Assembly: GCA_020724265.1 (NCBI GenBank)
Contig: DYHH01000008.1
Coordinates: 62,001-126,000 of the forward strand
Direction of reading: 5' to 3'
DNA length: 64,000 bases
DNA from: Melioribacter roseus
GTDB taxonomy: Bacteria; Bacteroidota; Ignavibacteria; Ignavibacteriales; Melioribacteraceae
Shown here: piece by piece, positions 1 through 64,000 of the stretch
How positions within the stretch are numbered: the first letter of the stretch is position 1
Layout: every line of letters begins with the position of its first letter
Position numbers and translations under genes: made by a program
The notes under the pieces: generated by a model
What the model was told of the DNA's origin: nothing
What the model saw: the letters and a program-made list of their open reading frames with translations, nothing else
The model's database searches: none

Positions 1-2022
1 TTCAGCCAATGCAAGCGAGTAAGAAATCCATCCATCAATTTTAGAAATTCCGGCAACATTTCTTTTTTCAATTAAAAATTCCAGACCATAAGCTTCACCG
101 CGTGAATCATTTATTGGAATTTGTGTAAGAGAATCACCTTTAATTGGAATAGGTCTAGTCCAAGCAGAACGTTCTCTCGGATCTTGCCCGGGCACCGGTT
201 CTGTATAAAATTGCGTTCCCGTAACTTCTTTTTGAATTACTAAATTGGAGAATTTTTTGTAATAAGCTTCAACCCTTGCACGCCATTCACTTGAGAGCCA
301 CTGCTCTATACCTAAAACATAATGAGTTGATTTTTCAGCTTCTAAGTCCTTTGTATATCTTTTGTCAAGATCCAATAGTTGGTTGCCGTCCCGTAATTTT
401 TCATAACCCGGTGATTGATAAAATTGTCCCCAAGTTGCTCTCAAAGTAGTTATGCCGTCAAGTGCATAAGAAAAAGAAATTCGCGGTGCGATATAACTTT
501 TCCCTAATATATTATAAAAATCATAACGCAAACCCGGTTGAATAAAAAATCTATCGGCAAGAGCAAATTTATTTTGTATCCAAAATCTATAGCGGTTGTA
601 GATTTTTTCATCTCCGATATCGTCAAAAACAACTCTAATATTAGGATTAGAATCAAAGAAAGCACGAAGTTCAGGATCCAGATTAAAATCGAAATTAAAC
701 AAAGTACGCATGAAATCTACTCCGAAACCTGCACTGAATTCATTCCCTGTGCCCCAGTACTGCAAATATTTATTATCAATCGAGTACTTTTGAAAAATGT
801 ATCTTGCGTTCACACCGAATCCAACTAAATAAGGAGCAAGAGTATCCGGTGCAATATTTTCAAAATCTTTTCTATTAAGTGAAGGGTCTAAAATCTTTGA
901 ATCAAAATTACTTCTCCCTTCGTTTCTGTACCAAGAGATAATAAATTTATTTAATGATTTTTTATTCGGTGTGAAATGCCAAGCAAAAGATAGCATATCA
1001 TTATCCGAATCATCAACAACTGCAACACTATCGGCGGTTTTTCTATTCTCGCTACTTATAAGATCGACTCCGTCTCTTGAAAGAATTCCGTTTATAAAAA
1101 ATTTATGTCCGTTAAACGGTCCAAACGCCAATTTTGCTTGAACATCATAGAAGTTTGGAAAAGTTACATTGTCTTCAACTAATCCGGCACCTTTGACGAA
1201 TGGTTCGATAATCAAATCGTAATAAGTTCTTCTCGAATTAATAAGCCAGCTTCCGGGAATATCAAAAGGATTCTTCCCTTCTAAAACCAAATTTGCAGCT
1301 ACAATACTTGCATTCAAGTTACCCGTAAAACTTTCTGTAATATTGCCTTGTCTATTTGTAACATCAAGAACTGCTGAAAGTCTATCGCCATATTGCACAG
1401 GAAATCCGCCGGTTATTAAATTAATATCGGAAACTGCTTCCGGGTTGAACATACTAATTACACCATAAAGTCTGTACGGATTAAAAACTTCTACATCATC
1501 CATAACAATTAAATTTTGATTTGGTCCGCTTCCTCTTACAATTAACTGTGAAGAAAAATCGTTAGGAGCTAAAACTCCTGGTAGAGCTTGTAGAGTTCTA
1601 AATACATCAGTTACTGCGCCGGGAAGAACTTTTGCGCCTTCAGGTTGTAAATCAATCAAGCTGGAAGTAGGGTCACTTTGTTCTTGTATTTTTCTATCGA
1701 GTATTTCAATCTGATCGATTTCTATTGCTTCAGTGTTCAATTCAACATTTAGTTCAAGAAATTTATCGGGAAGAATTTCTACATCAAAGAATTGACTTTT
1801 AAATCCCACAGCACTAAATCTTACTCTGTGTTTACCGATGGGAATTTTAGATATTCGAAAATATCCTTTTTCATCAGTTACACCGCCGGAATTGATATCT
1901 ATAATTAGAATATTTACACCCGGTATTGGAGAACCATTTTCACTTACCTTACCGGTTAGACCCCCGGTTTGAGATAAAAGAACCGTTGCAATTATTTGGA
2001 ATAAAATTATAAACTTAAACAT
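1..2022 (-). CDS. TonB-dependent outer membrane receptor, C-terminus cut by window edge
   Basis: The frame is open from an ATG at 2022 to base 1, giving 674 residues without the C-terminus. It starts with a short signal peptide (MFKFIILFQIIATVLLSQ). A carboxypeptidase-regulatory-like beta-sandwich of about 80 residues follows (GKVSENGSPIPGVNI, VTDEKGYFRI). The plug domain comes next, with the typical stretch FRTLQALPGVLAPND, LIVRGSGPNQN and a PVQYGDRLSAVLDV segment. The rest is alternating barrel sequence. By family it imports siderophores, cobalamin or oligosaccharides across the outer membrane using TonB energy; the substrate cannot be read from the sequence. The N-terminal sandwich is the Bacteroidota variant (SusC/CarboxypepD_reg-like). 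No regulator is adjacent in the window. Confidence 0.85.
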   Translation of the reverse strand, partial: MFKFIILFQIIATVLLSQTGGLTGKVSENGSPIPGVNILIIDINSGGVTDEKGYFRISKIPIGKHRVRFSAVGFKSQFFDVEILPDKFLELNVELNTEAIEIDQIEILDRKIQEQSDPTSSLIDLQPEGAKVLPGAVTDVFRTLQALPGVLAPNDFSSQLIVRGSGPNQNLIVMDDVEVFNPYRLYGVISMFNPEAVSDINLITGGFPVQYGDRLSAVLDVTNRQGNITESFTGNLNASIVAANLVLEGKNPFDIPGSWLINSRRTYYDLIIEPFVKGAGLVEDNVTFPNFYDVQAKLAFGPFNGHKFFINGILSRDGVDLISSENRKTADSVAVVDDSDNDMLSFAWHFTPNKKSLNKFIISWYRNEGRSNFDSKILDPSLNRKDFENIAPDTLAPYLVGFGVNARYIFQKYSIDNKYLQYWGTGNEFSAGFGVDFMRTLFNFDFNLDPELRAFFDSNPNIRVVFDDIGDEKIYNRYRFWIQNKFALADRFFIQPGLRYDFYNILGKSYIAPRISFSYALDGITTLRATWGQFYQSPGYEKLRDGNQLLDLDKRYTKDLEAEKSTHYVLGIEQWLSSEWRARVEAYYKKFSNLVIQKEVTGTQFYTEPVPGQDPRERSAWTRPIPIKGDSLTQIPINDSRGEAYGLEFLIEKRNVAGISKIDGWISYSLALAE

Positions 2023-2094
2023 ACTTTGGGTTAACCTTTACGGTAAAACAACTTTTTCATTAAAAACATTCCAATGTGCAGAAAATGAAAAGAA

Positions 2095-2922
2095 TTATAA
2101 ATTTAACGAGAAGAAATGAGAATATAATCCAATAGAAATCTCATGGAAATTTCTATCAAAATTTGACGGCTGAAAATTGTATCTGTAGCGAGAATAAAGC
2201 GTAAAAGTATTGTATAATTTGAACCAGCCGATTGTTATCTCTGTCGATATACCATTAAATCCCTTAAAAGAAGTAAACCCCGAAACTCCTCCGGAAATAA
2301 ATTCAATAGGTTTTAAATTAAATATTTGCTTGTATCCAAAACGAAGAAAATTCTGATGCTCGGCTTTAAAGATATGAGCATATTCAATTCCGAAATAGCC
2401 GGCTGGATAATTATACCCGCCGCTGTAATAAGTAAAAAGGGAAATTTCTTTCACTAAGCTAAAGCGTGTTTCACCATTTTGAAATACAACCGTTGGTGAA
2501 GGAATTCCAAAAATAATTCCGCCGAAGCAACACATTGTAAGTAAACTTGGGTCTTTATCGGATTGCAATAAACTCTTATACGGAGCAATAACTTCAAAAT
2601 GGTCGCTGACGAACTTTGATCCATCTTTTGTTTCACCTGAGACAATAAATTTTACATAAGCCGAATCAAAATCAATTTCGGAAATATCAATTTCTATTTT
2701 GTGATTTTCTGTTAAAGTATCGGAAACGGAAAATGAATATTTTTCTTCAATTGTGACGGTACTCGTAACGCTATCGGTTGTAAAAAAAGATAAAATAAAT
2801 ATATAAGGTTCTTCAATAGTTATGTATGAATCTATCACAAACACATCAACCTCTGCGTCTTGAGCAGAAGATTGAAAATAAATCAACCCGATAAGCAAAA
2901 AAGAAATCAAGTATTTCTTCAT
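2095..2922 (-). CDS. exported protein of unknown function, probably outer membrane
   Basis: The family is not recognised. The ATG at 2922 is chosen because AGGAGAG lies 5 bases upstream. An in-frame ATG eight codons earlier would put that Shine-Dalgarno inside the coding region. The product is 275 residues with a clear signal peptide (MKKYLISFLLIGLIYFQSSAQ). The first half is a beta-rich domain with many Ser/Thr and acidic residues. The second half has alternating aromatic strands ending in a terminal Leu after a Phe-rich segment, as in outer membrane beta-barrels. It lies 72 bases downstream of the TonB receptor start on the same strand, so it is transcribed ahead of the receptor and they may form one unit. 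Any role with that receptor is inference. Confidence 0.6.
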   Translation of the reverse strand: MKKYLISFLLIGLIYFQSSAQDAEVDVFVIDSYITIEEPYIFILSFFTTDSVTSTVTIEEKYSFSVSDTLTENHKIEIDISEIDFDSAYVKFIVSGETKDGSKFVSDHFEVIAPYKSLLQSDKDPSLLTMCCFGGIIFGIPSPTVVFQNGETRFSLVKEISLFTYYSGGYNYPAGYFGIEYAHIFKAEHQNFLRFGYKQIFNLKPIEFISGGVSGFTSFKGFNGISTEITIGWFKLYNTFTLYSRYRYNFQPSNFDRNFHEISIGLYSHFFSLNL

Positions 2923-3057
2923 TAACTCTCCTGTTTTCACCTTCAAAGATAGAAGAAATAAATGAAAAATTTTGTTGTATATATTTTCTCCCTAACAACT
3001 TCAATGGGAGTTTGATTTTAAGTATATTTGCACTTCGTAAAAATGGAGAGAGAACAG

Positions 3058-3837
3058 GTGAGAATTTTAGTAACAAATGATGACGGAATTGATTCACAAG
3101 GTATTAAAAAATTAGCAGATGCACTTAAAGAAATAGGTGATGTAACCGTAATTGCCCCAAGAACCGAACAAAGTGCGGTTGGTCATGCAATTACAATGAA
3201 AATTCCACTGCGCGTTACTGAGTATTATATAAACGGTGATTTTTTCGGCTATGCTGTTGAAGGTACTCCAGCGGATTGTGTCAAAATCGGAATTCGCAAT
3301 ATTTTAAAAACTCCTCCGGATGTTGTTGTTTCGGGTATTAATCACGGTTCCAACACTGCTATAAATATTATTTATTCGGGTACTGTTTCGGCAGCACGTG
3401 AAGCGGCAATTATGGATATTCCTGCAATTGCAATTTCCGTTACTTCACATATGCCTAAGCATTTTGAATATGCATGTCAAACTGCTAAAAAGTTAACCCA
3501 AATTCTATCACAGAAGGAATTAAAGAAAGGGTCTTTATTAAATGTTAATGTCCCGAATCTACCGAGCAGTGAGATAAAAGGATTACTTGTAACGACACAA
3601 GGTAAATCCAAATGGGATGATATTTATGAAGAACGCCATGACCCTTATGGTAAAAGCTACTACTGGTTGACTGGTACTTTAACTAAAGACGACAATGAAA
3701 TTGGAACCGATCAATTTGCTATTATGCATAATTACGCCTCCGTTTCGCCAATTCATTTTGACCTTACTGATTATGATACGTTTGAGAAGTTAAAATCTTG
3801 GAACATCGAAGACGAAAAGATAATACAACAGTCATGA
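3058..3837 (+). CDS. surE: 5'/3'-nucleotidase SurE
   Basis: SurE is a metal-dependent phosphatase that dephosphorylates nucleoside monophosphates and short polyphosphates in the cytoplasm. The protein opens with the family signature RILVTNDDGIDSQGI (metal-binding Asp pair and Asn) and contains the conserved PRTEQSAVGHAIT, GTPADCV and VVSGINHGSNT motifs. From GTG at 3058 it is 259 residues, normal for the family, and begins exactly where E. coli SurE begins (MRILLSNDDG). GGAGAG at 3045-3050 is spaced 7 bases from that GTG. ATGs at 3028 and 3043 are in frame, but the first overlaps TATATTTG (3023-3030), a match to the Bacteroidota -7 box TAnnTTTG, so they are less likely. No -33 partner was seen. 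It heads the plus-strand run to comF. Confidence 0.93.
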   Translation: MRILVTNDDGIDSQGIKKLADALKEIGDVTVIAPRTEQSAVGHAITMKIPLRVTEYYINGDFFGYAVEGTPADCVKIGIRNILKTPPDVVVSGINHGSNTAINIIYSGTVSAAREAAIMDIPAIAISVTSHMPKHFEYACQTAKKLTQILSQKELKKGSLLNVNVPNLPSSEIKGLLVTTQGKSKWDDIYEERHDPYGKSYYWLTGTLTKDDNEIGTDQFAIMHNYASVSPIHFDLTDYDTFEKLKSWNIEDEKIIQQS

Positions 3838-3859
3838 CCTTCAACCACAATAGAATTTG

Positions 3860-5992
3860 ATGCTAAATATCTTTAATTATCATTTTAGTCTTAACCTTAA
3901 CCCGTATTTAATTTTGCTTTTCATTGCGGTTACTGTTTTATATATAGTATTTATCTATAAATTTACTATTCCACAGACATCTAAATTAAATAGAGTCATT
4001 CTTATATCCATTCGAACAATAAATTTAACTCTGCTTTTTATACTTCTGTTCGAGCCGAAACTAACAGTGATTGATATAGAAGAAGAAAAACCTATTATTC
4101 CAATATTTATCGATAACTCATCTTCAATTCTATATCACGACGCATCAGTGAAAGAAAGAATAAACGAATTATTTGAAAATTCCCCAACTTCGAAAGATGT
4201 TAATTTCGAATATTATTTCTTTGATGCAGAACCAAAGAAAATCTCGCTTGATTCAATTAAAAGCTTAAGCTTTGAGGGGGGATTAACTAATTTTGAAAAA
4301 GTCTTTAATAAACTTAAGGCTGATGAAAGATATATCACTTCTGCAATAATTTTATCTGACGGAATTGTGAATGACGGAAGCAGTTCAATTTATCAAGTCG
4401 AAGAATTGAATTTCCCTGTTTATACAATCGGTATCGGTGATACAACAAAAACTACCGATGCCTATGTAAAAAATATTTTAAATAACCGATTTATTTATAA
4501 AGAAACTCCCACGGTAATTGCCGCTGAAATTTCCAACCAAAATTTGGCAAATGAAGAAGCGGTGGTTTCTTTCAAAGAGAACAATCGAGTAATTGAATCA
4601 AAACAAATAAAATTAAATAGCAGCGGTATAAACAGAGTTACATTCAATTATTACCCCGAAGAAGCGGGTAAACAATTAATTTCCGTTGAAATAAATCGAT
4701 TAGAAAATGAAACAAATTTTGAAAATAACATTCAGTCCAAATTCATTGATATAATTGAAAACAAGTTAAAACTGCTGGTAATCGGAGGTTCACCTTCGGC
4801 AGATTTCTCTGCAGTTTATCAATCCCTAAATGCAATTGATGAATTTAGTGTTTCGAAATATCTTCAAATCAGTTCAACCGAATTTATTGGTGATAATTTA
4901 AACCAAAAACTTGATAGTGCAGAGGTAATTGTTTTAGTTAATTTCCCCTATAAAAATACGCCGATAAATATTATCCAACGAGTAAGGGAAAAAATTGAAA
5001 GAAGTAATACACCTTTTTTTAATCTAATCGGATCAGACATACAATTACTAAATTTAAGTCAAGTACAGGAACTGCTGCCGTTTAATCAATCCGGAAATTA
5101 TAACGAGCTTTATTTAGCTCAGCCGAGTTTCTCCGAACAGCATGCAAGTATGATTTTAGGCGAAGAGTTAAGACGATTCAACAAACTTGAGCTTCCACCC
5201 GTTGCTTATCACAATGTAGGCTTCCGGGTTAAACCCGGGTCGCAGGTAATTGCAACATCAAGAATAAATAACATCTCAACCGATTTCCCGATGATTGTAA
5301 GTCAAAACACTCCGGCTTATAGATCAATTACACTAATCGGCAGCAATGTTTGGCGATGGAGAACAACTTCGGAAAGAAGAGAAATTAATTTCTTTGATCA
5401 GCTCATTTATAATTTTATTCAATGGTTAAGAGTTGCAGATAATCAAAGAAAATTTTTTGTTGAAACATCTAAAGACATTTATGCGGTTGGTGAAACAATT
5501 GAGTTCATAGGTGAAATCTATGATGATAAACTTGAGCCGGTAAGAGATGCAAGCATAATCGTTAATATAGAAAACTCGGAGAACTCGTTTTCATTAAAGT
5601 TAGAACATGAAGATAATGGTATTTATAAAGGTCAACTTAATTTACCATACAAAGGAGATTATTCATTTAAAGCCGAAGCGGAAATTGGCGGAATAAAATC
5701 TAAAACATACAACGGAAAGTTTAATATCGGACAACTTGACTTGGAAAAATTTGAAACTGTTATGCAAGAAAATTATTTGGAAATGATAGCATCTTTAACC
5801 GGAGGTGCTTATTATTATATAGATAATTCATTTGGTATGTTACGGGATATTGAGACAATTTATCGTAATAATATAAAAAGAACAACATTAACATCAACAT
5901 ATGATCCACTTTCTTTCGAATCACTATTGTTGATAATAATTTTGCTTCTAACAGTTGAGTGGTTTATTAGAAAGAAAGAGGGTATGTTATAA
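3860..5992 (+). CDS. membrane protein with VWA-like domain
   Basis: A 710-residue membrane protein resembling the large VWA-type proteins common in Bacteroidota. Two transmembrane helices lie near the N-terminus (about residues 12-34 and 44-62) and one near the C-terminus (about 690-706). Between them is a VWA-like fold with a MIDAS-type beginning, PIFIDNSSSI (D-x-S-x-S), and a second strand IILSDGIVNDG. A CARDB-like or invasin-like beta domain lies near residues 210-290, and a glutamine amidotransferase-like region near 300-470. The molecular function is unknown. Such proteins usually have their soluble domains in the periplasm. ATG at 3860 is preferred over a TTG one codon earlier; no strong ribosome binding site is visible. 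It follows surE after 22 bases. Confidence 0.65.
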   Translation: MLNIFNYHFSLNLNPYLILLFIAVTVLYIVFIYKFTIPQTSKLNRVILISIRTINLTLLFILLFEPKLTVIDIEEEKPIIPIFIDNSSSILYHDASVKERINELFENSPTSKDVNFEYYFFDAEPKKISLDSIKSLSFEGGLTNFEKVFNKLKADERYITSAIILSDGIVNDGSSSIYQVEELNFPVYTIGIGDTTKTTDAYVKNILNNRFIYKETPTVIAAEISNQNLANEEAVVSFKENNRVIESKQIKLNSSGINRVTFNYYPEEAGKQLISVEINRLENETNFENNIQSKFIDIIENKLKLLVIGGSPSADFSAVYQSLNAIDEFSVSKYLQISSTEFIGDNLNQKLDSAEVIVLVNFPYKNTPINIIQRVREKIERSNTPFFNLIGSDIQLLNLSQVQELLPFNQSGNYNELYLAQPSFSEQHASMILGEELRRFNKLELPPVAYHNVGFRVKPGSQVIATSRINNISTDFPMIVSQNTPAYRSITLIGSNVWRWRTTSERREINFFDQLIYNFIQWLRVADNQRKFFVETSKDIYAVGETIEFIGEIYDDKLEPVRDASIIVNIENSENSFSLKLEHEDNGIYKGQLNLPYKGDYSFKAEAEIGGIKSKTYNGKFNIGQLDLEKFETVMQENYLEMIASLTGGAYYYIDNSFGMLRDIETIYRNNIKRTTLTSTYDPLSFESLLLIIILLLTVEWFIRKKEGML

Positions 5993-6010
5993 TATCCCGG
6001 GAGGTTTAAA

Positions 6011-6415
6011 ATGAATTTCATTGAATTAACCGATCATGAGCTAGTAAATATCGAAAAGATTGACGAACAACATTCGCAGTATGTAAAAATTGTTAACAAA
6101 CTTTACGATCAGCTTGGGGCTAAATTTGACAGTGAAACAAAAAGATTGTTTACCGAACTTAAGAATGTATTGAGAGAACATTTTGATACCGAAGAAGAAT
6201 TGATGAAAGAATACAAGTACGTAAATTATTTTTCTCACAAGCTTGAACACGATAGGTTTTACAATTTTGTTGATGCTTATTCTAAAGATATTAGTGACGG
6301 GAAAACCAAACTTGATTTGGAATTCTTAAAAAGTAATAAACGATGGTTTTTCAATCATTTTGAATTTAACGATAAGAAATGCGGTGAATTCTTAACAACA
6401 CAAGGAGTTTCATAG
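6011..6415 (+). CDS. bacteriohemerythrin
   Basis: A single-domain, non-heme di-iron, O2-binding four-helix bundle of 134 residues, the family's usual size. All expected ligands are present: His21 (DEQH), His57 and Glu61 (REHFDTEEELM), His76 and His80 (SHKLEHD), His116 and Asp121 (FNHFEFND). GGGAGG lies just upstream of the ATG. It sits between the VWA-like membrane protein and comF with short gaps, so co-transcription is likely, although no functional link is known. The family stores, carries or senses oxygen. No signalling domain is fused here, which fits a soluble O2 carrier in the cytoplasm. Confidence 0.9.
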   Translation: MNFIELTDHELVNIEKIDEQHSQYVKIVNKLYDQLGAKFDSETKRLFTELKNVLREHFDTEEELMKEYKYVNYFSHKLEHDRFYNFVDAYSKDISDGKTKLDLEFLKSNKRWFFNHFEFNDKKCGEFLTTQGVS

Positions 6416-6418
6416 TTC

Positions 6419-7111
6419 GTGTTATTAAGTAAAGTAGGAAATACGTTAGCAGATTTCTTCCTACCTCGCTTGTGCTTATGCTGCAATTCAAAACTACACT
6501 CCTCGCAAAGAGTCATTTGTGATTCTTGCTTCTCACAAATTGAAATCACTTCGGATGAACGAATTAAATATGAATTTGATAGAAAATTCTCCGAAGAAAA
6601 AATTATCGATGGATTTGTTTCCCCGTTTGTATTTGAGGAAGACGGAAATCTTCAAGTACTTCTGCACGAATTGAAATATAAGAAGAGGTTTAGAGTTGGG
6701 AATATTCTAGGCGTTTTCTTGGGTGAATTAAATGCCGATAAGATTGAATCATGGAACATTGACTATATAATTCCGATTCCATTACATAAATTAAAAAAAG
6801 CCGATAGAGGGTATAACCAGTCCGATCATATCGGAAAAAGTTTGGCTAGATATTTAGATAAAGCTTGTCTAACAAAATCAGTAAAGCGAAAAAAGTTTAC
6901 TCAATCTCAAACCAAGCTAAATATTCAAGAAAGAAAAACAAATATTGAAGGTGCGTTTAAGATAAAACGCACAAAGAATATTAGAGGCAAAAATATTCTC
7001 ATTCTTGATGATGTTATTACGACAGGCGCAACAGTAACAGAATTGGGAAAAGTATTGAAAGAAAACGGAGCCAATAAAGTTTATGCATGTTCGGTTGCAC
7101 TGGCAGGTTAA
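6419..7111 (+). CDS. comF: ComF family phosphoribosyltransferase-like protein
   Basis: A 230-residue ComF/GntX-type protein. The N-terminus carries a four-cysteine zinc-ribbon (LCLCCNSKL and ICDSCF). The C-terminal half is a type I phosphoribosyltransferase fold with the PRPP motif ILDDVITTGAT and the family motif PIPLHKLKKADRGYNQS. In naturally competent bacteria ComF acts in the cytoplasm during DNA uptake; its role elsewhere is not settled. Start is GTG at 6419, three bases after the hemerythrin stop, with AAGGAG 11 bases upstream. It ends the plus-strand run and is convergent with argS. No other competence gene is visible nearby. Confidence 0.85.
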   Translation: MLLSKVGNTLADFFLPRLCLCCNSKLHSSQRVICDSCFSQIEITSDERIKYEFDRKFSEEKIIDGFVSPFVFEEDGNLQVLLHELKYKKRFRVGNILGVFLGELNADKIESWNIDYIIPIPLHKLKKADRGYNQSDHIGKSLARYLDKACLTKSVKRKKFTQSQTKLNIQERKTNIEGAFKIKRTKNIRGKNILILDDVITTGATVTELGKVLKENGANKVYACSVALAG

Positions 7112-7145
7112 CTTAATAATTTATTACCCACGGTTTTAATTCAAC

Positions 7146-8771
7146 TTACATTTTTTCCGGCGCTGAAATTCCAATTATATTCAGCCCATTTTGCAAAACT
7201 GTTCTAACCGATGTTACTAGTGCTATTCTTGCTTCAGCTAAATCTTTTTCCGATCCTATAATTCTGCACTCGGTATAAAATTTATGAAATAGAGCAGCTA
7301 AATCTTCGAGATAATTTGCAATTTTATTCGGCTCACAATTTTCCGCGGCATATAATATCTCATCTTCAAAATGATGTAACTTTTTAACAAGATTTAACTC
7401 TTCTTCTTTTTCAAGTTTATTAAGTATTGAATAATTTGGTTGTAAACCTTGCTCTTCTGTCATTCTAAGAATTGAACAAATTCTTGCATGAGCATATTGC
7501 AAATAGAAAACCGGGTTTTCATCTGATTGTTTCTTTGCCAATTCCAAATCAAAATTTAGATGAGAATTTACATTCCTCATTAAGAAAAAATATCTTACAA
7601 CATCTGCCCCGACTTCATCAATAAGTTCATCGATAGTTATAAAGTTTGCTTTTCGAGTTGACATCTTAACCGCTTCACCGCCTTGTGTAATTGTAACGAA
7701 TTGATGAATAACAACTTTTATCTTCGATTCGTCATACCCGAGAGCTTTAACTCCGGCAATAACATCCGGATATGTAGCATTATGATCCGAACCGAAGAGA
7801 TCAACTATTAAATTATAATTTCTATCAAACTTTGTAGTGTGGTATGCAATATCAGGTAAGCGGTAAGTAGGTTCCCCCGTAGATTTTACAATTACCTTAT
7901 CGTCTTCCCTACCAAGTTCGCTCAACTTGAACCATAGTGCTCCGTCCTTTTCATAAGTTAAATTCTTTTCCGCAAGTTTCTGTTTAACCTCTTCAATTTT
8001 ACCACTTTCATAAAGATCATTTTCGTTATAAAAAATCGCCATCTCTATACCCAGGCGGCTTAAGGTATTTTTTATATCTATAAATATTTCTTTCTCTGCT
8101 GTTTCTTTAAAGAAATTATTTTCTTTTTCTTTGCAGCCGTCTCCAAATTCATCTATTAACTTTTTAGCTATATCTTTTATGTATTCACCTTGATAATGAT
8201 CATCGGGAAAATCAATCTTCTCTCCAAGTAATTCTAAATAACGGAGTTTCAAAGATTCTCCCAGCACACGCATTTGCCTGCCGGCATTATTAAAATAATA
8301 CTCGCGATCAACATGATAACCGATTGACTCCAACAGGTTAGCAATAGTATCTCCAATAACCGCATTTCTTCCATGTCCTATGGTCAATGGGCCAGTCGGA
8401 TTAGCCGATATAAATTCAACGTTAGCTCTATTGTTAATGTACTTTTGTGATTTACCAAATTTCTCTTTTTGTAAGTTGATATCTTTAATAATATCCGCTA
8501 AAAAAGAATTAGTAAAAGTAAAATTGATAAACCCGGGACCGGCTATTTCAATTTTGCTGATTTTGTTTTTATCATAATTAAGATTGGAAATAATTTCTTC
8601 AGCAATCTGGCGAGGGTTCTTTTTTAATTCTTTTGTAAGGATCATTGCAATGTTTGTTGAAAGGTCGCCGTGAAGGGGATTTGCCGGAACACTTAATTGT
8701 ATTTCTCTATCATTTAAGTAATCAAGTTTTTTTGAGGCATCAACAAATAGATTTATGATATACTTTTTCAA
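7146..8771 (-). CDS. argS: arginyl-tRNA synthetase
   Basis: Class I aminoacyl-tRNA synthetase that charges tRNA-Arg. Visible features are an N-terminal Add-1 domain, the HIGH-type signature ANPTGPLTIGHGR, and the KMSKS-equivalent KMSTRKANF, a usual variant in ArgS. The C-terminal DALR anticodon-binding domain follows, with FYLQYAHARICSILR at its start. Length is 541 residues, slightly short of the common 550-580. It is encoded last in a minus-strand cluster after rsfS and a LytR_C protein. No T-box-like leader is visible in the 14-base gap to rsfS. Confidence 0.96.
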   Translation of the reverse strand: MKKYIINLFVDASKKLDYLNDREIQLSVPANPLHGDLSTNIAMILTKELKKNPRQIAEEIISNLNYDKNKISKIEIAGPGFINFTFTNSFLADIIKDINLQKEKFGKSQKYINNRANVEFISANPTGPLTIGHGRNAVIGDTIANLLESIGYHVDREYYFNNAGRQMRVLGESLKLRYLELLGEKIDFPDDHYQGEYIKDIAKKLIDEFGDGCKEKENNFFKETAEKEIFIDIKNTLSRLGIEMAIFYNENDLYESGKIEEVKQKLAEKNLTYEKDGALWFKLSELGREDDKVIVKSTGEPTYRLPDIAYHTTKFDRNYNLIVDLFGSDHNATYPDVIAGVKALGYDESKIKVVIHQFVTITQGGEAVKMSTRKANFITIDELIDEVGADVVRYFFLMRNVNSHLNFDLELAKKQSDENPVFYLQYAHARICSILRMTEEQGLQPNYSILNKLEKEEELNLVKKLHHFEDEILYAAENCEPNKIANYLEDLAALFHKFYTECRIIGSEKDLAEARIALVTSVRTVLQNGLNIIGISAPEKM

Positions 8772-8785
8772 TTAATTTTTTCTCC

Positions 8786-9136
8786 TTAATCCTCGTCTTC
8801 AATTTCCATTGTTTCTGCATCACCCCAAAGTTTTTCCAAATTATAGTAATCTCGTATTTCATTTTTAAATACGTGAACAACTACATCAAAGTAATCTAAA
8901 AGAACCCAATTAAGTGCTTCATAACCTTCCCGGTGATAAGTTTTTATTCCTCTTTCTCTCATTTCTTTATCAACAGCATCTGCAATTGCTTTTACTTGAG
9001 TATCAGACGAGGCGGAACATATAACGAAATAATCTGCAAAAGCAGAAAGTTTTCTTAGATCTAATATTCTAATTCTAAATCCTTTTTTGGATAGAATTGT
9101 TTGAGTAATTTCTTCAGCAAATTTTAATGAATCCAA
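8786..9136 (-). CDS. rsfS: ribosomal silencing factor RsfS
   Basis: A 116-residue RsfS/Iojap protein, the standard length. The conserved core is visible: FAEEITQTILSKKG, the LRKLSAFADYFVICSASSDTQ segment and the C-terminal NWVLLDYFDVVVHVF stretch. By family it binds uL14 on the large ribosomal subunit and blocks subunit joining when nutrients are scarce. It lies between a LytR_C protein and argS with 13- and 14-base gaps, so one transcript is likely. Confidence 0.94.
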   Translation of the reverse strand: MDSLKFAEEITQTILSKKGFRIRILDLRKLSAFADYFVICSASSDTQVKAIADAVDKEMRERGIKTYHREGYEALNWVLLDYFDVVVHVFKNEIRDYYNLEKLWGDAETMEIEDED

Positions 9137-9149
9137 TTTAACCTCATTT

Positions 9150-9674
9150 TTATGGAGTTAGTTGAAAATAATCTGCGCCAAGTATCACCGAAACATCAAG
9201 GAAATAATCTTCGTTGATTTGAGTTATAATGCTATTCTTATTTACCCCCAGAGAATTTGCTATCACTTCGGCATTTGCTTTATTTCCAATTCGATCAATT
9301 ATCATAGTTTTTTCAATATCGAATTGAATATAATTCCCTTTGTTAACAACGTCATAGCCTTTACTTCTTAAATAATCTGTAAATCTATCCGCCAAGCCGG
9401 AAACTCCGCATCCGTTTAATACTTCGACTTGAATAATTTCCGAAGGGATATCTTTATTAACGTTCTGAACAATTTCTTCGGCAGTATCCAATTTTAGTTT
9501 AATATAAATTGAATAGCTTAAATAAATTACAACAACTACCAAAATAAAAATGATAACATTTAAAAGTAGATTTTGTGTAGATGTTCGTAAATCTACTTCG
9601 TTTGTCGTGCTTGTAATTTTTTTCTTTCTTCGGATCAATTTTATTTCGGAATAGATAAAAAAATAACCGAGCAT
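9150..9674 (-). CDS. LytR C-terminal domain membrane protein
   Basis: A 174-residue single-pass membrane protein. A basic N-terminus (KLIRRKKKI) precedes one transmembrane helix at about residues 36-58. The C-terminal 90 residues match the LytR_C domain (VEVLNGCGVSGLADRFTDYL, SKGYDVVNKGNY, and a final VILGADY motif). The domain is often found on cell-wall-modifying LytR-CpsA-Psr proteins, but here it stands alone without the catalytic LCP domain, so it is not itself a phosphotransferase. Its position directly ahead of rsfS is common in Bacteroidota and Chlorobi. The function is unknown, probably in the cell envelope. Confidence 0.75.
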   Translation of the reverse strand: MLGYFFIYSEIKLIRRKKKITSTTNEVDLRTSTQNLLLNVIIFILVVVVIYLSYSIYIKLKLDTAEEIVQNVNKDIPSEIIQVEVLNGCGVSGLADRFTDYLRSKGYDVVNKGNYIQFDIEKTMIIDRIGNKANAEVIANSLGVNKNSIITQINEDYFLDVSVILGADYFQLTP

Positions 9675-9711
9675 TTACCCGGTTATCAAATTTAACAAAA
9701 AATGATTTTAA

Positions 9712-10227
9712 TTACTTTGCTTCTTGAAGCTGCTGCATTCTTGTTTCTCTTTCAAAAGACGGGCTTAAGAAATAATAAGGATTGTAGTAATTATTATAAT
9801 ATCCGCCGGGAAGTTGTCTGAACTCTAAAGAAATTCTTGTGTTTTCGGATGGTTTGAAATTTACTGCTGCGCGTGATAAATATATCCCGTTAATATTATT
9901 TGTAAAACCATCGCCTATTGTATTATAAGGTGAGTTTACAATACTTGCATCAACTTGAAAATTGAAATTATCCGAAAAATCATATCGCATACTGTTTGTA
10001 TAGATACCTAAAGCAACACCTTGTCCGGCAAAGGCTGAGTATGACATACTGACTTGATGATTCATAGAAAATTTTGAGGGGTCAATAAAACCGAACAAAT
10101 TGTTAGAAGTTTCGGGATTTAAAAATCCTTCACGAATACTAACTTTTTTATCTAATTCATCTCTAAACTGAGCATTAACTGAAAGAACAAATCCTATTAG
10201 TAATAAAAATGTAAAAATTTTTTTCAT
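9712..10227 (-). CDS. exported protein of unknown function, possible outer membrane strand protein
   Basis: The family is not recognised. A short protein of 171 residues from the ATG at 10227. AAAGGAG sits 7 bases upstream of this ATG (4 upstream of the adjacent ATG at 10230), which rules out the longer reading from 10281. A signal peptide is clear (MKKIFTFLLLIGFVLSVNAQ). The mature part has strands alternating polar and aromatic residues (MSYSAFAGQGVALGIYTNSM, NFQVDASIVNSPY) and a Tyr/Asn-rich tail (GGYYNNYYNPYYF). This suggests a small outer membrane or surface protein. It is monocistronic or leads the LytR_C-rsfS-argS run. Confidence 0.55.
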   Translation of the reverse strand: MKKIFTFLLLIGFVLSVNAQFRDELDKKVSIREGFLNPETSNNLFGFIDPSKFSMNHQVSMSYSAFAGQGVALGIYTNSMRYDFSDNFNFQVDASIVNSPYNTIGDGFTNNINGIYLSRAAVNFKPSENTRISLEFRQLPGGYYNNYYNPYYFLSPSFERETRMQQLQEAK

Positions 10228-10348
10228 CATAAATCTCCTTTCAGTTCTCTTTTCAACATATTTTTTGCTGAAAAGTTTCAAGTAATTCCAATAATTTGTT
10301 ATAAAAATAAAAGAAAACTATCATAAATCAATACAAATCGTAGGTAAA

Positions 10349-10807
10349 TTATTTCTTCATTTCAACAATCATTTCAATTTCTACCGGAGCGTTTATGGGT
10401 AAACCGCTAACACCAACCGCACTTCTAACGTGTTTTCCCTTTTCCCCAAAAACTTCTACTATAAAATCGGAAGCACCATTAGCAACTTTCGGTTGATCAA
10501 CAAATCCGTCAGCACTTGCAACAAATACGGTTAACTTTAGAATTCTTTCAATTCTATTCAAATCGCCTATCGCTGATTTAATAACACTAAGACAATTAAT
10601 AGCACATACTTTAGCAGCTTTTTGAGCATCTTCAATGGAAATATCTTTTCCAGTCAAACCGGTATAATTTAGTTTGCCATTCTCTAAAGGCACTTGGCCT
10701 GCGGTATAAACTAAATTTCCCGAAATTGCAGCCGGGATATAAGATGCTAAAGGTTTGGGAGCTTCCGGGATTTCAATACCTAATTCTTTTAATTTTTCTT
10801 CAAACAT
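10349..10807 (-). CDS. RidA family protein
   Basis: A 152-residue member of the Rid/YjgF/YER057c/UK114 family. The start is the ATG at 10807 preceded by GGAGGAAT; an ORF reaching 10936 is only an extension. Conserved parts are NLVYTAGQVPLENG, the central KAAKVCAINCLSVI helix, and the active-site strand VRSAVGVSGLPINAPVEIEMI with the family Arg and Glu. RidA hydrolyses reactive enamine/imine intermediates made by PLP enzymes. The N-terminal extension (MFEEKLKELGIEIPEAPKPL) is that of the longer subgroup, whose substrate is not established, so I give no symbol. It is divergent from mazG. Confidence 0.88.
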   Translation of the reverse strand: MFEEKLKELGIEIPEAPKPLASYIPAAISGNLVYTAGQVPLENGKLNYTGLTGKDISIEDAQKAAKVCAINCLSVIKSAIGDLNRIERILKLTVFVASADGFVDQPKVANGASDFIVEVFGEKGKHVRSAVGVSGLPINAPVEIEMIVEMKK

Positions 10808-10915
10808 AATTCCTCCATAAGTATGTTGTAAACTTAATAAAAGTAAATCAATTAATTTTTGGTTTGGTAATTCTGAATAAACAATAGTAATTTCGACATC
10901 AAAAAAAGAGGAAAA

Positions 10916-11677
10916 ATGACCGGAGAAAAATTTCAAAAATTAGTTGATGTGATGAAAAGGCTGCGAACCGAATGCCCTTGGGATCAAGAACAAACACATG
11001 ATTCGATTAAAGCTGCTACGTTAGAAGAAACTCACGAACTTATCGAGGCAATTGATGAAAAAGATTTTTCGGAAATGAAAGGTGAACTTGGCGATGTACT
11101 GCTTCACATAGTTTTTCATTCTCAAATTGCCAGCGAGTCAAATCACTTTAGCATAGATGAAGTAATTGACGGAATTACGGAAAAATTAATTCGCCGCCAC
11201 CCTCATGTTTTTGGTGATACTAAAGTTAAAGATAACGATGAGATAATGTACAATTGGGAAAAAATAAAACTTGATGAGGGACGAAAATCGGTTTTAGACG
11301 GTATTCCGAAAGCATTACCTCAATTGCACAGATCATTCAGAATCCAAGAAAAGGCGTCTAAAGTTGGATTTGATTGGGATAAAAAAGAAAAAGTTTGGGA
11401 TAAAGTTAAAGAAGAGATTAATGAATTTGAGCAAGTCTCAAAAACTAATGATTCACAAAAGATTGAAGAAGAATTAGGAGATTTACTTTTTTCAATAGTA
11501 AATTACACAAGATTCATCGGTATTAATCCCGAAAATGCATTACGTACCACAAATGAAAAATTCATAAAAAGATTTGCATATATTGAAAGTAAATTAGAAA
11601 GTTTAGGTAAAAAAATTACCGAATCTAATCTTGAAGAAATGGATAAACTTTGGGAAGAAAGTAAAAAACTTTGCTAA
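10916..11677 (+). CDS. mazG: nucleoside triphosphate pyrophosphohydrolase MazG
   Basis: A 253-residue two-domain MazG, the E. coli-type length. It hydrolyses NTPs to NMP and pyrophosphate as a house-cleaning enzyme. Each half carries the acidic Mg-binding helix pair: LEETHELIEAIDEKD with ELGDVLLHIVFHS in the first, and VKEEINEFEQ with EEELGDLLFSIVNYTRF in the second. The opening RLRTECPWDQEQTHDS is diagnostic. GAGG lies upstream of the ATG. The stop overlaps the convergent phoH stop by four bases. Confidence 0.94.
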   Translation: MTGEKFQKLVDVMKRLRTECPWDQEQTHDSIKAATLEETHELIEAIDEKDFSEMKGELGDVLLHIVFHSQIASESNHFSIDEVIDGITEKLIRRHPHVFGDTKVKDNDEIMYNWEKIKLDEGRKSVLDGIPKALPQLHRSFRIQEKASKVGFDWDKKEKVWDKVKEEINEFEQVSKTNDSQKIEEELGDLLFSIVNYTRFIGINPENALRTTNEKFIKRFAYIESKLESLGKKITESNLEEMDKLWEESKKLC

Positions 11678-12642
11678 CTATCTGAATTCTTACCACCGTT
11701 GTTAAATTTTTCGTAAGCGTTGATAATATCTTTAACAAGCTTGTGTCTAACAACATCTTGTTTGTTGAAATAAATAAATTCCACTCCATCTACATTTTGT
11801 AAAATCTGCTGCACTTGAATTAATCCGCTGTATGTTGAACTTGGCAAATCAATTTGAGTTACATCGCCTGTAATAATAGCTTTAGAATTTGGTCCAAGTC
11901 GAGTTAAGAACATTTTCATCTGCACGGCAGTAGCGTTTTGGGCTTCATCCAGTATAACATAAGCATGGTTTAAAGTTCTTCCTCTCATATAAGCAAGGGG
12001 TACTATTTCAATAACACCCTTTTCCAAATAACTTCTCAATTGATCGGGAGGAAGCATTTCTTGAAGTGCGTCAAGTAGAGGTCTAAGATAAGGATCAATT
12101 TTTTCTTTGAGATCACCTGGTAAAAAACCCAGGCTCTCCCCTGCTTCAACCGCGGGTCTAGTTAAAACAATTTTTTGTACAATTCCTTTTTTAAGAGCAG
12201 AGACAGCATAAGCTACTGCAAGATATGTTTTACCGGTACCGGCGGGACCAATTGCAAAGCAAATATCATTCTTTGATACACTTTCCGTATAGATCTTTTG
12301 AGTTGGAGTTTTGGCTTTTATAACATCTCTTCTTGTATAAAGAATTATGTCATCGTATTCTTTATCGCTAATTATTTCTTTGCCTTGAACCGTAAGATCC
12401 AAAATAGTTGTTACATCCTGCGGAACAAGTTTACCGGTTGTATTAAGAACGTAAATCATTTCTTTAAAAATCTTCTCGATGACTTCAACTTCTTCCTGAA
12501 CACCTTTAATGTATACGTTATCCCCTCTAACAATTATAGTAGAACTGAAACGCTGTTCGATTGGCTGTAAATTTCCGTCATTAAACCCTAGTAATTCTCT
12601 TTGATCAACAGAATTAATATTAAGAATCTTTTCTAAAAGCAG
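11674..12642 (-). CDS. phoH: PhoH family ATPase, apparently started at CTG
   Basis: A PhoH-type P-loop ATPase/putative RNA-handling protein. It shows Walker A GPAGTGKTYLA, Walker B AYVILDEAQNA, and GPNSKAIITGDVTQ. The first ATG in frame (12459) would lose the N-terminal domain. The frame continues upstream with clear PhoH sequence (RELLGFNDGNLQPIEQRF, STIIVRGDNVYIKG, VQEEVEVIEKIFKE) until a TAA at 12655-12657. Between that stop and the conserved region there is no ATG, GTG or TTG. A very strong Shine-Dalgarno AAAAGGAGG (12656-12648) is followed 5 bases later by CTG (12642-12640), giving 322 residues, the normal family length. ATT at 12645 is the alternative, at only 2 bases spacing. Function and family are sure; the exact start is inferred. 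Confidence 0.88.
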   Translation of the reverse strand: MLLEKILNINSVDQRELLGFNDGNLQPIEQRFSSTIIVRGDNVYIKGVQEEVEVIEKIFKEMIYVLNTTGKLVPQDVTTILDLTVQGKEIISDKEYDDIILYTRRDVIKAKTPTQKIYTESVSKNDICFAIGPAGTGKTYLAVAYAVSALKKGIVQKIVLTRPAVEAGESLGFLPGDLKEKIDPYLRPLLDALQEMLPPDQLRSYLEKGVIEIVPLAYMRGRTLNHAYVILDEAQNATAVQMKMFLTRLGPNSKAIITGDVTQIDLPSSTYSGLIQVQQILQNVDGVEFIYFNKQDVVRHKLVKDIINAYEKFNNGGKNSDS

Positions 12643-12665
12643 AATTGCCTCCTTTTAAATACAAA

Positions 12666-12694
12666 TAGCCCTTCTCAAAACACGAAAAGGGCTA
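12666..12694 (-). terminator. hairpin after the LysM gene
   Basis: Perfect 8-base arms TAGCCCTT (12666-12673) and AAGGGCTA (12687-12694). On the minus strand they are followed by TTTGTATTT, and on the plus strand by an A-rich run. It lies between the LysM gene and phoH, so it should end or attenuate the LysM transcript before the phoH ribosome binding site. Confidence 0.6.
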
Positions 12695-12727
12695 TAATAA
12701 AAAAATTACTTCTCAAATCAATTTTAT

Positions 12728-13432
12728 TTAGTTTGCTCTGTTAGTTTGTGTTTGAACCGGCGGAGCTGGTTTATAATTTCTTCTGATCTTATCATATTTA
12801 GCTTTTTCTTCTTCAGTTAAGCTAGGAATTTTAAATACTTGTTTAGGATAGATAAGGTCAGGATTTTTAATCTGATCTCTGTTTGCTTGATAAATTTTCG
12901 GCCAAGCAAATGGGTTATCGTAATGTTCTTTCTTTTTAGCAATACCCCAAAGGTGATCCCCTTTAACAACAGTGTACATAATTTCTTTTGGTTTTGCATC
13001 CCAAGCATCAAGTTTTCTTTGAAGTTCGTTATGAACTTTTTCATAGAATTCCGGTAAAGCAGAAATCTTGTTTGATTTTAGATTATTCAATTCCATTTGA
13101 CGATCTTCTTTAGGCAGTTGTTGACGGTTAATTTTACCCTCTACTGCATCCACTTCGGATCTGAAGGCGTCAACATCAGCTTTAGTAGCGCCGACTAATG
13201 CATATAATTCATCACGGCAGTCTTCCCAAGCTTGCATACCTTCTAATGTAGATCTTAATTGGTTAACATCATTTTGTAGCATAGTTAATTCTGATGTTAA
13301 TGATGCTTTTCTTTCAGTTAATCTGTTAATTTCATTTTGCCATTCTTCTTTGGTCATATCTTGAGCAAACAAACTAACATTAGCCAACAGAAGAAGAGCA
13401 ACTAAGCCAGCTAAATATTTTTGAATTTTCAT
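12728..13432 (-). CDS. exported coiled-coil protein with C-terminal LysM domain
   Basis: A 234-residue protein with a signal peptide (about 1-23, ending LFAQ). A helical coiled-coil region follows (about 25-130, EEWQNEINRLTERKASLTSE onward). One LysM domain sits at about 153-206 (TVVKGDHLWGIAKKKEHYDN, NPDLIYPKQVFKIP). LysM binds peptidoglycan, so the protein is probably periplasmic and links or spaces cell-wall and membrane components. It lies 42 bases downstream of a small coiled-coil lipoprotein, and the two are probably co-transcribed envelope structural proteins. The Pro/Gln-rich tail is short and looks unstructured. Confidence 0.8.
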   Translation of the reverse strand: MKIQKYLAGLVALLLLANVSLFAQDMTKEEWQNEINRLTERKASLTSELTMLQNDVNQLRSTLEGMQAWEDCRDELYALVGATKADVDAFRSEVDAVEGKINRQQLPKEDRQMELNNLKSNKISALPEFYEKVHNELQRKLDAWDAKPKEIMYTVVKGDHLWGIAKKKEHYDNPFAWPKIYQANRDQIKNPDLIYPKQVFKIPSLTEEEKAKYDKIRRNYKPAPPVQTQTNRAN

Positions 13433-13474
13433 TTAATTCCTCCAATTATTTATTAAACTTTTACTAAAATTAAA

Positions 13475-13750
13475 TTACATACCCATTTTTTCTAAATTTG
13501 CTTTTGTTTGCTCTTTGTCTTTAGCGCATTGCTCAAGTTTGGCATTTAACTCAGCAATTTCTCTTTCCAGTTTAGATTTTTCATTTTTCAGATCCTGGGT
13601 TTCACTATCTAAAGCAGAAACTTCTTGTCTTAGAGCTTGCAATTCAGCCATTTGCTCATCGCTTACTCCGCTGCAACCCGTAAATCCGATCATACCGGCA
13701 ACCATCAAAACTGCAATTGATAGATTGAGGGTTTTTTTAAGTCTGACCAT
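13475..13750 (-). CDS. small coiled-coil lipoprotein
   Basis: A 91-residue lipoprotein. The signal peptide ends in the lipobox FTGC (Cys at residue 26). Almost the whole mature part is one heptad-rich helix (EQMAELQALRQEVSAL, KNEKSKLEREIAELNAKL). This resembles Lpp/Pcp-type coiled-coil lipoproteins, though no C-terminal Lys for peptidoglycan linkage is present. AGGAGG precedes the ATG. It is directly upstream of the LysM protein, which suggests a joint role in envelope structure. That role is inference. Confidence 0.78.
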   Translation of the reverse strand: MVRLKKTLNLSIAVLMVAGMIGFTGCSGVSDEQMAELQALRQEVSALDSETQDLKNEKSKLEREIAELNAKLEQCAKDKEQTKANLEKMGM

Positions 13751-13848
13751 GTTTTCCTCCTGATTAATAAATTATTTGGTTGTGAATTTATGCATTGAGA
13801 AATATAATAAATTTTTGTATTCGATGTAATCGGAATCGTAAAAAAAAC

Positions 13849-14532
13849 CTAAATTAATCGCTTTTCTACAAAACTTGTGTACGAATTCCCGGCAACAATT
13901 ATATGATCAAATATTTGAATCTCAAGTATTTTACCAGCTTCAATAATTTTGCGCGTTATACTGATATCCTCACTACTTGGTTCCGGCTGCCCGCTGGGAT
14001 GGTTATGCATAAGTATTATATTGGCAGAATCATTTGCCAGTGCTGTTTTAAATATTTCCCGCGGATGAACTAAACTTGCATTTAGTGTACCTACAAATAA
14101 TAATTCGTGTTTTATAATTCTATTTGAAGAAGAAAGACAAACCACATAAAATTTTTCTTGAAGTTCATCTCTTAAGAGAGGAATGTAAAGTTCGGCAATA
14201 TCACCGGGCGAACTAATTTTTTTATTAGAATACCATTTACTTTTAAACTCAATTCGACGAACAAGTTCAAAAGCAGCTACCAGCGCTGCGGCTTTATCTT
14301 TACCAATTCCTTTAATCCTGGTAATTTCTTGAACAGATTTTGTTGCAAGAACAGCAAGATTGCCGAATTCAATCAATAATTTCTGCGCAACTTGAATTAC
14401 AGATTCATCCTTTGAACCTGTACGCAGCAATATAGCCAATAATTCGGCTTCACTTAAATTTTGAGCGCCGCGCAAAATTAATTTTTCACGGGGTCGATCA
14501 TCTAATGGTAAATCTTTTACTTTCATTTTCAA
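13849..14532 (-). CDS. radC: RadC family JAB-domain protein
   Basis: A 227-residue RadC/YicR protein with both family domains. An N-terminal UPF0758 helical region contains a helix-hairpin-helix (ITRIKGIGKDKAAALVAAFE). A C-terminal JAB/MPN metal domain carries MHNHPSGQPEPSSED, giving the His-x-His and Asp zinc ligands; the upstream Glu of the JAMM motif is in the KHELLFVGTLN strand. Despite the name, a DNA repair role is not established. The metalloprotease-like site looks intact. It lies 6 bases after a TPR gene in a guaA-TPR-radC run. Confidence 0.92.
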   Translation of the reverse strand: MKMKVKDLPLDDRPREKLILRGAQNLSEAELLAILLRTGSKDESVIQVAQKLLIEFGNLAVLATKSVQEITRIKGIGKDKAAALVAAFELVRRIEFKSKWYSNKKISSPGDIAELYIPLLRDELQEKFYVVCLSSSNRIIKHELLFVGTLNASLVHPREIFKTALANDSANIILMHNHPSGQPEPSSEDISITRKIIEAGKILEIQIFDHIIVAGNSYTSFVEKRLI

Positions 14533-14538
14533 TTCAAT

Positions 14539-15429
14539 TTAGTTTTTGATTGAATTACAAATTAATAATCCTTCTTTAGCTTCTTCATCGGAAGGATTAA
14601 TCTGAAGTACTTTCATAAAATTTTTTACTGCATTATTTACATCTCCCAATTCAAAGTAAATCATTCCAAGTAAGTTAAGTAATTCCGTGTCTTCATCAAT
14701 TCTTCCAATTGCATGGTTCATTATTTTTTTTGCTTGCTCCGGTTCACCCATTTTATTAAAGATTCTGCCACTCCATAAAATAGATTTAATATCACTTGGG
14801 TTGAGCTTAATACTTTTCTGAATGTTATCCAATGCATGATAATACATCTCTTTTGCAAAATATATTATTGCGAGAATTAAGTATACTTCATAATTATGAT
14901 TATAGATTTTTTCGGATTCTTTTGCATGTTTCAAGGCAGAATCCAATTCCAAATTTTTTGCATAACACTTTGCAGAAAATAAATGAGCTTCAGGCAATAG
15001 TTCAGACTTAGGATTACGTTTAATATAATCTGCAAAATTTATTAAAGCTATTTCATAGTCCTTTAGGTAATAATTTACTATTCCCATAAATAAATTTTTT
15101 TCCGGTCGATTATCATTAGAAATTGCCGACAATACGTCATGCGCTTCCGGATATTTTCCATACCTAATTAGAAACTGAGCATAATAGGTAAGCATATCTT
15201 CATCAGTATCCTCTTCGCTAAGATATCTTTTGAAAACATTTACTGCAGATTCAAACTGGTTTTGTATATCGTAGATTTCTATTAGTTTTACGGCAGCTTT
15301 TCTTTTAATATGTTTAACATTAAGAAGAGATTGATAAATTTGGATGGCGTGTAAATATTTTTTTTCGTTAAAGAATTCTTCGGCTTTTTCAAATTTGCTT
15401 TCAAATTCCGTCACGTTATTCCCACTCAA
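14539..15429 (-). CDS. tetratricopeptide repeat protein
   Basis: A 296-residue soluble protein made of TPR units. Clear repeats include [20 protein letters not shown] near residue 12, a repeat around 180-215 ([19 protein letters not shown]), one around 215-250, and a last repeat near 255-290 ([20 protein letters not shown]). No signal peptide or membrane segment is visible, so it should be cytoplasmic and act as a protein-protein scaffold; its partner is unknown. Its start overlaps the guaA stop region by 14 bases, so it is translationally coupled to guaA. Confidence 0.75.
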
Positions 15430-16957
15430 TTGTTGACGGGGGTTTGGAACTTATATCATAAACAACCCGGTTAATTCCTTTTACATCTCTAATAATTTTA
15501 TTAGAAATTTTTTCAAGAATTTCCGGATCGAAACGGTACCAATCTGCCGTCATACCATCGAGTGATGTTACTGCTCTTAATGCACAAACATTTTCATAAG
15601 TACGTGAATCACCCATAACTCCGACTGACTGCACCGGAAGAAGAACAGCAAACGCCTGCCAAATCTCATTATAGATCCCGGCATGTTTTATTTCATCAAT
15701 ATAAATCTTGTCAACTTCACGAAGAATATCCAATCTTTCTTTAGTAACATCGCCGAGAACCCGCACAGCTAATCCCGGGCCTGGGAAAGGATGTCTTCCT
15801 ATAAATTCATTCGGTAGACCTAATTCTTTTCCTATATCTCTTACTTCATCTTTAAATAATTCACGGAACGGTTCAATAAGTTTTAGATTCATTTTTTCGG
15901 GAAGTCCGCCGACATTATGATGAGTTTTAATTGTTGCCGATACTCCTTTAACTTGGACTGATTCAATTACATCAGGATATAGTGTTCCTTGAATTAGATA
16001 CTCTGCACCGGTAATTTTTTTTGCTTCAGTTTCAAAAACATCGATAAATGTATTACCTATTATTTTTCTTTTCTTTTCGGGATCGACAACATTTTTTAGT
16101 CTCTCTAAAAACAATTCTTCTGCATCAACAGAAATTAGATTTAGATGATAATTTACTTCAAACATTTTCATAATAGAAGAGCTTTCATTTTTCCGCATCA
16201 ATCCATTATCAACATGTATACAAATTAAATTATCACCGATTGCTTTTTGAACAAGAATTGCAGCAACAGATGAATCTACCCCACCGCTTAAAGCACATAT
16301 TGCTTTTTTACTTCCGACTTTTTGTTTTATTTCTTCAATTGAAGAAGTAATAAAATTTTGTGGTGTCCAGTCTACTTTACAGCCGCAAATATCAAACAAA
16401 AAGTTTTTAATTATTTCTTTTCCATATTCGGTATGCACTACTTCGGGATGAAATTGTACACCAAATATTTTTTCTTGTTCATTTGCAAAAGCACATATCG
16501 GAGAGTTTTCTGTTTTGGCTAATTTGTTAAATCCTTCAGGGAGTTTAGTTATATAATCACCATGACTCATCCAAACGACAGAATTATTCTTTACATTATT
16601 AAAAAGAGCGGAATCTTTTTCAATAATAATATCGGCTTTACCGTATTCTCTTTTTTCAGCCGGTTCAACATTACCTTTAAATTCTTTTGCAATTAACTGC
16701 AGTCCGTAGCATATTCCGAGCACAGGAATGTTCAGTTTAAAAAAATCCGAGGAAATTTTAGGAGCACCGGTGTCATAAACACTCATTGGACCGCCGGATA
16801 GTATCAACCCCATAGGATTAATTTTTTTTACTTCTTCAATACTAATTGTGTGCGGATGAATTTCGGAGTAAACATTTTGTTCTCTAATTCTACGAGCAAT
16901 AAGCTGCGTGTATTGTGAGCCAAAATCTAATATTAGAATAGTTTCGGTGTGTTGCAT
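15416..16957 (-). CDS. guaA: GMP synthase (glutamine-hydrolysing)
   Basis: Converts XMP to GMP using glutamine and ATP. The 513-residue protein has the class I amidotransferase domain first ([17 protein letters not shown], catalytic Cys in [12 protein letters not shown], His/Glu in [13 protein letters not shown]). The PP-loop ATP pyrophosphatase follows ([12 protein letters not shown]), and then the GMP synthase dimerisation domain with the C-terminal signature [11 protein letters not shown]. All catalytic elements are present. No guanine or xanthine riboswitch is evident in the short upstream region, which instead holds an element with inverted ends. Confidence 0.97.
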
Positions 16958-16972
16958 TGTTTCCCTATAGAC

Positions 16973-17109
16973 AAAAGGGTTGTCCCAAAAGATTTAGCTT
17001 GTCATTACAAATCGCCTAAGATCCAAACCGTAAACTTCGATGTAAGAGTATGCAGTTAATGTTCTTTTTCCTCGAAGGTTGCTCTACTGTACATTTGAGA
17101 CAGCCTTTT
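16973..17109. repeat. 137-bp segment with imperfect terminal inverted repeats (MITE-like)
   Basis: The left end AAAAGGGTTGTCCCAAAAG (16973-16991) is matched, inverted, by TAAAAGGCTGTCTCAAATG read from 17109 back. The two agree at most positions. The end sequences resemble the GGCTGTCYCAAAA-type tips of several insertion sequence families. No ORF lies inside. An internal partly self-complementary segment contains CCTCGAAGGTT, a motif also used in the terminator at 50911. It sits between gcvH and guaA. It could be a miniature inverted-repeat element or an IS remnant; no clear target duplication was seen. Confidence 0.45.
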
Positions 17110-17123
17110 AAATTATTGAAAAT

Positions 17124-17504
17124 TTATTCGCCTATTTGAGCTTTATATCCTTCGGCATCAAGAAGTAAATCGAGTTGTGATGTATCTGTTAATTCAATTT
17201 TAATTAACCAGCCTTCACCGTAAGGATCAGAGTTAATTTTCTGCGGATCATCTGCAAGAGAAGTATTGACTTCAATAACTTTTCCGTCACACGGGGCATA
17301 TAAATCGCTAACTGTCTTAACAGCTTCTATTGTTCCGAATGCTTCACCGCTTTTAATTTCAGCTAAATCTTCAGCAATATCAACAAAAACTACATCACCA
17401 AGCTCGCCTTGGGCATAATCGGTAACCCCGATAATTCCGGTATTTCCATCTACTTTAATCCATTCATGATCTTTAGTGTACTTCAATTCATTTGGTATCA
17501 TCAT
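17124..17504 (-). CDS. gcvH: glycine cleavage system H protein
   Basis: A lipoyl carrier of 126 residues, standard size. The lipoylation site is Lys63 in [12 protein letters not shown]; the N-terminus ([15 protein letters not shown]) and GITDYAQ-like ([12 protein letters not shown]) and [10 protein letters not shown] segments are all conserved. It shuttles aminomethyl groups between the P and T proteins, and can also serve as the lipoate assembly scaffold. The start overlaps the accC end by 17 bases, so it is coupled to accC. The other glycine-cleavage proteins are not in the window. ATG codons at 17504 and 17501 are both possible. Confidence 0.95.
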
Positions 17505-18852
17505 TTTGCCTCATCAATTGTGTTAGGTGTTTATCTATGAAAGATGTATCATAATCATTTTTTCTAAAATGATCATTTTTAAGAACTTGAATATGGAACG
17601 GAGCGGTTGTTTTTATCCCTTCAATTGTAAACTCTTCAAAAGCTCTCAAAGCTCTTTTTATCGCATGATCTCTATCTGTTCCCCAAACAATTAATTTTGC
17701 GAGAAGTGAATCATAATAGGGAGGAATTATATAATCATTATAAACATGAGAATCGACACGAACACCGAACCCGCCCGGGAAATGAAGATATTCAATTCTT
17801 CCGGGAGACGGTCGAAATCCATTTGATGGATCTTCTGCATTAATCCTGAATTCGATACTGTGCCCTATTGGCTCACGAGGTAACTCTTGAATTTTTTCAC
17901 CACCGGCTACTAAAATTTGCTGTTTAATAAGGTCAAGATTTCGAACCATCTCAGTAACAGGATGCTCAACCTGAATCCTGGTATTCATCTCGATGAAATA
18001 AAAATTAAGATTTTTATCAACTAAAAATTCTACCGTACCCGCACCTTCATAATTAACTGACTTACAACCAAGAACAGCAGCATCCCCCATCTTTTCTCGA
18101 ACCTCATGAGTAATAATTGGAGAAGGTGATTCTTCAATTAATTTCTGATGACGTCTTTGAATTGAACAATCTCTCTCACCATAATGATAAACATTACCCT
18201 TTTGATCACCCATTACTTGAATTTCAACATGGCGGGGATTTTCAATAAATTTTTCAATATAAAGTTCAGGGTTACCAAAAGCTGCTTCAGCTTCGGAACT
18301 AGCAGTTTGAAACATTTTTTCCAAATTTTTCTTCTCCCAAACAATGCGCATACCCTTACCGCCACCGCCGGCAGAAGCTTTCAGCATAATCGGGTATCCA
18401 ACTTCATCAGCAATTTTTTTTGCTTCTTCAATTGTTTTAACTGCGCCTTCACTTCCGGGAACTACCGGAACTCCAACTTCGCGCATTGTAGCTTTTGCAA
18501 GTGCTTTGTCTCCCATCCTTCTTATCATATCGGGAGAAGGACCAATAAACTTGATGCCGGTTTCTTCACAAATTTCAGAAAAGTTTGCATTTTCTGCCAA
18601 GAATCCATAACCTGGATGAATAGCATCAGCACCGGTAACTTGGGCAGCCGACATAATGTTTGGAATTTTTAAATAACTCAGGTTACTCTGCGGAGGACCA
18701 ATACAAACGGCTTCATCTGCAAATACTGTATGTAAAGAATCACGATCTGCTTCAGAATAAACCGCAACGGTCTTAATACCTAATTCTTTACATGTTCTAA
18801 TAATTCTGAGTGCAATTTCGCCACGATTGGCAATTAAAATTTTATTAAACAT
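17488..18852 (-). CDS. accC: acetyl-CoA carboxylase, biotin carboxylase subunit
   Basis: ATP-dependent carboxylation of biotin on the carrier protein, the first step of fatty acid synthesis. The 454-residue protein has the N-terminal domain start [23 protein letters not shown], the ATP-grasp glycine loop [12 protein letters not shown], catalytic [16 protein letters not shown], and [16 protein letters not shown]. Length and order are normal. It follows accB by 23 bases in an efp-accB-accC-gcvH transcript. Confidence 0.97.
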
Positions 18853-18875
18853 GAATTCCTTCTGATAGTTGCTGC

Positions 18876-19343
18876 TTAATTTTTCTCAACTAAGAAAAGC
18901 GGTTGATTATATTCTACAGGAGTTGCGTTTTCAACTAATATTTTTACGATTTTACCGCTGACATCGCTTTCAATTTCGTTCATTAGTTTCATCGCCTCAA
19001 CAATGCACAAAACAGATCCGGGAGATATTGAATCTCCAACTTGAACATAAGGATCGGCATCCGGTGCAGGTGCTCTGTAGAAGGTACCTACAATCGGCGA
19101 TTTAATTTCGTGAAGATTTGAAGGAGCAGCAGTTTCAATTTGTTTCGAATCAGAAGGTTTTACTTCGGTACTTGCAGCAGCCGGTTGCTGAACAACTTGC
19201 GGAACAGAATGAACTAAGTTCTGTGCACCGTTATTACTGTTCTTAGAGATTTTAATTTTCATATCTGCTTGGCTGAATGAAAATTCGGTTATCTCACTGT
19301 TTTCAACAACACGGATTAGTTTTTTTATAAGATTTAGATCCAT
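18876..19343 (-). CDS. accB: biotin carboxyl carrier protein of acetyl-CoA carboxylase
   Basis: A 155-residue BCCP. An N-terminal helical domain ([20 protein letters not shown]) is followed by an Ala/Pro/Gln-rich linker, then the biotinyl domain with the biotin-accepting Lys in [15 protein letters not shown]. The thumb insertion ([14 protein letters not shown]) is typical for AccB. It is the substrate of AccC, encoded just downstream. The efp-accB-accC order is widespread in bacteria. Confidence 0.96.
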
Positions 19344-19351
19344 AATCCCAT

Positions 19352-19921
19352 CTATTTAGTTTTTACTCTTTCAACATACTCTCCGGTACGTGTATCAACT
19401 TTCAGCATATCCCCTTCGTTAACAAAAAGAGGAACGTTTATTTCAGCACCGGTTTCTAATTTAGCCGGTTTCATTACGTTTGTTGCCGTGTCGCCTCTGA
19501 ATCCGGGTTCTGTTTCAATTACTTCCAGGTTTACGAATATAGGAATATCAACATTAATAATCTGGTCTTTATCATCCATCAACAATTCCACCTCGGTACT
19601 CTCTTTCAAGAATTTTCTTCCATCACCGAATAATTCTTCTTGAACCGTCATTTGTTCATAAGTGTCATTGTCCATCAATACATAACCAGCCGAATCTTTA
19701 TAGAGAAATTGATATTTTCTTCTTTCAACCCGAACGACTTCGACACTTTCACCGGAACGAAAAGTATTATCAAGCACTTTTCCGGTTCTCAAATTTTTAA
19801 GTGTTGTTCGAACAAATGCACCGCCTTTACCGGGCTTAACATGCTGAAACTCGGTTATAGTATATAGATCGTTTTTAAACTTAATAATAAGACCGTTTCT
19901 AAAATCTGAAGTATCCGCCAT
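19352..19921 (-). CDS. efp: elongation factor P
   Basis: Relieves ribosome stalling at polyproline. The 189-residue protein has three beta domains: KOW-like N-terminal, central OB and C-terminal OB, with the signature [17 protein letters not shown]. The tip loop VKPGKGGAF carries Lys32 at the position modified in many EF-P proteins. The modifying enzyme is not in the window. It leads accB by 8 bases. Confidence 0.96.
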
Positions 19922-19974
19922 ATTTGCTTCAATCCATTTTTTTGGTTAAAAAATATTTACGACAATGTACAGAA

Positions 19975-20676
19975 TCAAGAATTTAATTTAATTTCAATTT
20001 CCGCAAGATATCTATCCGCATCTCTCGCTTCTTGAGATTGTGCATATTGATCTTTCAATGTTTCCAGGAGTGATTTAGCGGATTTATAATCATTTGTTTT
20101 GATATAATTAATCGCACTACTTAGTAAGTATTGACTATTGAGTACATTGTTGGAATAAGTATTGGCTGCATCTCTGAAATATTTTGCAGCTTTCTCAAAT
20201 TCACCGTTAGCTTCATAACAAGCAGCCATACCCGCTAAAGAAGACGCTTTATAAAGTTTATTACTACCTGAATATTTCTTATAATGTTTCAAAGCATTTT
20301 CAACGTCGCCTGTATAAAAATACGAATTTGCAAGAAAGATACGAGCGATTTCTCCAGCCTCGGTTCCACTATATTTATCAGCTACTTCGGCTAAACTTGG
20401 TATACCCGGAACATTGCTCCCCTGAATTACTGCATTAAAATTGCTGCTATGATATTGTTGAGAAGCTTTTGACAATGCTGCAGTTGCTTCAATTTGTTTA
20501 GTTTTGGATTGACCTGCGAAATATACAATTGCAGCAATCAATATAACAATAACAGCCGCTGCTGCATATACTTGATTCTTATAAACTTCAAAGTACTGCA
20601 ATGTTTTTGAATATAAGGCAACTAACTTATCTTCTTTAATATTTTTTTTACCGAATTTTTTCTTTTTTGCTAACAC
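19975..20676 (-). CDS. single-pass membrane TPR protein (YfgM/TPR_21-like)
   Basis: A 233-residue protein with a Lys-rich N-terminus, one transmembrane helix at about residues 37-54 (VYAAAAVIVILIAAIVYFA), and TPR-type helices outside. These include EIARIFLANSYFYTGDVENALKHY, SLAGMAACYEANGEFEKAAKYF and YKSAKSLLETLKDQYAQ. The arrangement matches the TPR_21 family, including YfgM, a periplasmic helper of the Sec/BamB system. The role here is inference from architecture. It lies upstream of efp. Confidence 0.72.
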   Translation of the reverse strand: MLAKKKKFGKKNIKEDKLVALYSKTLQYFEVYKNQVYAAAAVIVILIAAIVYFAGQSKTKQIEATAALSKASQQYHSSNFNAVIQGSNVPGIPSLAEVADKYSGTEAGEIARIFLANSYFYTGDVENALKHYKKYSGSNKLYKASSLAGMAACYEANGEFEKAAKYFRDAANTYSNNVLNSQYLLSSAINYIKTNDYKSAKSLLETLKDQYAQSQEARDADRYLAEIEIKLNS

Positions 20677-20721
20677 ATTAACTCCAATACTGTTTTTTTA
20701 AGCTAAGTAATTTAATAAATC

Positions 20722-21759
20722 TTAAAGTCCAATTCTAATATGATTTGAGAAAATCCATGCTTTTCCTTCGAGATAAATTTCTACCCGGTAAGCTCCTTTT
20801 TTTGTAATTATGAATTGTGAGTCAATATTCTCGGTTTCGTCGATTATTTTCCCATTTCTTACAAGTTTAATTACACCGGTAATGTTTGGAAGAAAGACTC
20901 GAAGCCTAACTTGATCAGTCAACGGAATATCATCGCCCATATGAAAAATTTTACCACCGGATTCAGCAAAAAACCTAAAACCTTTTGCATCCCCGTGATA
21001 ATAATTTGACACAAAACATCTACCGGATTTTAAAGCATCGTAAAGAATTCTTTTAGATTTTTCAACATCATTTTTGTCTACACTTTCGTTAGTTAAGATA
21101 TGTGTTCTAATAGATTTAAAGAGAACTTTATACGGAAAAACTTCCACTTCAAAAAAACCTAGGACATTGATTTTATGTGCGTGGGCATCAACACCGCCGA
21201 TACCGACAACTTTTCTTTCAAGATTTAACTCATCCCACTTTGCTAAGGTTTCTGCCGGTGGCGCAACTATTGATCTTAACGGATGAACAAAATGATTATA
21301 CTTATTTTCTTCGGTTAATCCTTCCATCCATTCGGACATATGATTCCAAATTTCTATACCGGTAAAGTTGCTTATCTCCCAATCCGTCCACGGAAATGCC
21401 GGATGTTCTTCCATTGAAGATCTCTTTTCGTGCGGATGTGCAATAAAACCAATACCACCAACTTCATTTACTTTAGACACATATTCCTTTGCGGAAAGTC
21501 TTGTTGAATATGCTTCATCAATTCCGAAGGCGAGATAATGATTTTTGTTTTCCCTATCGTTTAACTCACAGCCTACTAAAACCAATGTATCATTAAACCA
21601 CTTTTGATAACCTTCTTTTAATGCACGAAGTGTATTGTGGTCGGTTATCATTATATAATCTAATCCCACTTCGTTGGCAAAGCCGGCAATTTCTTCAACT
21701 TTACCGGTACCATCGGAATAGATCGAATGCATATGTATTGCGCCAACGTATTCGTGCAT
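20722..21759 (-). CDS. PHP domain metal-dependent phosphoesterase-like protein
   Basis: A 345-residue PHP-fold protein. Metal-binding motifs are GAIHMHSIYSDGTG near the N-terminus, MITDHNTLRALKEGY, IGFIAHPHEKRS and GGVDAHAHKINV. These are the His/Asp clusters of the PHP superfamily (relatives include histidinol phosphatase and DNA polymerase PHP domains). The final 90 residues form an extra beta domain. A periplasmic signal is absent, so it is cytoplasmic. The substrate cannot be stated. A small dimeric-barrel protein and dapF are encoded immediately upstream. Confidence 0.8.
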   Translation of the reverse strand: MHEYVGAIHMHSIYSDGTGKVEEIAGFANEVGLDYIMITDHNTLRALKEGYQKWFNDTLVLVGCELNDRENKNHYLAFGIDEAYSTRLSAKEYVSKVNEVGGIGFIAHPHEKRSSMEEHPAFPWTDWEISNFTGIEIWNHMSEWMEGLTEENKYNHFVHPLRSIVAPPAETLAKWDELNLERKVVGIGGVDAHAHKINVLGFFEVEVFPYKVLFKSIRTHILTNESVDKNDVEKSKRILYDALKSGRCFVSNYYHGDAKGFRFFAESGGKIFHMGDDIPLTDQVRLRVFLPNITGVIKLVRNGKIIDETENIDSQFIITKKGAYRVEIYLEGKAWIFSNHIRIGL

Positions 21760-21785
21760 ATCAAATTTCGCGGTAAGTTGTGCGG

Positions 21786-22088
21786 TTATTCTTCAACTTC
21801 AAATAAAGTTGAATAGTTTGTAGACTGTTGTTTTATCATATCCGAAAGTTTTGTCATAAGGATATCAACTCTATCATCAGACTGGTCGTCAAAATCTTCA
21901 TATGCCTGGTTGCTTTCGAATACATATATTTCTTCAAAGTCGTTTGGTTTGCCTTTTGTTTCAAAAACCGAATAACTTTCTAATCCTTCTGCTTTAACTA
22001 AATTTTTAAGTTCGCGAATCACATCCAAATAATCTTTCCTTTTTTCCGGAAGGATGCTGTACTTAATCGAAAATATTACTTTTCCCAT
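21786..22088 (-). CDS. small protein with predicted dimeric alpha-beta barrel fold
   Basis: A 100-residue protein without clear family assignment. The pattern VIFSIKYSILPEKRKDYLDV, helix, EGLESYSVFETKG, EEIYVFESNQAYEDFDDQ resembles antibiotic-biosynthesis monooxygenase-like (ABM) ferredoxin-fold proteins, which form dimeric barrels. No catalytic residues can be named. It sits 17 bases after dapF and 26 before the PHP gene, probably on one transcript. Confidence 0.6.
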   Translation of the reverse strand: MGKVIFSIKYSILPEKRKDYLDVIRELKNLVKAEGLESYSVFETKGKPNDFEEIYVFESNQAYEDFDDQSDDRVDILMTKLSDMIKQQSTNYSTLFEVEE

Positions 22089-22105
22089 TAGTTCCTCTTT
22101 AATGA

Positions 22106-22960
22106 TTAAATTGAATATTCACCTTCATGTTCAATCTCTACCGGACCGGTTAGAGAAATGTTCTTAAAGGATTTATTTTCTACCTCGAAATTTACAATTA
22201 ATTCTGCATTAGATTTAGTAATTAATTTAATCGGCGGATTTTTTTTTGAATTAAAATAAGAAATAAAAGCTGCCGCCACCGAACCCGTTCCGCAAGCAAG
22301 TGTTTCGGCTTCAACTCCTTTTTCGTACGAACGAATTTTAACCGAGTCAGCCAAATATTGAACAAAATTCACATTTACACCCAAAGGCTGAAATTCCGGT
22401 GCATACCTGATTTCTTTGCCGATTATTTCTACCGGCAAATCTTCAATTTGCTTAAATGATGAATTGATTTTCCCCGGATCCGACAAAACATCTTCTATAT
22501 TAATAACAACATGAGGCGAACCGGTATCAATGAACGATGCAGTAATTAATTGATTATGTGCTTTTATCTTAAAATTTTGTTTGATTTTGGTGGGTGGTTG
22601 AAGATAAAATTTTATCACATCTTTTGAAATTATTTCACCCTTATATAAAACATCGTTGCTTATAAATTGAGTCTCGTTTGTAGAAATAATATTTGAAAGC
22701 TCGGCATATTTGATAGCACACCTTGCACCATTTCCGCATAAACTACCTGTAGAACCATCTGCGTTGTAATAAAACATTTTGAAATCGGAGGAATTATCAT
22801 TTTCAATAATTATTAATCCATCCGCACCAATTCCGGTTTGCCTGTTGCAAAGTTTGAGAATTTCGGAATTGATAAAATCAATTGCCGGATTTTTATTTTT
22901 ATCAACCAATATGAAATCATTACCGGCACCATTAATTTTAATGTAGGAAAATTTTTTCAT
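22106..22960 (-). CDS. dapF: diaminopimelate epimerase
   Basis: Interconverts LL- and meso-diaminopimelate for lysine and peptidoglycan synthesis, in the cytoplasm. The 284-residue protein has both active-site cysteines (SLCGNGARCAIKYAE and ETLACGTGSVAAAF) and the opening INGAGNDFILVD. Length is normal. It appears to head a dapF-ABM-PHP operon transcribed away from the accessory island, so it marks the chromosomal edge of that island. Confidence 0.96.
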   Translation of the reverse strand: MKKFSYIKINGAGNDFILVDKNKNPAIDFINSEILKLCNRQTGIGADGLIIIENDNSSDFKMFYYNADGSTGSLCGNGARCAIKYAELSNIISTNETQFISNDVLYKGEIISKDVIKFYLQPPTKIKQNFKIKAHNQLITASFIDTGSPHVVINIEDVLSDPGKINSSFKQIEDLPVEIIGKEIRYAPEFQPLGVNVNFVQYLADSVKIRSYEKGVEAETLACGTGSVAAAFISYFNSKKNPPIKLITKSNAELIVNFEVENKSFKNISLTGPVEIEHEGEYSI

Positions 22961-22968
22961 AAGCGGAC

Positions 22969-22999
22969 GAAATTTAGTTTATAATGGAAAGGTTTGCAA
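22969..22999 (-). promoter_or_regulatory. possible Bacteroidota-type promoter of dapF
   Basis: On the minus strand TTG (22999-22997) is followed after 20 bases by TAAATTTC (22976-22969). This is one mismatch from the -7 consensus TAnnTTTG with an allowed spacer. It lies only a few bases before the dapF start codon, so the leader would be very short. Sequence match only. Confidence 0.3.
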
Positions 23000-23012
23000 T
23001 GAAAATAAAGTA

Positions 23013-23377
23013 AAATAGTAATTTGTGGTCTAATAAAGGTAAAAGAAGAAAGAAAACTATTATTATAACTTGTCAACTTTTTTCAGGACAACACAGGAGA
23101 AACTAAATCCTAAAATCTAATTTAGAAATCCTAAACAAATTAGAAGCACAAAACTCCAAATAATAAACTAATTAGTTTGTTTGGAACATTTGAATTTATT
23201 GTTTATGATTTGTTTAGAAATTAGAGTTTTGACATTAGTATTTTCCTGGCAGCACTGAAAATCAGACCTATAGCATTACCATCTTTTTATTTTATAAGAA
23301 TTTAACTTCTCCAATTCTGTAAACGTATAAAACAGGGAAATAGTAATTTGCGGTCTAATAAAGGCAAAAGAAGAAAA
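23013..23377. repeat. pair of 40-bp direct repeats, 325 bp apart
   Basis: The 40 bases at 23013-23052 recur at 23338-23377 with only a few differences, mostly C/T changes; both contain GGTCTAATAAAGG and AAAAGAAGAAA. The gene-free stretch 22961-23590 between dapF and the toxin-antitoxin locus therefore contains a local duplication and no ORF that I can support. The repeats could be traces of insertion or slippage at the island border. Confidence 0.6.
23096..23250. repeat. AT-rich imperfect palindrome of about 150 bp
   Basis: The left part contains TCTAATTTAGAAATCCTAAAC and CACAAAACTCC. The right part contains ATTTGTTTAGAAATTAGAG and AGTTTTGAC, so the halves are roughly inverted copies around TTAGTTTGTTTGGAACATTT. 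From memory, similar long Gram-negative intergenic palindromes with TTTGTTTAGAATTTAG-type arms occur in many genomes. No coding potential was seen. It could be a mobile or REP-like element. Confidence 0.4.
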
Positions 23378-23555
23378 TACAATTGCCGGGATATATCAAT
23401 TAATTCTTTTTTACGGAGAGCTTTTTATAAATTTATTAAGTTGCGAAAATCTACACCCGCTTGCTATCCTCCGAAGCTGAATTGTAGCGAAGGAGGAGCC
23501 AGCCATCTGTAAGGCGGATTAAAGATGTTAGCCTTTGAAATTTATTTTCTTGATA

Positions 23556-23575
23556 ATATGTCATATCTGACATAT
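23556..23575. promoter_or_regulatory. palindromic operator candidate of the toxin-antitoxin locus
   Basis: Perfect inverted repeat ATATGTCA-TATC-TGACATAT. A second perfect palindrome, TATCATGATA, lies at 23581-23590. Both are just upstream of the HigB-like remnant, where HigA-type antitoxins bind to repress their operon. No sequence match to a known operator is claimed. Confidence 0.5.
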
Positions 23576-23591
23576 CTTTATATCATGATAA

Positions 23592-23744
23592 TTCAAGATA
23601 AACCTCTCATCTGGTTGCGTGGATATTAGAGTTGATGATGATGCAACAATAATTCTTAAAGTATTTATGAAGAAAACTCAACAGACGCCTAAAAATATTA
23701 TAGATGTATGTAAAAAGAGAATAAAGGAATATGACAACGAATAG
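23592..23744 (+). pseudogene. HigB/Gp49-like toxin remnant
   Basis: The frame reads from the stop at 23589 to a TAG at 23742-23744. It contains LSSGCVDIRVDDDATIILK and then VFMKKTQQTPKNIIDVCKKR, ending IKEYDNE. The last 30 residues match the C-terminus of HigB/RelE-type toxins of the phage Gp49 family (consensus around FVKKTQKTP...A..R..EY). The usual 100-120 residue protein is reduced to about 50. The beta strands between the IRVDD and IILK segments and the whole N-terminus are missing, and there is no normal start. It overlaps the antitoxin start by 14 bases, as in intact pairs. Loss of toxin function is inferred from the deletion. Confidence 0.65.
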
Positions 23745-24048
23745 TCAGAAACAAAAAAACTTAGAGAAAAAAGGTTGGAAAATAGGTTCAACCGCAGAGT
23801 TTCTCGGTTTATCGGAAGAAGAATCTTCATACATAGAATTAAAATTAAAACTAGGCACTAATTTAAGAAAGTTGCGAACGGAGAAAAAATTAACACAAGT
23901 TGAATTGGCAAAAATTATTAAATCAAGCCAATCGCGAGTAGCAAAACTTGAAATAGGTGATCCTTCTGTTTCACTTGATCTCATTATTAGATCCTTATTA
24001 GCTCTTGGCACATCAAACAAAGAAATTGCTCGAGCTATCTCCTCTTAA
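23731..24048 (+). CDS. HigA-type antitoxin / XRE-family regulator
   Basis: A 105-residue protein with an N-terminal arm (about 1-38) typical of Gp49-partner antitoxins (GSTAEFLGLSEEESSYIELK). An XRE helix-turn-helix follows at about 45-95 (LRKLRTEKKLTQVELAKIIKSSQSRVAKLE). In this family it neutralises the HigB toxin and represses the operon. Here the toxin frame is deleted, so the gene may persist as an orphan antitoxin or a stray regulator. It is the only plus-strand gene of the island and sits directly before the first attC-like site, in the opposite direction to the cassette genes. Confidence 0.82.
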   Translation: MTTNSQKQKNLEKKGWKIGSTAEFLGLSEEESSYIELKLKLGTNLRKLRTEKKLTQVELAKIIKSSQSRVAKLEIGDPSVSLDLIIRSLLALGTSNKEIARAISS

Positions 24049-24061
24049 TATTTTATGAAAA

Positions 24062-24157
24062 GGCTAGCGGCGTTGCCGATAAGCGATGTACCAACTTGCC
24101 CGTCCTCCTACTTCCGTTAGGTCCCGGTGTTTTCTAGAGCGGATTTGCTGATTAGGT
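24062..24157 (-). other. attC-like site (last of the array)
   Basis: Read on the minus strand: R''-like ACCTAAT begins 6 bases after the stop of the lipoprotein gene. A second ACCTAAC lies further in. A hairpin-forming core follows, and the end is CGCTTATCGGCAACGCCGCTAGCC, comparable to the L'-R' end of known attC sites except GCTAGCC in place of GTTRRRY. Length is 96 bp. Judged by eye only. Confidence 0.45.
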
Positions 24158-24163
24158 GATTTA

Positions 24164-24826
24164 CTATTTTAATATTACACCCCATTCTGTCACTACAAAT
24201 CCATTACGATCGAAATATGGAATTGGTTGTGGAGGTGATATCATTTGTTCACTGTTAAATCCCTCAATTACATAAAATAGTCTTAGAATATTATCTGGAT
24301 AAATTGAAAATTTTAGTTGAATAATTTTTTCTATCACTGCCGAGTATTGTGGAAAAACAGCATAGTATTCATAGTCAGTTAATATTGGTATCCAATATTC
24401 TATAAAATCATTTTTTTCACTTTCATTAAAACCAGTTGCAAGCAGATTATTTGTGAAAAAATTAAAAAGAGAATCTCTATTTATTGACCATCCATAATCA
24501 TATTGATAAACCTCCGGGCACTGAGCTTCATAATAAAGATAATCATACTCTTCATTTATTTTCCCGGACGGATCAACTTTGACATACCATCCATCATAAT
24601 AGTACGGTTCTGACTCGACAATACTACCACCTAAAGGAAATTCTATCTTTACAGAGAGCGAACAAACGGATGTAGGATAAAGATAAAGGTTAGGTTTTCT
24701 TACAACAGGTCCGCCGGTAGTATCTGGGATTGTTATTTCTGGTTCGGTAGAGTTTTTACACCCGGATGAAAATAGCAGCGTAACTGCTATAATAACCATT
24801 GTGAGCAACAGCAATATCTTTTTCAT
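24164..24826 (-). CDS. cassette-borne lipoprotein with YLYP-type domain
   Basis: A 220-residue lipoprotein. The signal peptide ends in the lipobox SSGC (Cys about residue 23). A short Pro/Thr linker follows and then a domain opening with RKPNLYLYPTSVCSLSVKI. A KP-x-(I/L)YLYP start followed by DGWYVKVDPSGKI and YDYLYYEAQ is a pattern I recognise from uncharacterised secreted proteins of many bacteria. The molecular function is unknown. It lies between two attC-like segments, with its stop 6 bases from one and its start 21 bases from the other, as for a gene cassette. Confidence 0.65.
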   Translation of the reverse strand: MKKILLLLTMVIIAVTLLFSSGCKNSTEPEITIPDTTGGPVVRKPNLYLYPTSVCSLSVKIEFPLGGSIVESEPYYYDGWYVKVDPSGKINEEYDYLYYEAQCPEVYQYDYGWSINRDSLFNFFTNNLLATGFNESEKNDFIEYWIPILTDYEYYAVFPQYSAVIEKIIQLKFSIYPDNILRLFYVIEGFNSEQMISPPQPIPYFDRNGFVVTEWGVILK

Positions 24827-24847
24827 TTTATCCTCACTTTATTATTG

Positions 24848-24965
24848 ACATTAAGGCGTCGCAAATAACCCGTTTATCCCGAAGTAGATTTACGAGGCTG
24901 CCAAAAAACAACAATTTTACTAAATAACGCATGGTAAAATTACCAAGAGCTGGTCATGTAGCTAT
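24848..24965 (-). other. weak attC-like segment
   Basis: The intergenic region between the DUF3795 and YLYP genes. On the minus strand it ends GGTTATTTGCGACGCCTTAATGT, which aligns with the right ends of the better attC-like sites, but the GTTRRRY box is degenerate. A GGTAAAATTACC palindrome lies inside. The left box is not convincing. Confidence 0.3.
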
Positions 24966-24978
24966 AATAAAAACGTAA

Positions 24979-25416
24979 TTAATCTGTTCTATAATTTTGA
25001 ATAACCCTCTTTTCACCACACTCCAAACATATTTCTCTATGAACACAAATAATGTTTCCACATTTTGAACAAGCCCATTTCTGTTTTTCTTTCAGAGTAA
25101 ATTTTCGTATACCTATTTCTTTTATAGAGTTTAGATTCTCGATCATACTCATTCCATATTTTGCTTTATAGCGTATATCAAGATTCTTAATTCTTTTACA
25201 AGGAAATTTATGACAAGTAAAACAGTACTTTGATTTACCACTTGATAATAATTCACAGTTTTTTATTGAACAGTTGATACAATGATTCGGCTTGTTTAGA
25301 CTAGTTGATTGGCAACCATCGCATTTATTTTTTAAACGATGATAACCAAGACAGAGACCACAGTTCATCCCACAAGGCGCTATCAGTGAAGATGTTAAAT
25401 TAATATTTATGTGCAA
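24979..25416 (-). CDS. DUF3795 family cysteine-rich protein (cassette gene)
   Basis: A 145-residue protein opening with the DUF3795 signature LIAPCGMNCGLCLGY and followed by further pairs (KCDGCQ, HCINCSIKNCEL, YCFTCHKFPCKR). A final zinc-ribbon-like part (WACSKCGNIICVHREICLECG) closes it. The Cys pattern implies metal binding, zinc or iron-sulfur; the role is unknown. The start is TTG at 25416, with no ATG available before the signature. It lies 56 bases after the right box of the attC-like site at 25473. Confidence 0.78.
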   Translation of the reverse strand: MHININLTSSLIAPCGMNCGLCLGYHRLKNKCDGCQSTSLNKPNHCINCSIKNCELLSSGKSKYCFTCHKFPCKRIKNLDIRYKAKYGMSMIENLNSIKEIGIRKFTLKEKQKWACSKCGNIICVHREICLECGEKRVIQNYRTD

Positions 25417-25472
25417 ACTTAAGACCCTTATCCTTGTTTATTGTTTCATTGATTTTAGATTCATATTAAGCC

Positions 25473-25657
25473 ACATAACGTTGCTGCTAAGCCGCAGCCC
25501 AGAACAACAATGCAGCTTTGAAAAACGAACGCCAATAATTATTTATAAATTTATTTTGTTCACTCCTATCAAAGAACAACTAACTTTTACAACTTTCATT
25601 TTTAATTACACAAATACCGAACAGTCTAAACCAGTCGGCTGGAAGAACGGATTAGGT
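25473..25657 (-). other. attC-like site overlapping the dehydrogenase stop
   Basis: Minus strand: R''-like ACCTAAT (25657-25651) overlaps the TAA of the dehydrogenase gene. L''-like CCAGCCGACTGG (25642-25631) can pair with the L' side GGGCTGCGGCTT (25500-25489), leaving an unpaired base. The end is GCGGCTTAGCAGCAACGTTATGT, with R' GTTATGT at 25479-25473. The last part closely resembles the right end of the known aadA attC. The 185-bp length is long but within the range of some chromosomal sites. Confidence 0.6.
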
Positions 25658-26599
25658 TTTACCATTATGCTCAATAGTTATCACTACATTTCCTTTTTTA
25701 TGTCCTTTGTCAACATATCTATGAGCTTCTACAATTTCTTCCATTGGATAGCGTCTGTCAATCACAGTTCTCAGCTTTCCTGCTTCGCAAAGGTCTTTGA
25801 GAAAGATTAGGTCTTTTACCTTTAACTTGATGTTGCCGGACATTGTAAGAACGTTTAGATAGTGTCCTGACTTGGAGAGGGATTTTTTACGTTTTGAAGA
25901 TTCAATTTTCCCTACAGCATCATAAATAACGTCGTAAGTGTCACGGTTCTGTGTAAAATCTTCTTTCGAGTAATCAATTACTTTATCCGCACCGAGGGAT
26001 TTCACCAATTCCATGTTTGAGGAACTGCATACTGCAGTAACTTCTGCACCATAGTATTTAGCAATCTGTATTGCATAAGTACCTACGCTACCGGAAGCTC
26101 CATAGATTAATACTTTTTGACCTTTCCTGATATTTGCTTTTCTAAGATGAATCAATGCAGTTATTCCGCCGTTAGAAACCGGAGCGGCTTCTTCGTGTGT
26201 CATATTAGCCGGTTTGATTGCTAGAATACCGTCCTCAGGAATGCAGCAATACTGTGCATAAGTACCAAATCTGAATTCGGTGGATGCAAAAACGGGATCG
26301 CCTACTTTAAAGAGCGTAACATCTTTACCGATTGCTTCAATTTCTCCGGAGAGTTCCATCCCGAGTATTTTATTTCTCGGTCCGGTAAAGCCGACAATTA
26401 TCCGCATAATCGGCTTGAAGAAGAAATCTTTGACCGGTCCTAAACCGGGTTCAATGCGCCGGATTTTGGTATCGCCAATATGCGCTGTTGTAGCTAATAT
26501 TTTTATGAGTACTTCATTCGGTTTAGGAAAAGGTTTTTCAACTTCCTTAATCTGAAGAACCTCGGGTGGACCATATTTTGTGCATATAACAGCTTTCAT
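25652..26599 (-). CDS. medium-chain alcohol dehydrogenase / quinone oxidoreductase-like (cassette gene)
   Basis: A 315-residue NAD(P)-dependent MDR-superfamily protein. The N-terminal GroES-like domain has [22 protein letters not shown]. The Rossmann domain has [25 protein letters not shown], and the end is [20 protein letters not shown]. The cysteine/histidine zinc ligands of classical alcohol dehydrogenases are not apparent, so it belongs with zinc-independent quinone/enone reductases. The substrate is unknown. It is flanked by attC-like segments on both sides: its stop lies inside one and its start is 27 bases from the R' box GTTAGGT of the other. Confidence 0.88.
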
Positions 26600-26626
26600 A
26601 AGTTACCTTTTTGACTGTTTTGAAAA

Positions 26627-26801
26627 ACCTAACGGCGAGGCAACTAAAGCGCTGCCCAGGACAACAATGCAGCACTGAAAAACCTAAGCCGATAATTATT
26701 AAAAAACCTTTCTTATTAGAATTACTTTGAACAAGATACTTAAAACGGAGCTACAAACTTAATAAATTACAAAGGCCGATAGCGAAAGAAGCAGTCAGCT
26801 T
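26627..26801 (-). other. attC-like site with consensus GTTAGGT box
   Basis: Minus strand: L''-like AAGCTGACTGC (26801-26791) can pair with GGGCAGCGCTTT (26657-26646). The right box GTTAGGT (26633-26627) fits GTTRRRY. The central part shares a long run with the site at 25473 (ACAACAATGCAGC, GATAATTATT-like). A left R'' box was not found; an IS110 fragment starts 43 bases further out and may have replaced it. Confidence 0.55.
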
Positions 26802-26843
26802 GAACCACTTGATATTTCCAATAAATAAAAAACGAATTAGTTT

Positions 26844-26985
26844 CCTGACCAACTACTTTTGCTTGGAGGTATCATATGTTTTACACCGGTATTGATCTTC
26901 ACAAGGTCACTTCTTTCTTAACTACTCTTGACTCTTCCGGTAAAATTATCAAACAAGAAAATATTGAGAATATCTTTTGGTCAGG
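26844..26985 (+). mobile_element. IS110-family remnant bounded by 9-bp inverted repeats
   Basis: CCTGACCAA (26844-26852) and TTGGTCAGG (26977-26985) are perfect inverted copies enclosing 142 bp. Inside are a ribosome binding site (GGAGG) and the first 30-odd codons of an IS110-type transposase. IS110-family elements, especially the IS1111 group, are known to insert at integron attC sites, which fits the neighbouring attC-like segment. Only the 5' part of an element survives, or this is a short derivative. Confidence 0.55.
26876..26976 (+). pseudogene. IS110-family transposase, N-terminal fragment
   Basis: ATG at 26876 begins MFYTGIDLHKVTSFLTTLD, then SSGKIIKQENIENIF. This is the RuvC-like N-terminal strand of DEDD transposases of IS110 (GID-x-HK with the first catalytic Asp). 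The homologous reading stops near 26976 and the frame then runs into unrelated sequence to a stop at 27076, so over 90 percent of a normal 300-400 residue transposase is missing. It is non-functional. Confidence 0.7.
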
Positions 26986-27018
26986 TTGTCAAACTTGTGC
27001 GCCGAAGGTGCTTCTAAA

Positions 27019-27873
27019 CTATTTGGATAATTTTAAATTTCCGTTCTTATCAAATTCCTTTTTACTGATTAATTGACCATTAGCATATTGCCACTCAGAT
27101 TTAGGAATTTTGTTGGGATAGTACTTCTTCACATATATTCGCTTACCCATAGAATATTTCCATTCCTCTTTTATTACACCACTTTCGTAATATTTTAGCA
27201 TCAATCCATTTCGTTCACCATCGATATAAGAAACTGACATCTTTATTTTTCCATTTTCGTGATACTCTAAATAATCACCATCATTTATATAATTTTTGTT
27301 CTTCCATTCTGCTTTTAAGGAACCACCTTCATAATATGATTTTCCAAATTCTTTATCATTTATTGAAGCAACTGTATTAGATGAAGGATGATATTCAATT
27401 ACTTTCATTCCAAAGGAGCCATTTTCTGAATCTTTGAATTCCTCAATAAACTCTTCTTTAAGCAGACCACCATTGATACTATAACTTTTACGAATACCAA
27501 CCTTCTCACCTTGGTGGTATTCATTTTCACTAATAATTGTATAAGTCAAATTACCTTCACCATCAAAGCCCTCATAGAATAATCTTTCCTTTCCATCAAC
27601 ATAATATTCGTTATTCTCACCAAGTGAAATAAATGAAAATGCTCTCCGTAATTTTCCACTTTTATAATATTCGCGATAGTATCCTCGATTACCTTCATTT
27701 ATAAATTCAATTTCTATTCGACTATACTTTAACCAGTCGACAACATTTTCAGAATGAGTGATATTGTCTTTGATATAGAGATTTCGGGAAGCATAAAATT
27801 CAAATTCATCATTTAATTCAATTGGCAAGTCACAATAAATTATAATATCTAATTCCCTAGTTTCTCTGCTCAT
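27019..27873 (-). CDS. MORN-variant repeat protein, YwqK-like (cassette gene)
   Basis: A 284-residue protein with repeated MORN-variant units of about 22 residues (YREYYKSGKLRRAFSF, YLEYHENGKIKMSVSYIDG, LKYYESGVIKEEWKY, KKYYPNKIPKSEWQYANG). These are the repeats found in YwqK-type proteins, sometimes called antitoxins of unclear function. No signal peptide or membrane helix is present. The 5' 70 residues are less repetitive. It begins 83 bases after the GTTAGAT box of the attC-like site at 27957. On its 3' side an IS110 remnant lies before the next site. Confidence 0.75.
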   Translation of the reverse strand: MSRETRELDIIIYCDLPIELNDEFEFYASRNLYIKDNITHSENVVDWLKYSRIEIEFINEGNRGYYREYYKSGKLRRAFSFISLGENNEYYVDGKERLFYEGFDGEGNLTYTIISENEYHQGEKVGIRKSYSINGGLLKEEFIEEFKDSENGSFGMKVIEYHPSSNTVASINDKEFGKSYYEGGSLKAEWKNKNYINDGDYLEYHENGKIKMSVSYIDGERNGLMLKYYESGVIKEEWKYSMGKRIYVKKYYPNKIPKSEWQYANGQLISKKEFDKNGNLKLSK

Positions 27874-27956
27874 CTAATTTCACCTAAATTGTTTAATATA
27901 ATTCAACTTTATAATTAATGTAGAAAAACATTTTATTCAGCTTTTTGAATCATAGT

Positions 27957-28122
27957 ATCTAACAGCATGGCTTTTATCCGACCGCCCCATACAGTGATGC
28001 TGGATGGAAAAATCAGAGATTATATTTTTAACAAATTTATTTAATAGAACAACCTAACTTGCAATGCTTACTTTTTCCGTTTAACCCGAAATAATAATGC
28101 CGTACTGAAAACGCGGTTGGGT
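27957..28122 (-). other. attC-like site with both R boxes
   Basis: Minus strand: R'' ACCCAAC (28122-28116) fits RYYYAAC, and R' GTTAGAT (27963-27957) fits GTTRRRY. The segment before R', GGGCGGTCGGATAAAAGCC, is a plausible L' arm, while the L'' arm is weak. It lies between the FxLYD gene (stop 18 bases away) and the MORN gene. Length is 166 bp. Confidence 0.55.
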
Positions 28123-28140
28123 GGAAAAGATGGTTAAGAG

Positions 28141-28911
28141 TTAGTTAAACGATAGATATGCATTTGCTTTGCTTGCTCCTTCACAATTATAAGTACTCCA
28201 TGTTACAACTCTTCGCTGACCAGGGAGGAGGTCATTTCCACCAACAGCATAAGTTTCATCAGTATTTACAATTTTACCAGTATTATCATAATATGTTATT
28301 TTTAGTTTTACAAAACTAACAGGAAGTTGCGCACCATTGTAAATTGTAGCTTTACCTTTAACTCTACCAGGTGAATAAATGGAATAGTCGGATTGCCAAC
28401 TCCAAGATTCAATCAAAACTTTTTCTTTGAGTTCCTCAATAAGGAGGTAAACACCCATATCGGACTTGTTCAATTCAGAATATTTATCGAGAGCGACATA
28501 TTTGTAAGAATCGATTATTTTTGAATCCTCATTAACAATAAAAATAGGATTTCTTTTTAATTCCGCCCCGAATGCATTTTTCGCTGTTCCTTCAACATAG
28601 ACTAAAGTATTTTTATTATTTAATGGGTCGCCTTCACTTTTTGATATTTTCCAACTGTCTATTTTGTAATAGGAATTTTGAGATAACATACTGATATAAA
28701 CATTATCAATAATTTCTGAGAGGATTCTTAAATCATCACTACTTGGATTTTCATTATTCATTACAGTGAGAAACTTTTCAACATTTTTCTTTGCTTCAGA
28801 TTGGAATACTGACCCGATCGAGCCAATATTTAAATAGATTACAATAAGAAAAACTGCGATGGATAAGCCAATAAAAATTCCTTTTAGAATACTTTTCATT
28901 GATGGCCTCAA
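28141..28911 (-). CDS. single-pass membrane protein with FxLYD-like C-terminal domain (cassette gene)
   Basis: A 256-residue protein with one N-terminal membrane helix (about 8-27, ILKGIFIGLSIAVFLIVIYL), an alpha/beta middle, and a C-terminal beta domain. The latter has the FxLYD-type pattern GKATIYNGAQLPVSFVKLKI followed by TYYDNTGKIVNTDE and LLPGQRRVVTW. FxLYD domains are extracellular or periplasmic and of unknown function. The start is 14 bases from the right end of the attC-like segment at 28926, which is very compact. Confidence 0.65.
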   Translation of the reverse strand: MRPSMKSILKGIFIGLSIAVFLIVIYLNIGSIGSVFQSEAKKNVEKFLTVMNNENPSSDDLRILSEIIDNVYISMLSQNSYYKIDSWKISKSEGDPLNNKNTLVYVEGTAKNAFGAELKRNPIFIVNEDSKIIDSYKYVALDKYSELNKSDMGVYLLIEELKEKVLIESWSWQSDYSIYSPGRVKGKATIYNGAQLPVSFVKLKITYYDNTGKIVNTDETYAVGGNDLLPGQRRVVTWSTYNCEGASKANAYLSFN

Positions 28912-28925
28912 AAATATTTCAAAAC

Positions 28926-29118
28926 GCTTAGCGTTGTTTTTAAGTCGCCGCCCAGAAAAGGGATTCGACTTTGAAAATCCAACGCCAATGATTTTCTAAA
29001 TACTTTTTAATTGCTACCTAACAAGATAAGTAATTAACTTTTACAAAATAACTTTTTAACATCATAAATGCTGCAACGTTTAAAGCGGTCGGCTTGAGTC
29101 CACAATTTCAGCGTTGCC
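28926..29118 (-). other. attC-like site with matching L arms
   Basis: Minus strand: L'' AAGCCGACCGC (29095-29085) pairs with L' GGCGGCGACTT (28952-28942) with one unpaired base, the extrahelical-base hallmark of attC. R' is GCTAAGC (28932-28926), one base off GTTRRRY. Its central part resembles the sites at 25473 and 26627. A left box is only suggested by GGCAAC near 29118. Confidence 0.5.
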
Positions 29119-29120
29119 AA

Positions 29121-29205
29121 AATTAACTTTTTTAATGAACCAACTTGGTTTTTTGACCATATTCGCAAACTATTTATGTGGTTCATTAGCAGTTCTTTGT
29201 TATGT
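29121..29205 (-). other. short attC-like site directly after the unknown cassette gene
   Basis: Minus strand: R''-like ACATAAC (29205-29199) begins 7 bases after the gene's stop. Arms TAATGAACCA (29188-29179) and TGGTTCATTA (29142-29133) are perfectly complementary, and the end is GTTAATT (29127-29121). ACATAAC is the exact complement of the GTTATGT box found at 25473 and 30109. Length is 85 bp, adjoining the next attC-like site with no gene between. Confidence 0.5.
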
Positions 29206-29212
29206 GTATGCT

Positions 29213-30091
29213 TTACTTATATTCATCTGTTACAAACCTTTCTGATTCGCTGATGCAAAATATCTTCTTCAAAAAAAATTTTAACAATTTGTTTCTTGCC
29301 AAAATATATGCATCATCTTTCCAATCTGATATTATTAAAAAATGAATTCTCTTGATATTTAAATCATTAAAAAAATATTTTTCTAAAGCTGATTTATGCT
29401 CTTTGATTTGAGTCTGTATCCACACACCTTGGAGTTGTTTAAAATAAGATTTTTCTAAAAATTTATTCTCAACACTTTTAAATAGGTCATTTGGATCAGG
29501 TGCAGGTGGATTAATGCTTTTTACATCTACAACCATATTAGGAGTTATTTCCTCTAAATGAGTTATTAGGCTTTTAATCCTATTTTTAACATCAAAAACA
29601 ATGTTTATTCCTAAAATATTAACTCTCCAATCCAAAGTTTTGTTACCGATGCCATAACCTTGAACCTCAAAATATTTTTTAAATATTTTCCTAACACTTA
29701 TTATTGGTCTCATCTCAAATAATACATCCGAATGTTTCGCTCTATCTTTTAATCTATTTATGTAATCTTGAAACTGATTTGTATTAAGGTTTCTGTAAGC
29801 AACTTTCATTACATTATATAAATTTATTACTAGAAAATGATTTGAAGTCCCAGTCCAAACATATTCCGATTTAAGATTATCTATTGGTAAACCAAAATAA
29901 TATCTCCATTTATTTGTTAGTCTATCTAACCATACTGTAGTATCCTTTAACTCATCTGGCAGCAAGTTTTCAAGAGTATTAGCAAATTCTTTGGTTTGAC
30001 CTTCATTTATTGCTAACTCTTGAAATACGTTAAGTAGCGTTGAATTTTGCCCAATCATTTCTTGAGGAATATTTTCTAATCCGGTTTCCAT
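29213..30091 (-). CDS. unknown cassette protein, possible PD-(D/E)XK nuclease fold
   Basis: The family is not recognised. A 292-residue soluble protein without signal or membrane segments. Residues 154-169 read DWRVNILGINIVFDVK, that is Asp154 then strand then D-V-K at 167-169. This is the spacing and hydrophobic pattern of a PD-(D/E)XK nuclease core. A preceding helix carries Glu126. Such cores occur in restriction and defence nucleases, but many unrelated proteins share the pattern by chance. The start is 17 bases from the GTTATGT box at 30109-30115, and its stop is 7 bases from another attC-like site. A defence role is speculation. Confidence 0.5.
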   Translation of the reverse strand: METGLENIPQEMIGQNSTLLNVFQELAINEGQTKEFANTLENLLPDELKDTTVWLDRLTNKWRYYFGLPIDNLKSEYVWTGTSNHFLVINLYNVMKVAYRNLNTNQFQDYINRLKDRAKHSDVLFEMRPIISVRKIFKKYFEVQGYGIGNKTLDWRVNILGINIVFDVKNRIKSLITHLEEITPNMVVDVKSINPPAPDPNDLFKSVENKFLEKSYFKQLQGVWIQTQIKEHKSALEKYFFNDLNIKRIHFLIISDWKDDAYILARNKLLKFFLKKIFCISESERFVTDEYK

Positions 30092-30108
30092 ATTTTACTA
30101 TTCTAAGC

Positions 30109-30196
30109 ACATAACTATTAATCAAGCTGGCAAATATTAATACTAATCAAGATTTTAGAAATGCATAATCTTCAATTCTAAAATCCAAATGATTAT
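30109..30196 (-). other. possible attC-like right end plus hairpin
   Basis: Minus strand end CCAGCTTGATTAATAGTTATGT, with GTTATGT at 30115-30109. Arms GATTTTAGAA (30151-30160) and TTCTAAAATC (30176-30185) are perfectly complementary, flanked by TAATCA/TGATTA. A left R'' box was not found. It lies immediately before the unknown cassette gene. From here to 30490 no gene could be supported. Confidence 0.4.
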
Positions 30197-30606
30197 GAAC
30201 AAGATTATGGTAACCTACCACTATACTTACTCTTATAAAGATTGAGCGAACAAGTTTACAATTGTTATTTATACAAAAAATGCAGTATAAAAATCTATTA
30301 GGTAGAGATGAGAAGTATGGAAGTACTGAGAATAAACCGATAATAAAAAGTGAGATGAGAAAGTGATCCATAACAACCAAAATTGTTGGAACTAAAAATC
30401 AACTTAAGAAAAAGTTTGCAAATGTACACTAAAAAAATAAGGCAGATTACAGAACCCCACCTACACCAGTTTTTCGTCGGACAGTTCGAAAAAAAACAAC
30501 TACGCCGGTTCAGGCTTCTTATCGAAATTGTTTTAGTTTATAATCAAGAAAAGATTCTTGACCTGTCCTGCGTAGTTCCGTTTTTTGGGGACAATCAATA
30601 TTTTTC

Positions 30607-30852
30607 TTATAATAAATGTTTTCTGAGAAATTCTCGACCAGAATGACTTTTAAGATATTTTTCAAAAGCCAAAGCTTTGGATTTATCTGTAAAAGATATT
30701 GCGTTTTTTAGTTCCCATGGTTTGTAAAGCGATGTGTACGTTGATCCACCCTCGTTATGCTTCGGTACTCGAGTTTTTAGATTTGTTGTGTAACCGATGT
30801 AAATTTTATCTGCGTGATTAATACTTTGGAGTATATAAACGTAGTAATTCAT
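30607..30852 (-). CDS. GIY-YIG domain protein, copy 1
   Basis: An 81-residue single GIY-YIG nuclease-like domain (UPF0213 type). MNYYVYILQS provides the first motif (YVYIL), KIYIGYTTNLKTRV the YIG with the catalytic Arg, and HNEGG follows. The usual Glu of the fold is expected near AFEKYLKSHSGREFL. These small proteins are frequent and often duplicated in Bacteroidota and other phyla; the cellular role is unknown and nuclease activity is unproven. The upstream neighbour is a near-identical copy. The frame is intact. Confidence 0.8.
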   Translation of the reverse strand: MNYYVYILQSINHADKIYIGYTTNLKTRVPKHNEGGSTYTSLYKPWELKNAISFTDKSKALAFEKYLKSHSGREFLRKHLL

Positions 30853-30994
30853 GTTTGGTATCTCCTACCGGCTTCGTTAAAAAACAACTACGCCGGTTCA
30901 GGCTTCTTATCGAAATTGTTTTAGTTTATAGGTCAAGAAAAGATTTTTGACCTGTCAGGCGTAGTTCCGTTTTTTGGAACGATTAATATTCTAC

Positions 30995-31240
30995 TTATAA
31001 TAAATGTTTTCTGAGAAATGCTCGACCAGAATGACTTTTAAGATATTTTTCAAAAGCCAAAGCTTTTGATTTATCTTTAAAAGATATTGCGTTTTTTAGT
31101 TCCCATGGTTTGTAAAGCGATGTGTACGTTGATCCACCCTCGTTATGCTTCGGTACTCGAGTTTTTAGATTTGTTGTGTAACCGATGTAAATTTTATCTG
31201 CGTGATTAATACTTTGGAGTATATAAACGTAGTAATTCAT
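30995..31240 (-). CDS. GIY-YIG domain protein, copy 2
   Basis: An 81-residue protein differing from copy 1 at two residues only: Lys for Thr in SFKDKSKAL, and Ala for Glu in GRAFLRK. Both genes keep the YVYIL and YIGYTTNLKTRV motifs. The low divergence and shared flanks show recent duplication. It is the first gene downstream of ssrA on the minus strand, with one structured terminator-like segment between. Confidence 0.8.
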   Translation of the reverse strand: MNYYVYILQSINHADKIYIGYTTNLKTRVPKHNEGGSTYTSLYKPWELKNAISFKDKSKALAFEKYLKSHSGRAFLRKHLL

Positions 31241-31271
31241 GTTCCTATCTCCTACCGGCTTCGTTAAAAAA

Positions 31272-31366
31272 CAACTACGCCGGTTCAGGCTTCTTACCGA
31301 AATTGTTTTAGTATATAAGTCAAGAAAAGATTCTTGACCTGTCAGGCGTAGTTCCGTTTTTTGGAA
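31272..31366 (-). terminator. structured terminator-like segment downstream of ssrA
   Basis: On the minus strand arms AACTACGCC and GGCGTAGTT enclose an inner hairpin (AGTCAAGAA / TTCTTGACC) and are followed by GTTTTTT. On the plus strand the same arms are followed by CCGTTTTTT, so it could stop transcription both ways. Homologous copies lie at 30497 and 30885. It is a probable ssrA terminator that was duplicated with the GIY-YIG gene. Confidence 0.6.
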
Positions 31367-31377
31367 CGAAGCCTGAG

Positions 31378-31735
31378 TGGAGGTGGCGGGAGTCGAACCC
31401 GCGTCCGAAGCTATTGATCAGAGAACTTCTACACACATAGTCTGTTTATTAAATTTCACTTAAGTAAAGCCGACAGACAGGCAATTACCCAAGCTAACTC
31501 GAAGAAAGTTTTGCCTCACCTATTCGAGTATTCGGTTTGGCTAGCACACCTAAACGGCGTTCATATAAGTCCCGATATGCTGAGACTTAAAGAACGGCTG
31601 CATAAGTTTTGGTTACGCAGCTAAAGCGTAATTATATTCGCCATTTAATATGTTTACCGTCGTTTAACGTGTCTACGGAGAACACGGTGCGCAGTTCAAA
31701 GAACACATAGCCCCGTCGAAGCCAATGTCACCCCC
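31378..31735 (-). ncRNA. ssrA: tmRNA
   Basis: A one-piece tmRNA of about 358 nt. The 5' end GGGGGTGACATTGGCTTCGA and the 3' tRNA-like end GGGTTCGACTCCCGCCACC are both present. The acceptor stem pairs GGGGGTG with CACCTCC (one G-U), discriminator A; CCA is not encoded. The tag reading frame (31642-31613) gives GEYNYALAA then TAA, so the full tag with the charged alanine is AGEYNYALAA, typical of the Bacteroidota GE--YALAA form. tmRNA with SmpB rescues stalled ribosomes and marks the product for proteolysis. smpB is not in the window. The 3' end faces the accessory island, a common integration point. Confidence 0.96.
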
Positions 31736-31765
31736 AATTTTTGTTTGGAATGAATTGAAGTTCCG

Positions 31766-32317
31766 TTAGGAAATCTTCCATTCAACATCGGGAGAGTTTC
31801 TGACAAAATTTTCATAACGGGCAAGAACAAATAAAAGATCAGAAAGACGATTCAAATATACGGAAATAAAATTACCGATATTCTCTTCTCTTGATAAAGT
31901 AATAACTTTTCTTTCGGCTCTGCGGCAGACTGTTCTTGCAGCGTGCAAGAATGCCGCTCCTTTTGTACCGCCGGGCAAAATGAATTGTTTCAATTCCGGA
32001 AGTTTATCATTATAGAAATCAATTTGATTTTCTGCTTTATCAATAAAATCTTGATTCACACGAGGTATTTTAAGATTCGGTTTATCAGTATTTAATGGAG
32101 ACGCAAGATCAGAGCCGACGACAAAAAGATTAGATTGAATTGTTGTTAATGTATCAATCAGATCCATATCAACAATTTCTGTTAATGCTAATCCTATAAA
32201 AGTATTTGTTTCATCAACACTACCGTAAGCATCTATTCTCAAGTTATCTTTCCATACCCTCTTTCCCCCGAACAAAGAGGTCATTCCTTTATCACCGGTT
32301 TTTGTATATATTTTCAT
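31766..32317 (-). CDS. cob(I)yrinic acid a,c-diamide adenosyltransferase, PduO type
   Basis: Transfers adenosine from ATP to cob(I)alamin, making coenzyme B12. The 183-residue protein starts with the family signature KIYTKTGDKGMTSLFGGKRV and has RIDAYGSVDETNTFIGLA, the FILPGGTKGAAFLHAARTVCRRAER active-site helix (Arg and Glu that contact ATP) and a C-terminal NRLSDLLFVLARYEN. It overlaps ygfZ by four bases (ATGA). Presence implies use of adenosylcobalamin enzymes elsewhere in the genome. Confidence 0.94.
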   Translation of the reverse strand: MKIYTKTGDKGMTSLFGGKRVWKDNLRIDAYGSVDETNTFIGLALTEIVDMDLIDTLTTIQSNLFVVGSDLASPLNTDKPNLKIPRVNQDFIDKAENQIDFYNDKLPELKQFILPGGTKGAAFLHAARTVCRRAERKVITLSREENIGNFISVYLNRLSDLLFVLARYENFVRNSPDVEWKIS

Positions 32318-33408
32318 TCTTCTACCGGGAACTCACTTAAAATTATTCCCACCTTTTCATCATCAATTTTTATAAATAAATCATTAGAGGTGTCCATATA
32401 TTTTTTTCTAACCAAAGCCAGACCAATTATTTTATTTTCTAATCCTTGTTCAACAGAAGTTACTTCTCCAACCTCAGTCCCGTCATTAGAAAAAATAGTT
32501 AACGGCAGTTTAATTTCTTGATCAGTTTTAAACACAACCCCTTTTAATTCTTTTTGAACTTTATCATAAGTATCCAACCGGGCAATTACTTCTTGACCGA
32601 TATAGCAACCTTTCTTAAAGCTGACTTCGTGAATTAAATTTATTTCGTGTGGATTATATTTTGCGTTTATTTCATTTGGTGCAATTGGAATACCGTTAAT
32701 TATTCTAAAATAATTAAAAGATTTATCGCCTATAAATTTCAGATCGAATGCACTTCTGTTTTCATAAAGAAACTTCACAAACGAAATTGTATCTTCAGAA
32801 TTAACCATTATTATAAACTTATCTATAGAATCGTTTTCTTTAACTTTTGCTATATATGTTTTTATAGAATCCGTATCGCCAAGAATTATATTTCCGACAT
32901 TAAGTTCATCAATTTTTTCTCCGCATAACATCGTCATAAAAGAATGAGATTGGGCGCCGTATATTTCAAAAAGAGAATAATCATTTGAGGTATCTTCAAC
33001 GATTATGTCTTCCATTATAATGTACTTTTCAATCCAACTTTGTAATTTGTTGCTATCATCAGATTCACCGACAAGCAAATTATAATCTGCTATTCTCATT
33101 AAAGTAGTACGATCAATCAGTCTCCCCTTTTCATTTGTAAACAAAGTTTTCTGATGCTTAAATACACCGAGATTTTTCACATCATTAGTTGAAATTCTAT
33201 GAAGGAAATCGAGCAATTCATTACCGGTTAATTTAAGTATTGCTTTACCAGCTAAACTTCTAACTCCAACGCCTTTATTAAGGGCACGGACTTCTTCTTC
33301 AAAAGAAGAAAACAATTTAATATTACCATTAGACCCCGGAATAGCTTCAGGGAAAATGCTTAAAAAAGTATTCTTTAAAATATGTGTTATATCAGTTGCG
33401 CTGTTCAT
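32314..33408 (-). CDS. ygfZ: folate-binding YgfZ/GcvT-like protein
   Basis: A 364-residue protein of the aminomethyltransferase fold. The diagnostic YgfZ motif K-x-GCYIGQE is present (FKKGCYIGQEVIARLDTYDK), along with GVGVRSLAGKAILKLTGNELLDFLHR at the N-terminus. YgfZ uses tetrahydrofolate to help repair or assembly of certain iron-sulfur enzymes. The longer N-terminus is GcvT-like, but the Cys of the motif marks it as YgfZ rather than the T protein. It is coupled to the adenosyltransferase gene. Confidence 0.88.
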   Translation of the reverse strand: MNSATDITHILKNTFLSIFPEAIPGSNGNIKLFSSFEEEVRALNKGVGVRSLAGKAILKLTGNELLDFLHRISTNDVKNLGVFKHQKTLFTNEKGRLIDRTTLMRIADYNLLVGESDDSNKLQSWIEKYIIMEDIIVEDTSNDYSLFEIYGAQSHSFMTMLCGEKIDELNVGNIILGDTDSIKTYIAKVKENDSIDKFIIMVNSEDTISFVKFLYENRSAFDLKFIGDKSFNYFRIINGIPIAPNEINAKYNPHEINLIHEVSFKKGCYIGQEVIARLDTYDKVQKELKGVVFKTDQEIKLPLTIFSNDGTEVGEVTSVEQGLENKIIGLALVRKKYMDTSNDLFIKIDDEKVGIILSEFPVEE

Positions 33409-33421
33409 TTAATCCTTTCAG

Positions 33422-34258
33422 TTAGTATTTTCTCCACCATCTTCTGTTTACATCTGTTATATAAAGTTGTCTTTGTTCACTCCAATAAAACGGGATTGAA
33501 TCTCTAATTCTAATTCCCAAAGAATCTTCAAAAAATCTATACTCAAAATAATCGGGGAATTTATCATTATTCACATTTGCCATAGTTCTTTTATGAACAA
33601 TACCAAGATATGTTTCCATTAAGTGTGGTTTCTTCTCGATTCCATCCACGAAAAAATAGTTATAACTTCGGTGACCGGAAATTATACCATCGGCAAAATT
33701 TAACTCAATGTATTGTGTATTTTTTGGGTTCCACTTTTTCATCGAGATACGGTTAAAACCACCGTGAATTGGTACTTCTGCTTCCCACATTTGTGTAAAA
33801 TTATTATTCTCACAAATAAACAACGTTAAAAAGAAGAAGGCAGTTCCTAACTTTGTGCTGTCCAAATTTATATAACTTGATTCAAATCCGATGACATTCT
33901 TCGGTTCAATTATTCTTTCGCCTTCTTTGGATTTAGCGATGACGGCGAAAATATAATTTTTATCACCCTTGTAGTAAAACACGGCAGGACGCGGAACATT
34001 ATAAGTAAATGTTCTATCAAACTGTACAAGGTATGTCCCTTGCGGAAAATCATTTATAATATGTTCTTCCAACGCAAGTGTATCACAAGGGAATCTATTG
34101 GCAGCTTGTTTCTCTTGTATCTCAAGGTTTGAGCGTCTTATCTCTTTATCCTTAGACGGTTCTTGATCGGCAGTTCTCTGTTCACCTTCTCCGGATTCAC
34201 AAGCAGTAAAAAAGATAATCATACCGAAGAGCAATAAAAAATATCTTAATGTTTTCAT
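33422..34258 (-). CDS. lipoprotein of unknown function
   Basis: A 278-residue lipoprotein not assigned to a family. The start is the second of two adjacent ATGs (34258) after AGGTGG; an in-frame ORF start at 34303 lies inside the preceding dipeptidase gene. The lipobox is FTAC (Cys about residue 19), followed by a charged linker (EGEQRTADQEPSKDKE). The mature domain is beta-rich with aromatic strands and no motif that I recognise. It lies between the M20 dipeptidase and ygfZ. Confidence 0.6.
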   Translation of the reverse strand: MKTLRYFLLLFGMIIFFTACESGEGEQRTADQEPSKDKEIRRSNLEIQEKQAANRFPCDTLALEEHIINDFPQGTYLVQFDRTFTYNVPRPAVFYYKGDKNYIFAVIAKSKEGERIIEPKNVIGFESSYINLDSTKLGTAFFFLTLFICENNNFTQMWEAEVPIHGGFNRISMKKWNPKNTQYIELNFADGIISGHRSYNYFFVDGIEKKPHLMETYLGIVHKRTMANVNNDKFPDYFEYRFFEDSLGIRIRDSIPFYWSEQRQLYITDVNRRWWRKY

Positions 34259-34280
34259 CATCCCACCTATTAATTGTAGG

Positions 34281-35651
34281 TTATTTAATCTTTGCAAATT
34301 CATAAAAGAAATATGCTGATGCTAGAATACCTCTTTTAAAGTTATCTACGCTAAAATGTTCGTTAGGAGAATGAATATTATCAGTATCTAAACCTAATCC
34401 CATTAGAATAGTGGGGGCTTTGAGTTGTTTAGCGAATTCCACTACAATCGGAATTGATCCACCTTCTCTAGAAAAGACAGTTTCTTTTCCGAATGCTTTA
34501 GAAGAAGCCTTAGCCGCTGCTTTTACTGCCGGATGCTCAAGAGAAATAACAATCGGTAAACCGCCGTGTAAAGCGTTCACATTTACTTTAACACTTTTCG
34601 GTGCAATTTGTTTAAAATACTTTGTAAATAATTTTGCAATCGTTTTAGGATCTTGATTCGGAACGAGTCTCATACTGATCTTTGCATAAGCTTTTGAAGG
34701 AAGAACAGTTTTTGCACCTTCTTCGATATAACCGCCCCAAATCCCGTTACAATCCAAAGTTGGTCTACCCGATAATCTTTCCAATGTACTAAATCCTTTT
34801 TCGCCTGCCAATTCTTTTACACCGAGTTCCTTTGCAAACTTTGCATCGGAGAATTTTAATTTTTTGTAATTAGCTCTTTCTTGCGGCGTTAATTTTTGAA
34901 CATCTTTATAAAAATCGGTTATAGTAATCTTACCGTTTTTATCAGTTAATTTTGAAATCATATCTGCGAGAACGTTGATAGGATTTGCAACTGCTCCTCC
35001 GAAAGAACCCGAGTGAAGATCACGGTTAGGACCAATCACTTCAACTTCCATGAAACATAAACCTCGTAAACCATAATTTATGGTCGGAACTCCCGGTTGA
35101 TATATAGATGTATCGGAAATCATAACTGCGTCGCAACTTAAGAGCGACTGATTCCTTTTCAAAAATTTAGAAAGATTAGGGCTGCCGATTTCTTCTTCAC
35201 CTTCAATAAGATATTTAATATTAACAGGTAAATTTGTGTTTGTTTTCTTAAAAGCTTCTACACTTTTTATATGAACAAAATTCTGTCCTTTGTTATCATT
35301 TGCACCGCGCGCCCAAATTTTACCATTTTTAATTACCGGTTCGAACGGGGGACTCTTCCAAAGATTCAGAGGATCAACCGGCTGTACGTCATAATGACCA
35401 TAGATTAATACTGTGGGTAATTTTTTATCATGTATCAACTCACCAAAAACAAGAGGATGACCGGCAGTAGGAATAATTTTTACTTTCTTCATACCGGCAG
35501 ATTTAAGTTGAGAAGCAACGTAATCGGCACATTTTTTCATGTCTTTTTTATGTTTAACCGAAGTACTAACACTTGGAATTCTTAAATAATCTTTAAGTTG
35601 CTCAAGATAATTATCTGAATTGGATTTAATATAATTAATAACTTTTTCCAC
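34281..35651 (-). CDS. M20 family dipeptidase
   Basis: A 456-residue zinc metallopeptidase of the M20/ArgE/DapE superfamily, similar to CNDP-type dipeptidases. Metal ligands are visible in ILIYGHYDVQPVDP (His, Asp), ARGANDNKGQN (bridging Asp), the general base and ligand Glu pair in EGEEEIGSPNL, the Asp in VMISDTSIY, and the late His near NIHSPNEHFS. The lid/dimerisation domain lies at about 200-320. No signal peptide, so cytoplasmic. It is the first gene of a minus-strand run, divergent from lptF. Confidence 0.9.
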   Translation of the reverse strand: MEKVINYIKSNSDNYLEQLKDYLRIPSVSTSVKHKKDMKKCADYVASQLKSAGMKKVKIIPTAGHPLVFGELIHDKKLPTVLIYGHYDVQPVDPLNLWKSPPFEPVIKNGKIWARGANDNKGQNFVHIKSVEAFKKTNTNLPVNIKYLIEGEEEIGSPNLSKFLKRNQSLLSCDAVMISDTSIYQPGVPTINYGLRGLCFMEVEVIGPNRDLHSGSFGGAVANPINVLADMISKLTDKNGKITITDFYKDVQKLTPQERANYKKLKFSDAKFAKELGVKELAGEKGFSTLERLSGRPTLDCNGIWGGYIEEGAKTVLPSKAYAKISMRLVPNQDPKTIAKLFTKYFKQIAPKSVKVNVNALHGGLPIVISLEHPAVKAAAKASSKAFGKETVFSREGGSIPIVVEFAKQLKAPTILMGLGLDTDNIHSPNEHFSVDNFKRGILASAYFFYEFAKIK

Positions 35652-35848
35652 GATTTCTCCTTATCAACTCTTCAATAAATGATTATATTTTGCCCTTTCA
35701 ACCGAGGGATTTTATACTACTAAAAAATCTTGAAATTGTTTTCTAATTTACATTTATAATGCTATCCTTTCAAGGTAACTTTGCATATAATAAAAATTTA
35801 TTAAGAATGCTTAATGTTTTGTAAATTTGTTCGTATGGTAAATAGAAG

Positions 35849-37225
35849 ATGTTAATTGATAAATACATATTGAAAAATCATGCTTTGCCGTTTTTATTCT
35901 CAAGTTTTGTCTTGATGGCTGTATTGCTTTTACAATTCCTGATGAAATTTGCGGACAGGTTAGTTGGTAAAGGTTTGGATATAATAATTATTATAAAGCT
36001 AATTGCATTTAATTTAGCTTGGATGGTAGTATTAGTTGTGCCGATGGCTGTTTTAATAGCAACCTTAATGGCGTTCGGTAATTTAGCTCAGAATAATGAA
36101 GTCGCTGTCCTTAAAGCATCCGGTGTTAGTCTTTATAGAATGATGCTTGCACCCATGATAGCAACAATATTAGTGGGAGTGTTGCTAATTCAATTTAATA
36201 ACTATGTATACCCGGAAGCAAATCATGCAGCTAAAATATTAATGCAGGATATTTCCAGGAAAAAGCCCACCCTTTCGTTAGTACCGGGAGTATTTTCACA
36301 TGAAGTTCCAAATTATTCGATACTTGCAAGAGAAATAGAACGCGAATCAAATAAATTAAAAAACCTTACCATCTATGATAGGTCTACCCCAACCAAAACC
36401 AATATTGTTACTGCAAAAGAGGGTGTAATTTATTTTTCAAAAGATCAGAAGAAATTAATTCTTGATCTTAAAGATGGTGAGATACACGAATCACAAATTG
36501 CAAATCGTGCCGAGTACAGAATTTTAAAATTTGAAAAACATAAAATTTCTTTGCCGGGAGATGATTTCACATTTCAGCAAACAGGTCCCGGTGCACCCAG
36601 AGGAGATCGTGAACTTGGTGCACAGGCATTACTTGCCCTTGCCGATAGTGCCAGTGCATTTAGAAAAGAATACTTACTGGATTATTCACAGAAAATTCAC
36701 GACACTTTTGTATCCGATAGCATAGCTCTCAAACAATTCTACGATGCTCGAATTTTAAAACCATCCGTAAACTTAGCAAAAGTAGAAAACGTAATCAGAA
36801 ATTCTGAAAACAATATTAAAGCAAGTGTTTACAGAATTGAAGCCAACCTGAAAAGTATTAATCGATTTTGGGTAGAGATTCACAAAAAATATTCTCTTCC
36901 CTTTGCTTGTATTGTTTTCCTATTAATCGGAGCTCCGTTTGGTACGATGGTTCGTAAAGGCGGCTTTGGAATGGCTGCGGGTGTTTCTCTTTTCTTTTTT
37001 CTTATTTATTGGGCATTTTTAATTGGCGGAGAAAAATTAGCCGATAGAGGTTTCTTTTCACCGTTTTGGGGAATGTGGAGCGGTAATATTGTCTTTGGAA
37101 TTTTTGGAATTTACTTAACAATTAAAGCCGCAAAAGAAAGAGTAACTCTTAATTTCGAATTCTTTAATAAATTTCTTCCTAAACAAATGCGTTCTATTAA
37201 AACAGGCGATGATCAGAAAAATTGA
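35849..37225 (+). CDS. lptF: LptF/LptG family permease, first subunit (LptF-like)
   Basis: A 458-residue YjgP/YjgQ-family membrane protein. Three N-terminal transmembrane helices (LIDKYILKNHALPFLFSSFV onward, about 15-120), a large periplasmic beta-jellyroll (about 130-330) and three C-terminal helices are visible. The family forms the inner membrane part of the LPS transport ABC complex with LptB. TAAATTTG (35822-35829) upstream matches the -7 TAnnTTTG box. Its end overlaps the next permease by 17 bases. The periplasmic domain is somewhat longer than in E. coli. Confidence 0.88.
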   Translation: MLIDKYILKNHALPFLFSSFVLMAVLLLQFLMKFADRLVGKGLDIIIIIKLIAFNLAWMVVLVVPMAVLIATLMAFGNLAQNNEVAVLKASGVSLYRMMLAPMIATILVGVLLIQFNNYVYPEANHAAKILMQDISRKKPTLSLVPGVFSHEVPNYSILAREIERESNKLKNLTIYDRSTPTKTNIVTAKEGVIYFSKDQKKLILDLKDGEIHESQIANRAEYRILKFEKHKISLPGDDFTFQQTGPGAPRGDRELGAQALLALADSASAFRKEYLLDYSQKIHDTFVSDSIALKQFYDARILKPSVNLAKVENVIRNSENNIKASVYRIEANLKSINRFWVEIHKKYSLPFACIVFLLIGAPFGTMVRKGGFGMAAGVSLFFFLIYWAFLIGGEKLADRGFFSPFWGMWSGNIVFGIFGIYLTIKAAKERVTLNFEFFNKFLPKQMRSIKTGDDQKN

Positions 37226-38294
37226 TATATATATAGTAAAACAATTCTTGCAGACTATTCTTTTCGGACTGTTAGCTTTCCTAATTATTTTCTTAATAAT
37301 CGATATGATGGAAAACCTTGATGATTTTATCGATCAAAATGTAGCCGGTGTTTTAGTCGTACAGTATTATATTGTGTTTATTCCCGAAATCCTGAGATTG
37401 ATGCTGCCAATTGCAGTATTATTATCTGCACTATTTACTGTAGGTAAAATGGAAACCGCTAATGAGTTAACTGCAATTAAAGCAAGCGGAGTAAGTATAT
37501 ACAGATTTATGATACCTTTTATTATTACTGCACTTGGTATCAGCTTATTATCTATTTACTTTGGCGGATATATAGTGCCAATGGCAAATAAGCACAAAGT
37601 TTTTATTGAACAGAAACACATGAAGAAAGATTTGATCACTGTCGGGAATAATATATTTTTTTCCGACAGCGAAGAAAGAATAGTTACAATTTCTTTTTAC
37701 GATGTTACAATTAATGAAGCGAACAGAATAAGTATTCAGGAATTCAGTGATACTAATCTAACAAAGATGATTGAAAGATTTGATGCAAATAAAATGAGAT
37801 ATGATTCGACTAATTCTGCATGGATATTATTAAACGGAATACACAGGCAATTTCAAGATTCAACAGAGAGTGCCGAATACTTCGAAGCAAAATCATTGAA
37901 TTATCTGAATTTTCATCCGAAAGATGTTATTATGAAACAACGCAAAGCACAGGAAATGACGTTGGATGAACTAGATGAATTTGCTCAAAATTTACTTAGA
38001 GCCGGGAACGACCCTACAAGAACATTAATTGAATATCATTCCAGGATTGCTTTTGCATTTACAAGTTTTGTTGTTGTTCTTTTCGGTCTTCCGTTTTCGG
38101 TCAATAAAAGAAGAGGCGGAGTAGCTATTCAATTCGGAGTCAGTATTTTAATAACTTTTGTCTATTTAGTTTTATTGAAAATGATAGAAGCTTTTGGCAA
38201 GAATGGTGTTTTAGATCCCGTTTTAACAGCATGGTTTGCCAATATTCTCTTTTTTGTTGCAGCTATATATTATATTCTAAAAGCCAACAAGTAA
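37209..38294 (+). CDS. lptG: LptF/LptG family permease, second subunit (LptG-like)
   Basis: A 361-residue partner of the preceding permease. It opens with RKIDIYIVKQFLQTILFGLLA, has helices at about 15-110 and a conserved cytosolic loop GKMETANELTAIKASGVS contacting LptB. A periplasmic domain and a last set of three helices (VLFGLPFSVNKRRGGVAIQF) complete it. Length fits LptG. LptF and LptG together extract LPS from the inner membrane. The stop is immediately adjacent to the convergent cyclase stop, with no terminator visible between. Confidence 0.88.
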   Translation: MIRKIDIYIVKQFLQTILFGLLAFLIIFLIIDMMENLDDFIDQNVAGVLVVQYYIVFIPEILRLMLPIAVLLSALFTVGKMETANELTAIKASGVSIYRFMIPFIITALGISLLSIYFGGYIVPMANKHKVFIEQKHMKKDLITVGNNIFFSDSEERIVTISFYDVTINEANRISIQEFSDTNLTKMIERFDANKMRYDSTNSAWILLNGIHRQFQDSTESAEYFEAKSLNYLNFHPKDVIMKQRKAQEMTLDELDEFAQNLLRAGNDPTRTLIEYHSRIAFAFTSFVVVLFGLPFSVNKRRGGVAIQFGVSILITFVYLVLLKMIEAFGKNGVLDPVLTAWFANILFFVAAIYYILKANK

Positions 38295-40496
38295 TTACTT
38301 TTCGGTTATATTATAAATTCCATCCCAATCAGCCGGCACATTTTTAATAAGTTCATTACATCTCTTCAGATATAACTCAGATACTGCGTCATTATTTAGC
38401 TTAAATTGAGATTCAAAATAAAGAATAGCTTTTTCGAAATTCCCTTTTTGATACTCGAGTAAACCTTGATCAAAATTTTCAAAATCCCAGTCAATATTTG
38501 ATTGAACATCGGAAAGAAGTTCGTATACATCGGTCGCTTTCGATTTCCCTTTTACTCTTATTGTATCAAGTTTTCTTGTTACAAAATAATCTTTGATAAT
38601 TTTATAGGTTACCTCACTTAAAATAATTGATGTGCCGTAAATTTTATTTACACCTTCTAACCGGGATGCTAAATTAACATTGTCACCCATTACAGTATAA
38701 TCGAATCTTTTCTGCCCGCCGATATTCCCTACAACAACTTCACCCGTATTAATCCCAATTCTCATTTTAGTCGATGCTTCACCTTGATTCCACCTTTTGT
38801 TAAGCAACTCAAGTCTTTCTTTCATATCAAGTGCGGATCTACAGGCAAGGATTGCATGATCTTCAAATTCTACCGGTGCACCCCAAAATGCCATTACAGA
38901 ATCGCCAAGATATTTATCTAAAGTTCCGTTAAATGTTAGTACCGATTCAGTCATTTCATCTAAAAATTCATTAATAAATGAAACTACTTCTTCTGCGGTT
39001 TTCCCTTCAGAAAATGAAGTAAAGCCCGCTATATCCGAAAATAAAACCGTTAAATTTTTCTTCTCTCCGCCCAACCTCAACTTATCCGGGTTAGCGATCA
39101 ATTCGTTTACCAAATTACCAGATACATATTGGCTGAACATATTTTTCATCATTGTGCTCTGCTGTCTTTCTACAAAGAATTCATATACCGTGCTTCCGAC
39201 ATATCCGAATATTATTGCGAGCATTGGATCAATAACTGGAAGAATCAAGTTATCAGATTCAAAAAAATGTACTGATAATCTGAAGATGATAAAAAGCGTT
39301 AATAGAATTGAAATTACTATAGTTAATTCAATCAAAAATGCTTTTTTGGATTTAATCCTTTTTATAAAAGATGTTATAAAAAACAACACAAGAGTCAAGA
39401 CAATAACGATAATAATTTCATGACTTCTTGATAAGGAATAAAGAAAATTTTGCTCTAAGAAATTTTGAATTGCATTAGCATGATATTCAACACCGTAAAG
39501 CAGATTATCGCCTTTGCGTTGACCCGGCGAAAATGAGACGGGTATAATATCTTTATCTTCCGGCATAGTAGAGCCGATCAATACTATTTTATCTTTGAAT
39601 AAGCCGGAATATTTCAAACCGTAATCCGGGTTATCCCAGGTATTAATTTCTGTTTCAAAATCAATCTCATCAACGGTTAAAAATTCCGAATCATCGAGCA
39701 CATCAATAAACTTAACACGCGGAAATTTTCCGTCTGCTCCGTAATAATTGACTAAAACCGTTGACTCTTCATATTCGGGAAGAAAAGTATTGTTATATAA
39801 AAAATGACCGTCTGATTTTACTGCTGTGTAGAAAGATTCATTCCCAAAATATTTATTAAGAACCGCGTAGGCAAAGGAGGGTATCTTTTTATTTTTTACT
39901 GCCGAATAAATATACGGAACATATCTTCGATAAACCCCGTCATTGTCCGAAACCGCTTGTACAATTCCGATAGAACTGTCAACACCGAAAAATATATTTG
40001 AAAAATTATCTTCGATACTTCTAATAATAGATCTATCACCTCTTCCTTCGAAAGCTGCTTCTGCATCAATATCAATTTTGCCGGCAACTACAACATTACG
40101 GTATTTTGAAATTGCTTCCTTTAGTTCACGGTCATTCTCTTCGGAAAATTTATCGGGGTTCGACATTATTAAATCAATTCCGATTGCCTTTACACCTGCT
40201 TTATTTAGATTTTCAATTATCTTCGCGAAGTATTTTCTAGGCCAAGGCCATGAATTATAAGGAGATGGAATTTGATCGTATGCCTCTTGCGTTATTTCGA
40301 GAATTATTACTTTTGCCGAATCTTTAAAATCGATTTCACCTCTTTCTTCAAATCTAAAATCGATTAATTTGTGTTCTAACTCCTTTAGAGGAGCAATAGG
40401 AATTACAAAATCTTGCGTAATAACTAATGCAAAAAAAGTTGTGATAAGAGCTGCCCATAATCTATTACGGGCAGCTTTTAATTGGATAGGTTTCAT
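38295..40496 (-). CDS. CHASE2-domain membrane adenylate cyclase
   Basis: A 733-residue class III cyclase. Order: one N-terminal helix, periplasmic CHASE2 sensor (about 35-335, with SWPWPRKYFAKIIENLNKAG and GVKAIGIDLIM), a cluster of three helices (about 358-440), then the cyclase domain (about 470-650). Catalytic residues are complete: metal Asp in FSDIAGFT and KYLGDSVMAFWG, with the adenine-selective Lys, and the transition-state region VMGDNVNLASRLEG. It should make cAMP, although guanylate specificity is not excluded. It closes with a TPR-like tail. It is the last gene of an operon with FecR and barrel proteins. The CHASE2 ligand is unknown. Confidence 0.9.
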   Translation of the reverse strand: MKPIQLKAARNRLWAALITTFFALVITQDFVIPIAPLKELEHKLIDFRFEERGEIDFKDSAKVIILEITQEAYDQIPSPYNSWPWPRKYFAKIIENLNKAGVKAIGIDLIMSNPDKFSEENDRELKEAISKYRNVVVAGKIDIDAEAAFEGRGDRSIIRSIEDNFSNIFFGVDSSIGIVQAVSDNDGVYRRYVPYIYSAVKNKKIPSFAYAVLNKYFGNESFYTAVKSDGHFLYNNTFLPEYEESTVLVNYYGADGKFPRVKFIDVLDDSEFLTVDEIDFETEINTWDNPDYGLKYSGLFKDKIVLIGSTMPEDKDIIPVSFSPGQRKGDNLLYGVEYHANAIQNFLEQNFLYSLSRSHEIIIVIVLTLVLFFITSFIKRIKSKKAFLIELTIVISILLTLFIIFRLSVHFFESDNLILPVIDPMLAIIFGYVGSTVYEFFVERQQSTMMKNMFSQYVSGNLVNELIANPDKLRLGGEKKNLTVLFSDIAGFTSFSEGKTAEEVVSFINEFLDEMTESVLTFNGTLDKYLGDSVMAFWGAPVEFEDHAILACRSALDMKERLELLNKRWNQGEASTKMRIGINTGEVVVGNIGGQKRFDYTVMGDNVNLASRLEGVNKIYGTSIILSEVTYKIIKDYFVTRKLDTIRVKGKSKATDVYELLSDVQSNIDWDFENFDQGLLEYQKGNFEKAILYFESQFKLNNDAVSELYLKRCNELIKNVPADWDGIYNITEK

Positions 40497-40500
40497 TTTA

Positions 40501-42897
40501 TTACAAACTATAACGTGTAATTAAACCAATTATCGAGTTTGTACTAACATCGGGAATTCTATATAATCTAAGCTGAAGTGATAATGAAAAATTATCAATA
40601 ACTTTGTAGTTAGCAACTAAATCAAGAGCCTGCCTTTCGAAGTCACCGAAACTAGGACTAACTGTTGCGGTTAGATCAAGTTTATTTTCAAGCAACAATA
40701 AACCAACACCAAAGTATACGGTAGAATATTCGTAAGGAAGTGCAGCGGATTCGCTTGTATAATAAGTTACACCGGAATGAGTTGTAAAATAATTATTCCA
40801 TTCACTTCTTAAATTAAAAGAGAATGAGAAGTTACTTGTATTATTCTGTCTAAGTGAATTATCATCCCGCTTTGAAGTTGATAAATACAAATTAGCTTTA
40901 TGCGGAATTTCCCATATAAAATTGTGAGAGATTTGGGCATAAAATTTATTTGTTCCATCATCAATTGCGGAAAAAAGATAAGTTGAATCCGTTATGCTCA
41001 AGTCATTTGAATTATCATACCTTGCAAAGCCTAAAGTAAAATTCGGTATACCTTCTCCTGGATAGATGGATATTGAAGAATTAATTGTTTGGAAAGTAGT
41101 CGTAGCATTTTTTGTTTCTTGTAAATTATCCTGTAATCTTTCATAGCCAAGAGATAGAAATACTTTGTTATTAAGCATTCGTATCCTATCAACAATGTTA
41201 AACCCGGCAACATCCGTTCTTAGAAAAGATTGACCGAAAGAAGTGTAATCATTACCCCTGTATATGTATTTAGCGCGTATATTATTGTTGAAATAATTTA
41301 GTCCCAATGAAGCTTCAGCTGCAAGCGAAGAGAGTTCTTCCGGATTCCAAGGACCGAAAAATTGGTTAATATCCATAAACTTTCCGAAGATTGACTTAAA
41401 GTTTTTCACAATATCAGGATCGATGTCAATTGGACCGTTACCTCCAAATACCGTATCGATTTGCGCATCGGAAAGTGTACCGGTAGAGATGTCCGAATTT
41501 TGGAAACTCATTGCAGCTTCACCTTTTATCTCGATTCTGCTATTATCAAATCTTAATCGTAAGTCAGTTCCAAGAACAAGATTTTCTTTCGGTTTCTTAC
41601 CGAATTCGATTGAGCTTTTATCATCACCGCTTTTCAAAAGAGTTAGACCGAATTGGAAAGTTTCTCCGGCGTTAAAAGAAGGACGAATTGCCAGAAGATT
41701 TCGCGAGTATTCACCTAACGCAACTCTACCAAAGGGCTGCCCGTATTTCGATTGATCAATTTCGATTACATCACTTTGTAATAAAGCGCTAGTACTATCA
41801 ACTGGATATGTCTGTAAAAGAGATCCTTCAATTTCTCTTGTGATTTCACCGTAGCTAGCTTGCAAGCTGAAAAACCCGAGATAAATACCGGCGTCAAACC
41901 CGCGAACTCTTTTTCCACTTAAGATCAATTCAGGGTAAGTCGGATAACTATCACCGAATGAAAGGTCAAACCAATCTGTACTAATTTTTGCGGAATATCG
42001 ATTTTGCGGCTGCCTATAATTTTTTTCTTCCGATGTTGCATAAATTTTCGCATCAACTTTCAGGTCATTATAATTACCTTTAAATCTTGCATCAATGTTA
42101 TTATACCATGTACTTTCATCATTAAAATTTTCGTTTCGAGTTTCTCCTTTTAGATCAATATTATAATTAAACTGATCTTCCATTGCTAAAAGATAACTAC
42201 TGCTGACTAAAGTATAACTTCGAGTTTTTGTATTCTTAAGATTTCCGAGAGAATCATAAATCTCTATTTTTATTAATTGTTCTCTCATAGATATTTTTTC
42301 AGGATAATTAAACCCGCTGAATATTATTAAGTCTTCGGCAAATAGAGCATATTCAGTTATGTCTTCAAAACCTAAAAACAACTTTGTACTTTTGATGTGG
42401 ATATCATCTTTTGCATTAATAAACGACAGAGTAATAAGTAACTCATCTTGAGCAACTTTCTCCCCGGGAGATGGCGTTAATATTAAAACACCATCGTCAA
42501 ATTCAGTTCGTTCACTAATACTAATTCTTTCGGGAGGGGTCTGATCCGGGCTACCGAACGGATAAGTTCGTAATTCACCGTCAAGCATCGAAATTAATAA
42601 ATAATATTCAATGGAAGGGGGTACAGCAAATTCAGCGGGAATTACACCAAAAGCTGCCGAACTTCTAATTTCCATTTCTCTTCTTGTAAATTCCGTTTCA
42701 CCGAAAGTTTTAAAAGCAATAAAAACTGAATTGATTTCGGAAGCATTGAACAAATCAGCCCTAATTTCTATAGGTTGATTTGAAATTGCCTGTTTAATCT
42801 CAATTCTAGAGATAACGTCACTCGGTTGAGCAAACGTAATTAATGCAAAAGTTATGAATAAACTAAAATACCAAGGAAATGACCGCTCCTTAATCAT
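40501..42897 (-). CDS. large outer membrane beta-barrel-like protein, unknown function
   Basis: A 798-residue exported protein; the family is not recognised. The signal peptide is at residues 1-24 (FSLFITFALITFAQP). The first 240 residues are a beta-sandwich resembling Ig-like or CARDB-like units (ADLFNASEINSVFIAFKTFG, SPGEKVAQDELLITLSF). The rest alternates aromatic/polar strands (YYTSESAALPYEYSTVYFGV) and ends in LITRYSL, as for a porin-type barrel. It lies between FecR and the CHASE2 cyclase with short gaps (4 and 26 bases), so the four genes form one operon. Confidence 0.6.
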   Translation of the reverse strand: MIKERSFPWYFSLFITFALITFAQPSDVISRIEIKQAISNQPIEIRADLFNASEINSVFIAFKTFGETEFTRREMEIRSSAAFGVIPAEFAVPPSIEYYLLISMLDGELRTYPFGSPDQTPPERISISERTEFDDGVLILTPSPGEKVAQDELLITLSFINAKDDIHIKSTKLFLGFEDITEYALFAEDLIIFSGFNYPEKISMREQLIKIEIYDSLGNLKNTKTRSYTLVSSSYLLAMEDQFNYNIDLKGETRNENFNDESTWYNNIDARFKGNYNDLKVDAKIYATSEEKNYRQPQNRYSAKISTDWFDLSFGDSYPTYPELILSGKRVRGFDAGIYLGFFSLQASYGEITREIEGSLLQTYPVDSTSALLQSDVIEIDQSKYGQPFGRVALGEYSRNLLAIRPSFNAGETFQFGLTLLKSGDDKSSIEFGKKPKENLVLGTDLRLRFDNSRIEIKGEAAMSFQNSDISTGTLSDAQIDTVFGGNGPIDIDPDIVKNFKSIFGKFMDINQFFGPWNPEELSSLAAEASLGLNYFNNNIRAKYIYRGNDYTSFGQSFLRTDVAGFNIVDRIRMLNNKVFLSLGYERLQDNLQETKNATTTFQTINSSISIYPGEGIPNFTLGFARYDNSNDLSITDSTYLFSAIDDGTNKFYAQISHNFIWEIPHKANLYLSTSKRDDNSLRQNNTSNFSFSFNLRSEWNNYFTTHSGVTYYTSESAALPYEYSTVYFGVGLLLLENKLDLTATVSPSFGDFERQALDLVANYKVIDNFSLSLQLRLYRIPDVSTNSIIGLITRYSL

Positions 42898-42923
42898 TGC
42901 AGCCTCATATTAATTGTAAATTT

Positions 42924-43595
42924 TTAGTCTAAGTATTCCAGAAGAAATTCTTCGCCATTGTTTAATTTAATTCTGATTTTCTTTACGGTTTCTTTTTCCA
43001 TAGCTTGAAATTGATTTTCATACTCACTACCGGCATCTTCAATTACTAATTCACCTGAAAGATCAATTTTTGCAAACTTACCTGCACCAACAGAACCTGA
43101 AGCTTTTGTACCTATAAGACTTTCAATATCAACTATTCCTTCCTTAACAAAAATCAGCATTGATCCATCTAAAGGAACTTCAAAAAAACCTTTTGTCCCA
43201 CGTATCGAAGCTACACCCGTTGGTGTAGTAAACTTAAACTCGTCATCGCCTTGATCGGTAATTTCAAATCCTACTCTTCCTCTCTCAATAAAAGTGTTTT
43301 TGTTTAATTTGTTATCTTCTTTCGAACCATAAATAGTAACGATGGAATTTTCTCTTACTCTAATTAAAGAATTATCCAAAAATTTTAAAAGTGCAAGTGA
43401 ACGGCTACCGGTTCTAACCTCATCGCCGTCATAAACAACAGAACCAAGTTTTGCATTCCCCCAATTTTCTGTCTCAACAGCTTTATATTCAACTGTTTGA
43501 ATAATTTTTGTGAGTACCCCAACTGATGTTGGACTTAGCGCATATAAGTTGAACACTAACAAAGCCGGTAATAATAGATACTTATTCATTTTCAT
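42924..43595 (-). CDS. FecR-domain exported protein
   Basis: A 223-residue protein with signal peptide (1-20) and one FecR domain at about 45-155. Conserved strands are GSVVYDGDEVRTGSRSLALL, DNSLIRVRENSIVTI and TPTGVASIRGTKGFFEV. No membrane anchor or sigma-factor-binding N-terminus is present, and no ECF sigma gene is nearby. It is therefore the free periplasmic kind of FecR protein rather than an anti-sigma factor. FecR and CHASE2 domains are often combined in signalling proteins, and here they are split into separate genes of one operon. The function is unknown. Confidence 0.78.
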   Translation of the reverse strand: MKMNKYLLLPALLVFNLYALSPTSVGVLTKIIQTVEYKAVETENWGNAKLGSVVYDGDEVRTGSRSLALLKFLDNSLIRVRENSIVTIYGSKEDNKLNKNTFIERGRVGFEITDQGDDEFKFTTPTGVASIRGTKGFFEVPLDGSMLIFVKEGIVDIESLIGTKASGSVGAGKFAKIDLSGELVIEDAGSEYENQFQAMEKETVKKIRIKLNNGEEFLLEYLD

Positions 43596-43603
43596 TTTTC
43601 TCC

Positions 43604-44638
43604 CTAATCTTGTTCAATGTTCAAAATATTATCAGGATGTTGCCTTAGGTAGTTTAATAGATCTTGAATTTCCTGTGGAGAGAGATTAAGTCCTGTTTCC
43701 TCCCAACTAATATCAGTTATTTGAAGATTACCGCTAAGCAGTCTATCTAACAAATTACTACCCAAACCATCATAAAGAGATTGTAGTAATTGATTGATAT
43801 TTTCTGTTGTCTCTTCTTGGAAAGGATTTGCAGGATCATCAAGATAGAAGTTAACAATATTACTTTCTATCATATCGGAAGGAGTACCACCAACAAGAAG
43901 AGCTGCAACTCTAAATACAATTTCTTGACCCGGTGTCCATTCTCTTGATAAAATAGTTCTTAAATCAATACTGTTAAGTACTCCAACCGGGACATTATCA
44001 ATAACTGGTGAACCGGAATCAAGGGCATCTTCAAGAGATTGGGCTGCACTTTCTCTTACGTTTGCTTTAATTTCATAATACTGAATACCATTAAGTTCGG
44101 TCCACTCGGCATGTACGCCACCAATATTTTCAATTGAACCAGGTTGAGGAAGAATAATCGATAACGTCTGAGCAGGATTACTGAACTCATATGTTTTAGA
44201 ATCAAAAGCCAATTGCTGATCATTAGCATCCAGCAAGTAAATGTCTAAGCGGTATTCACCGCTGGGTCGCCCCCTTCTTCTGTTTTCATCGATAAGGCTG
44301 CTATTTGTTTCTCCCCTCCCTAATTGAATAGTGTTGCCTAAATCCGTATTAAAGAAAGAACGCGCTTGGAAGACCCTCGTTCTGAAAGTTAACAACCAAT
44401 CGAACCCGGAATCAGCATCCTTCTTCCAATAAATTTCACCGCGAACTTTGACTTCTCCCTGTTCGGGAGAGATTGTAACTGCGAATATCCTTGGAGCCCC
44501 GGATAAATCATTGGAGAAAATAAAAGGGGCAAAATCTCCTTCGGAAAATGAAGAGACTTGAAGATTGATTTGATAAGGTTGAGCAGAAACAAAGATTAAC
44601 TTCGCGGAAATAAAAAGAAGAAATAATATTTTTTTCAT
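43604..44638 (-). CDS. exported protein of unknown function, first gene of the FecR/CHASE2 operon
   Basis: The family is not recognised. A 344-residue exported protein with signal peptide MKKILFLLFISAKLIFVSAQ. The middle (about 55-240) is beta-rich with fibronectin-like segments (SGEYRLDIYLLDANDQQL, IQYYEIKANVRES, GQEIVFRVAALLVGG). The C-terminal 90 residues are helical and rich in Leu/Gln/Asn (IQDLLNYLRQHPDN). It precedes the FecR gene by 8 bases. It may be the periplasmic ligand-binding partner of the system; that is inference from position. Confidence 0.55.
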   Translation of the reverse strand: MKKILFLLFISAKLIFVSAQPYQINLQVSSFSEGDFAPFIFSNDLSGAPRIFAVTISPEQGEVKVRGEIYWKKDADSGFDWLLTFRTRVFQARSFFNTDLGNTIQLGRGETNSSLIDENRRRGRPSGEYRLDIYLLDANDQQLAFDSKTYEFSNPAQTLSIILPQPGSIENIGGVHAEWTELNGIQYYEIKANVRESAAQSLEDALDSGSPVIDNVPVGVLNSIDLRTILSREWTPGQEIVFRVAALLVGGTPSDMIESNIVNFYLDDPANPFQEETTENINQLLQSLYDGLGSNLLDRLLSGNLQITDISWEETGLNLSPQEIQDLLNYLRQHPDNILNIEQD

Positions 44639-44811
44639 ATTTATACCCTGCGTTGTTTATGCAATATTTACTATTAAATATAATACAAAGTTTGTATTCT
44701 AAACTATGCTTACCGTCAATAAAAGCAAGGCATTAACAAATTAGTGAAATGGAAACAAAAAGACTACTGATAAATAGGAATTTACTTAAAATTAAAGCAC
44801 ATTAATCACGT

Positions 44812-45138
44812 TTAGTTAATTGTACTATCTTTATCAACATTTGTAAATCCGAACTGATGACCGGGTTGACCTTCTAATTTGATTTCACCAAATCTGCTTT
44901 CGAATTTATTTATATTATCCTGTAATGCTTTCATTAACATCTTTGCATGTTGCGGTGTAGTAATAATTCTTGATAATACTTTAGCTTTTGGAATTCCAGG
45001 AACAACTCTTGTAAAATCAAGAACAAATTCAGCGGGCGAATGTGTTATAATAGCCAAATTTGAGTATATGCCTTCAGCTTCCTTTTCACCAAGTTCAATT
45101 TTAAGTTGTTGTGTTTTCTTATCTTCTGGTTTATTCAT
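44812..45138 (-). CDS. DUF3467 family protein
   Basis: A 108-residue DUF3467 protein (YSNLAIITHSPAEFVLDFTRV, KAKVLSRIITTPQHAKMLMKALQDNI), a small conserved family of unknown function. The ATG at 45138 is selected because GGGAGG lies just upstream. A GTG at 45165 falls inside a terminator hairpin that ends 15 bases before the true start. It is monocistronic; expression past the terminator of the upstream TPR gene would need readthrough or a promoter within the short gap. Confidence 0.82.
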   Translation of the reverse strand: MNKPEDKKTQQLKIELGEKEAEGIYSNLAIITHSPAEFVLDFTRVVPGIPKAKVLSRIITTPQHAKMLMKALQDNINKFESRFGEIKLEGQPGHQFGFTNVDKDSTIN

Positions 45139-45153
45139 AGTTCCTCCCATTAT

Positions 45154-45186
45154 AAAAAAGCCCACACTCCAATTGGAAGTGTGGGC
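45154..45186 (-). terminator. intrinsic terminator of the TPR lipoprotein gene
   Basis: Perfect 9-base arms AGTGTGGGC (45178-45186) and GCCCACACT (45160-45168) on either side of a short loop. On the minus strand they are followed by a run of six T. It lies directly after the TPR gene and just before the DUF3467 ribosome binding site. Confidence 0.85.
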
Positions 45187-45208
45187 ATAAATAAAAAAAA
45201 ATTATTCT

Positions 45209-46369
45209 CTATCTGTTCTGGTCTGCCTTTTCAAAAGCTTCAATTGATTTCTCATTCATACCGAGATTTGCATAAACTCTGCCCAATAACTCCCAAATTT
45301 GTGCATCATTGGGATTCAATTCAAGATATCTTTCCAAATGTGGAAGTGACTTTTCAAATTTTTCTTTATAGGAATCATCCTCTGTACCTTCTTCAACGGC
45401 TTTATCTCGAATTTCCGTACCCCATTTAACATAAGTTGCAGCTAAGTTATAAACAGCGTTTGAATAAAGAGGATCAAGTTCAATTGCTTTTAAAAACTGT
45501 TCCTCGGCAATATCGAATTCACCTGCTTCAAGAAGAAGAACTCCGTAATTATACCTGTAATATTGATTATCCGGATCTACTTTTACACCTTCCTTAAATG
45601 ATTCCATAGCAACATCAAGTTTATTGGCATTTATGTAAGCATTTGAAAGATATAAAAGAATTTCTTCGTTACCCGGGAAATCGACTCTACCTTTTTGCAG
45701 AACTTTTATTGCTTCATTGAATTTTTCCATTGCAGCAATACTGTCTTGAACATTATCGGTAGTTCTATAAGAACTCATCAATTGTTGACCTTCAGTGATA
45801 TAAATTTCACCAAGCATAGAGTATGATTCTGCATTAGCTTGTCTGTCAACTAAAGATTTCAGCGGTTTAGCGGCTTCACTAATTCTTCCTGCATTAATAT
45901 AAGCGAAAGCCAAATTTTTATAAGTATCTAGTGAATCCGGCTGAACTAAAATAGCATTTTCAAAACGTTCAATTGCTCTGTTAAAATACATCTGTGTTGA
46001 ATCTTCACTTGTAACTTGAGCAGCTCTGTTGAATAGACCAACACCTTTGTTGAAATTATCAGCCCAGTGGTAATTTTTGTTTTCATTTATTTCTTGCTGG
46101 AATTTTTTGCTAACAGCAAGCGACTTATCAAAATACTCAATCATCTTATCGAATTCCCCTTCTTCACCATAAATAAATCCTAATAAGAATAATCCCTCAT
46201 CACTCTTAGGATTCTTTTCAATTTCACGCATCAAAGCTTCTTTGGCTTTTTCATTATTATTTTGCTGCATGTATAACCTTGCACTGGTAATTTCAGTCGA
46301 TGCACATTGGAAAGCTGCAAATCCGAATGTCATCGCTAAAAGACTTAAAATAATAACCAACCTTTTCAT
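45209..46369 (-). CDS. TPR lipoprotein
   Basis: A 386-residue lipoprotein. Signal peptide with lipobox AFQC (Cys about residue 22), then at least eight TPR-type repeats. Examples are EKAKEALMREIEKNPKSDEG, KLDVAMESFKEGVKVDPDNQ, EFDIAEEQFLKAIELDPLYS, and at the end MNEKSIEAFEKADQ. It is probably anchored in the outer membrane facing the periplasm and serving as an assembly scaffold; the partner is unknown. It is followed by a strong terminator. Confidence 0.78.
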   Translation of the reverse strand: MKRLVIILSLLAMTFGFAAFQCASTEITSARLYMQQNNNEKAKEALMREIEKNPKSDEGLFLLGFIYGEEGEFDKMIEYFDKSLAVSKKFQQEINENKNYHWADNFNKGVGLFNRAAQVTSEDSTQMYFNRAIERFENAILVQPDSLDTYKNLAFAYINAGRISEAAKPLKSLVDRQANAESYSMLGEIYITEGQQLMSSYRTTDNVQDSIAAMEKFNEAIKVLQKGRVDFPGNEEILLYLSNAYINANKLDVAMESFKEGVKVDPDNQYYRYNYGVLLLEAGEFDIAEEQFLKAIELDPLYSNAVYNLAATYVKWGTEIRDKAVEEGTEDDSYKEKFEKSLPHLERYLELNPNDAQIWELLGRVYANLGMNEKSIEAFEKADQNR

Positions 46370-46584
46370 TCCTACTCCCGTTAATAATTAATTTATTTTT
46401 ATAGGAGGTCAAATTACCAATTTGAGACCCGATAATCAAGATTTATTAATACATGCATTGTTAAGCAAAAGTTAAGTTTATTATAAAATTATACTTATAT
46501 AAGAGCTAAAATCGATTTGTTTTAACCGGTTTTAATTGATTTTCGGACTCTAAAAGGATATTTTTGACCAAAAGGAATTTAAAT

Positions 46585-47673
46585 ATGAAAACTGAAGAAA
46601 TAATAAATTCTGCCCCAAAAGTAATGCTTCATGATCATCTTGACGGTGGTTTACGTCCCGAATCAATTGTTGAATTAGCAAAAGATTATAAATATAAAAA
46701 ACTTCCTACAACTGACCCCGGTGAACTAGCCGACTGGTTCCACCGAGGTGCAAACAAGGGAAATCTTGTTGAGTATTTACAAGGATTTGAACACACAATT
46801 GCACTTATGCAAACTAAAGACTCATTAAAGCGAATTGCTTTTGAGATGATGGAAGATATGGCTAATGACGGTGTTTGTTATGTTGAAACCCGCTTTGCAC
46901 CGGTATTTCATACTGCAAAAGGATTACATTACGACGATGTAATTGAAGCGGTTTTGGAAGGATTAGAACTCGGAAAGGAAAAATACGGTGTAGGTTATGG
47001 ACTTATTCTTTGCGGTATGCGAAACATGAAAGATACTTTGGAAATTGCAGAACTTGCTGTAAATTTTAGAAATAATGGAGTTGTAGGATTTGATTTAGCC
47101 GGAGAAGAAGGTGGTTATCCCCCGAAGAAACATATCGAAGCATTTCAGTTTATTAAGAGAGCAAACTTTTTTATTACTATTCATGCTGGTGAAGCCTTTG
47201 GAAAGGAATCAATTTGGCAAGCAATTCAATTTTGCGGGGCACACAGAATCGGTCATGCTACAAGATTAACAGAAGATATTGCATTTGACAAAGAAGGTAA
47301 TATAGTTTCACTTGGCGACTTAGCACAATATGTTTTAGATACTCGTTTACCTCTTGAAATATGTTTGCTTAGCAATGTTCATACCGGAGCAGTTGATAAG
47401 TTAGAAAATCATCCTTTTATTAAATTATTTAGACAAAAGTTCAGAGTTTTTCTTAATACCGATGACAGGTTAATGAGTGATACAACTTTAACAAAAGAGT
47501 ATCTAACCGCCGCAGAATTGTTTGATATTAGTCTCGATGAAATCGAAAAATTAAATATCAATGCTATGAAATCTGCCTTCATACCTTACAACGAAAGGTT
47601 GAAGTACATTTACGATGTTATTAAACCGGGTTATCAACAAATTAGAGAAAAACTTCTGTCCTTGAAAGAATAA
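46585..47673 (+). CDS. add: adenosine deaminase
   Basis: Converts adenosine to inosine in purine salvage. ATG at 46585 is chosen for AAGGAA upstream; a TTG at 46564 is in frame but not needed. The 362-residue protein has the zinc ligands HDHLDGGLRP (the two N-terminal His), the catalytic HAGE segment (ITIHAGEAF), AHRIGHATRL, and NTDDRLMS with the metal Asp. This is normal for the family. It leads a plus-strand run with a small unknown gene and urocanase. Confidence 0.95.
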   Translation: MKTEEIINSAPKVMLHDHLDGGLRPESIVELAKDYKYKKLPTTDPGELADWFHRGANKGNLVEYLQGFEHTIALMQTKDSLKRIAFEMMEDMANDGVCYVETRFAPVFHTAKGLHYDDVIEAVLEGLELGKEKYGVGYGLILCGMRNMKDTLEIAELAVNFRNNGVVGFDLAGEEGGYPPKKHIEAFQFIKRANFFITIHAGEAFGKESIWQAIQFCGAHRIGHATRLTEDIAFDKEGNIVSLGDLAQYVLDTRLPLEICLLSNVHTGAVDKLENHPFIKLFRQKFRVFLNTDDRLMSDTTLTKEYLTAAELFDISLDEIEKLNINAMKSAFIPYNERLKYIYDVIKPGYQQIREKLLSLKE

Positions 47674-47676
47674 ATT

Positions 47677-48015
47677 ATGGCAAAAAAACTATTCAAGAAT
47701 TACAATTATTCTTTTGATGCAAACGAAAGAAAATTATTAACCACTTTTTGCAAGCAGATATTAAATCAAGTTTCTTCGGATGATAAACTTTATCGAGAAG
47801 CCAAGGTATTTCAATCAATTTTTGATAAACTTAAAGAAGGCAACGAAGAAATAAAACTCACAAAAGACGAATCAACAAAACTATCTCTTTATTTAAAAGA
47901 GAATTCCAAGAATATCGAAAAACAAATCGATAAAAGTTGGTTTATCAAAAAGTGGCTGCTTAAATCAATGCATAAACAATACACAAGTATTCTCGTAAAT
48001 CATTTTAGTGATTGA
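47677..48015 (+). CDS. small protein of unknown function between add and urocanase
   Basis: The family is not recognised. A 112-residue, Lys-rich, mostly helical protein ([54 protein letters not shown]) without signal or membrane segments. The start is 3 bases after the add stop and its stop one base before the urocanase ATG, so it is tightly coupled to both. No function can be given. Confidence 0.6.
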
Positions 48016-48016
48016 A

Positions 48017-49675
48017 ATGGAAAATAAAATTCAAGAAATAAGATCACCTCGCGGAACAAATCTAACTTGCAAAGGTTGGATTCAAGAAGCCGCTATGCGC
48101 ATGCTTATGAATAATTTGGACCCCGATAATGCCGAGAAGCCGGATGAACTTATCGTTTACGGAGGCTCCGGAAAAGCTGCAAGAAATTGGGAAAGTTATG
48201 ATGCGATAATTTCTTCTCTTAAAAATTTAGAGAATGATGAAACACTGCTTGTACAATCTGGTAAACCGGTTGCAATCTTCAAAACACATACCGATGCACC
48301 CCGTGTAATTATCTCTAATTCTATGCTTGTACCGGACTGGGCAAATTGGGATGAATTTCGTCGCCTCGAAAATCTTGGCTTAACCATGTATGGTCAAATG
48401 ACAGCAGGAAGCTGGATTTACATCGGTACACAAGGAATCTTACAAGGTACTTATGAAACATTTGCAGCTTGCGCAAATCAACACTTTGACGGAACACTTG
48501 AAGGTAAATTTTTATTAACAGCCGGATTAGGCGGAATGGGAGGCGCTCAACCGTTAGCCGCTACAATGAACGGTGCTGCATTTTTAGGAATTGATGTAGA
48601 TGAAAAAAGAATTCAAAAAAGAATTGACACCGGTTATATCGATGTTCTCAGCTACGATCTAGATGAAGCGTTAAAATTAGTTCTTGATGCTAAAGAAAAT
48701 AAGAATGCATTATCGGTAGGTTTGGTTGGAAATGCCGGCGATATTCTCCCGGCTATTTTAGGAAGAGGAATTATACCGGATGTTCTAACAGATCAAACCT
48801 CCGCTCATGATACTTTAAACGGATATATCCCAATGGGAATGAGTTTTGAAGAAGCTTTAAAATTAAGAGCTGCAGAACCCGATGAATATATTAGTAAAGC
48901 CCGTTCAACAATAGTTAGACATGTAAAAGCTATGCTGGATTTTCAGAAGAAAGGTGCCGTTACTTTTGATTACGGAAACAACATTAGAGGAGAAGCAAAA
49001 GAAAACGGTGTGATTAATGCATTTGATATTCCCGGTTTTGTACCCGAATATATTCGTCCGTTATTCTGTGATGGAAAAGGTCCATTTAGATGGGCAGCTT
49101 TATCCGGTGACCCTAATGATATTTATGAAACCGATAAAGCGGTAATCGAAACATTTCCTGAAGATGAAGCTTTAGTAAGATGGATAAAATTGGCTCGGGA
49201 AAAAGTTCACTTCCAGGGGTTGCCGACAAGAATTTGCTGGTTGGGATACGGTGATAGGGCTAAAATGGGTAAAATATTCAATGATTTGGTAGCCAGCGGC
49301 AAAGTAAAAGCTCCTATTGTTATTGGAAGAGATCACTTAGATTGCGGTTCTGTTGCATCACCTTACAGAGAAACAGAGGCGATGATAGACGGCAGTGATG
49401 CAATTGCTGATTGGCCTATTTTAAATGCATTACTAAACGCAGTTGGCGGGGCAAGTTGGGTATCGGTTCATCACGGCGGTGGCGTCGGAATAGGTAAATC
49501 GATTCATGCCGGTATGGTGATTGTGGCAGACGGAACAAAAGAAGCAGAAAAAAGATTAGAACGCGTTTTAACTTACGATCCCGGTATGGGGATTATTCGT
49601 CATTCTGATGCAGGTTATGAAAGAGCTATCGAGAATGCAAATAAATTTGGTATAAACATACCAATGATGAAATAA
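48017..49675 (+). CDS. hutU: urocanate hydratase
   Basis: Converts urocanate to imidazolone propionate using tightly bound NAD in histidine breakdown. The 552-residue protein has the diagnostic [34 protein letters not shown] (NAD-binding), [13 protein letters not shown], and [17 protein letters not shown] with the active-site Cys. Length is normal. ATG at 48017 follows the upstream stop by one base. Other hut genes (hutH, hutI, hutG) are not in the window, so the pathway is either dispersed or incomplete. Confidence 0.95.
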
Positions 49676-49700
49676 AATCAAACTTTAACAAGAGGTTGAA

Positions 49701-50897
49701 ATGAGTGAGAAGATGAAAGTATTAATTGCCGACAAATTACCGGATCAATATGTTCAAAAACTTCGTGATCATGATCTCGAAGTTATTTATGAACCAAAAC
49801 TCGGAGAAAATGATTTACCTAAAGCAGCAGAAGATGTTGACATAATTGTAGTCAGATCTACTGTCGTGAATGCAGAAACAATAGAGAAATCAAAAAAATT
49901 AAATCTTATAATTAGAGCAGGTGCCGGGTATAACAATATTAATGTTGCTGCCGCTAATAAAAAAGGTGTTTATGTCGCCAATTGTCCAGGTAAAAATGCA
50001 ATAGCAGTTGCAGAGTTAGCTATGGGATTAATGATTGCACTCGATAGACAAATACCGGATAATGTTAGTGATTTCAAAGCAGGTAAATGGAATAAAGCCG
50101 CATATTCAAAAGGAAAAGGATTATTCGGAAAAACAATTGCAATAGTTGGCTTAGGAAATATCGGTAAAGAAGTTGCTATACGTGCACGTGCATTTGGTAT
50201 GAATGTATACGGAAAAGATATTTCCAGAATCGAAGGAGTAGAATACAAAGACTTTTCAGAATTTGATCAAGTTCTTCCATTAGCCGATGTGGTTTCTCTT
50301 CACTTACCGTTAACATCAAGTACAAAAGGACTTTTCAACGAAAAGATGTTTTCTTATATGAAAGACGGAGCATTTTTTATTAATACTTCACGACCCGGGG
50401 TTGTTAATGAAGATGCACTAATTAAAGCTGTAAAAGAAAAAGGAATTAGAGCCGGGCTTGATGTTTTCGCTGATGAACCGGAAAGTAAAACCGGGGAAGT
50501 AAAATCCAAATTACAAGATGTAGAAGGTATCTATGTAACACATCACATAGGAGCATCAACCGAGCAAGCTCAAAATGCCGTTGCAGAAGAGGCTGTTAAT
50601 ATTATTTTAGATTTCATTAACAGCGGCGTAATAAGCCACTGGGTAAACAGAGCTAGAATTACCGATGCACATTACCAGTTGGTTGTTAAACACTATGACA
50701 AACCGGGCGTTCTCGCATCCATAATGGACGTACTGCGACAAGGTGATATAAACATTGAAGAGGTTGAAAATATTATTTTTGAAGGTGGTATTGTTGCTTG
50801 CTGTACTATGAAATTAAAAATTGCTGCCACAAATGAAATGCTTACTGCAATCAGAACCAATCCTAATGTACTTACAGTATCTCACACTGCAATTTAA
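49701..50897 (+). CDS. serA: D-3-phosphoglycerate dehydrogenase-like oxidoreductase
   Basis: A 398-residue D-2-hydroxyacid dehydrogenase with a C-terminal ACT regulatory domain, as in SerA, which begins serine synthesis. The NAD-binding Rossmann motif is KTIAIVGLGNIGKEVAIRA. Catalytic residues are Arg in FINTSRPGVVNEDAL, Glu in FADEPESK and His in THHIGASTEQAQ. ACT segment YDKPGVLASIMDVLRQGDIN. The substrate could be another 2-hydroxyacid, but the ACT domain favours SerA. It is followed by a strong terminator. Confidence 0.85.
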   Translation: MSEKMKVLIADKLPDQYVQKLRDHDLEVIYEPKLGENDLPKAAEDVDIIVVRSTVVNAETIEKSKKLNLIIRAGAGYNNINVAAANKKGVYVANCPGKNAIAVAELAMGLMIALDRQIPDNVSDFKAGKWNKAAYSKGKGLFGKTIAIVGLGNIGKEVAIRARAFGMNVYGKDISRIEGVEYKDFSEFDQVLPLADVVSLHLPLTSSTKGLFNEKMFSYMKDGAFFINTSRPGVVNEDALIKAVKEKGIRAGLDVFADEPESKTGEVKSKLQDVEGIYVTHHIGASTEQAQNAVAEEAVNIILDFINSGVISHWVNRARITDAHYQLVVKHYDKPGVLASIMDVLRQGDINIEEVENIIFEGGIVACCTMKLKIAATNEMLTAIRTNPNVLTVSHTAI

Positions 50898-50910
50898 TTT
50901 AGATTTCATT

Positions 50911-50956
50911 AACCTTCGAGGTCACTTGTTTTGAGACCTCGAAGGTTCCCGTTTTT
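50911..50956 (+). terminator. intrinsic terminator after serA
   Basis: Perfect 13-base arms AACCTTCGAGGTC (50911-50923) and GACCTCGAAGGTT (50935-50947) around an 11-base loop, followed by CCCGTTTTTT. The CCTCGAAGGTT motif also occurs inside the element at 16973-17109. Confidence 0.9.
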
Positions 50957-50966
50957 TGCGAATTTT

Positions 50967-51725
50967 TTAAACAAATCTTATATCGATAATTTCTTCGAAA
51001 ATACCTTTGTAGAAAGGAAGTTTTATTAACTCGTAAAGAGCCTCTTTTTCATTTTCGGTGATTTCATAATATACCGAGTTTAGTTCGGCAACAATTGAAT
51101 CATAGAGGTTTTCTCTCAAATCAATTTTTGAAAGATATTTTTCTATGTTGTCTTCAATTTTCTTATCCAGAGAAGGAAGCGTATTCTCAAGTTCAATTAT
51201 ATTCCCTTGATTTTTTGAAGCAATTACAAAATTTACATAAGGATAATCAATAAGAGAAGAAATTTGATCGGCAAAGCTCATTCCTTTATCTATCGGATTA
51301 AAATCTAAATTTTCATTCCCGACTACAATGTAATTTCTATTTCCAAAATCAACCGGGTTCGTATCTAAAACAATATTAACATCTTGAGCATATTTTTCGG
51401 TGAATAAAATTTTACTCAAAATAATTTCATTAGTAGATACATCTCCCCTTAAGAACAAATCATTAAACGATAGCTGTTCCGGCTCAAAATAAATATAGGT
51501 GTTTGATAACACTCCATCGAATGAAATTCCGAGCTTTGATGATACAAATAAATCCTTGTGTTTGTATATATCCATTGAAGGCATCAATCCGGCGGCATTA
51601 GAATCTTTTTCAAGTTCATTACAAATTACCGAAGAAGGTTTTACTTCAATATTTTTTTTTAATTCATCAGGTAAAGACATCGCAAAAAGGGCAGAATAAA
51701 TATTTTGTGGAATTATTAATTTCAT
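50967..51725 (-). CDS. periplasmic-binding-fold protein, MqnA/MqnD-like
   Basis: A 252-residue protein without signal peptide. The segment AAGLMPSMDIYKHKDLFVSSKLGISFDGVL resembles the VPSxEY...GIxSDGPV stretch of MqnA (chorismate dehydratase of the futalosine menaquinone route) and related type II periplasmic-binding folds. The spacing to LRGDVSTNEIILSKILFTE fits the next conserved helix. The C-terminal half is weaker. No menaquinone gene is adjacent, so an actual Mqn role is uncertain and it may be an uncharacterised paralogue. It is convergent with serA, sharing the terminator region. Confidence 0.45.
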   Translation of the reverse strand: MKLIIPQNIYSALFAMSLPDELKKNIEVKPSSVICNELEKDSNAAGLMPSMDIYKHKDLFVSSKLGISFDGVLSNTYIYFEPEQLSFNDLFLRGDVSTNEIILSKILFTEKYAQDVNIVLDTNPVDFGNRNYIVVGNENLDFNPIDKGMSFADQISSLIDYPYVNFVIASKNQGNIIELENTLPSLDKKIEDNIEKYLSKIDLRENLYDSIVAELNSVYYEITENEKEALYELIKLPFYKGIFEEIIDIRFV

Positions 51726-52030
51726 AGCAGTTTTTTATCTATTGCTTAAATAATTATGAATAATCACAACTGTAAAATTATTAAAATGGATTGACAAATA
51801 CAGAATTTCTGAGAATTTGCACCTAACTTACAACCTTCTCAACATGTTAACATGGTATTGTCTTATAATTTTGTTTACACTTTTACAATCATGGTATGAT
51901 AAAAATTGTTTTATTAAGATTAAATATGTACATATACTCTCGAAATACCTATTTTGAATTATTAGAAAAAATTATATTCTAAATCGTGCTGTGCATTTAT
52001 TAGCACTTATTCTCATATTGGGGTCACGGA
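51726..52030. promoter_or_regulatory. intergenic region between divergent genes, no gene seen
   Basis: 305 AT-rich bases separate the minus-strand MqnA-like gene from the plus-strand SBBP gene, so promoters for both must lie here. I found no exact TTTG/TAnnTTTG pair. TATTTTGAAT near 51950 is the nearest -7-like match. No ORF or RNA gene was recognised. Confidence 0.3.
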
Positions 52031-54508
52031 ATGCTGTTACATATACATAAATTAAATTTAATATTACTCTTCTTCTTATTCTCTAATACCTGCTGGGGAT
52101 TAAATAGCATTTCACTAAATCATAACCCAAAAAATAAAAATAATTTTTTTATTGAAAACAAGGGTCAATGGAATGATGACGTTCTATTTTTAGCTCATAT
52201 GGTTGAATTAAATGTTTGGATAACAAAAAAAGGAGTTATTTATGATTATTATAAAATTGAGAACGGATTTTCACACGATGAATTAAACGATCAAAATCCC
52301 TATAGAAATTCTAAAAATGATTTATATAAGAAGACGTTATTAGGTCATAGGGTTAGAATTACATTTTTAAATGCAAACAATCATCCTGAAGTTGTTACAA
52401 AACAAAATAATAATGGTTACTATAATTACTTTTTAGGAAATAATTCTCAAGAATGGTTTACATCCGTTCAATTACTTGATGAAATTATCTTGAAGGATAT
52501 TAATGAAGGAATCAATATCCGCTACTACTTTGAAGATGAATTTATCAGATACGACTTAATAATAGAACCAAAAGCAAATATTACAGAATTTGAATTTGAA
52601 ATCGATGGTGATAATGGACTCCAAATTAACGAGAAGGGAGAATTATTAATTAAAACTTGTTTTGGAGTAGTAAAACACGGGAAGTTATATTCTTATCAAA
52701 TAATTGAAGATATTCATCATGAAGTAAATTGTAAATTTGAAAAAACACTTCTCGGAAGAATTAGAATAATTTTAGATAATTACGATAAAAACCAGGAGTT
52801 AATCGTTGATCCACTAGTTTATTCAACTTTTCTGGGCGGCAGCAACAGGAATATAGGCAAAGCTCATGCAATTGATAATGCGGGTAATGTATATATTACC
52901 GGCACTACATGGTCGGATAATTTTCCAACTACAGTTGGAGCATATCAAACCAATATCGGGGGTGATAGAGATGTTTTTGTGACAAAATTAAGTCCAGACG
53001 GAGAAAGACTTTTATTTTCATCCTTCATTGGTGGCAGTAATGGAGACAACGGAAATGCACTAATTATTGACGAACACGAAAATATTTATATAACCGGTCA
53101 CACCGGATCGAGTAATTTCCCTACTACTACAAATACCTTGCAACCAAATTTTGCTGGAGTCTATTTTGATGCTTTTATAACCAAACTTAATCCAACTGGT
53201 AACGAATTATTATACTCTTCATTTTGGGGTGGTAGTGATTCTGATTATGGGATTTCAATTTCAATGGATTCTGAAGGATTTATCTATCTAATAGGAGAAA
53301 CATATTCAGAAAACTTCCATACTTCGGAACAAGCTTATCAAAAAAGTTTTGGCGGTTATTATGATGCATTTATTACCAAAATAAATTTAACGGATAATGA
53401 ATTAGTTTATTCAACCTTTCTTGGAGGAAATAGTTGGGATTCAGGGAACTCAATTGTAATAGATAAACAAGGAAATGCATATCTAACAGGTTTTACTAAG
53501 TCTGAAAACTTTCCTACAACAACAAATGCAGTTCAAAAAGACTTTGGAGGTTACTCTGATGCGTTTGTAACAATTCTAAATTCATTAGGCAGTGAAGTTA
53601 TTTATTCAACATTTCTCGGTGGTAATTTTAAAGACTATGGACATTCAATTACTCTTGATGAACAAGGAAGTGTTTATGTAGCAGGCTATACTCTATCAGA
53701 TGATTTTCCTTCTACTAATTCTGCGTTTCAAAATAGTTTTGGTGGAGGTGATTTCTTTGATGCATTTATTGTTAAACTTACTTCCGGTGGAGAGGAATTA
53801 GCATTTTCCACTTTTCTTGGTGGAAATGACTACGACTATGCTAATTCAATAATTACGGATAATCAAAGTAATGTTATTGTTACTGGATATACTAAATCAG
53901 AAAATTTCCCTGTAACAAATGATGCATACCAGAAAAGTCTTGCTAGTATTGAACATTACGATGTTTTCGTTACAATACTAAATCCAACAGGAAGTGATTT
54001 AATATACTCAACTTTATTGGGAGGGAATAAATCAGATTATGGTCGTTCAATTAAATTAGATAATTACGGAAATTTGTATGTAGTTGGAGATACTTACTCA
54101 GAAGATTTCCCAACTACATCCAGTGCTTTTCAAAATACTTTTAACGGCAGCTTTTACAATGCCTTTATAACAAAACTAAGTAAAACAGTTTCAAATATTG
54201 GCTATGAATATTTTATTATAACAACATATGATTTATTGCAACAAAATTATCCTAATCCTTTCAACCCCTCCACTAAAATTAAATATCAATTGAAAACTAA
54301 CTCCAGTGTTACTATTACTTTATATAATATTACCGGTGAAAAAATTGCCTTGTTGGTTGATGAGAAAAATAGTGTTGGATTTCATTCAATTGAGATAGAT
54401 GCTACCAAACTTCAATTGTCGTCGGGAGTATATATTTATCAAATTATTGCTTTGGGGTCTAACGGAAAGATTTTCACTGATTCAAAAAAGATGTTACTTA
54501 TTAAGTAG
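52031..54508 (+). CDS. SBBP-repeat surface protein with type IX secretion sorting domain
   Basis: An 825-residue exported protein. Signal peptide about 1-23 (ILLFFLFSNTCWG), an N-terminal domain of about 230 residues (FFIENKGQWNDDVLFLAH), then roughly eight SBBP/beta-propeller units of about 55-60 residues. Each has the pattern G(D/N)x(K/F)D(A/V)F(V/I)TKLxPxGxxLxYSTFLGG followed by ITGxTxSxNFPTT. The last 85 residues are a T9SS type A C-terminal domain (QQNYPNPFNPSTKIKYQLKT, then VYIYQIIALGS). The protein should cross the outer membrane by the Por/T9SS and be attached to the surface; its binding target is unknown. The gene stands alone. Confidence 0.88.
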   Translation: MLLHIHKLNLILLFFLFSNTCWGLNSISLNHNPKNKNNFFIENKGQWNDDVLFLAHMVELNVWITKKGVIYDYYKIENGFSHDELNDQNPYRNSKNDLYKKTLLGHRVRITFLNANNHPEVVTKQNNNGYYNYFLGNNSQEWFTSVQLLDEIILKDINEGINIRYYFEDEFIRYDLIIEPKANITEFEFEIDGDNGLQINEKGELLIKTCFGVVKHGKLYSYQIIEDIHHEVNCKFEKTLLGRIRIILDNYDKNQELIVDPLVYSTFLGGSNRNIGKAHAIDNAGNVYITGTTWSDNFPTTVGAYQTNIGGDRDVFVTKLSPDGERLLFSSFIGGSNGDNGNALIIDEHENIYITGHTGSSNFPTTTNTLQPNFAGVYFDAFITKLNPTGNELLYSSFWGGSDSDYGISISMDSEGFIYLIGETYSENFHTSEQAYQKSFGGYYDAFITKINLTDNELVYSTFLGGNSWDSGNSIVIDKQGNAYLTGFTKSENFPTTTNAVQKDFGGYSDAFVTILNSLGSEVIYSTFLGGNFKDYGHSITLDEQGSVYVAGYTLSDDFPSTNSAFQNSFGGGDFFDAFIVKLTSGGEELAFSTFLGGNDYDYANSIITDNQSNVIVTGYTKSENFPVTNDAYQKSLASIEHYDVFVTILNPTGSDLIYSTLLGGNKSDYGRSIKLDNYGNLYVVGDTYSEDFPTTSSAFQNTFNGSFYNAFITKLSKTVSNIGYEYFIITTYDLLQQNYPNPFNPSTKIKYQLKTNSSVTITLYNITGEKIALLVDEKNSVGFHSIEIDATKLQLSSGVYIYQIIALGSNGKIFTDSKKMLLIK

Positions 54509-54549
54509 TATCGAGATTATATCTGTACCAACTCTATAAACCATATTTA

Positions 54550-54579
54550 AAATAAAAAAGCCGCTAACGATTTAGCGGC
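54550..54579 (-). terminator. intrinsic terminator of the rpsP-rplS operon
   Basis: Perfect 8-base arms GCCGCTAA (54560-54567) and TTAGCGGC (54572-54579). On the minus strand the hairpin is followed by TTTTTTATTTT. It lies downstream of rplS and also between two convergent genes, so it may work both ways. Confidence 0.88.
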
Positions 54580-54597
54580 TTAAAACAAACATAAATA

Positions 54598-54951
54598 CTA
54601 CTGAACGTTTTTATCTTTGATTCTAGCTGCCTTACCGGAAAGATTGCGTAAGTAGTATAATTTAGCTCTTCTAACTTTCCCCTCTTTAACTACATCAATC
54701 TTTGCAATTTTGGGAGAATTATAGTTGAAAATTCTTTCAACACCAACGCCGCTGGAAATTTTTCTAACGGTAAAAGTTTTGTCTGATGCACTGCCTCTAA
54801 TACTGATGACATCACCTTCAAAAGGCTGTATTCTTTCCTTATCGCCTTCAATTACACGAACATGAACGCGAATTCTGTCTCCGGTTTTAAAGCCCGGGAA
54901 ATCAGTTCTTAACTGTTCTTTTAGTATTTCTTGTATCTTATCCATAATCAC
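54598..54951 (-). CDS. rplS: large subunit ribosomal protein bL19
   Basis: A 117-residue bL19, standard size, at the 50S-30S interface. Motifs are [44 protein letters not shown], and the basic end [20 protein letters not shown]. It overlaps trmD by four bases and ends the ffh-rpsP-khpA-rimM-trmD-rplS operon. Confidence 0.97.
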
Positions 54952-55631
54952 TCCGAAGAATTATTTTTTTTCCATTTATCTGTCAATAATTTTGATTGAG
55001 TTTCCTTCCACTGATTTATTTTAGCAAAGTTACCGCTTAATAAAACATCGGGAACTTTCATTCCTTTATATTCAGCCGGGCGAGTGTAAAAAGGTGCTTC
55101 CAAAGTTTCACCATCCATAAGTGAATCATTCAGTGCCGATTCGCTGTCATTCAACACACCCGGGATTAATCTTACAACCGAATCAATTATTATTAATGCT
55201 GGTAATTCCCCGCCACTTAAAACAAAATCACCGATTGAGAATTCATCGGTAGCAAATGCTTCTCTTACCCTGTCATCGATTCCTTTATAATGACCGGCAA
55301 TTAATAAAATATTTTTTGCCAGCGATAATTGATTCGCAATTTTCTGAGAGTATCTTTTCCCCTTGGGAGAAGTAAAAATTATATGATTATACTCTCTTTT
55401 ACTTTTTAATTTTTCAATACATTCAAAGAACGGTTCTGGTTTAAGCAGCATTCCGGGACCACCGCCGAACGGTTTATCATCAATCTGCTTATGTTTGTCA
55501 TAGGCGTAATCTCTTAGATTATGGATATGAATTTCTGCAAGGTTTCTTTCTTGTGCACGTTTAATAATACTAAAACTTATAGGGCTTACAAGAAGATCTG
55601 GCACAGCAGATATAATATCGAATCTAATCAT
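54948..55631 (-). CDS. trmD: tRNA (guanine-N1)-methyltransferase
   Basis: Methylates G37 in tRNAs using S-adenosylmethionine to prevent frameshifting. The 227-residue SPOUT-fold protein has the knot motifs [32 protein letters not shown] and [19 protein letters not shown]. Length and order are normal. It overlaps rimM by eight bases. Confidence 0.97.
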
Positions 55632-56154
55632 AATTTAAATCGATGTCCGGGTTTAAGAAAATAGTTTTATTTTTCCAATCAATGCGAGCGATAAATTCTT
55701 TTACTGCCGGTATTAAAATTTCCTTATTACTTTCAGTATTTATCACAAGTACGTCATTGCCTGGATAGCTTTCTATATTAACCAAAATACCAAAGAACTC
55801 AACACCTCTAAAAACTTTTTCACCAATCAACTGACGAAAAAATAATTTATCCTCTAATTCCTTATTAAGATTTGAGGAGTCGATAAAAACTTTTTTCCCA
55901 ATAAGGAAATCAACATCGTCAATTGAATCAAAATTCTTGAATTTAACAACCGGTTGATCACCTGAGAAATAAAAGTCCTCGATGAAAAACTTACGCTTAT
56001 CACCAAAGACTTCAATAAAAACAAACGGCAACTTGAGAAATACTTCAGAAAAATCAGTAAAACTCTTAAGGTTAAGAAAACCCTCTTTATTAACAGTTGA
56101 CTTAAGCTGAGCTACTAAAAAAAAATCTTTAGGTTTCACAACCCAATTAATCAA
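55624..56154 (-). CDS. rimM: 16S rRNA processing protein RimM
   Basis: A 176-residue RimM with the N-terminal domain (STVNKEGFLNLKSFTDF) and a C-terminal PRC barrel (GVEFFGILVNIESYPGNDVLVI, EILIPAVKEFIARIDW). It helps 30S maturation and binds uS19. The N-terminus is a little divergent (missing the usual G-R-I start), but the operon position confirms the assignment. Confidence 0.9.
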   Translation of the reverse strand: MINWVVKPKDFFLVAQLKSTVNKEGFLNLKSFTDFSEVFLKLPFVFIEVFGDKRKFFIEDFYFSGDQPVVKFKNFDSIDDVDFLIGKKVFIDSSNLNKELEDKLFFRQLIGEKVFRGVEFFGILVNIESYPGNDVLVINTESNKEILIPAVKEFIARIDWKNKTIFLNPDIDLNYD

Positions 56155-56380
56155 GAATTTTTAGAATTGCTCTCTTTCCATCTTTAGCCGCAATTGCAGT
56201 GAGTAAAGTTCTCATTGCTTGAGCAGTTTTACCCTGTTTTCCGATCACTTTGCCGACATCGTCTTGACCTACTTTAAGTGTCAACTCGATAGTTTTTTCA
56301 TCTGGGGATGCTTCTTCAATTGAAACATTATCCGGACTATCGACCAAGTGTTTTGCAATGAATTCAATAAATTCCTTCAT
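56147..56380 (-). CDS. khpA: KH-domain RNA-binding protein KhpA
   Basis: A 77-residue KH protein with the GxxG loop in GKVIGKQGKTAQAMRTLL, the normal length of KhpA/YlqC. In Gram-positives it binds small RNAs with KhpB. Between rpsP and rimM this gene is widely conserved. It overlaps rimM by eight bases. Confidence 0.92.
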   Translation of the reverse strand: MKEFIEFIAKHLVDSPDNVSIEEASPDEKTIELTLKVGQDDVGKVIGKQGKTAQAMRTLLTAIAAKDGKRAILKILD

Positions 56381-56440
56381 AGGAATACCTTAAGATTATT
56401 AGACAATAAATTGTCTTTGCCCAAAAAGGCAAAGAGAAAA

Positions 56441-56965
56441 TTATTCTTTAGAATTCTCTTCAGATTTCTCTTGCTTTTCTTCAATCACAACATCCGATTC
56501 TGCTTTTTCATCGCTTTCTTCGGCGACAGCAGATTTTACTTCTTCCGTTTTAACTTCCGCAGGTTCATCTTTCTTTTTATCTTTTGCTTTTTCTGCAGTA
56601 GTTTTGGCTTTTTCAGCTTTCACTTTTGTTGCAGATAAGCGGGCTTCACGTTGCTTTAACCATTCTTCCATCTTTTTTGCAATTTCTTCTTCGCTCAATC
56701 CCTGCTTCATCAAATCTCTTTTATAAAGAATTCCTTCAGCTGAAAGAAGATTTTTAACAGTAGTAGTAGGCTGAGCGCCAACACCTAACCAATATAATGC
56801 TCTTTCTTCATTGATTTCAACAGTACTTGGTTCAGTTTTAGGGTTATATAAACCAAAAGATTCAATAAATCTTCCGTCTCTAGGTGAACGGGAATCTGCA
56901 GCAACTAGTTTATAAACAGGTTGACGTTTTTTCCCCATTCTTCGTAATCTTAACTTAACTGCCAA
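56441..56965 (-). CDS. rpsP: small subunit ribosomal protein bS16 with long charged extension
   Basis: The first 80-85 residues are normal bS16 ([60 protein letters not shown]). A Lys/Glu/Ala-rich tail of about 85 residues follows ([19 protein letters not shown], then Glu/Ser-rich). Bacteroidota bS16 often has such a tail; it is low-complexity and presumably unstructured. The protein helps assemble the 30S body. Confidence 0.95.
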
Positions 56966-57001
56966 ATTTAATACTCCTCTTAAATTGATTTACATATATT
57001 A

Positions 57002-58336
57002 TTAATTAAAACTCATATTTCCGAATTTACTTAACATCTTTTTACCGCCTTTAGAACTAAACATCTTCATCATTTTCTGCATCTCTTTGAATTGCTTTAG
57101 CAACCTATTAACATCTTGTATAGAGTTTCCGCTTCCAACCGCAATTCTTTTTCGACGGCTTCCATTGAGAACTTTAGGATTCTTTCTCTCAAGTTTAGTC
57201 ATTGATTGAATAATCGATTCTACTTTTAAAATTTGCTTATCATCAATATCAGCATTCTTAATCGATTTATTCATACCCGGAATCATTCCTAAAATTGATT
57301 GCATAGATCCCATTTTTTTCAGCATCTTAATCTGCTTAAGGAAATCCTCAAAGTCAAATTGATTCGAGAGTAATTTTTTTTCTAAGTCTTCTGCTTCTAA
57401 TTGATCAATATTCTCTTGAGCCTTTTCAACAAAAGAAACAATATCACCTTTTCCTAAAATTCTCGAAGCAAGTCTCTCAGGATAAAATTTTTCAATAGAA
57501 TCTAATTTTTCACCGAGACTTATAAATTTAACGGGTTTATTAACAACCGCTTTAATTGAGAGAGCACAACCTCCTCTCGAATCTCCATCAAGTTTTGTAA
57601 GAACAATTCCATCAAAATCAACACGGTCGTGAAATGCTTTAGCTGAATTAACTGCATCTTGACCGGTCATTGAATCAACTACAAATAAAGTTTCGGATGG
57701 TTGAACTTTAGCTTTAATTGCAGTTACTTCATCCATTAATTTTTCATCAATATGCAAACGACCGGCAGTATCAATAATAACTGTATTTGCATCATTCTCT
57801 TTTGCATACTTAACAGCTTGAGACGATATTTCTACTGCATCCTTACTTCCGGAAATTGAAAATACCGGAATATTAATTCTTTCACCAAGTTGCTTTAATT
57901 GTTCAATAGCTGCGGGTCTATATATATCCGCTGCGGCTAAAACAACTTTTCTATTCTTAGTAGTAAGATACTTTGCCAACTTGGCACTGAAAGTCGTCTT
58001 ACCTGAACCTTGTAATCCAACTAAAAGAATAACAGTAACACCGGAAGGGTTTAGTTTAATTTCTTGATTTTTGCCTCCCATTAATTCAGTCAACTCATCA
58101 TGAAAGATTTTTGTGAGAAGTTGACCGGGAGTAACGGAAGCAAGAACTTCTTTACCCATGGCTTTCTGCTTTACATCATCAATTAGTTGTTTAGCAACTT
58201 TGTAATTCACATCAGCATCTAAAAGAACACGCCTGATTTCTCTAAGAGTATCAGAAACATTATTTTCAGAAATTCTACCTTGACCGGTAACCTTCTTTAA
58301 TGCTTTATCAAGTTTTTGGCTTATATCATCAAACAT
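57002..58336 (-). CDS. ffh: signal recognition particle GTPase Ffh
   Basis: Binds signal sequences and SRP RNA and docks with FtsY for co-translational targeting. The 444-residue protein has an N domain, a G domain (P-loop GLQGSGKTTFSAKLAKYL, DTAGRLHIDEKLMDE, TKLDGDSRGG) and a Met-rich M domain (KMGSMQSILGMIPGMNKS, RRKRIAVGSG). The SRP RNA gene is not recognised in the window. It lies 36 bases upstream of rpsP. Confidence 0.97.
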   Translation of the reverse strand: MFDDISQKLDKALKKVTGQGRISENNVSDTLREIRRVLLDADVNYKVAKQLIDDVKQKAMGKEVLASVTPGQLLTKIFHDELTELMGGKNQEIKLNPSGVTVILLVGLQGSGKTTFSAKLAKYLTTKNRKVVLAAADIYRPAAIEQLKQLGERINIPVFSISGSKDAVEISSQAVKYAKENDANTVIIDTAGRLHIDEKLMDEVTAIKAKVQPSETLFVVDSMTGQDAVNSAKAFHDRVDFDGIVLTKLDGDSRGGCALSIKAVVNKPVKFISLGEKLDSIEKFYPERLASRILGKGDIVSFVEKAQENIDQLEAEDLEKKLLSNQFDFEDFLKQIKMLKKMGSMQSILGMIPGMNKSIKNADIDDKQILKVESIIQSMTKLERKNPKVLNGSRRKRIAVGSGNSIQDVNRLLKQFKEMQKMMKMFSSKGGKKMLSKFGNMSFN

Positions 58337-58389
58337 AGTCTAATCGGGTAAAGATACAAATTTAACAAGTCTTTTCAAATATCAATATA

Positions 58390-59283
58390 TTAAGCATCCT
58401 TCAAGGCATTGGCACCGGAAACAATTTCCGAAATTTCCGTTGTAATCGCTGCTTGTCTTTCTTTATTATAAAGAATATTTAATGTACGAATCATTTCTTT
58501 AGCATTTTCAGTAGCCATATCCATGGCTGTCATTCTTGCACCTAGTTCTGCAGCATAAGAGTCTAATAACGACGTCCACACTTGAGCTTTTAAGTGTCTA
58601 GGAAGCAATGAATCAATTATTGATTTTTTATCAGGTTCAAAAATAAAATCAACAGTTTTAAGTTGTTCCAGGTGTTCATTCGATTCACTTTCAAATCGGG
58701 AAATAGGTAAAATTTGTTTATGAATTGTTACTTGCTGAATAACCGACTTAAATTCATTATAAACAACAATTACTTTATCGTATTCCCTATTTAAAAATTT
58801 CTGTTTCAATTCAGTTGTCAAAGTTGAAGCGAATTCGAAATTAAGATCAGAAAAAATGCCGGGGTATGAACCGGTTAATTTATAATCTCTTTTCTTAAAA
58901 TGATCTACACCCTTTTTACCAACACAGTATAAAGATAATTTTCCATTAGATTTAAGGTGGTCATACTTTTCATTTATCAATTCTTCGACCGAACGAATAA
59001 CGTTCATATTAAAACTACCGCATAAACCTCTATCCGAAGTAACCACAACAATCGCAATACTTTCAACTTCTCTTTCTTCAAAGAGAGGATTTGCGCTTCC
59101 CTTTTCAATAGCAATTAAATTTGATAATACCTCGGCAATTTTTCTTGAGTACGGACGAGCATTGATGATGTTCTCCTGGGCACGACGTAATCTAGCCGCA
59201 GAAACCATTTTCATAGCCTTAGTAATTTGCTGGGTGTTCGTAACACCTTTAATTCTACTTTTTATGTCGCGTAATGTTGCCAT
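58390..59283 (-). CDS. atpG: ATP synthase F1 gamma subunit
   Basis: The central rotor shaft. The 297-residue protein has the N-terminal helix ATLRDIKSRIKGVTNTQQITKAMKMVSAARLRRAQ, a central domain (VVTSDRGLCGSFN) and the C-terminal helix MTAMDMATENAKEMIRTLNILYNKERQAAIT. It is the last gene of the F1Fo operon here. The usual next genes atpD (beta) and atpC (epsilon) are not present; ffh follows instead. Confidence 0.96.
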   Translation of the reverse strand: MATLRDIKSRIKGVTNTQQITKAMKMVSAARLRRAQENIINARPYSRKIAEVLSNLIAIEKGSANPLFEEREVESIAIVVVTSDRGLCGSFNMNVIRSVEELINEKYDHLKSNGKLSLYCVGKKGVDHFKKRDYKLTGSYPGIFSDLNFEFASTLTTELKQKFLNREYDKVIVVYNEFKSVIQQVTIHKQILPISRFESESNEHLEQLKTVDFIFEPDKKSIIDSLLPRHLKAQVWTSLLDSYAAELGARMTAMDMATENAKEMIRTLNILYNKERQAAITTEISEIVSGANALKDA

Positions 59284-59299
59284 AAATAATTATTAAGAA

Positions 59300-60850
59300 T
59301 TACTCACTCTTTTTAAATTTTCCTACAAATTCTTCCGCAGCTTGTTTAAGTTTAGTAACCGTATCGTCATTTAACTGTTTTGATTCTCTAATATCTTTAA
59401 GAATATCGGCATATTTAAGGTCAACATACTCCAAAAATTCTTTTTCAAATCTTTTAACATCTTTAACCGGAGCTGATTCCAAATAATCATTGGTTCCGAC
59501 AAATACACTAACAACTTGTTTCTCAACAGGTATTGGCTGATATTGACCTTGTTTAAGCAATTCAACTAACCTTGCACCTTTAGCAAGCGTTCTTTGAGTT
59601 GCTTTATCCAAATCAGAACCGAATTTTGCAAAGGCTTCCAATTCTCTATACTGAGCCAAATCCAATTTAAGTGAACCTGCAACTTTTTTCATAGCTTTAA
59701 TCTGAGCATTACCGCCAACACGAGAAACAGAAATACCAACGTTGATAGCAGGTCTTACACCGGCATTAAATAAGTTTGGTTCAAGATAAATCTGACCATC
59801 GGTAATAGAGATAACGTTAGTAGGAATATAAGCAGAAACGTCACCTTGTTGAGTTTCAATGATTGGCAATGCAGTAAGACTTCCGCCGCCTAATTTATCA
59901 CTTAATTTTGAAGCTCGTTCAAGTAATCTTGAGTGTAAATAAAATACATCACCGGGATAAGCTTCGCGTCCAGGAGGTCTTCTCAACAATAAAGATAATT
60001 CTCTGTAAGCGGCAGCTTGTTTTGAAAGATCATCATAAATAACCAGAGCATGTTTACCATTATCTCTAAAATATTCTCCCAAGGTTGCACCGGCATAAGG
60101 GGCAATATATTGCTGAGGTGCAGGTACCGAAGCAGGTGCTGCAACGACAGTAGTGTAATCCAAAGCACCATGTTCTTCTAATTTAGAAACAACTTGAGCA
60201 ATAGTAGAATTCTTTTGTCCAATTGCTACATAAATACAATAAACAGGTTTAACGCCAATAGCTTTAGCTTCTTCGGAATGTGTAAACTTTTGATTGATTA
60301 TTGTATCGATGGCAACAGCGGTTTTACCTGTTTGTCTATCACCAATAATTAATTCTCTTTGACCTCTACCGATCGGTATCATAGCATCAATAGCAGTAAT
60401 ACCGGTTTGCAACGGTTCTTTTACAGGTTGACGGGCAACAACACCAAGAGCTTTTCTCTCAATAGGCATATATTTTACTGTCGGCACTTCACCTTTACCG
60501 TCAACGGGTTCGCCGAGAGGATTTACAACTCTGCCAAGCATTTTATCGCCAACAGGAAAAGACGCAACACGTTTAGTTCTTTTTACGGAATCACCTTCTT
60601 TAATTTTATCACTTTCACCAAACAAAACACAACCAACGCTGTCTTCCTCGAGGTTAAGAACCATTCCCATAACGCCATTAGGAAATTCAACCAATTCACT
60701 TGCCATCACTTCAGTCAAGCCGTAAACTCTAGCGATACCATCACCAACTTGAAGTACAGTTCCAACGTCATAAATATCAACTTCACTATCAAAGCCAGCC
60801 AATTGTTTTCTTAATACTGATGAAACTTCTTCCGGTTTTACTGCTGCCAT
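59300..60850 (-). CDS. atpA: ATP synthase F1 alpha subunit
   Basis: The 516-residue non-catalytic nucleotide-binding subunit. P-loop [15 protein letters not shown], the [20 protein letters not shown] stretch and the C-terminal helical domain are typical. With beta it forms the hexamer. It lies between atpH and atpG. Confidence 0.97.
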
Positions 60851-60875
60851 TTTATTTCCCTTAAGATTTTCCTTT

Positions 60876-61433
60876 TTAATTAACTAATGTTTGATCAGCT
60901 TTTACCAATCTTTTTCTAAGTAATTTAAGCTGTTGAACAACCGAGGCATCCAACATCTTATCTTTTAATCGAACAAGAAATCCGCCTATTAAAGCGGGGT
61001 CAACATCAAAAGTTATTCTAACATTTTTATTTGAATAACTTTCCAAACTTTTTTTAAATATTTTTTTCTCCGCATCAGAAAGTTCAATCGCCGTTGAAAC
61101 ATTTGCCGGAATTATATTCATTTTCTCATCACGAAGTTCAAGACATCTTTGAATAATTTCGAATAAAATATCTTCTCTATTCTTCTTAACAATAAAATCG
61201 AGGAAGTTTGCACTTTCCTTATCAATCTTTGAACCGAACAATTCATTAAGAATACTTTTCTTTTTTGCTTCATTAATTACCGGACTTTTCAACGCAACTC
61301 TCAATTCTTTGGAACTCTCAAGTGTATCATAAATTAGTTGAAGATCTTTGCTTACCGTATCAAACTTATTAGAATTTTCTACCTGTTTAAGCAATGCACT
61401 TGCGTATCTATTTGTTATGCTGAACACACCCAT
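60876..61433 (-). CDS. atpH: ATP synthase F1 delta subunit
   Basis: A 185-residue stator protein linking F1 alpha to the Fo b stalk. The N-terminal helical bundle ([24 protein letters not shown]) and the C-terminal signature [28 protein letters not shown] are present. The start is 2 bases from the atpF stop. Confidence 0.94.
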
Positions 61434-61435
61434 AG

Positions 61436-61978
61436 TTAATTCTTTGAGATATCCTGAATATATTTTTCAACTAATTTCTTTTGTTTTTCCGAATCAAGAG
61501 TTTCACGAATTATTTTCTCGGCAGCTGTAACAGCAATATCAGCAATTTCAGCTTTCAGATTATTGAATGCTTCTTTATTCTTTTGTTCAATTTCGGCAGA
61601 GGCATCTTGAATCATTTTCTTCGCTTCGTTTTTACTTTCCTCTACAATTTGATTTTTCAGAGTTTCAGCATATTCTCTACCTTGTTTAATAACTTTTTGT
61701 GCCTCTTCTTCAGCTTTAGCTAAATTTGCTTGATTTTGTTTCAATAATTTTTCCGCTTCTTTTTGAGCTTGTTCGGCTTTTTCAAGAGAATTTGTAATAA
61801 AAGCTTCTCTTTCATTTAATGAATTAAGAATCGGTTTCCATGCAAACTTCTTTAATAAAAAAAGAAGAATAATGAAAGTAACGGTAGTCCAAATGATTAA
61901 CCCCGGATTAACATCCAAAGGGCCACCAGCATCACCGCTTGCAAATGCTAAAACCGCATAATGCATGAATCCAGTCAT
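61436..61978 (-). CDS. atpF: ATP synthase Fo b subunit
   Basis: A 180-residue peripheral stalk protein. One membrane helix at about 25-47 (LIIWTTVTFIILLFLLKKFAWKPIL) is followed by a long charged coiled coil (EKAEQAQKEAEKLLKQNQANLAKAEEEAQK). Normal length; two copies brace F1 to the a subunit. Confidence 0.95.
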   Translation of the reverse strand: MTGFMHYAVLAFASGDAGGPLDVNPGLIIWTTVTFIILLFLLKKFAWKPILNSLNEREAFITNSLEKAEQAQKEAEKLLKQNQANLAKAEEEAQKVIKQGREYAETLKNQIVEESKNEAKKMIQDASAEIEQKNKEAFNNLKAEIADIAVTAAEKIIRETLDSEKQKKLVEKYIQDISKN

Positions 61979-62016
61979 TTATTATACCTAAGCTTTAATG
62001 AAAAAAAATGCACAAA

Positions 62017-62235
62017 TTATTTAAGTGCCAAAAGAATACAAATAACGAGCGCAAACAATGAAATACCTTCGATAAGCGCTGCAGCAATGATCATAGAAGT
62101 TCTAATATCGCCTGCAGCTTCAGGTTGACGACCACTAGCTTCCATAGCCGAGCTAGCTAATTTACCGATACCGAATGCACCGCCAATAATTGTTAAAGCG
62201 GCACCAAACCCAGCTGCTAAATAAGCAAATTCCAT
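62017..62235 (-). CDS. atpE: ATP synthase Fo c subunit
   Basis: A 72-residue hairpin of two membrane helices with a polar loop (SGRQPEAAGDIR) that contacts gamma and epsilon. The ion-carrying carboxylate is Glu56 in AALIEGISLFALV. The residues after Glu56 (Gly-Ile-Ser) and the absence of the Gln/Val-Ser/Thr pattern of sodium enzymes favour protons as coupling ion; that is inference. GGAGGAA precedes the ATG. Confidence 0.97.
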   Translation of the reverse strand: MEFAYLAAGFGAALTIIGGAFGIGKLASSAMEASGRQPEAAGDIRTSMIIAAALIEGISLFALVICILLALK

Positions 62236-62264
62236 TTTATTCCTCCTAAAGTATTATATAGTTT

Positions 62265-63104
62265 TTAATGATCTTGATGAACTGCCATCCCGATAAATAA
62301 CGAGGAAAGCATTGTAAATATATATGCTTGAATAAGCGACACTAATAGTTTTAACGCAAAAATAAAAAGTGCAAAAGAGACAGAAACAGGTACCACGAAA
62401 TAAGCATGTAAAATAAAAATCAACCCGATTAAAGAATAAATAACAATTTTACCGGCAAGCATATTAGCAAAAAGACGAACAGCTAAAGCAAACGGTTTTG
62501 TTAATAATCCAAGTAATTCAACAATCACCATTATCGGAAGAAGCCATGTCGGTATTCCATGAGGAACAAGTCCTTTGAAATAACCAATAAATCCGTTGTT
62601 ACGAATTCCTCCAATTTGTGTCATTACAAATGTAAAAACTGCAAGAGTTGCGGTAACAGAAATGTTACCGGTTACAGCCGCACCATATGGAACAAGACTG
62701 AATAAATTTAAAATTAATATGAAGAAAAACGCCGACAGCAAATAAGGAACAAATTTTTCATAACCTTTATGAATTGTAGGTTTAGCAATCTCATCCCGAA
62801 CAAATAAAATCATTACCTCAGTCATATTTGCAAAACCGGTAGGAACTCTCTTCTTCTTATATTGCTTTGCTACTTTATATAAAATAAGGAAAAGAACAAT
62901 AGCAGCAAACCACATATAAACCAAGTGTTTGGTTATTGAAATATCAATTCCAAAAATTTCTATATGAGGCAGTGGGATTTTGATGAAAGGTTCGAACTCA
63001 ATATAGTTCGCATCCAAAGTATGGTGCAAAATCCAATCACTCTCATTTGATTTCTCTGCTGCATGCAAAGAATCTGCAACTATTTTTTCCGTTGGGGAAT
63101 CCAT
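62265..63104 (-). CDS. atpB: ATP synthase Fo a subunit
   Basis: A 279-residue polytopic protein with the conserved proton-channel helix KPFALAVRLFANMLAGK, which carries the essential Arg, and the C-terminal helix LLVSLIQAYIFTMLSSLFIGMAVHQDH. The N-terminal 60 residues before the first helix are an extension facing the periplasm. Family length is 230-290. Confidence 0.96.
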   Translation of the reverse strand: MDSPTEKIVADSLHAAEKSNESDWILHHTLDANYIEFEPFIKIPLPHIEIFGIDISITKHLVYMWFAAIVLFLILYKVAKQYKKKRVPTGFANMTEVMILFVRDEIAKPTIHKGYEKFVPYLLSAFFFILILNLFSLVPYGAAVTGNISVTATLAVFTFVMTQIGGIRNNGFIGYFKGLVPHGIPTWLLPIMVIVELLGLLTKPFALAVRLFANMLAGKIVIYSLIGLIFILHAYFVVPVSVSFALFIFALKLLVSLIQAYIFTMLSSLFIGMAVHQDH

Positions 63105-63130
63105 AAAGTTTTGTTTTACTTAGACTTACA

Positions 63131-63493
63131 CTACCGCCTAGCTTTTATACGAAAATAATTAATCTCAAAAATTAGTGAAGTAAAATAAAAAATAAAGAAC
63201 AGAAATATAAAAGCATATTCGTCAATATTCAAGAATTTTATCACAATAAATACGACAAGCAATAGAAACATCATTCTGCCAAGCATTCCGCCTAAGTTGT
63301 AAATAAGGAAGTCTTTATTTGATTTACCGAGGGATTTTTTAAACAAAAAATAAGCAAAAAATGCATTAATCAAAGTAATTCCGGCTGTAAGGAAGCATAC
63401 TACAACTAGATGCCATTCAATTATATTCAACAAATAAAGTATAAAGAAGATTAGGGAAGTTCCCAGTAGAATAATTGTGACTGGCTTAATCAT
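63131..63493 (-). CDS. small membrane protein ahead of atpB (subunit-I-like)
   Basis: A 120-residue protein with about four hydrophobic helices. It occupies the usual place of AtpI/subunit I between atpZ and atpB, and its pattern (VVCFLTAGITLINAFFAYFLF) is similar, but identity is not clear enough for a symbol. It is thought to help c-ring assembly or Mg handling. It overlaps the upstream AtpZ-like gene by four bases. Confidence 0.6.
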   Translation of the reverse strand: MIKPVTIILLGTSLIFFILYLLNIIEWHLVVVCFLTAGITLINAFFAYFLFKKSLGKSNKDFLIYNLGGMLGRMMFLLLVVFIVIKFLNIDEYAFIFLFFIFYFTSLIFEINYFRIKARR

Positions 63494-63732
63494 TTTTTTT
63501 GCTTTTTATTCATATTAAGAACTGTGCGGATAAAATTGTAAACACCTGCAAATCCACCAAAAAACGAAAAAATAATTGTCAAAATTGGGTCTGTCTCAAA
63601 TTTTTGATCAAGCCACCTTCCTAAAAAAAACATTAAAATTATAGTAGCGGCAAGTTGAGTCCCCAACCCTAAATAAGGTCCAACATCTCTATATGTCTCA
63701 AGAAATTTTTTAGGTTTATTTTTTACCGGCAT
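63490..63732 (-). CDS. atpZ: AtpZ/AtpI-type ATP synthase assembly protein
   Basis: An 80-residue protein with two membrane helices (YLGLGTQLAATIILMFFLGRWLDQK and PILTIIFSFFGGFAGVYNFIRTV). The length and two-helix hairpin fit AtpZ, whose product assists magnesium or calcium handling and c-ring assembly. It overlaps both neighbours (17 bases with bactofilin, 4 with the next gene). Confidence 0.82.
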   Translation of the reverse strand: MPVKNKPKKFLETYRDVGPYLGLGTQLAATIILMFFLGRWLDQKFETDPILTIIFSFFGGFAGVYNFIRTVLNMNKKQKK

Positions 63733-64000
63733 CCGTCAATTCGGATTTAGATTTTGCGGAATTCATATTACTTCTACCGTCAAATTTTGCTCCTTCTTCA
63801 ACAACAAGGATTTTTGCGGTTAATTCGCCTACAAGAGAAGAATTAGCCTCAAGAATTACCTTTTCATTTGCTTCAACTAAACCTTTAACAATTCCACTAA
63901 GTGTGACATTCATAGCTCTTACATCGCCTTCAACTTCAGAACTATCTCCTAAAGTTAGATTTCCGTTAACAGTAACATCACCAAAGACTTTACCGTCAAT
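63716..64000 (-). CDS. bactofilin, N-terminus beyond window edge
   Basis: The frame continues upstream of an internal ATG at 63913 to the window edge with typical bactofilin beta-helix sequence (DGKVFGDVTVNGNLTLGDSS, VEGDVRAMNVTLSGIVKGL, EKVILEANSSLVGELTAKIL, VEEGAKFDGRSNM). The 5' end is therefore missing and 63913 is not the start. Bactofilins polymerise into filaments that organise cell shape and wall enzymes. A bactofilin gene directly ahead of the ATP synthase operon is seen in other Bacteroidota. Confidence 0.88.
   Translation of the reverse strand: MDGKVFGDVTVNGNLTLGDSSEVEGDVRAMNVTLSGIVKGLVEANEKVILEANSSLVGELTAKILVVEEGAKFDGRSNMNSAKSKSELTDAGKK

Follow-up and report, generated by a model that had tools for sequence, protein, structure and literature searches.

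A two-unit array of small GIY-YIG nuclease genes at the 3′ end of ssrA in Melioribacter roseus, probably a minimal homing-type mobile element

The window, i.e., the whole stretch of 64,000 nucleotides of Melioribacter roseus DNA that was analysed, carries on its minus strand the tmRNA gene ssrA and, directly behind it, an array in which a segment of about 120 nt with two hairpins, here termed E, alternates with a small gene for a GIY-YIG domain protein. Read away from ssrA, the order is tmRNA, E3, copy A, E2, copy B and E1 (Table 1). A repeat search retrieved a 274-nt direct repeat (30582-30855 and 30970-31243, 97%) and a 124-nt segment of the E family that is present three times, at 30471-30594 and as the cores of E2 and E3, with spacings of 388 and 387; the first of these copies reaches 65% over its whole length because its outer part differs. 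An earlier note on this DNA had described a period of about 388 bases comprising a structured segment and a GIY-YIG gene, proteins that differ at two of 81 residues, and a further copy at the 3′ side of the tmRNA. All of this was confirmed, with three E segments and two genes, amino acid differences at residues 55 and 74 only, and a third E core that stops 7 bp short of the tmRNA.

Table 1. Features of the ssrA region in the window (positions are those of the window)
Feature	Position	Strand	Basis or remark
ssrA (tmRNA, tag GEYNYALAA), host gene adjoining the element	31377..31735	-	ARAGORN; Rfam RF00023, 180.2 bits
E3, structured leader directly 3′ of tmRNA	31241..31376 (core 31246-31369)	-	Repeat family; fold z -6.45
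GIY-YIG ORF copy A, 81 aa, co-oriented with ssrA	30995..31240	-	Pfam PF01541, 56.4 bits
E2, second E copy	30853..30994 (core 30859-30982)	-	97% to E3
GIY-YIG ORF copy B, 81 aa	30607..30852	-	Two residues differ from copy A
E1, distal end of the array, outer feet missing	30488..30606	-	Alignment with E2 from about 30488
Possible inverted scrap, RNA 3′ end plus E start (CCACCTACACCAGTTTT)	30457..30473	+	15/17 match
Variable DNA from the 23.0-kb position (DAP epimerase gene side) to the array	23005..30487		Not found there in G002

The two units are identical at 374 of 388 aligned bases. Only 3 of 246 positions differ inside the reading frame, one of them silently, as opposed to 11 of 142 outside it (Fisher p 0.0014), so that both copies look maintained as coding sequences. 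Array DNA has three matches in its own genome, all of them within the array. An assembly artefact is an unlikely source of the array because the units differ at 14 of 388 bases, because the array is internal to a 160-kb contig, and because similar arrays occur elsewhere, including one with three copies encoding an identical protein in a single-contig genome of 3.67 Mb (locus L180). At the far end of the array, the possible scrap listed in Table 1 is an inverted near-copy of the junction between an RNA 3′ end and E; its agreement with a composite of the tmRNA/tRNA-Ala 3′ end and the E start was reached by none of 500 shuffles.

Beyond the array, the alignment with G002, the complete genome of a member of the same genus, shows a jump: 8.4 kb lie between the 23.0-kb position and ssrA in the window and about 0.7 kb in G002. 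The six ORFs scanned in this variable region encode a zinc alcohol dehydrogenase, a DUF3795 protein, a MORN-repeat protein and three proteins without family. The earlier note had regarded the array as the border of an island. The length difference agrees with this, whereas no integrase was present among the 21 distinct ORFs scanned from ssrA to 7.1 kb of the window (some short ORFs, and two of 105 and 133 aa in the variable region, lay outside the scan), and an integrase-bearing island was rejected on this ground.

The array protein consists of a single GIY-YIG domain; a Pfam search of its 81 residues returned PF01541 and an overlapping T5orf172 match and no separate DNA-binding module. An AlphaFold2 model based on an alignment of 29 sequences has a mean pLDDT of 93.6. 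The nearest solved structures by sequence are UPF0213 (1zg2, 1ywl) and the GIY-YIG domain of SLX1, and by fold of the predicted model SLX1, its plant relative HIGLE and UPF0213. According to the titles of structure entries, SLX1 acts with SLX4 on branched DNA. Residues Y6, Y18, R28 and E64 (full-protein numbering) are invariant in 29 homologues and H32 is nearly so; we take conserved GIY-YIG residues such as these to be catalytic. Values of dN/dS between 0.04 and 0.16 were obtained for seven of ten close homologue pairs, with dS above 1 in three of the seven and saturated in the remaining three of the ten. NCBIfam and PHROGs contain no family for the protein, and PADLOC gave one weak match (PDC-S14, E 0.0019). 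Carriage by phages or plasmids was rejected, as matches were nearly absent from both record sets (two weak ones in 50,697 phage records and one in 72,556 plasmid records). Foldseek comparison with viral models retrieved GIY-YIG domains of giant viruses and phages (best E 1.8e-5), which we take as likeness of the predicted fold only. The gene resides between E copies behind an RNA gene and not in a protein gene, an intron or an intein.

Folding of E is better than that of shuffled sequences in five stretches (z -2.8 to -6.5), and when 18 E segments were aligned, 8 of 18 predicted pairs had two-sided changes in one sequence or more. The start of E is no more than a few bases away from the RNA 3′ end both in the window and in the 16 loci that were aligned. 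The description of E as a "structured bidirectional terminator" in the earlier note holds for the structure and is not supported for the terminator: a consensus scan found no terminator-like site in the ssrA direction inside the E segments, the sole such site lying on the plus strand within E2 (30964-30980), and an intrinsic terminator was rejected since a GC hairpin followed by a T run is lacking in the ssrA direction. At gathering scores, Rfam recognized only the tmRNA in the window, and E has no match there to a known RNA family. The exact E hairpin pattern has three matches in its own genome, all in the array. The look of an array of ORFs and hairpins led us to consider integron attC sites, a reading that was set aside because E is confined to a single locus and the units are near-identical. 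E also resembles REP/RAYT systems, in which small hairpin repeats flank a small nuclease gene. RAYTs, however, are Y1 transposases, while the array protein belongs to the GIY-YIG type and the two Y1_Tnp places of the genome are situated on other contigs; this reading was rejected because exact matches to the E hairpins are not dispersed but restricted to ssrA.

PF01541 is found at eight places in the genome, namely two long frames (614 and 641 aa), the two array genes and four other stand-alone genes. All six stand-alone genes are located behind RNA genes: the four outside the array start about 30-50 bp 3′ of the genes for tRNA-Lys(ttt), tRNA-Gly(tcc), tRNA-Cys(gca) and tRNA-Ser(gct), on the same strand. 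Under uniform placement, the chance that five of five loci lie within 150 bp downstream of an RNA gene on the same strand is about 1e-15, a value that assumes 48 RNA genes (47 tRNA matches in the sister genome plus tmRNA), the genome's own tRNAs being uncounted. When GTDB genomes were scanned with the array protein, 282 related places emerged, of which the best 80 were analysed. An RNA gene is present upstream on the same strand within 700 bp in 69 of these 80 (tmRNA in 16 cases, tRNA in 53), and the median distance between gene and RNA is 142 bp; eight of the others are at a contig edge within 500 bp, and three (L073, L091 and L119) are without linkage, no RNA gene being recognized upstream. 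The figure of 69/80 is inflated by one shared locus, as 40 of the 69 linked loci have the upstream flank of a single Bradyrhizobium-type locus, 37 of them also its downstream flank, and five of the eight contig-end loci carry Bradyrhizobium titles. Without the Bradyrhizobium-type records linkage amounts to 29/35, which is the fairer figure. The titles in this set name Ignavibacteria, Bacteroidetes, Cloacimonadota, Dadabacteria, Marinimicrobia, Omnitrophota, Lentisphaerae and others. Among control ORFs from the regions of the phylum survey described below, 2 of 310 have a same-strand RNA gene within 600 bp upstream. By its neighbourhood, ssrA is one of many RNA-gene targets, as we interpret them, of such nuclease genes.

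The phylum survey began with a search of 148 genomes for PF01541; from the top of the resulting list, which was cut by E-value, 80 regions were taken, non-randomly and after neighbours had been merged. These regions contain 100 GIY-YIG ORFs that were divided into two groups by their likeness to RNA-linked seeds, with the split at a score of 64; since the group profile was seeded with RNA-linked genes, a high score depends on linkage, the linkage of the surveyed genes itself being independent. The high-scoring tRNA group comprises 36 ORFs, 27 of them at least 600 bp from the contig start. Nineteen of these 27 genes lie behind a tRNA within 600 bp, four (three in L180, one in L239) between a 5′ tRNA fragment and an intact tRNA directly downstream, and one abuts an RNase P RNA match (L177, 157.8 bits). 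Another, in L205, is found 764 bp behind a tRNA with a further GIY-YIG gene in between, and the last two are inside protein genes (L219 and L237). In the low-scoring group of 64, a single gene is within 600 bp of an RNA gene, the second copy at tRNA-Ser in L214. Direct repeats of at least 30 bits within 450 bp flank 29 of 39 high-group and 40 of 58 low-group genes and 9 of 310 controls; for this comparison the groups were split at a score of 60, 97 of the 100 genes had flanks of sufficient length, and the counts include tandem units of the gene itself.

A phylogenetic tree was calculated from 77 columns for 142 proteins, with 10 of the 40 Bradyrhizobium-type rows kept; 72 of its 134 inner branches are open, and the near-copies that it contains, among them three identical L180 rows, favour clustering. 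When all labels are considered, palindrome-flanked and unassigned genes included, the target changes 39 times on the tree compared to a mean of 81.5 after shuffling (0 of 200 shuffles as low). Six changes versus 17.2 were counted for tmRNA as well as for Ala, and two versus 4.0 for Lys as well as for Pro (0/500 each). One starred clade of 41 contains 18 of 18 tmRNA rows and 17 of 18 Ala rows, and Lys, Cys, Asn, Met, Asp and Leu genes from across genomes form starred clades, some of them with unassigned members. The Ser rows are unclustered (four changes for four rows), the same applies to Gly and Val, and Asp, Leu, Lys, Pro and Arg each have one row apart. These patterns suggest that the RNA target is partly heritable, with many though not all targets clustering. 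On this tree, the nuclease of the array falls into a clade whose genes are mostly found behind tmRNA or tRNA-Ala; this clade is part of a wider group present at many other tRNA genes. The tmRNA has an alanine-tRNA-like end, and the union of tmRNA and tRNA-Ala in one clade fits this likeness.

Two architectures can be distinguished. In the tRNA-splitting type, part of the same tRNA is found again as a remnant behind the nuclease gene; it scores above shuffles in 17 of 20 survey cases and for all four tRNA-linked genes of the genome. Of the 23 significant remnants overall, 22 start 8-115 bases past the nuclease domain and the other starts 405 bases past it; L169 is counted twice among the 23 (two copies of one array), and the remnant of L055 is a complete second tRNA-Ala. 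Comparison of L004, L005 and L008 with G002 revealed that the native 3′ flank adjoins the remnant and that a foreign spacer and the nuclease gene come after the intact tRNA; in the case of L006, each of the two flanks is similar to the native one. On the basis of the flanks in L004, L005 and L008, the element seems to have supplied a new tRNA 3′ part, thereby displacing the native one. The array in the window represents the other type, the E type, which is devoid of a target remnant (0/13 for tmRNA; 2/53 for tRNA, one of the two being the complete second tRNA-Ala in L055). E is present again behind the gene in 10 of the 31 E-type loci tested, six of these copies starting at E position 9-14, and is lacking there in 21; in L056, L059 and L070 a further unit starts before the contig ends. 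As a target remnant is missing and most of the tested loci have no E behind the gene, insertion is documented less fully for the E type than for the tRNA-splitting type.

Remnants of this kind raise the question of whether the loci are scars of islands once integrated by a tyrosine recombinase, with the GIY-YIG genes as leftover cargo and the tRNA remnants as attR copies. The 3′ ends of ssrA and tRNA genes are common attachment sites, an intact tRNA with a 3′ remnant resembles attL and attR, 8.4 kb of variable DNA lie behind ssrA, and ssrA is reported to be an integration site in Dehalococcoides (PMC3146451). We nevertheless consider this origin highly unlikely, given that the scanned ORFs include no integrase, that the element measures only a few hundred bases, that remnants begin so close behind the nuclease domain, that many targets cluster on the nuclease tree and that the protein is nearly absent from phages and plasmids.

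Occurrence behind ssrA was compared among relatives. A full-length tmRNA match was present in 49 genomes; 30 loci were taken and 29, including our own, were resolved (L051 was left out). A GIY-YIG gene follows ssrA in four of the 29 (the window, L027, L037 and the decayed L042) and an E-like scrap alone in one (L040), while neither gene nor E, the latter judged by eye over the first 75 bases, is present in 24. Genome G055 (L014) has a tandem of two units, of which the second is cut off by the contig end. In G002, ssrA is followed by a decayed E without the nuclease gene, all four tRNA sites that are occupied in our genome are empty, and, within the tRNA and ssrA regions examined, a gene split over two frames is found behind tRNA-Ser(cga). 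Broken or decayed copies include that of L286 and, in genome G048 (L013), one in which a stop comes directly after the start codon. Judged from these sequences, presence, absence, copy number and integrity vary within the genus and within the order. The proposal of the earlier note that the unit inserts or amplifies next to ssrA is therefore supported by comparison, with variable copy number and a position that is not fixed among the relatives compared. A fixed position, which the earlier note had named as speaking against its proposal, was encountered in the Bradyrhizobium-type records only, in which presence, copy number and integrity are invariant (40/40 by the upstream and 37 by the downstream flank). 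These loci (L067-L132) contain a GIY-YIG gene linked to tRNA-Ala(GGC) at one conserved site and under strong purifying selection, which suggests a stabilised or useful copy.

Fixation combined with purifying selection would also fit a host function. Accordingly, one may ask whether the gene has been domesticated altogether, encoding a GIY-YIG nuclease that is co-transcribed with ssrA or a tRNA, serves in RNA or DNA maintenance, e.g., at hairpins or stalled forks, and has undergone ordinary duplications. The low dN/dS values in 7/10 pairs would be expected in this case, and so would the shared strand of gene and RNA gene (an RNA gene on the opposite strand is also nearby only in L115 of the 80 loci, in a count that targeted upstream same-strand genes). 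A resident gene is, however, difficult to reconcile with the 24 of 29 ssrA loci that have neither gene nor E, with empty tRNA sites within one genus, with the broken or decayed copies in L013, L042 and L286, and with different target RNAs in sister clades. We regard this alternative as unlikely.

The sequences compared here show that the element occurs sporadically, that sites without it exist, that copies decay or form arrays, and that many targets cluster on the tree. We propose that the array is probably a two-unit tandem of a minimal chromosomal element of the homing type at the ssrA 3′ end. One unit consists of an E leader of about 120 nt with two hairpins and a single-domain GIY-YIG gene in the direction of ssrA. 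The nuclease would break copies of its RNA gene that are free of the element, and repair by recombination, in which the tRNA or E could act as homology arms, would then copy the element in, i.e., by intronless homing. In the tRNA-splitting relatives, the tRNA would thereby be rebuilt from the 3′ part of the element, and the native 3′ part would be left as the remnant. Tandem copies may arise through unequal recombination between the flanking E repeats, perhaps set off by these breaks, as has been reported for phage SegB. Insertion and amplification are what we infer from comparison; that the predicted nuclease itself drives the move is a conjecture.

Copy number alone could also have changed by passive tandem duplication, through slippage or recombination between E palindromes and without involvement of the nuclease. 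Palindromes promote replication slippage, and E2 and E3, 97% alike over 124 bases, offer ample homology. This process would explain how many units there are and not how E and the gene arrived at ssrA, nor does it account for linkage to RNA genes across many phyla, and we deem it rather improbable.

Several observations weaken the homing reading or oppose its simplest form, a copy mechanism of the SegB type. A protein of 81 residues without separate DNA-binding module is small for a sequence-specific homing enzyme. In L004, L005 and L008 the rebuilt tRNA does not differ in sequence from the one at the empty site in G002, and self-immunity can therefore not rest on the tRNA sequence alone. The fixed Bradyrhizobium-type locus likewise opposes a simple copy model. 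Tentatively, and with less confidence than we place in homing as such, we put forward that these minimal chromosomal elements possess an SLX1-like nuclease that may recognise the hairpin-forming DNA of RNA genes and of its own E hairpins instead of an extended sequence, the RNA gene serving as target and homology arm at once; a structure-directed cut as made by SLX1 would fit hairpin-rich targets. If this were true, each insertion would rebuild a working RNA gene and leave a partial copy, tRNA, tmRNA and RNase P RNA genes would be targets without the need for an integrase, a transposase or an intron, and each nuclease clade would, for the most part, stay with a single kind of RNA gene irrespective of phylum.

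The nearest experimental precedent for the proposed amplification is SegB of phages T4 and T6, likewise a GIY-YIG gene among tRNA genes; in phage T6, SegB beside tRNA-Tyr is reported to drive homologous recombination by which a 718-bp unit of tRNA and segB is amplified in tandem (PMC13096335). Expression of segB is reported to be hairpin-regulated (PMC2988022). The array differs from SegB in being chromosomal and nearly absent from phage records, in encoding a single domain of 81 aa, in that units of its type carry E or a tRNA 3′ part, and in that targets include tmRNA. Enzymes of the T4 Seg family combine the GIY-YIG domain with a C-terminal DNA-binding module. The latter is absent from the array protein by Pfam, and there is no PHROG match, so that by analogy the enzyme may be said to work like a Seg enzyme, not to be one. 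With free-standing GIY-YIG homing genes, the array shares a domain with conserved residues, a location outside introns and the existence of element-free alleles of the same site. Among the literature matches listed, judged by titles and the beginnings of abstracts, no paper deals with GIY-YIG genes that lie at tRNA or tmRNA genes of bacterial chromosomes; subscription papers and preprints were mostly outside the scope of this search. Bacterial genomes commonly contain small GIY-YIG genes, for which annotation usually stops at the fold. Should one large group of them prove to be homing-type elements directed at tRNA and tmRNA genes, one would understand why they lie where they do and form tandem arrays, why fragments of tRNAs occur next to intact ones, and in part why the 3′ flank of ssrA is variable; such elements would also constitute an integrase-free use of tRNA genes as landing sites.

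Some further observations concern single loci of the survey. In L177 (about 4479-5201, minus strand), the gene of the tRNA group abuts the 5′ end of the RNase P RNA match and is bracketed by an inverted repeat. The gene in L219 (4076-5250) lies in the 3′ part of a frameshifted gene, directly after an LLGH stretch, and the fragments of this host gene match integron integrase. For L237, a Y1 transposase as the host gene was not confirmed, as no Pfam family was assigned.

Palindromes recur in several contexts. In L004 (1744-1810), L005 (1809-1875), L006 (1739-1790), L008 (1755-1937), L180 and L239, a perfect palindrome replaces or interrupts the anticodon arm or the D loop of the tRNA fragment, one example being ATCCCGAC-TT-GTCGGGAT, and the second E copy of L014 has a 22-bp palindrome in a hairpin loop. 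It looks as if palindromes insert at hairpin loops. The second group of stand-alone GIY-YIG genes is situated between palindromic repeats and without a tRNA in the ten regions inspected (L188, L200, L211, L236, L192, L222 and others), with TGTCATTCCCGC..GCGGGAATCC and GTCTCGACTGCGCTCGACGTGACA as examples of such repeats. One palindrome of genome G019, rare or absent in six other genomes tried, has four of its five exact matches within 1 kb of the GIY-YIG genes of that genome.
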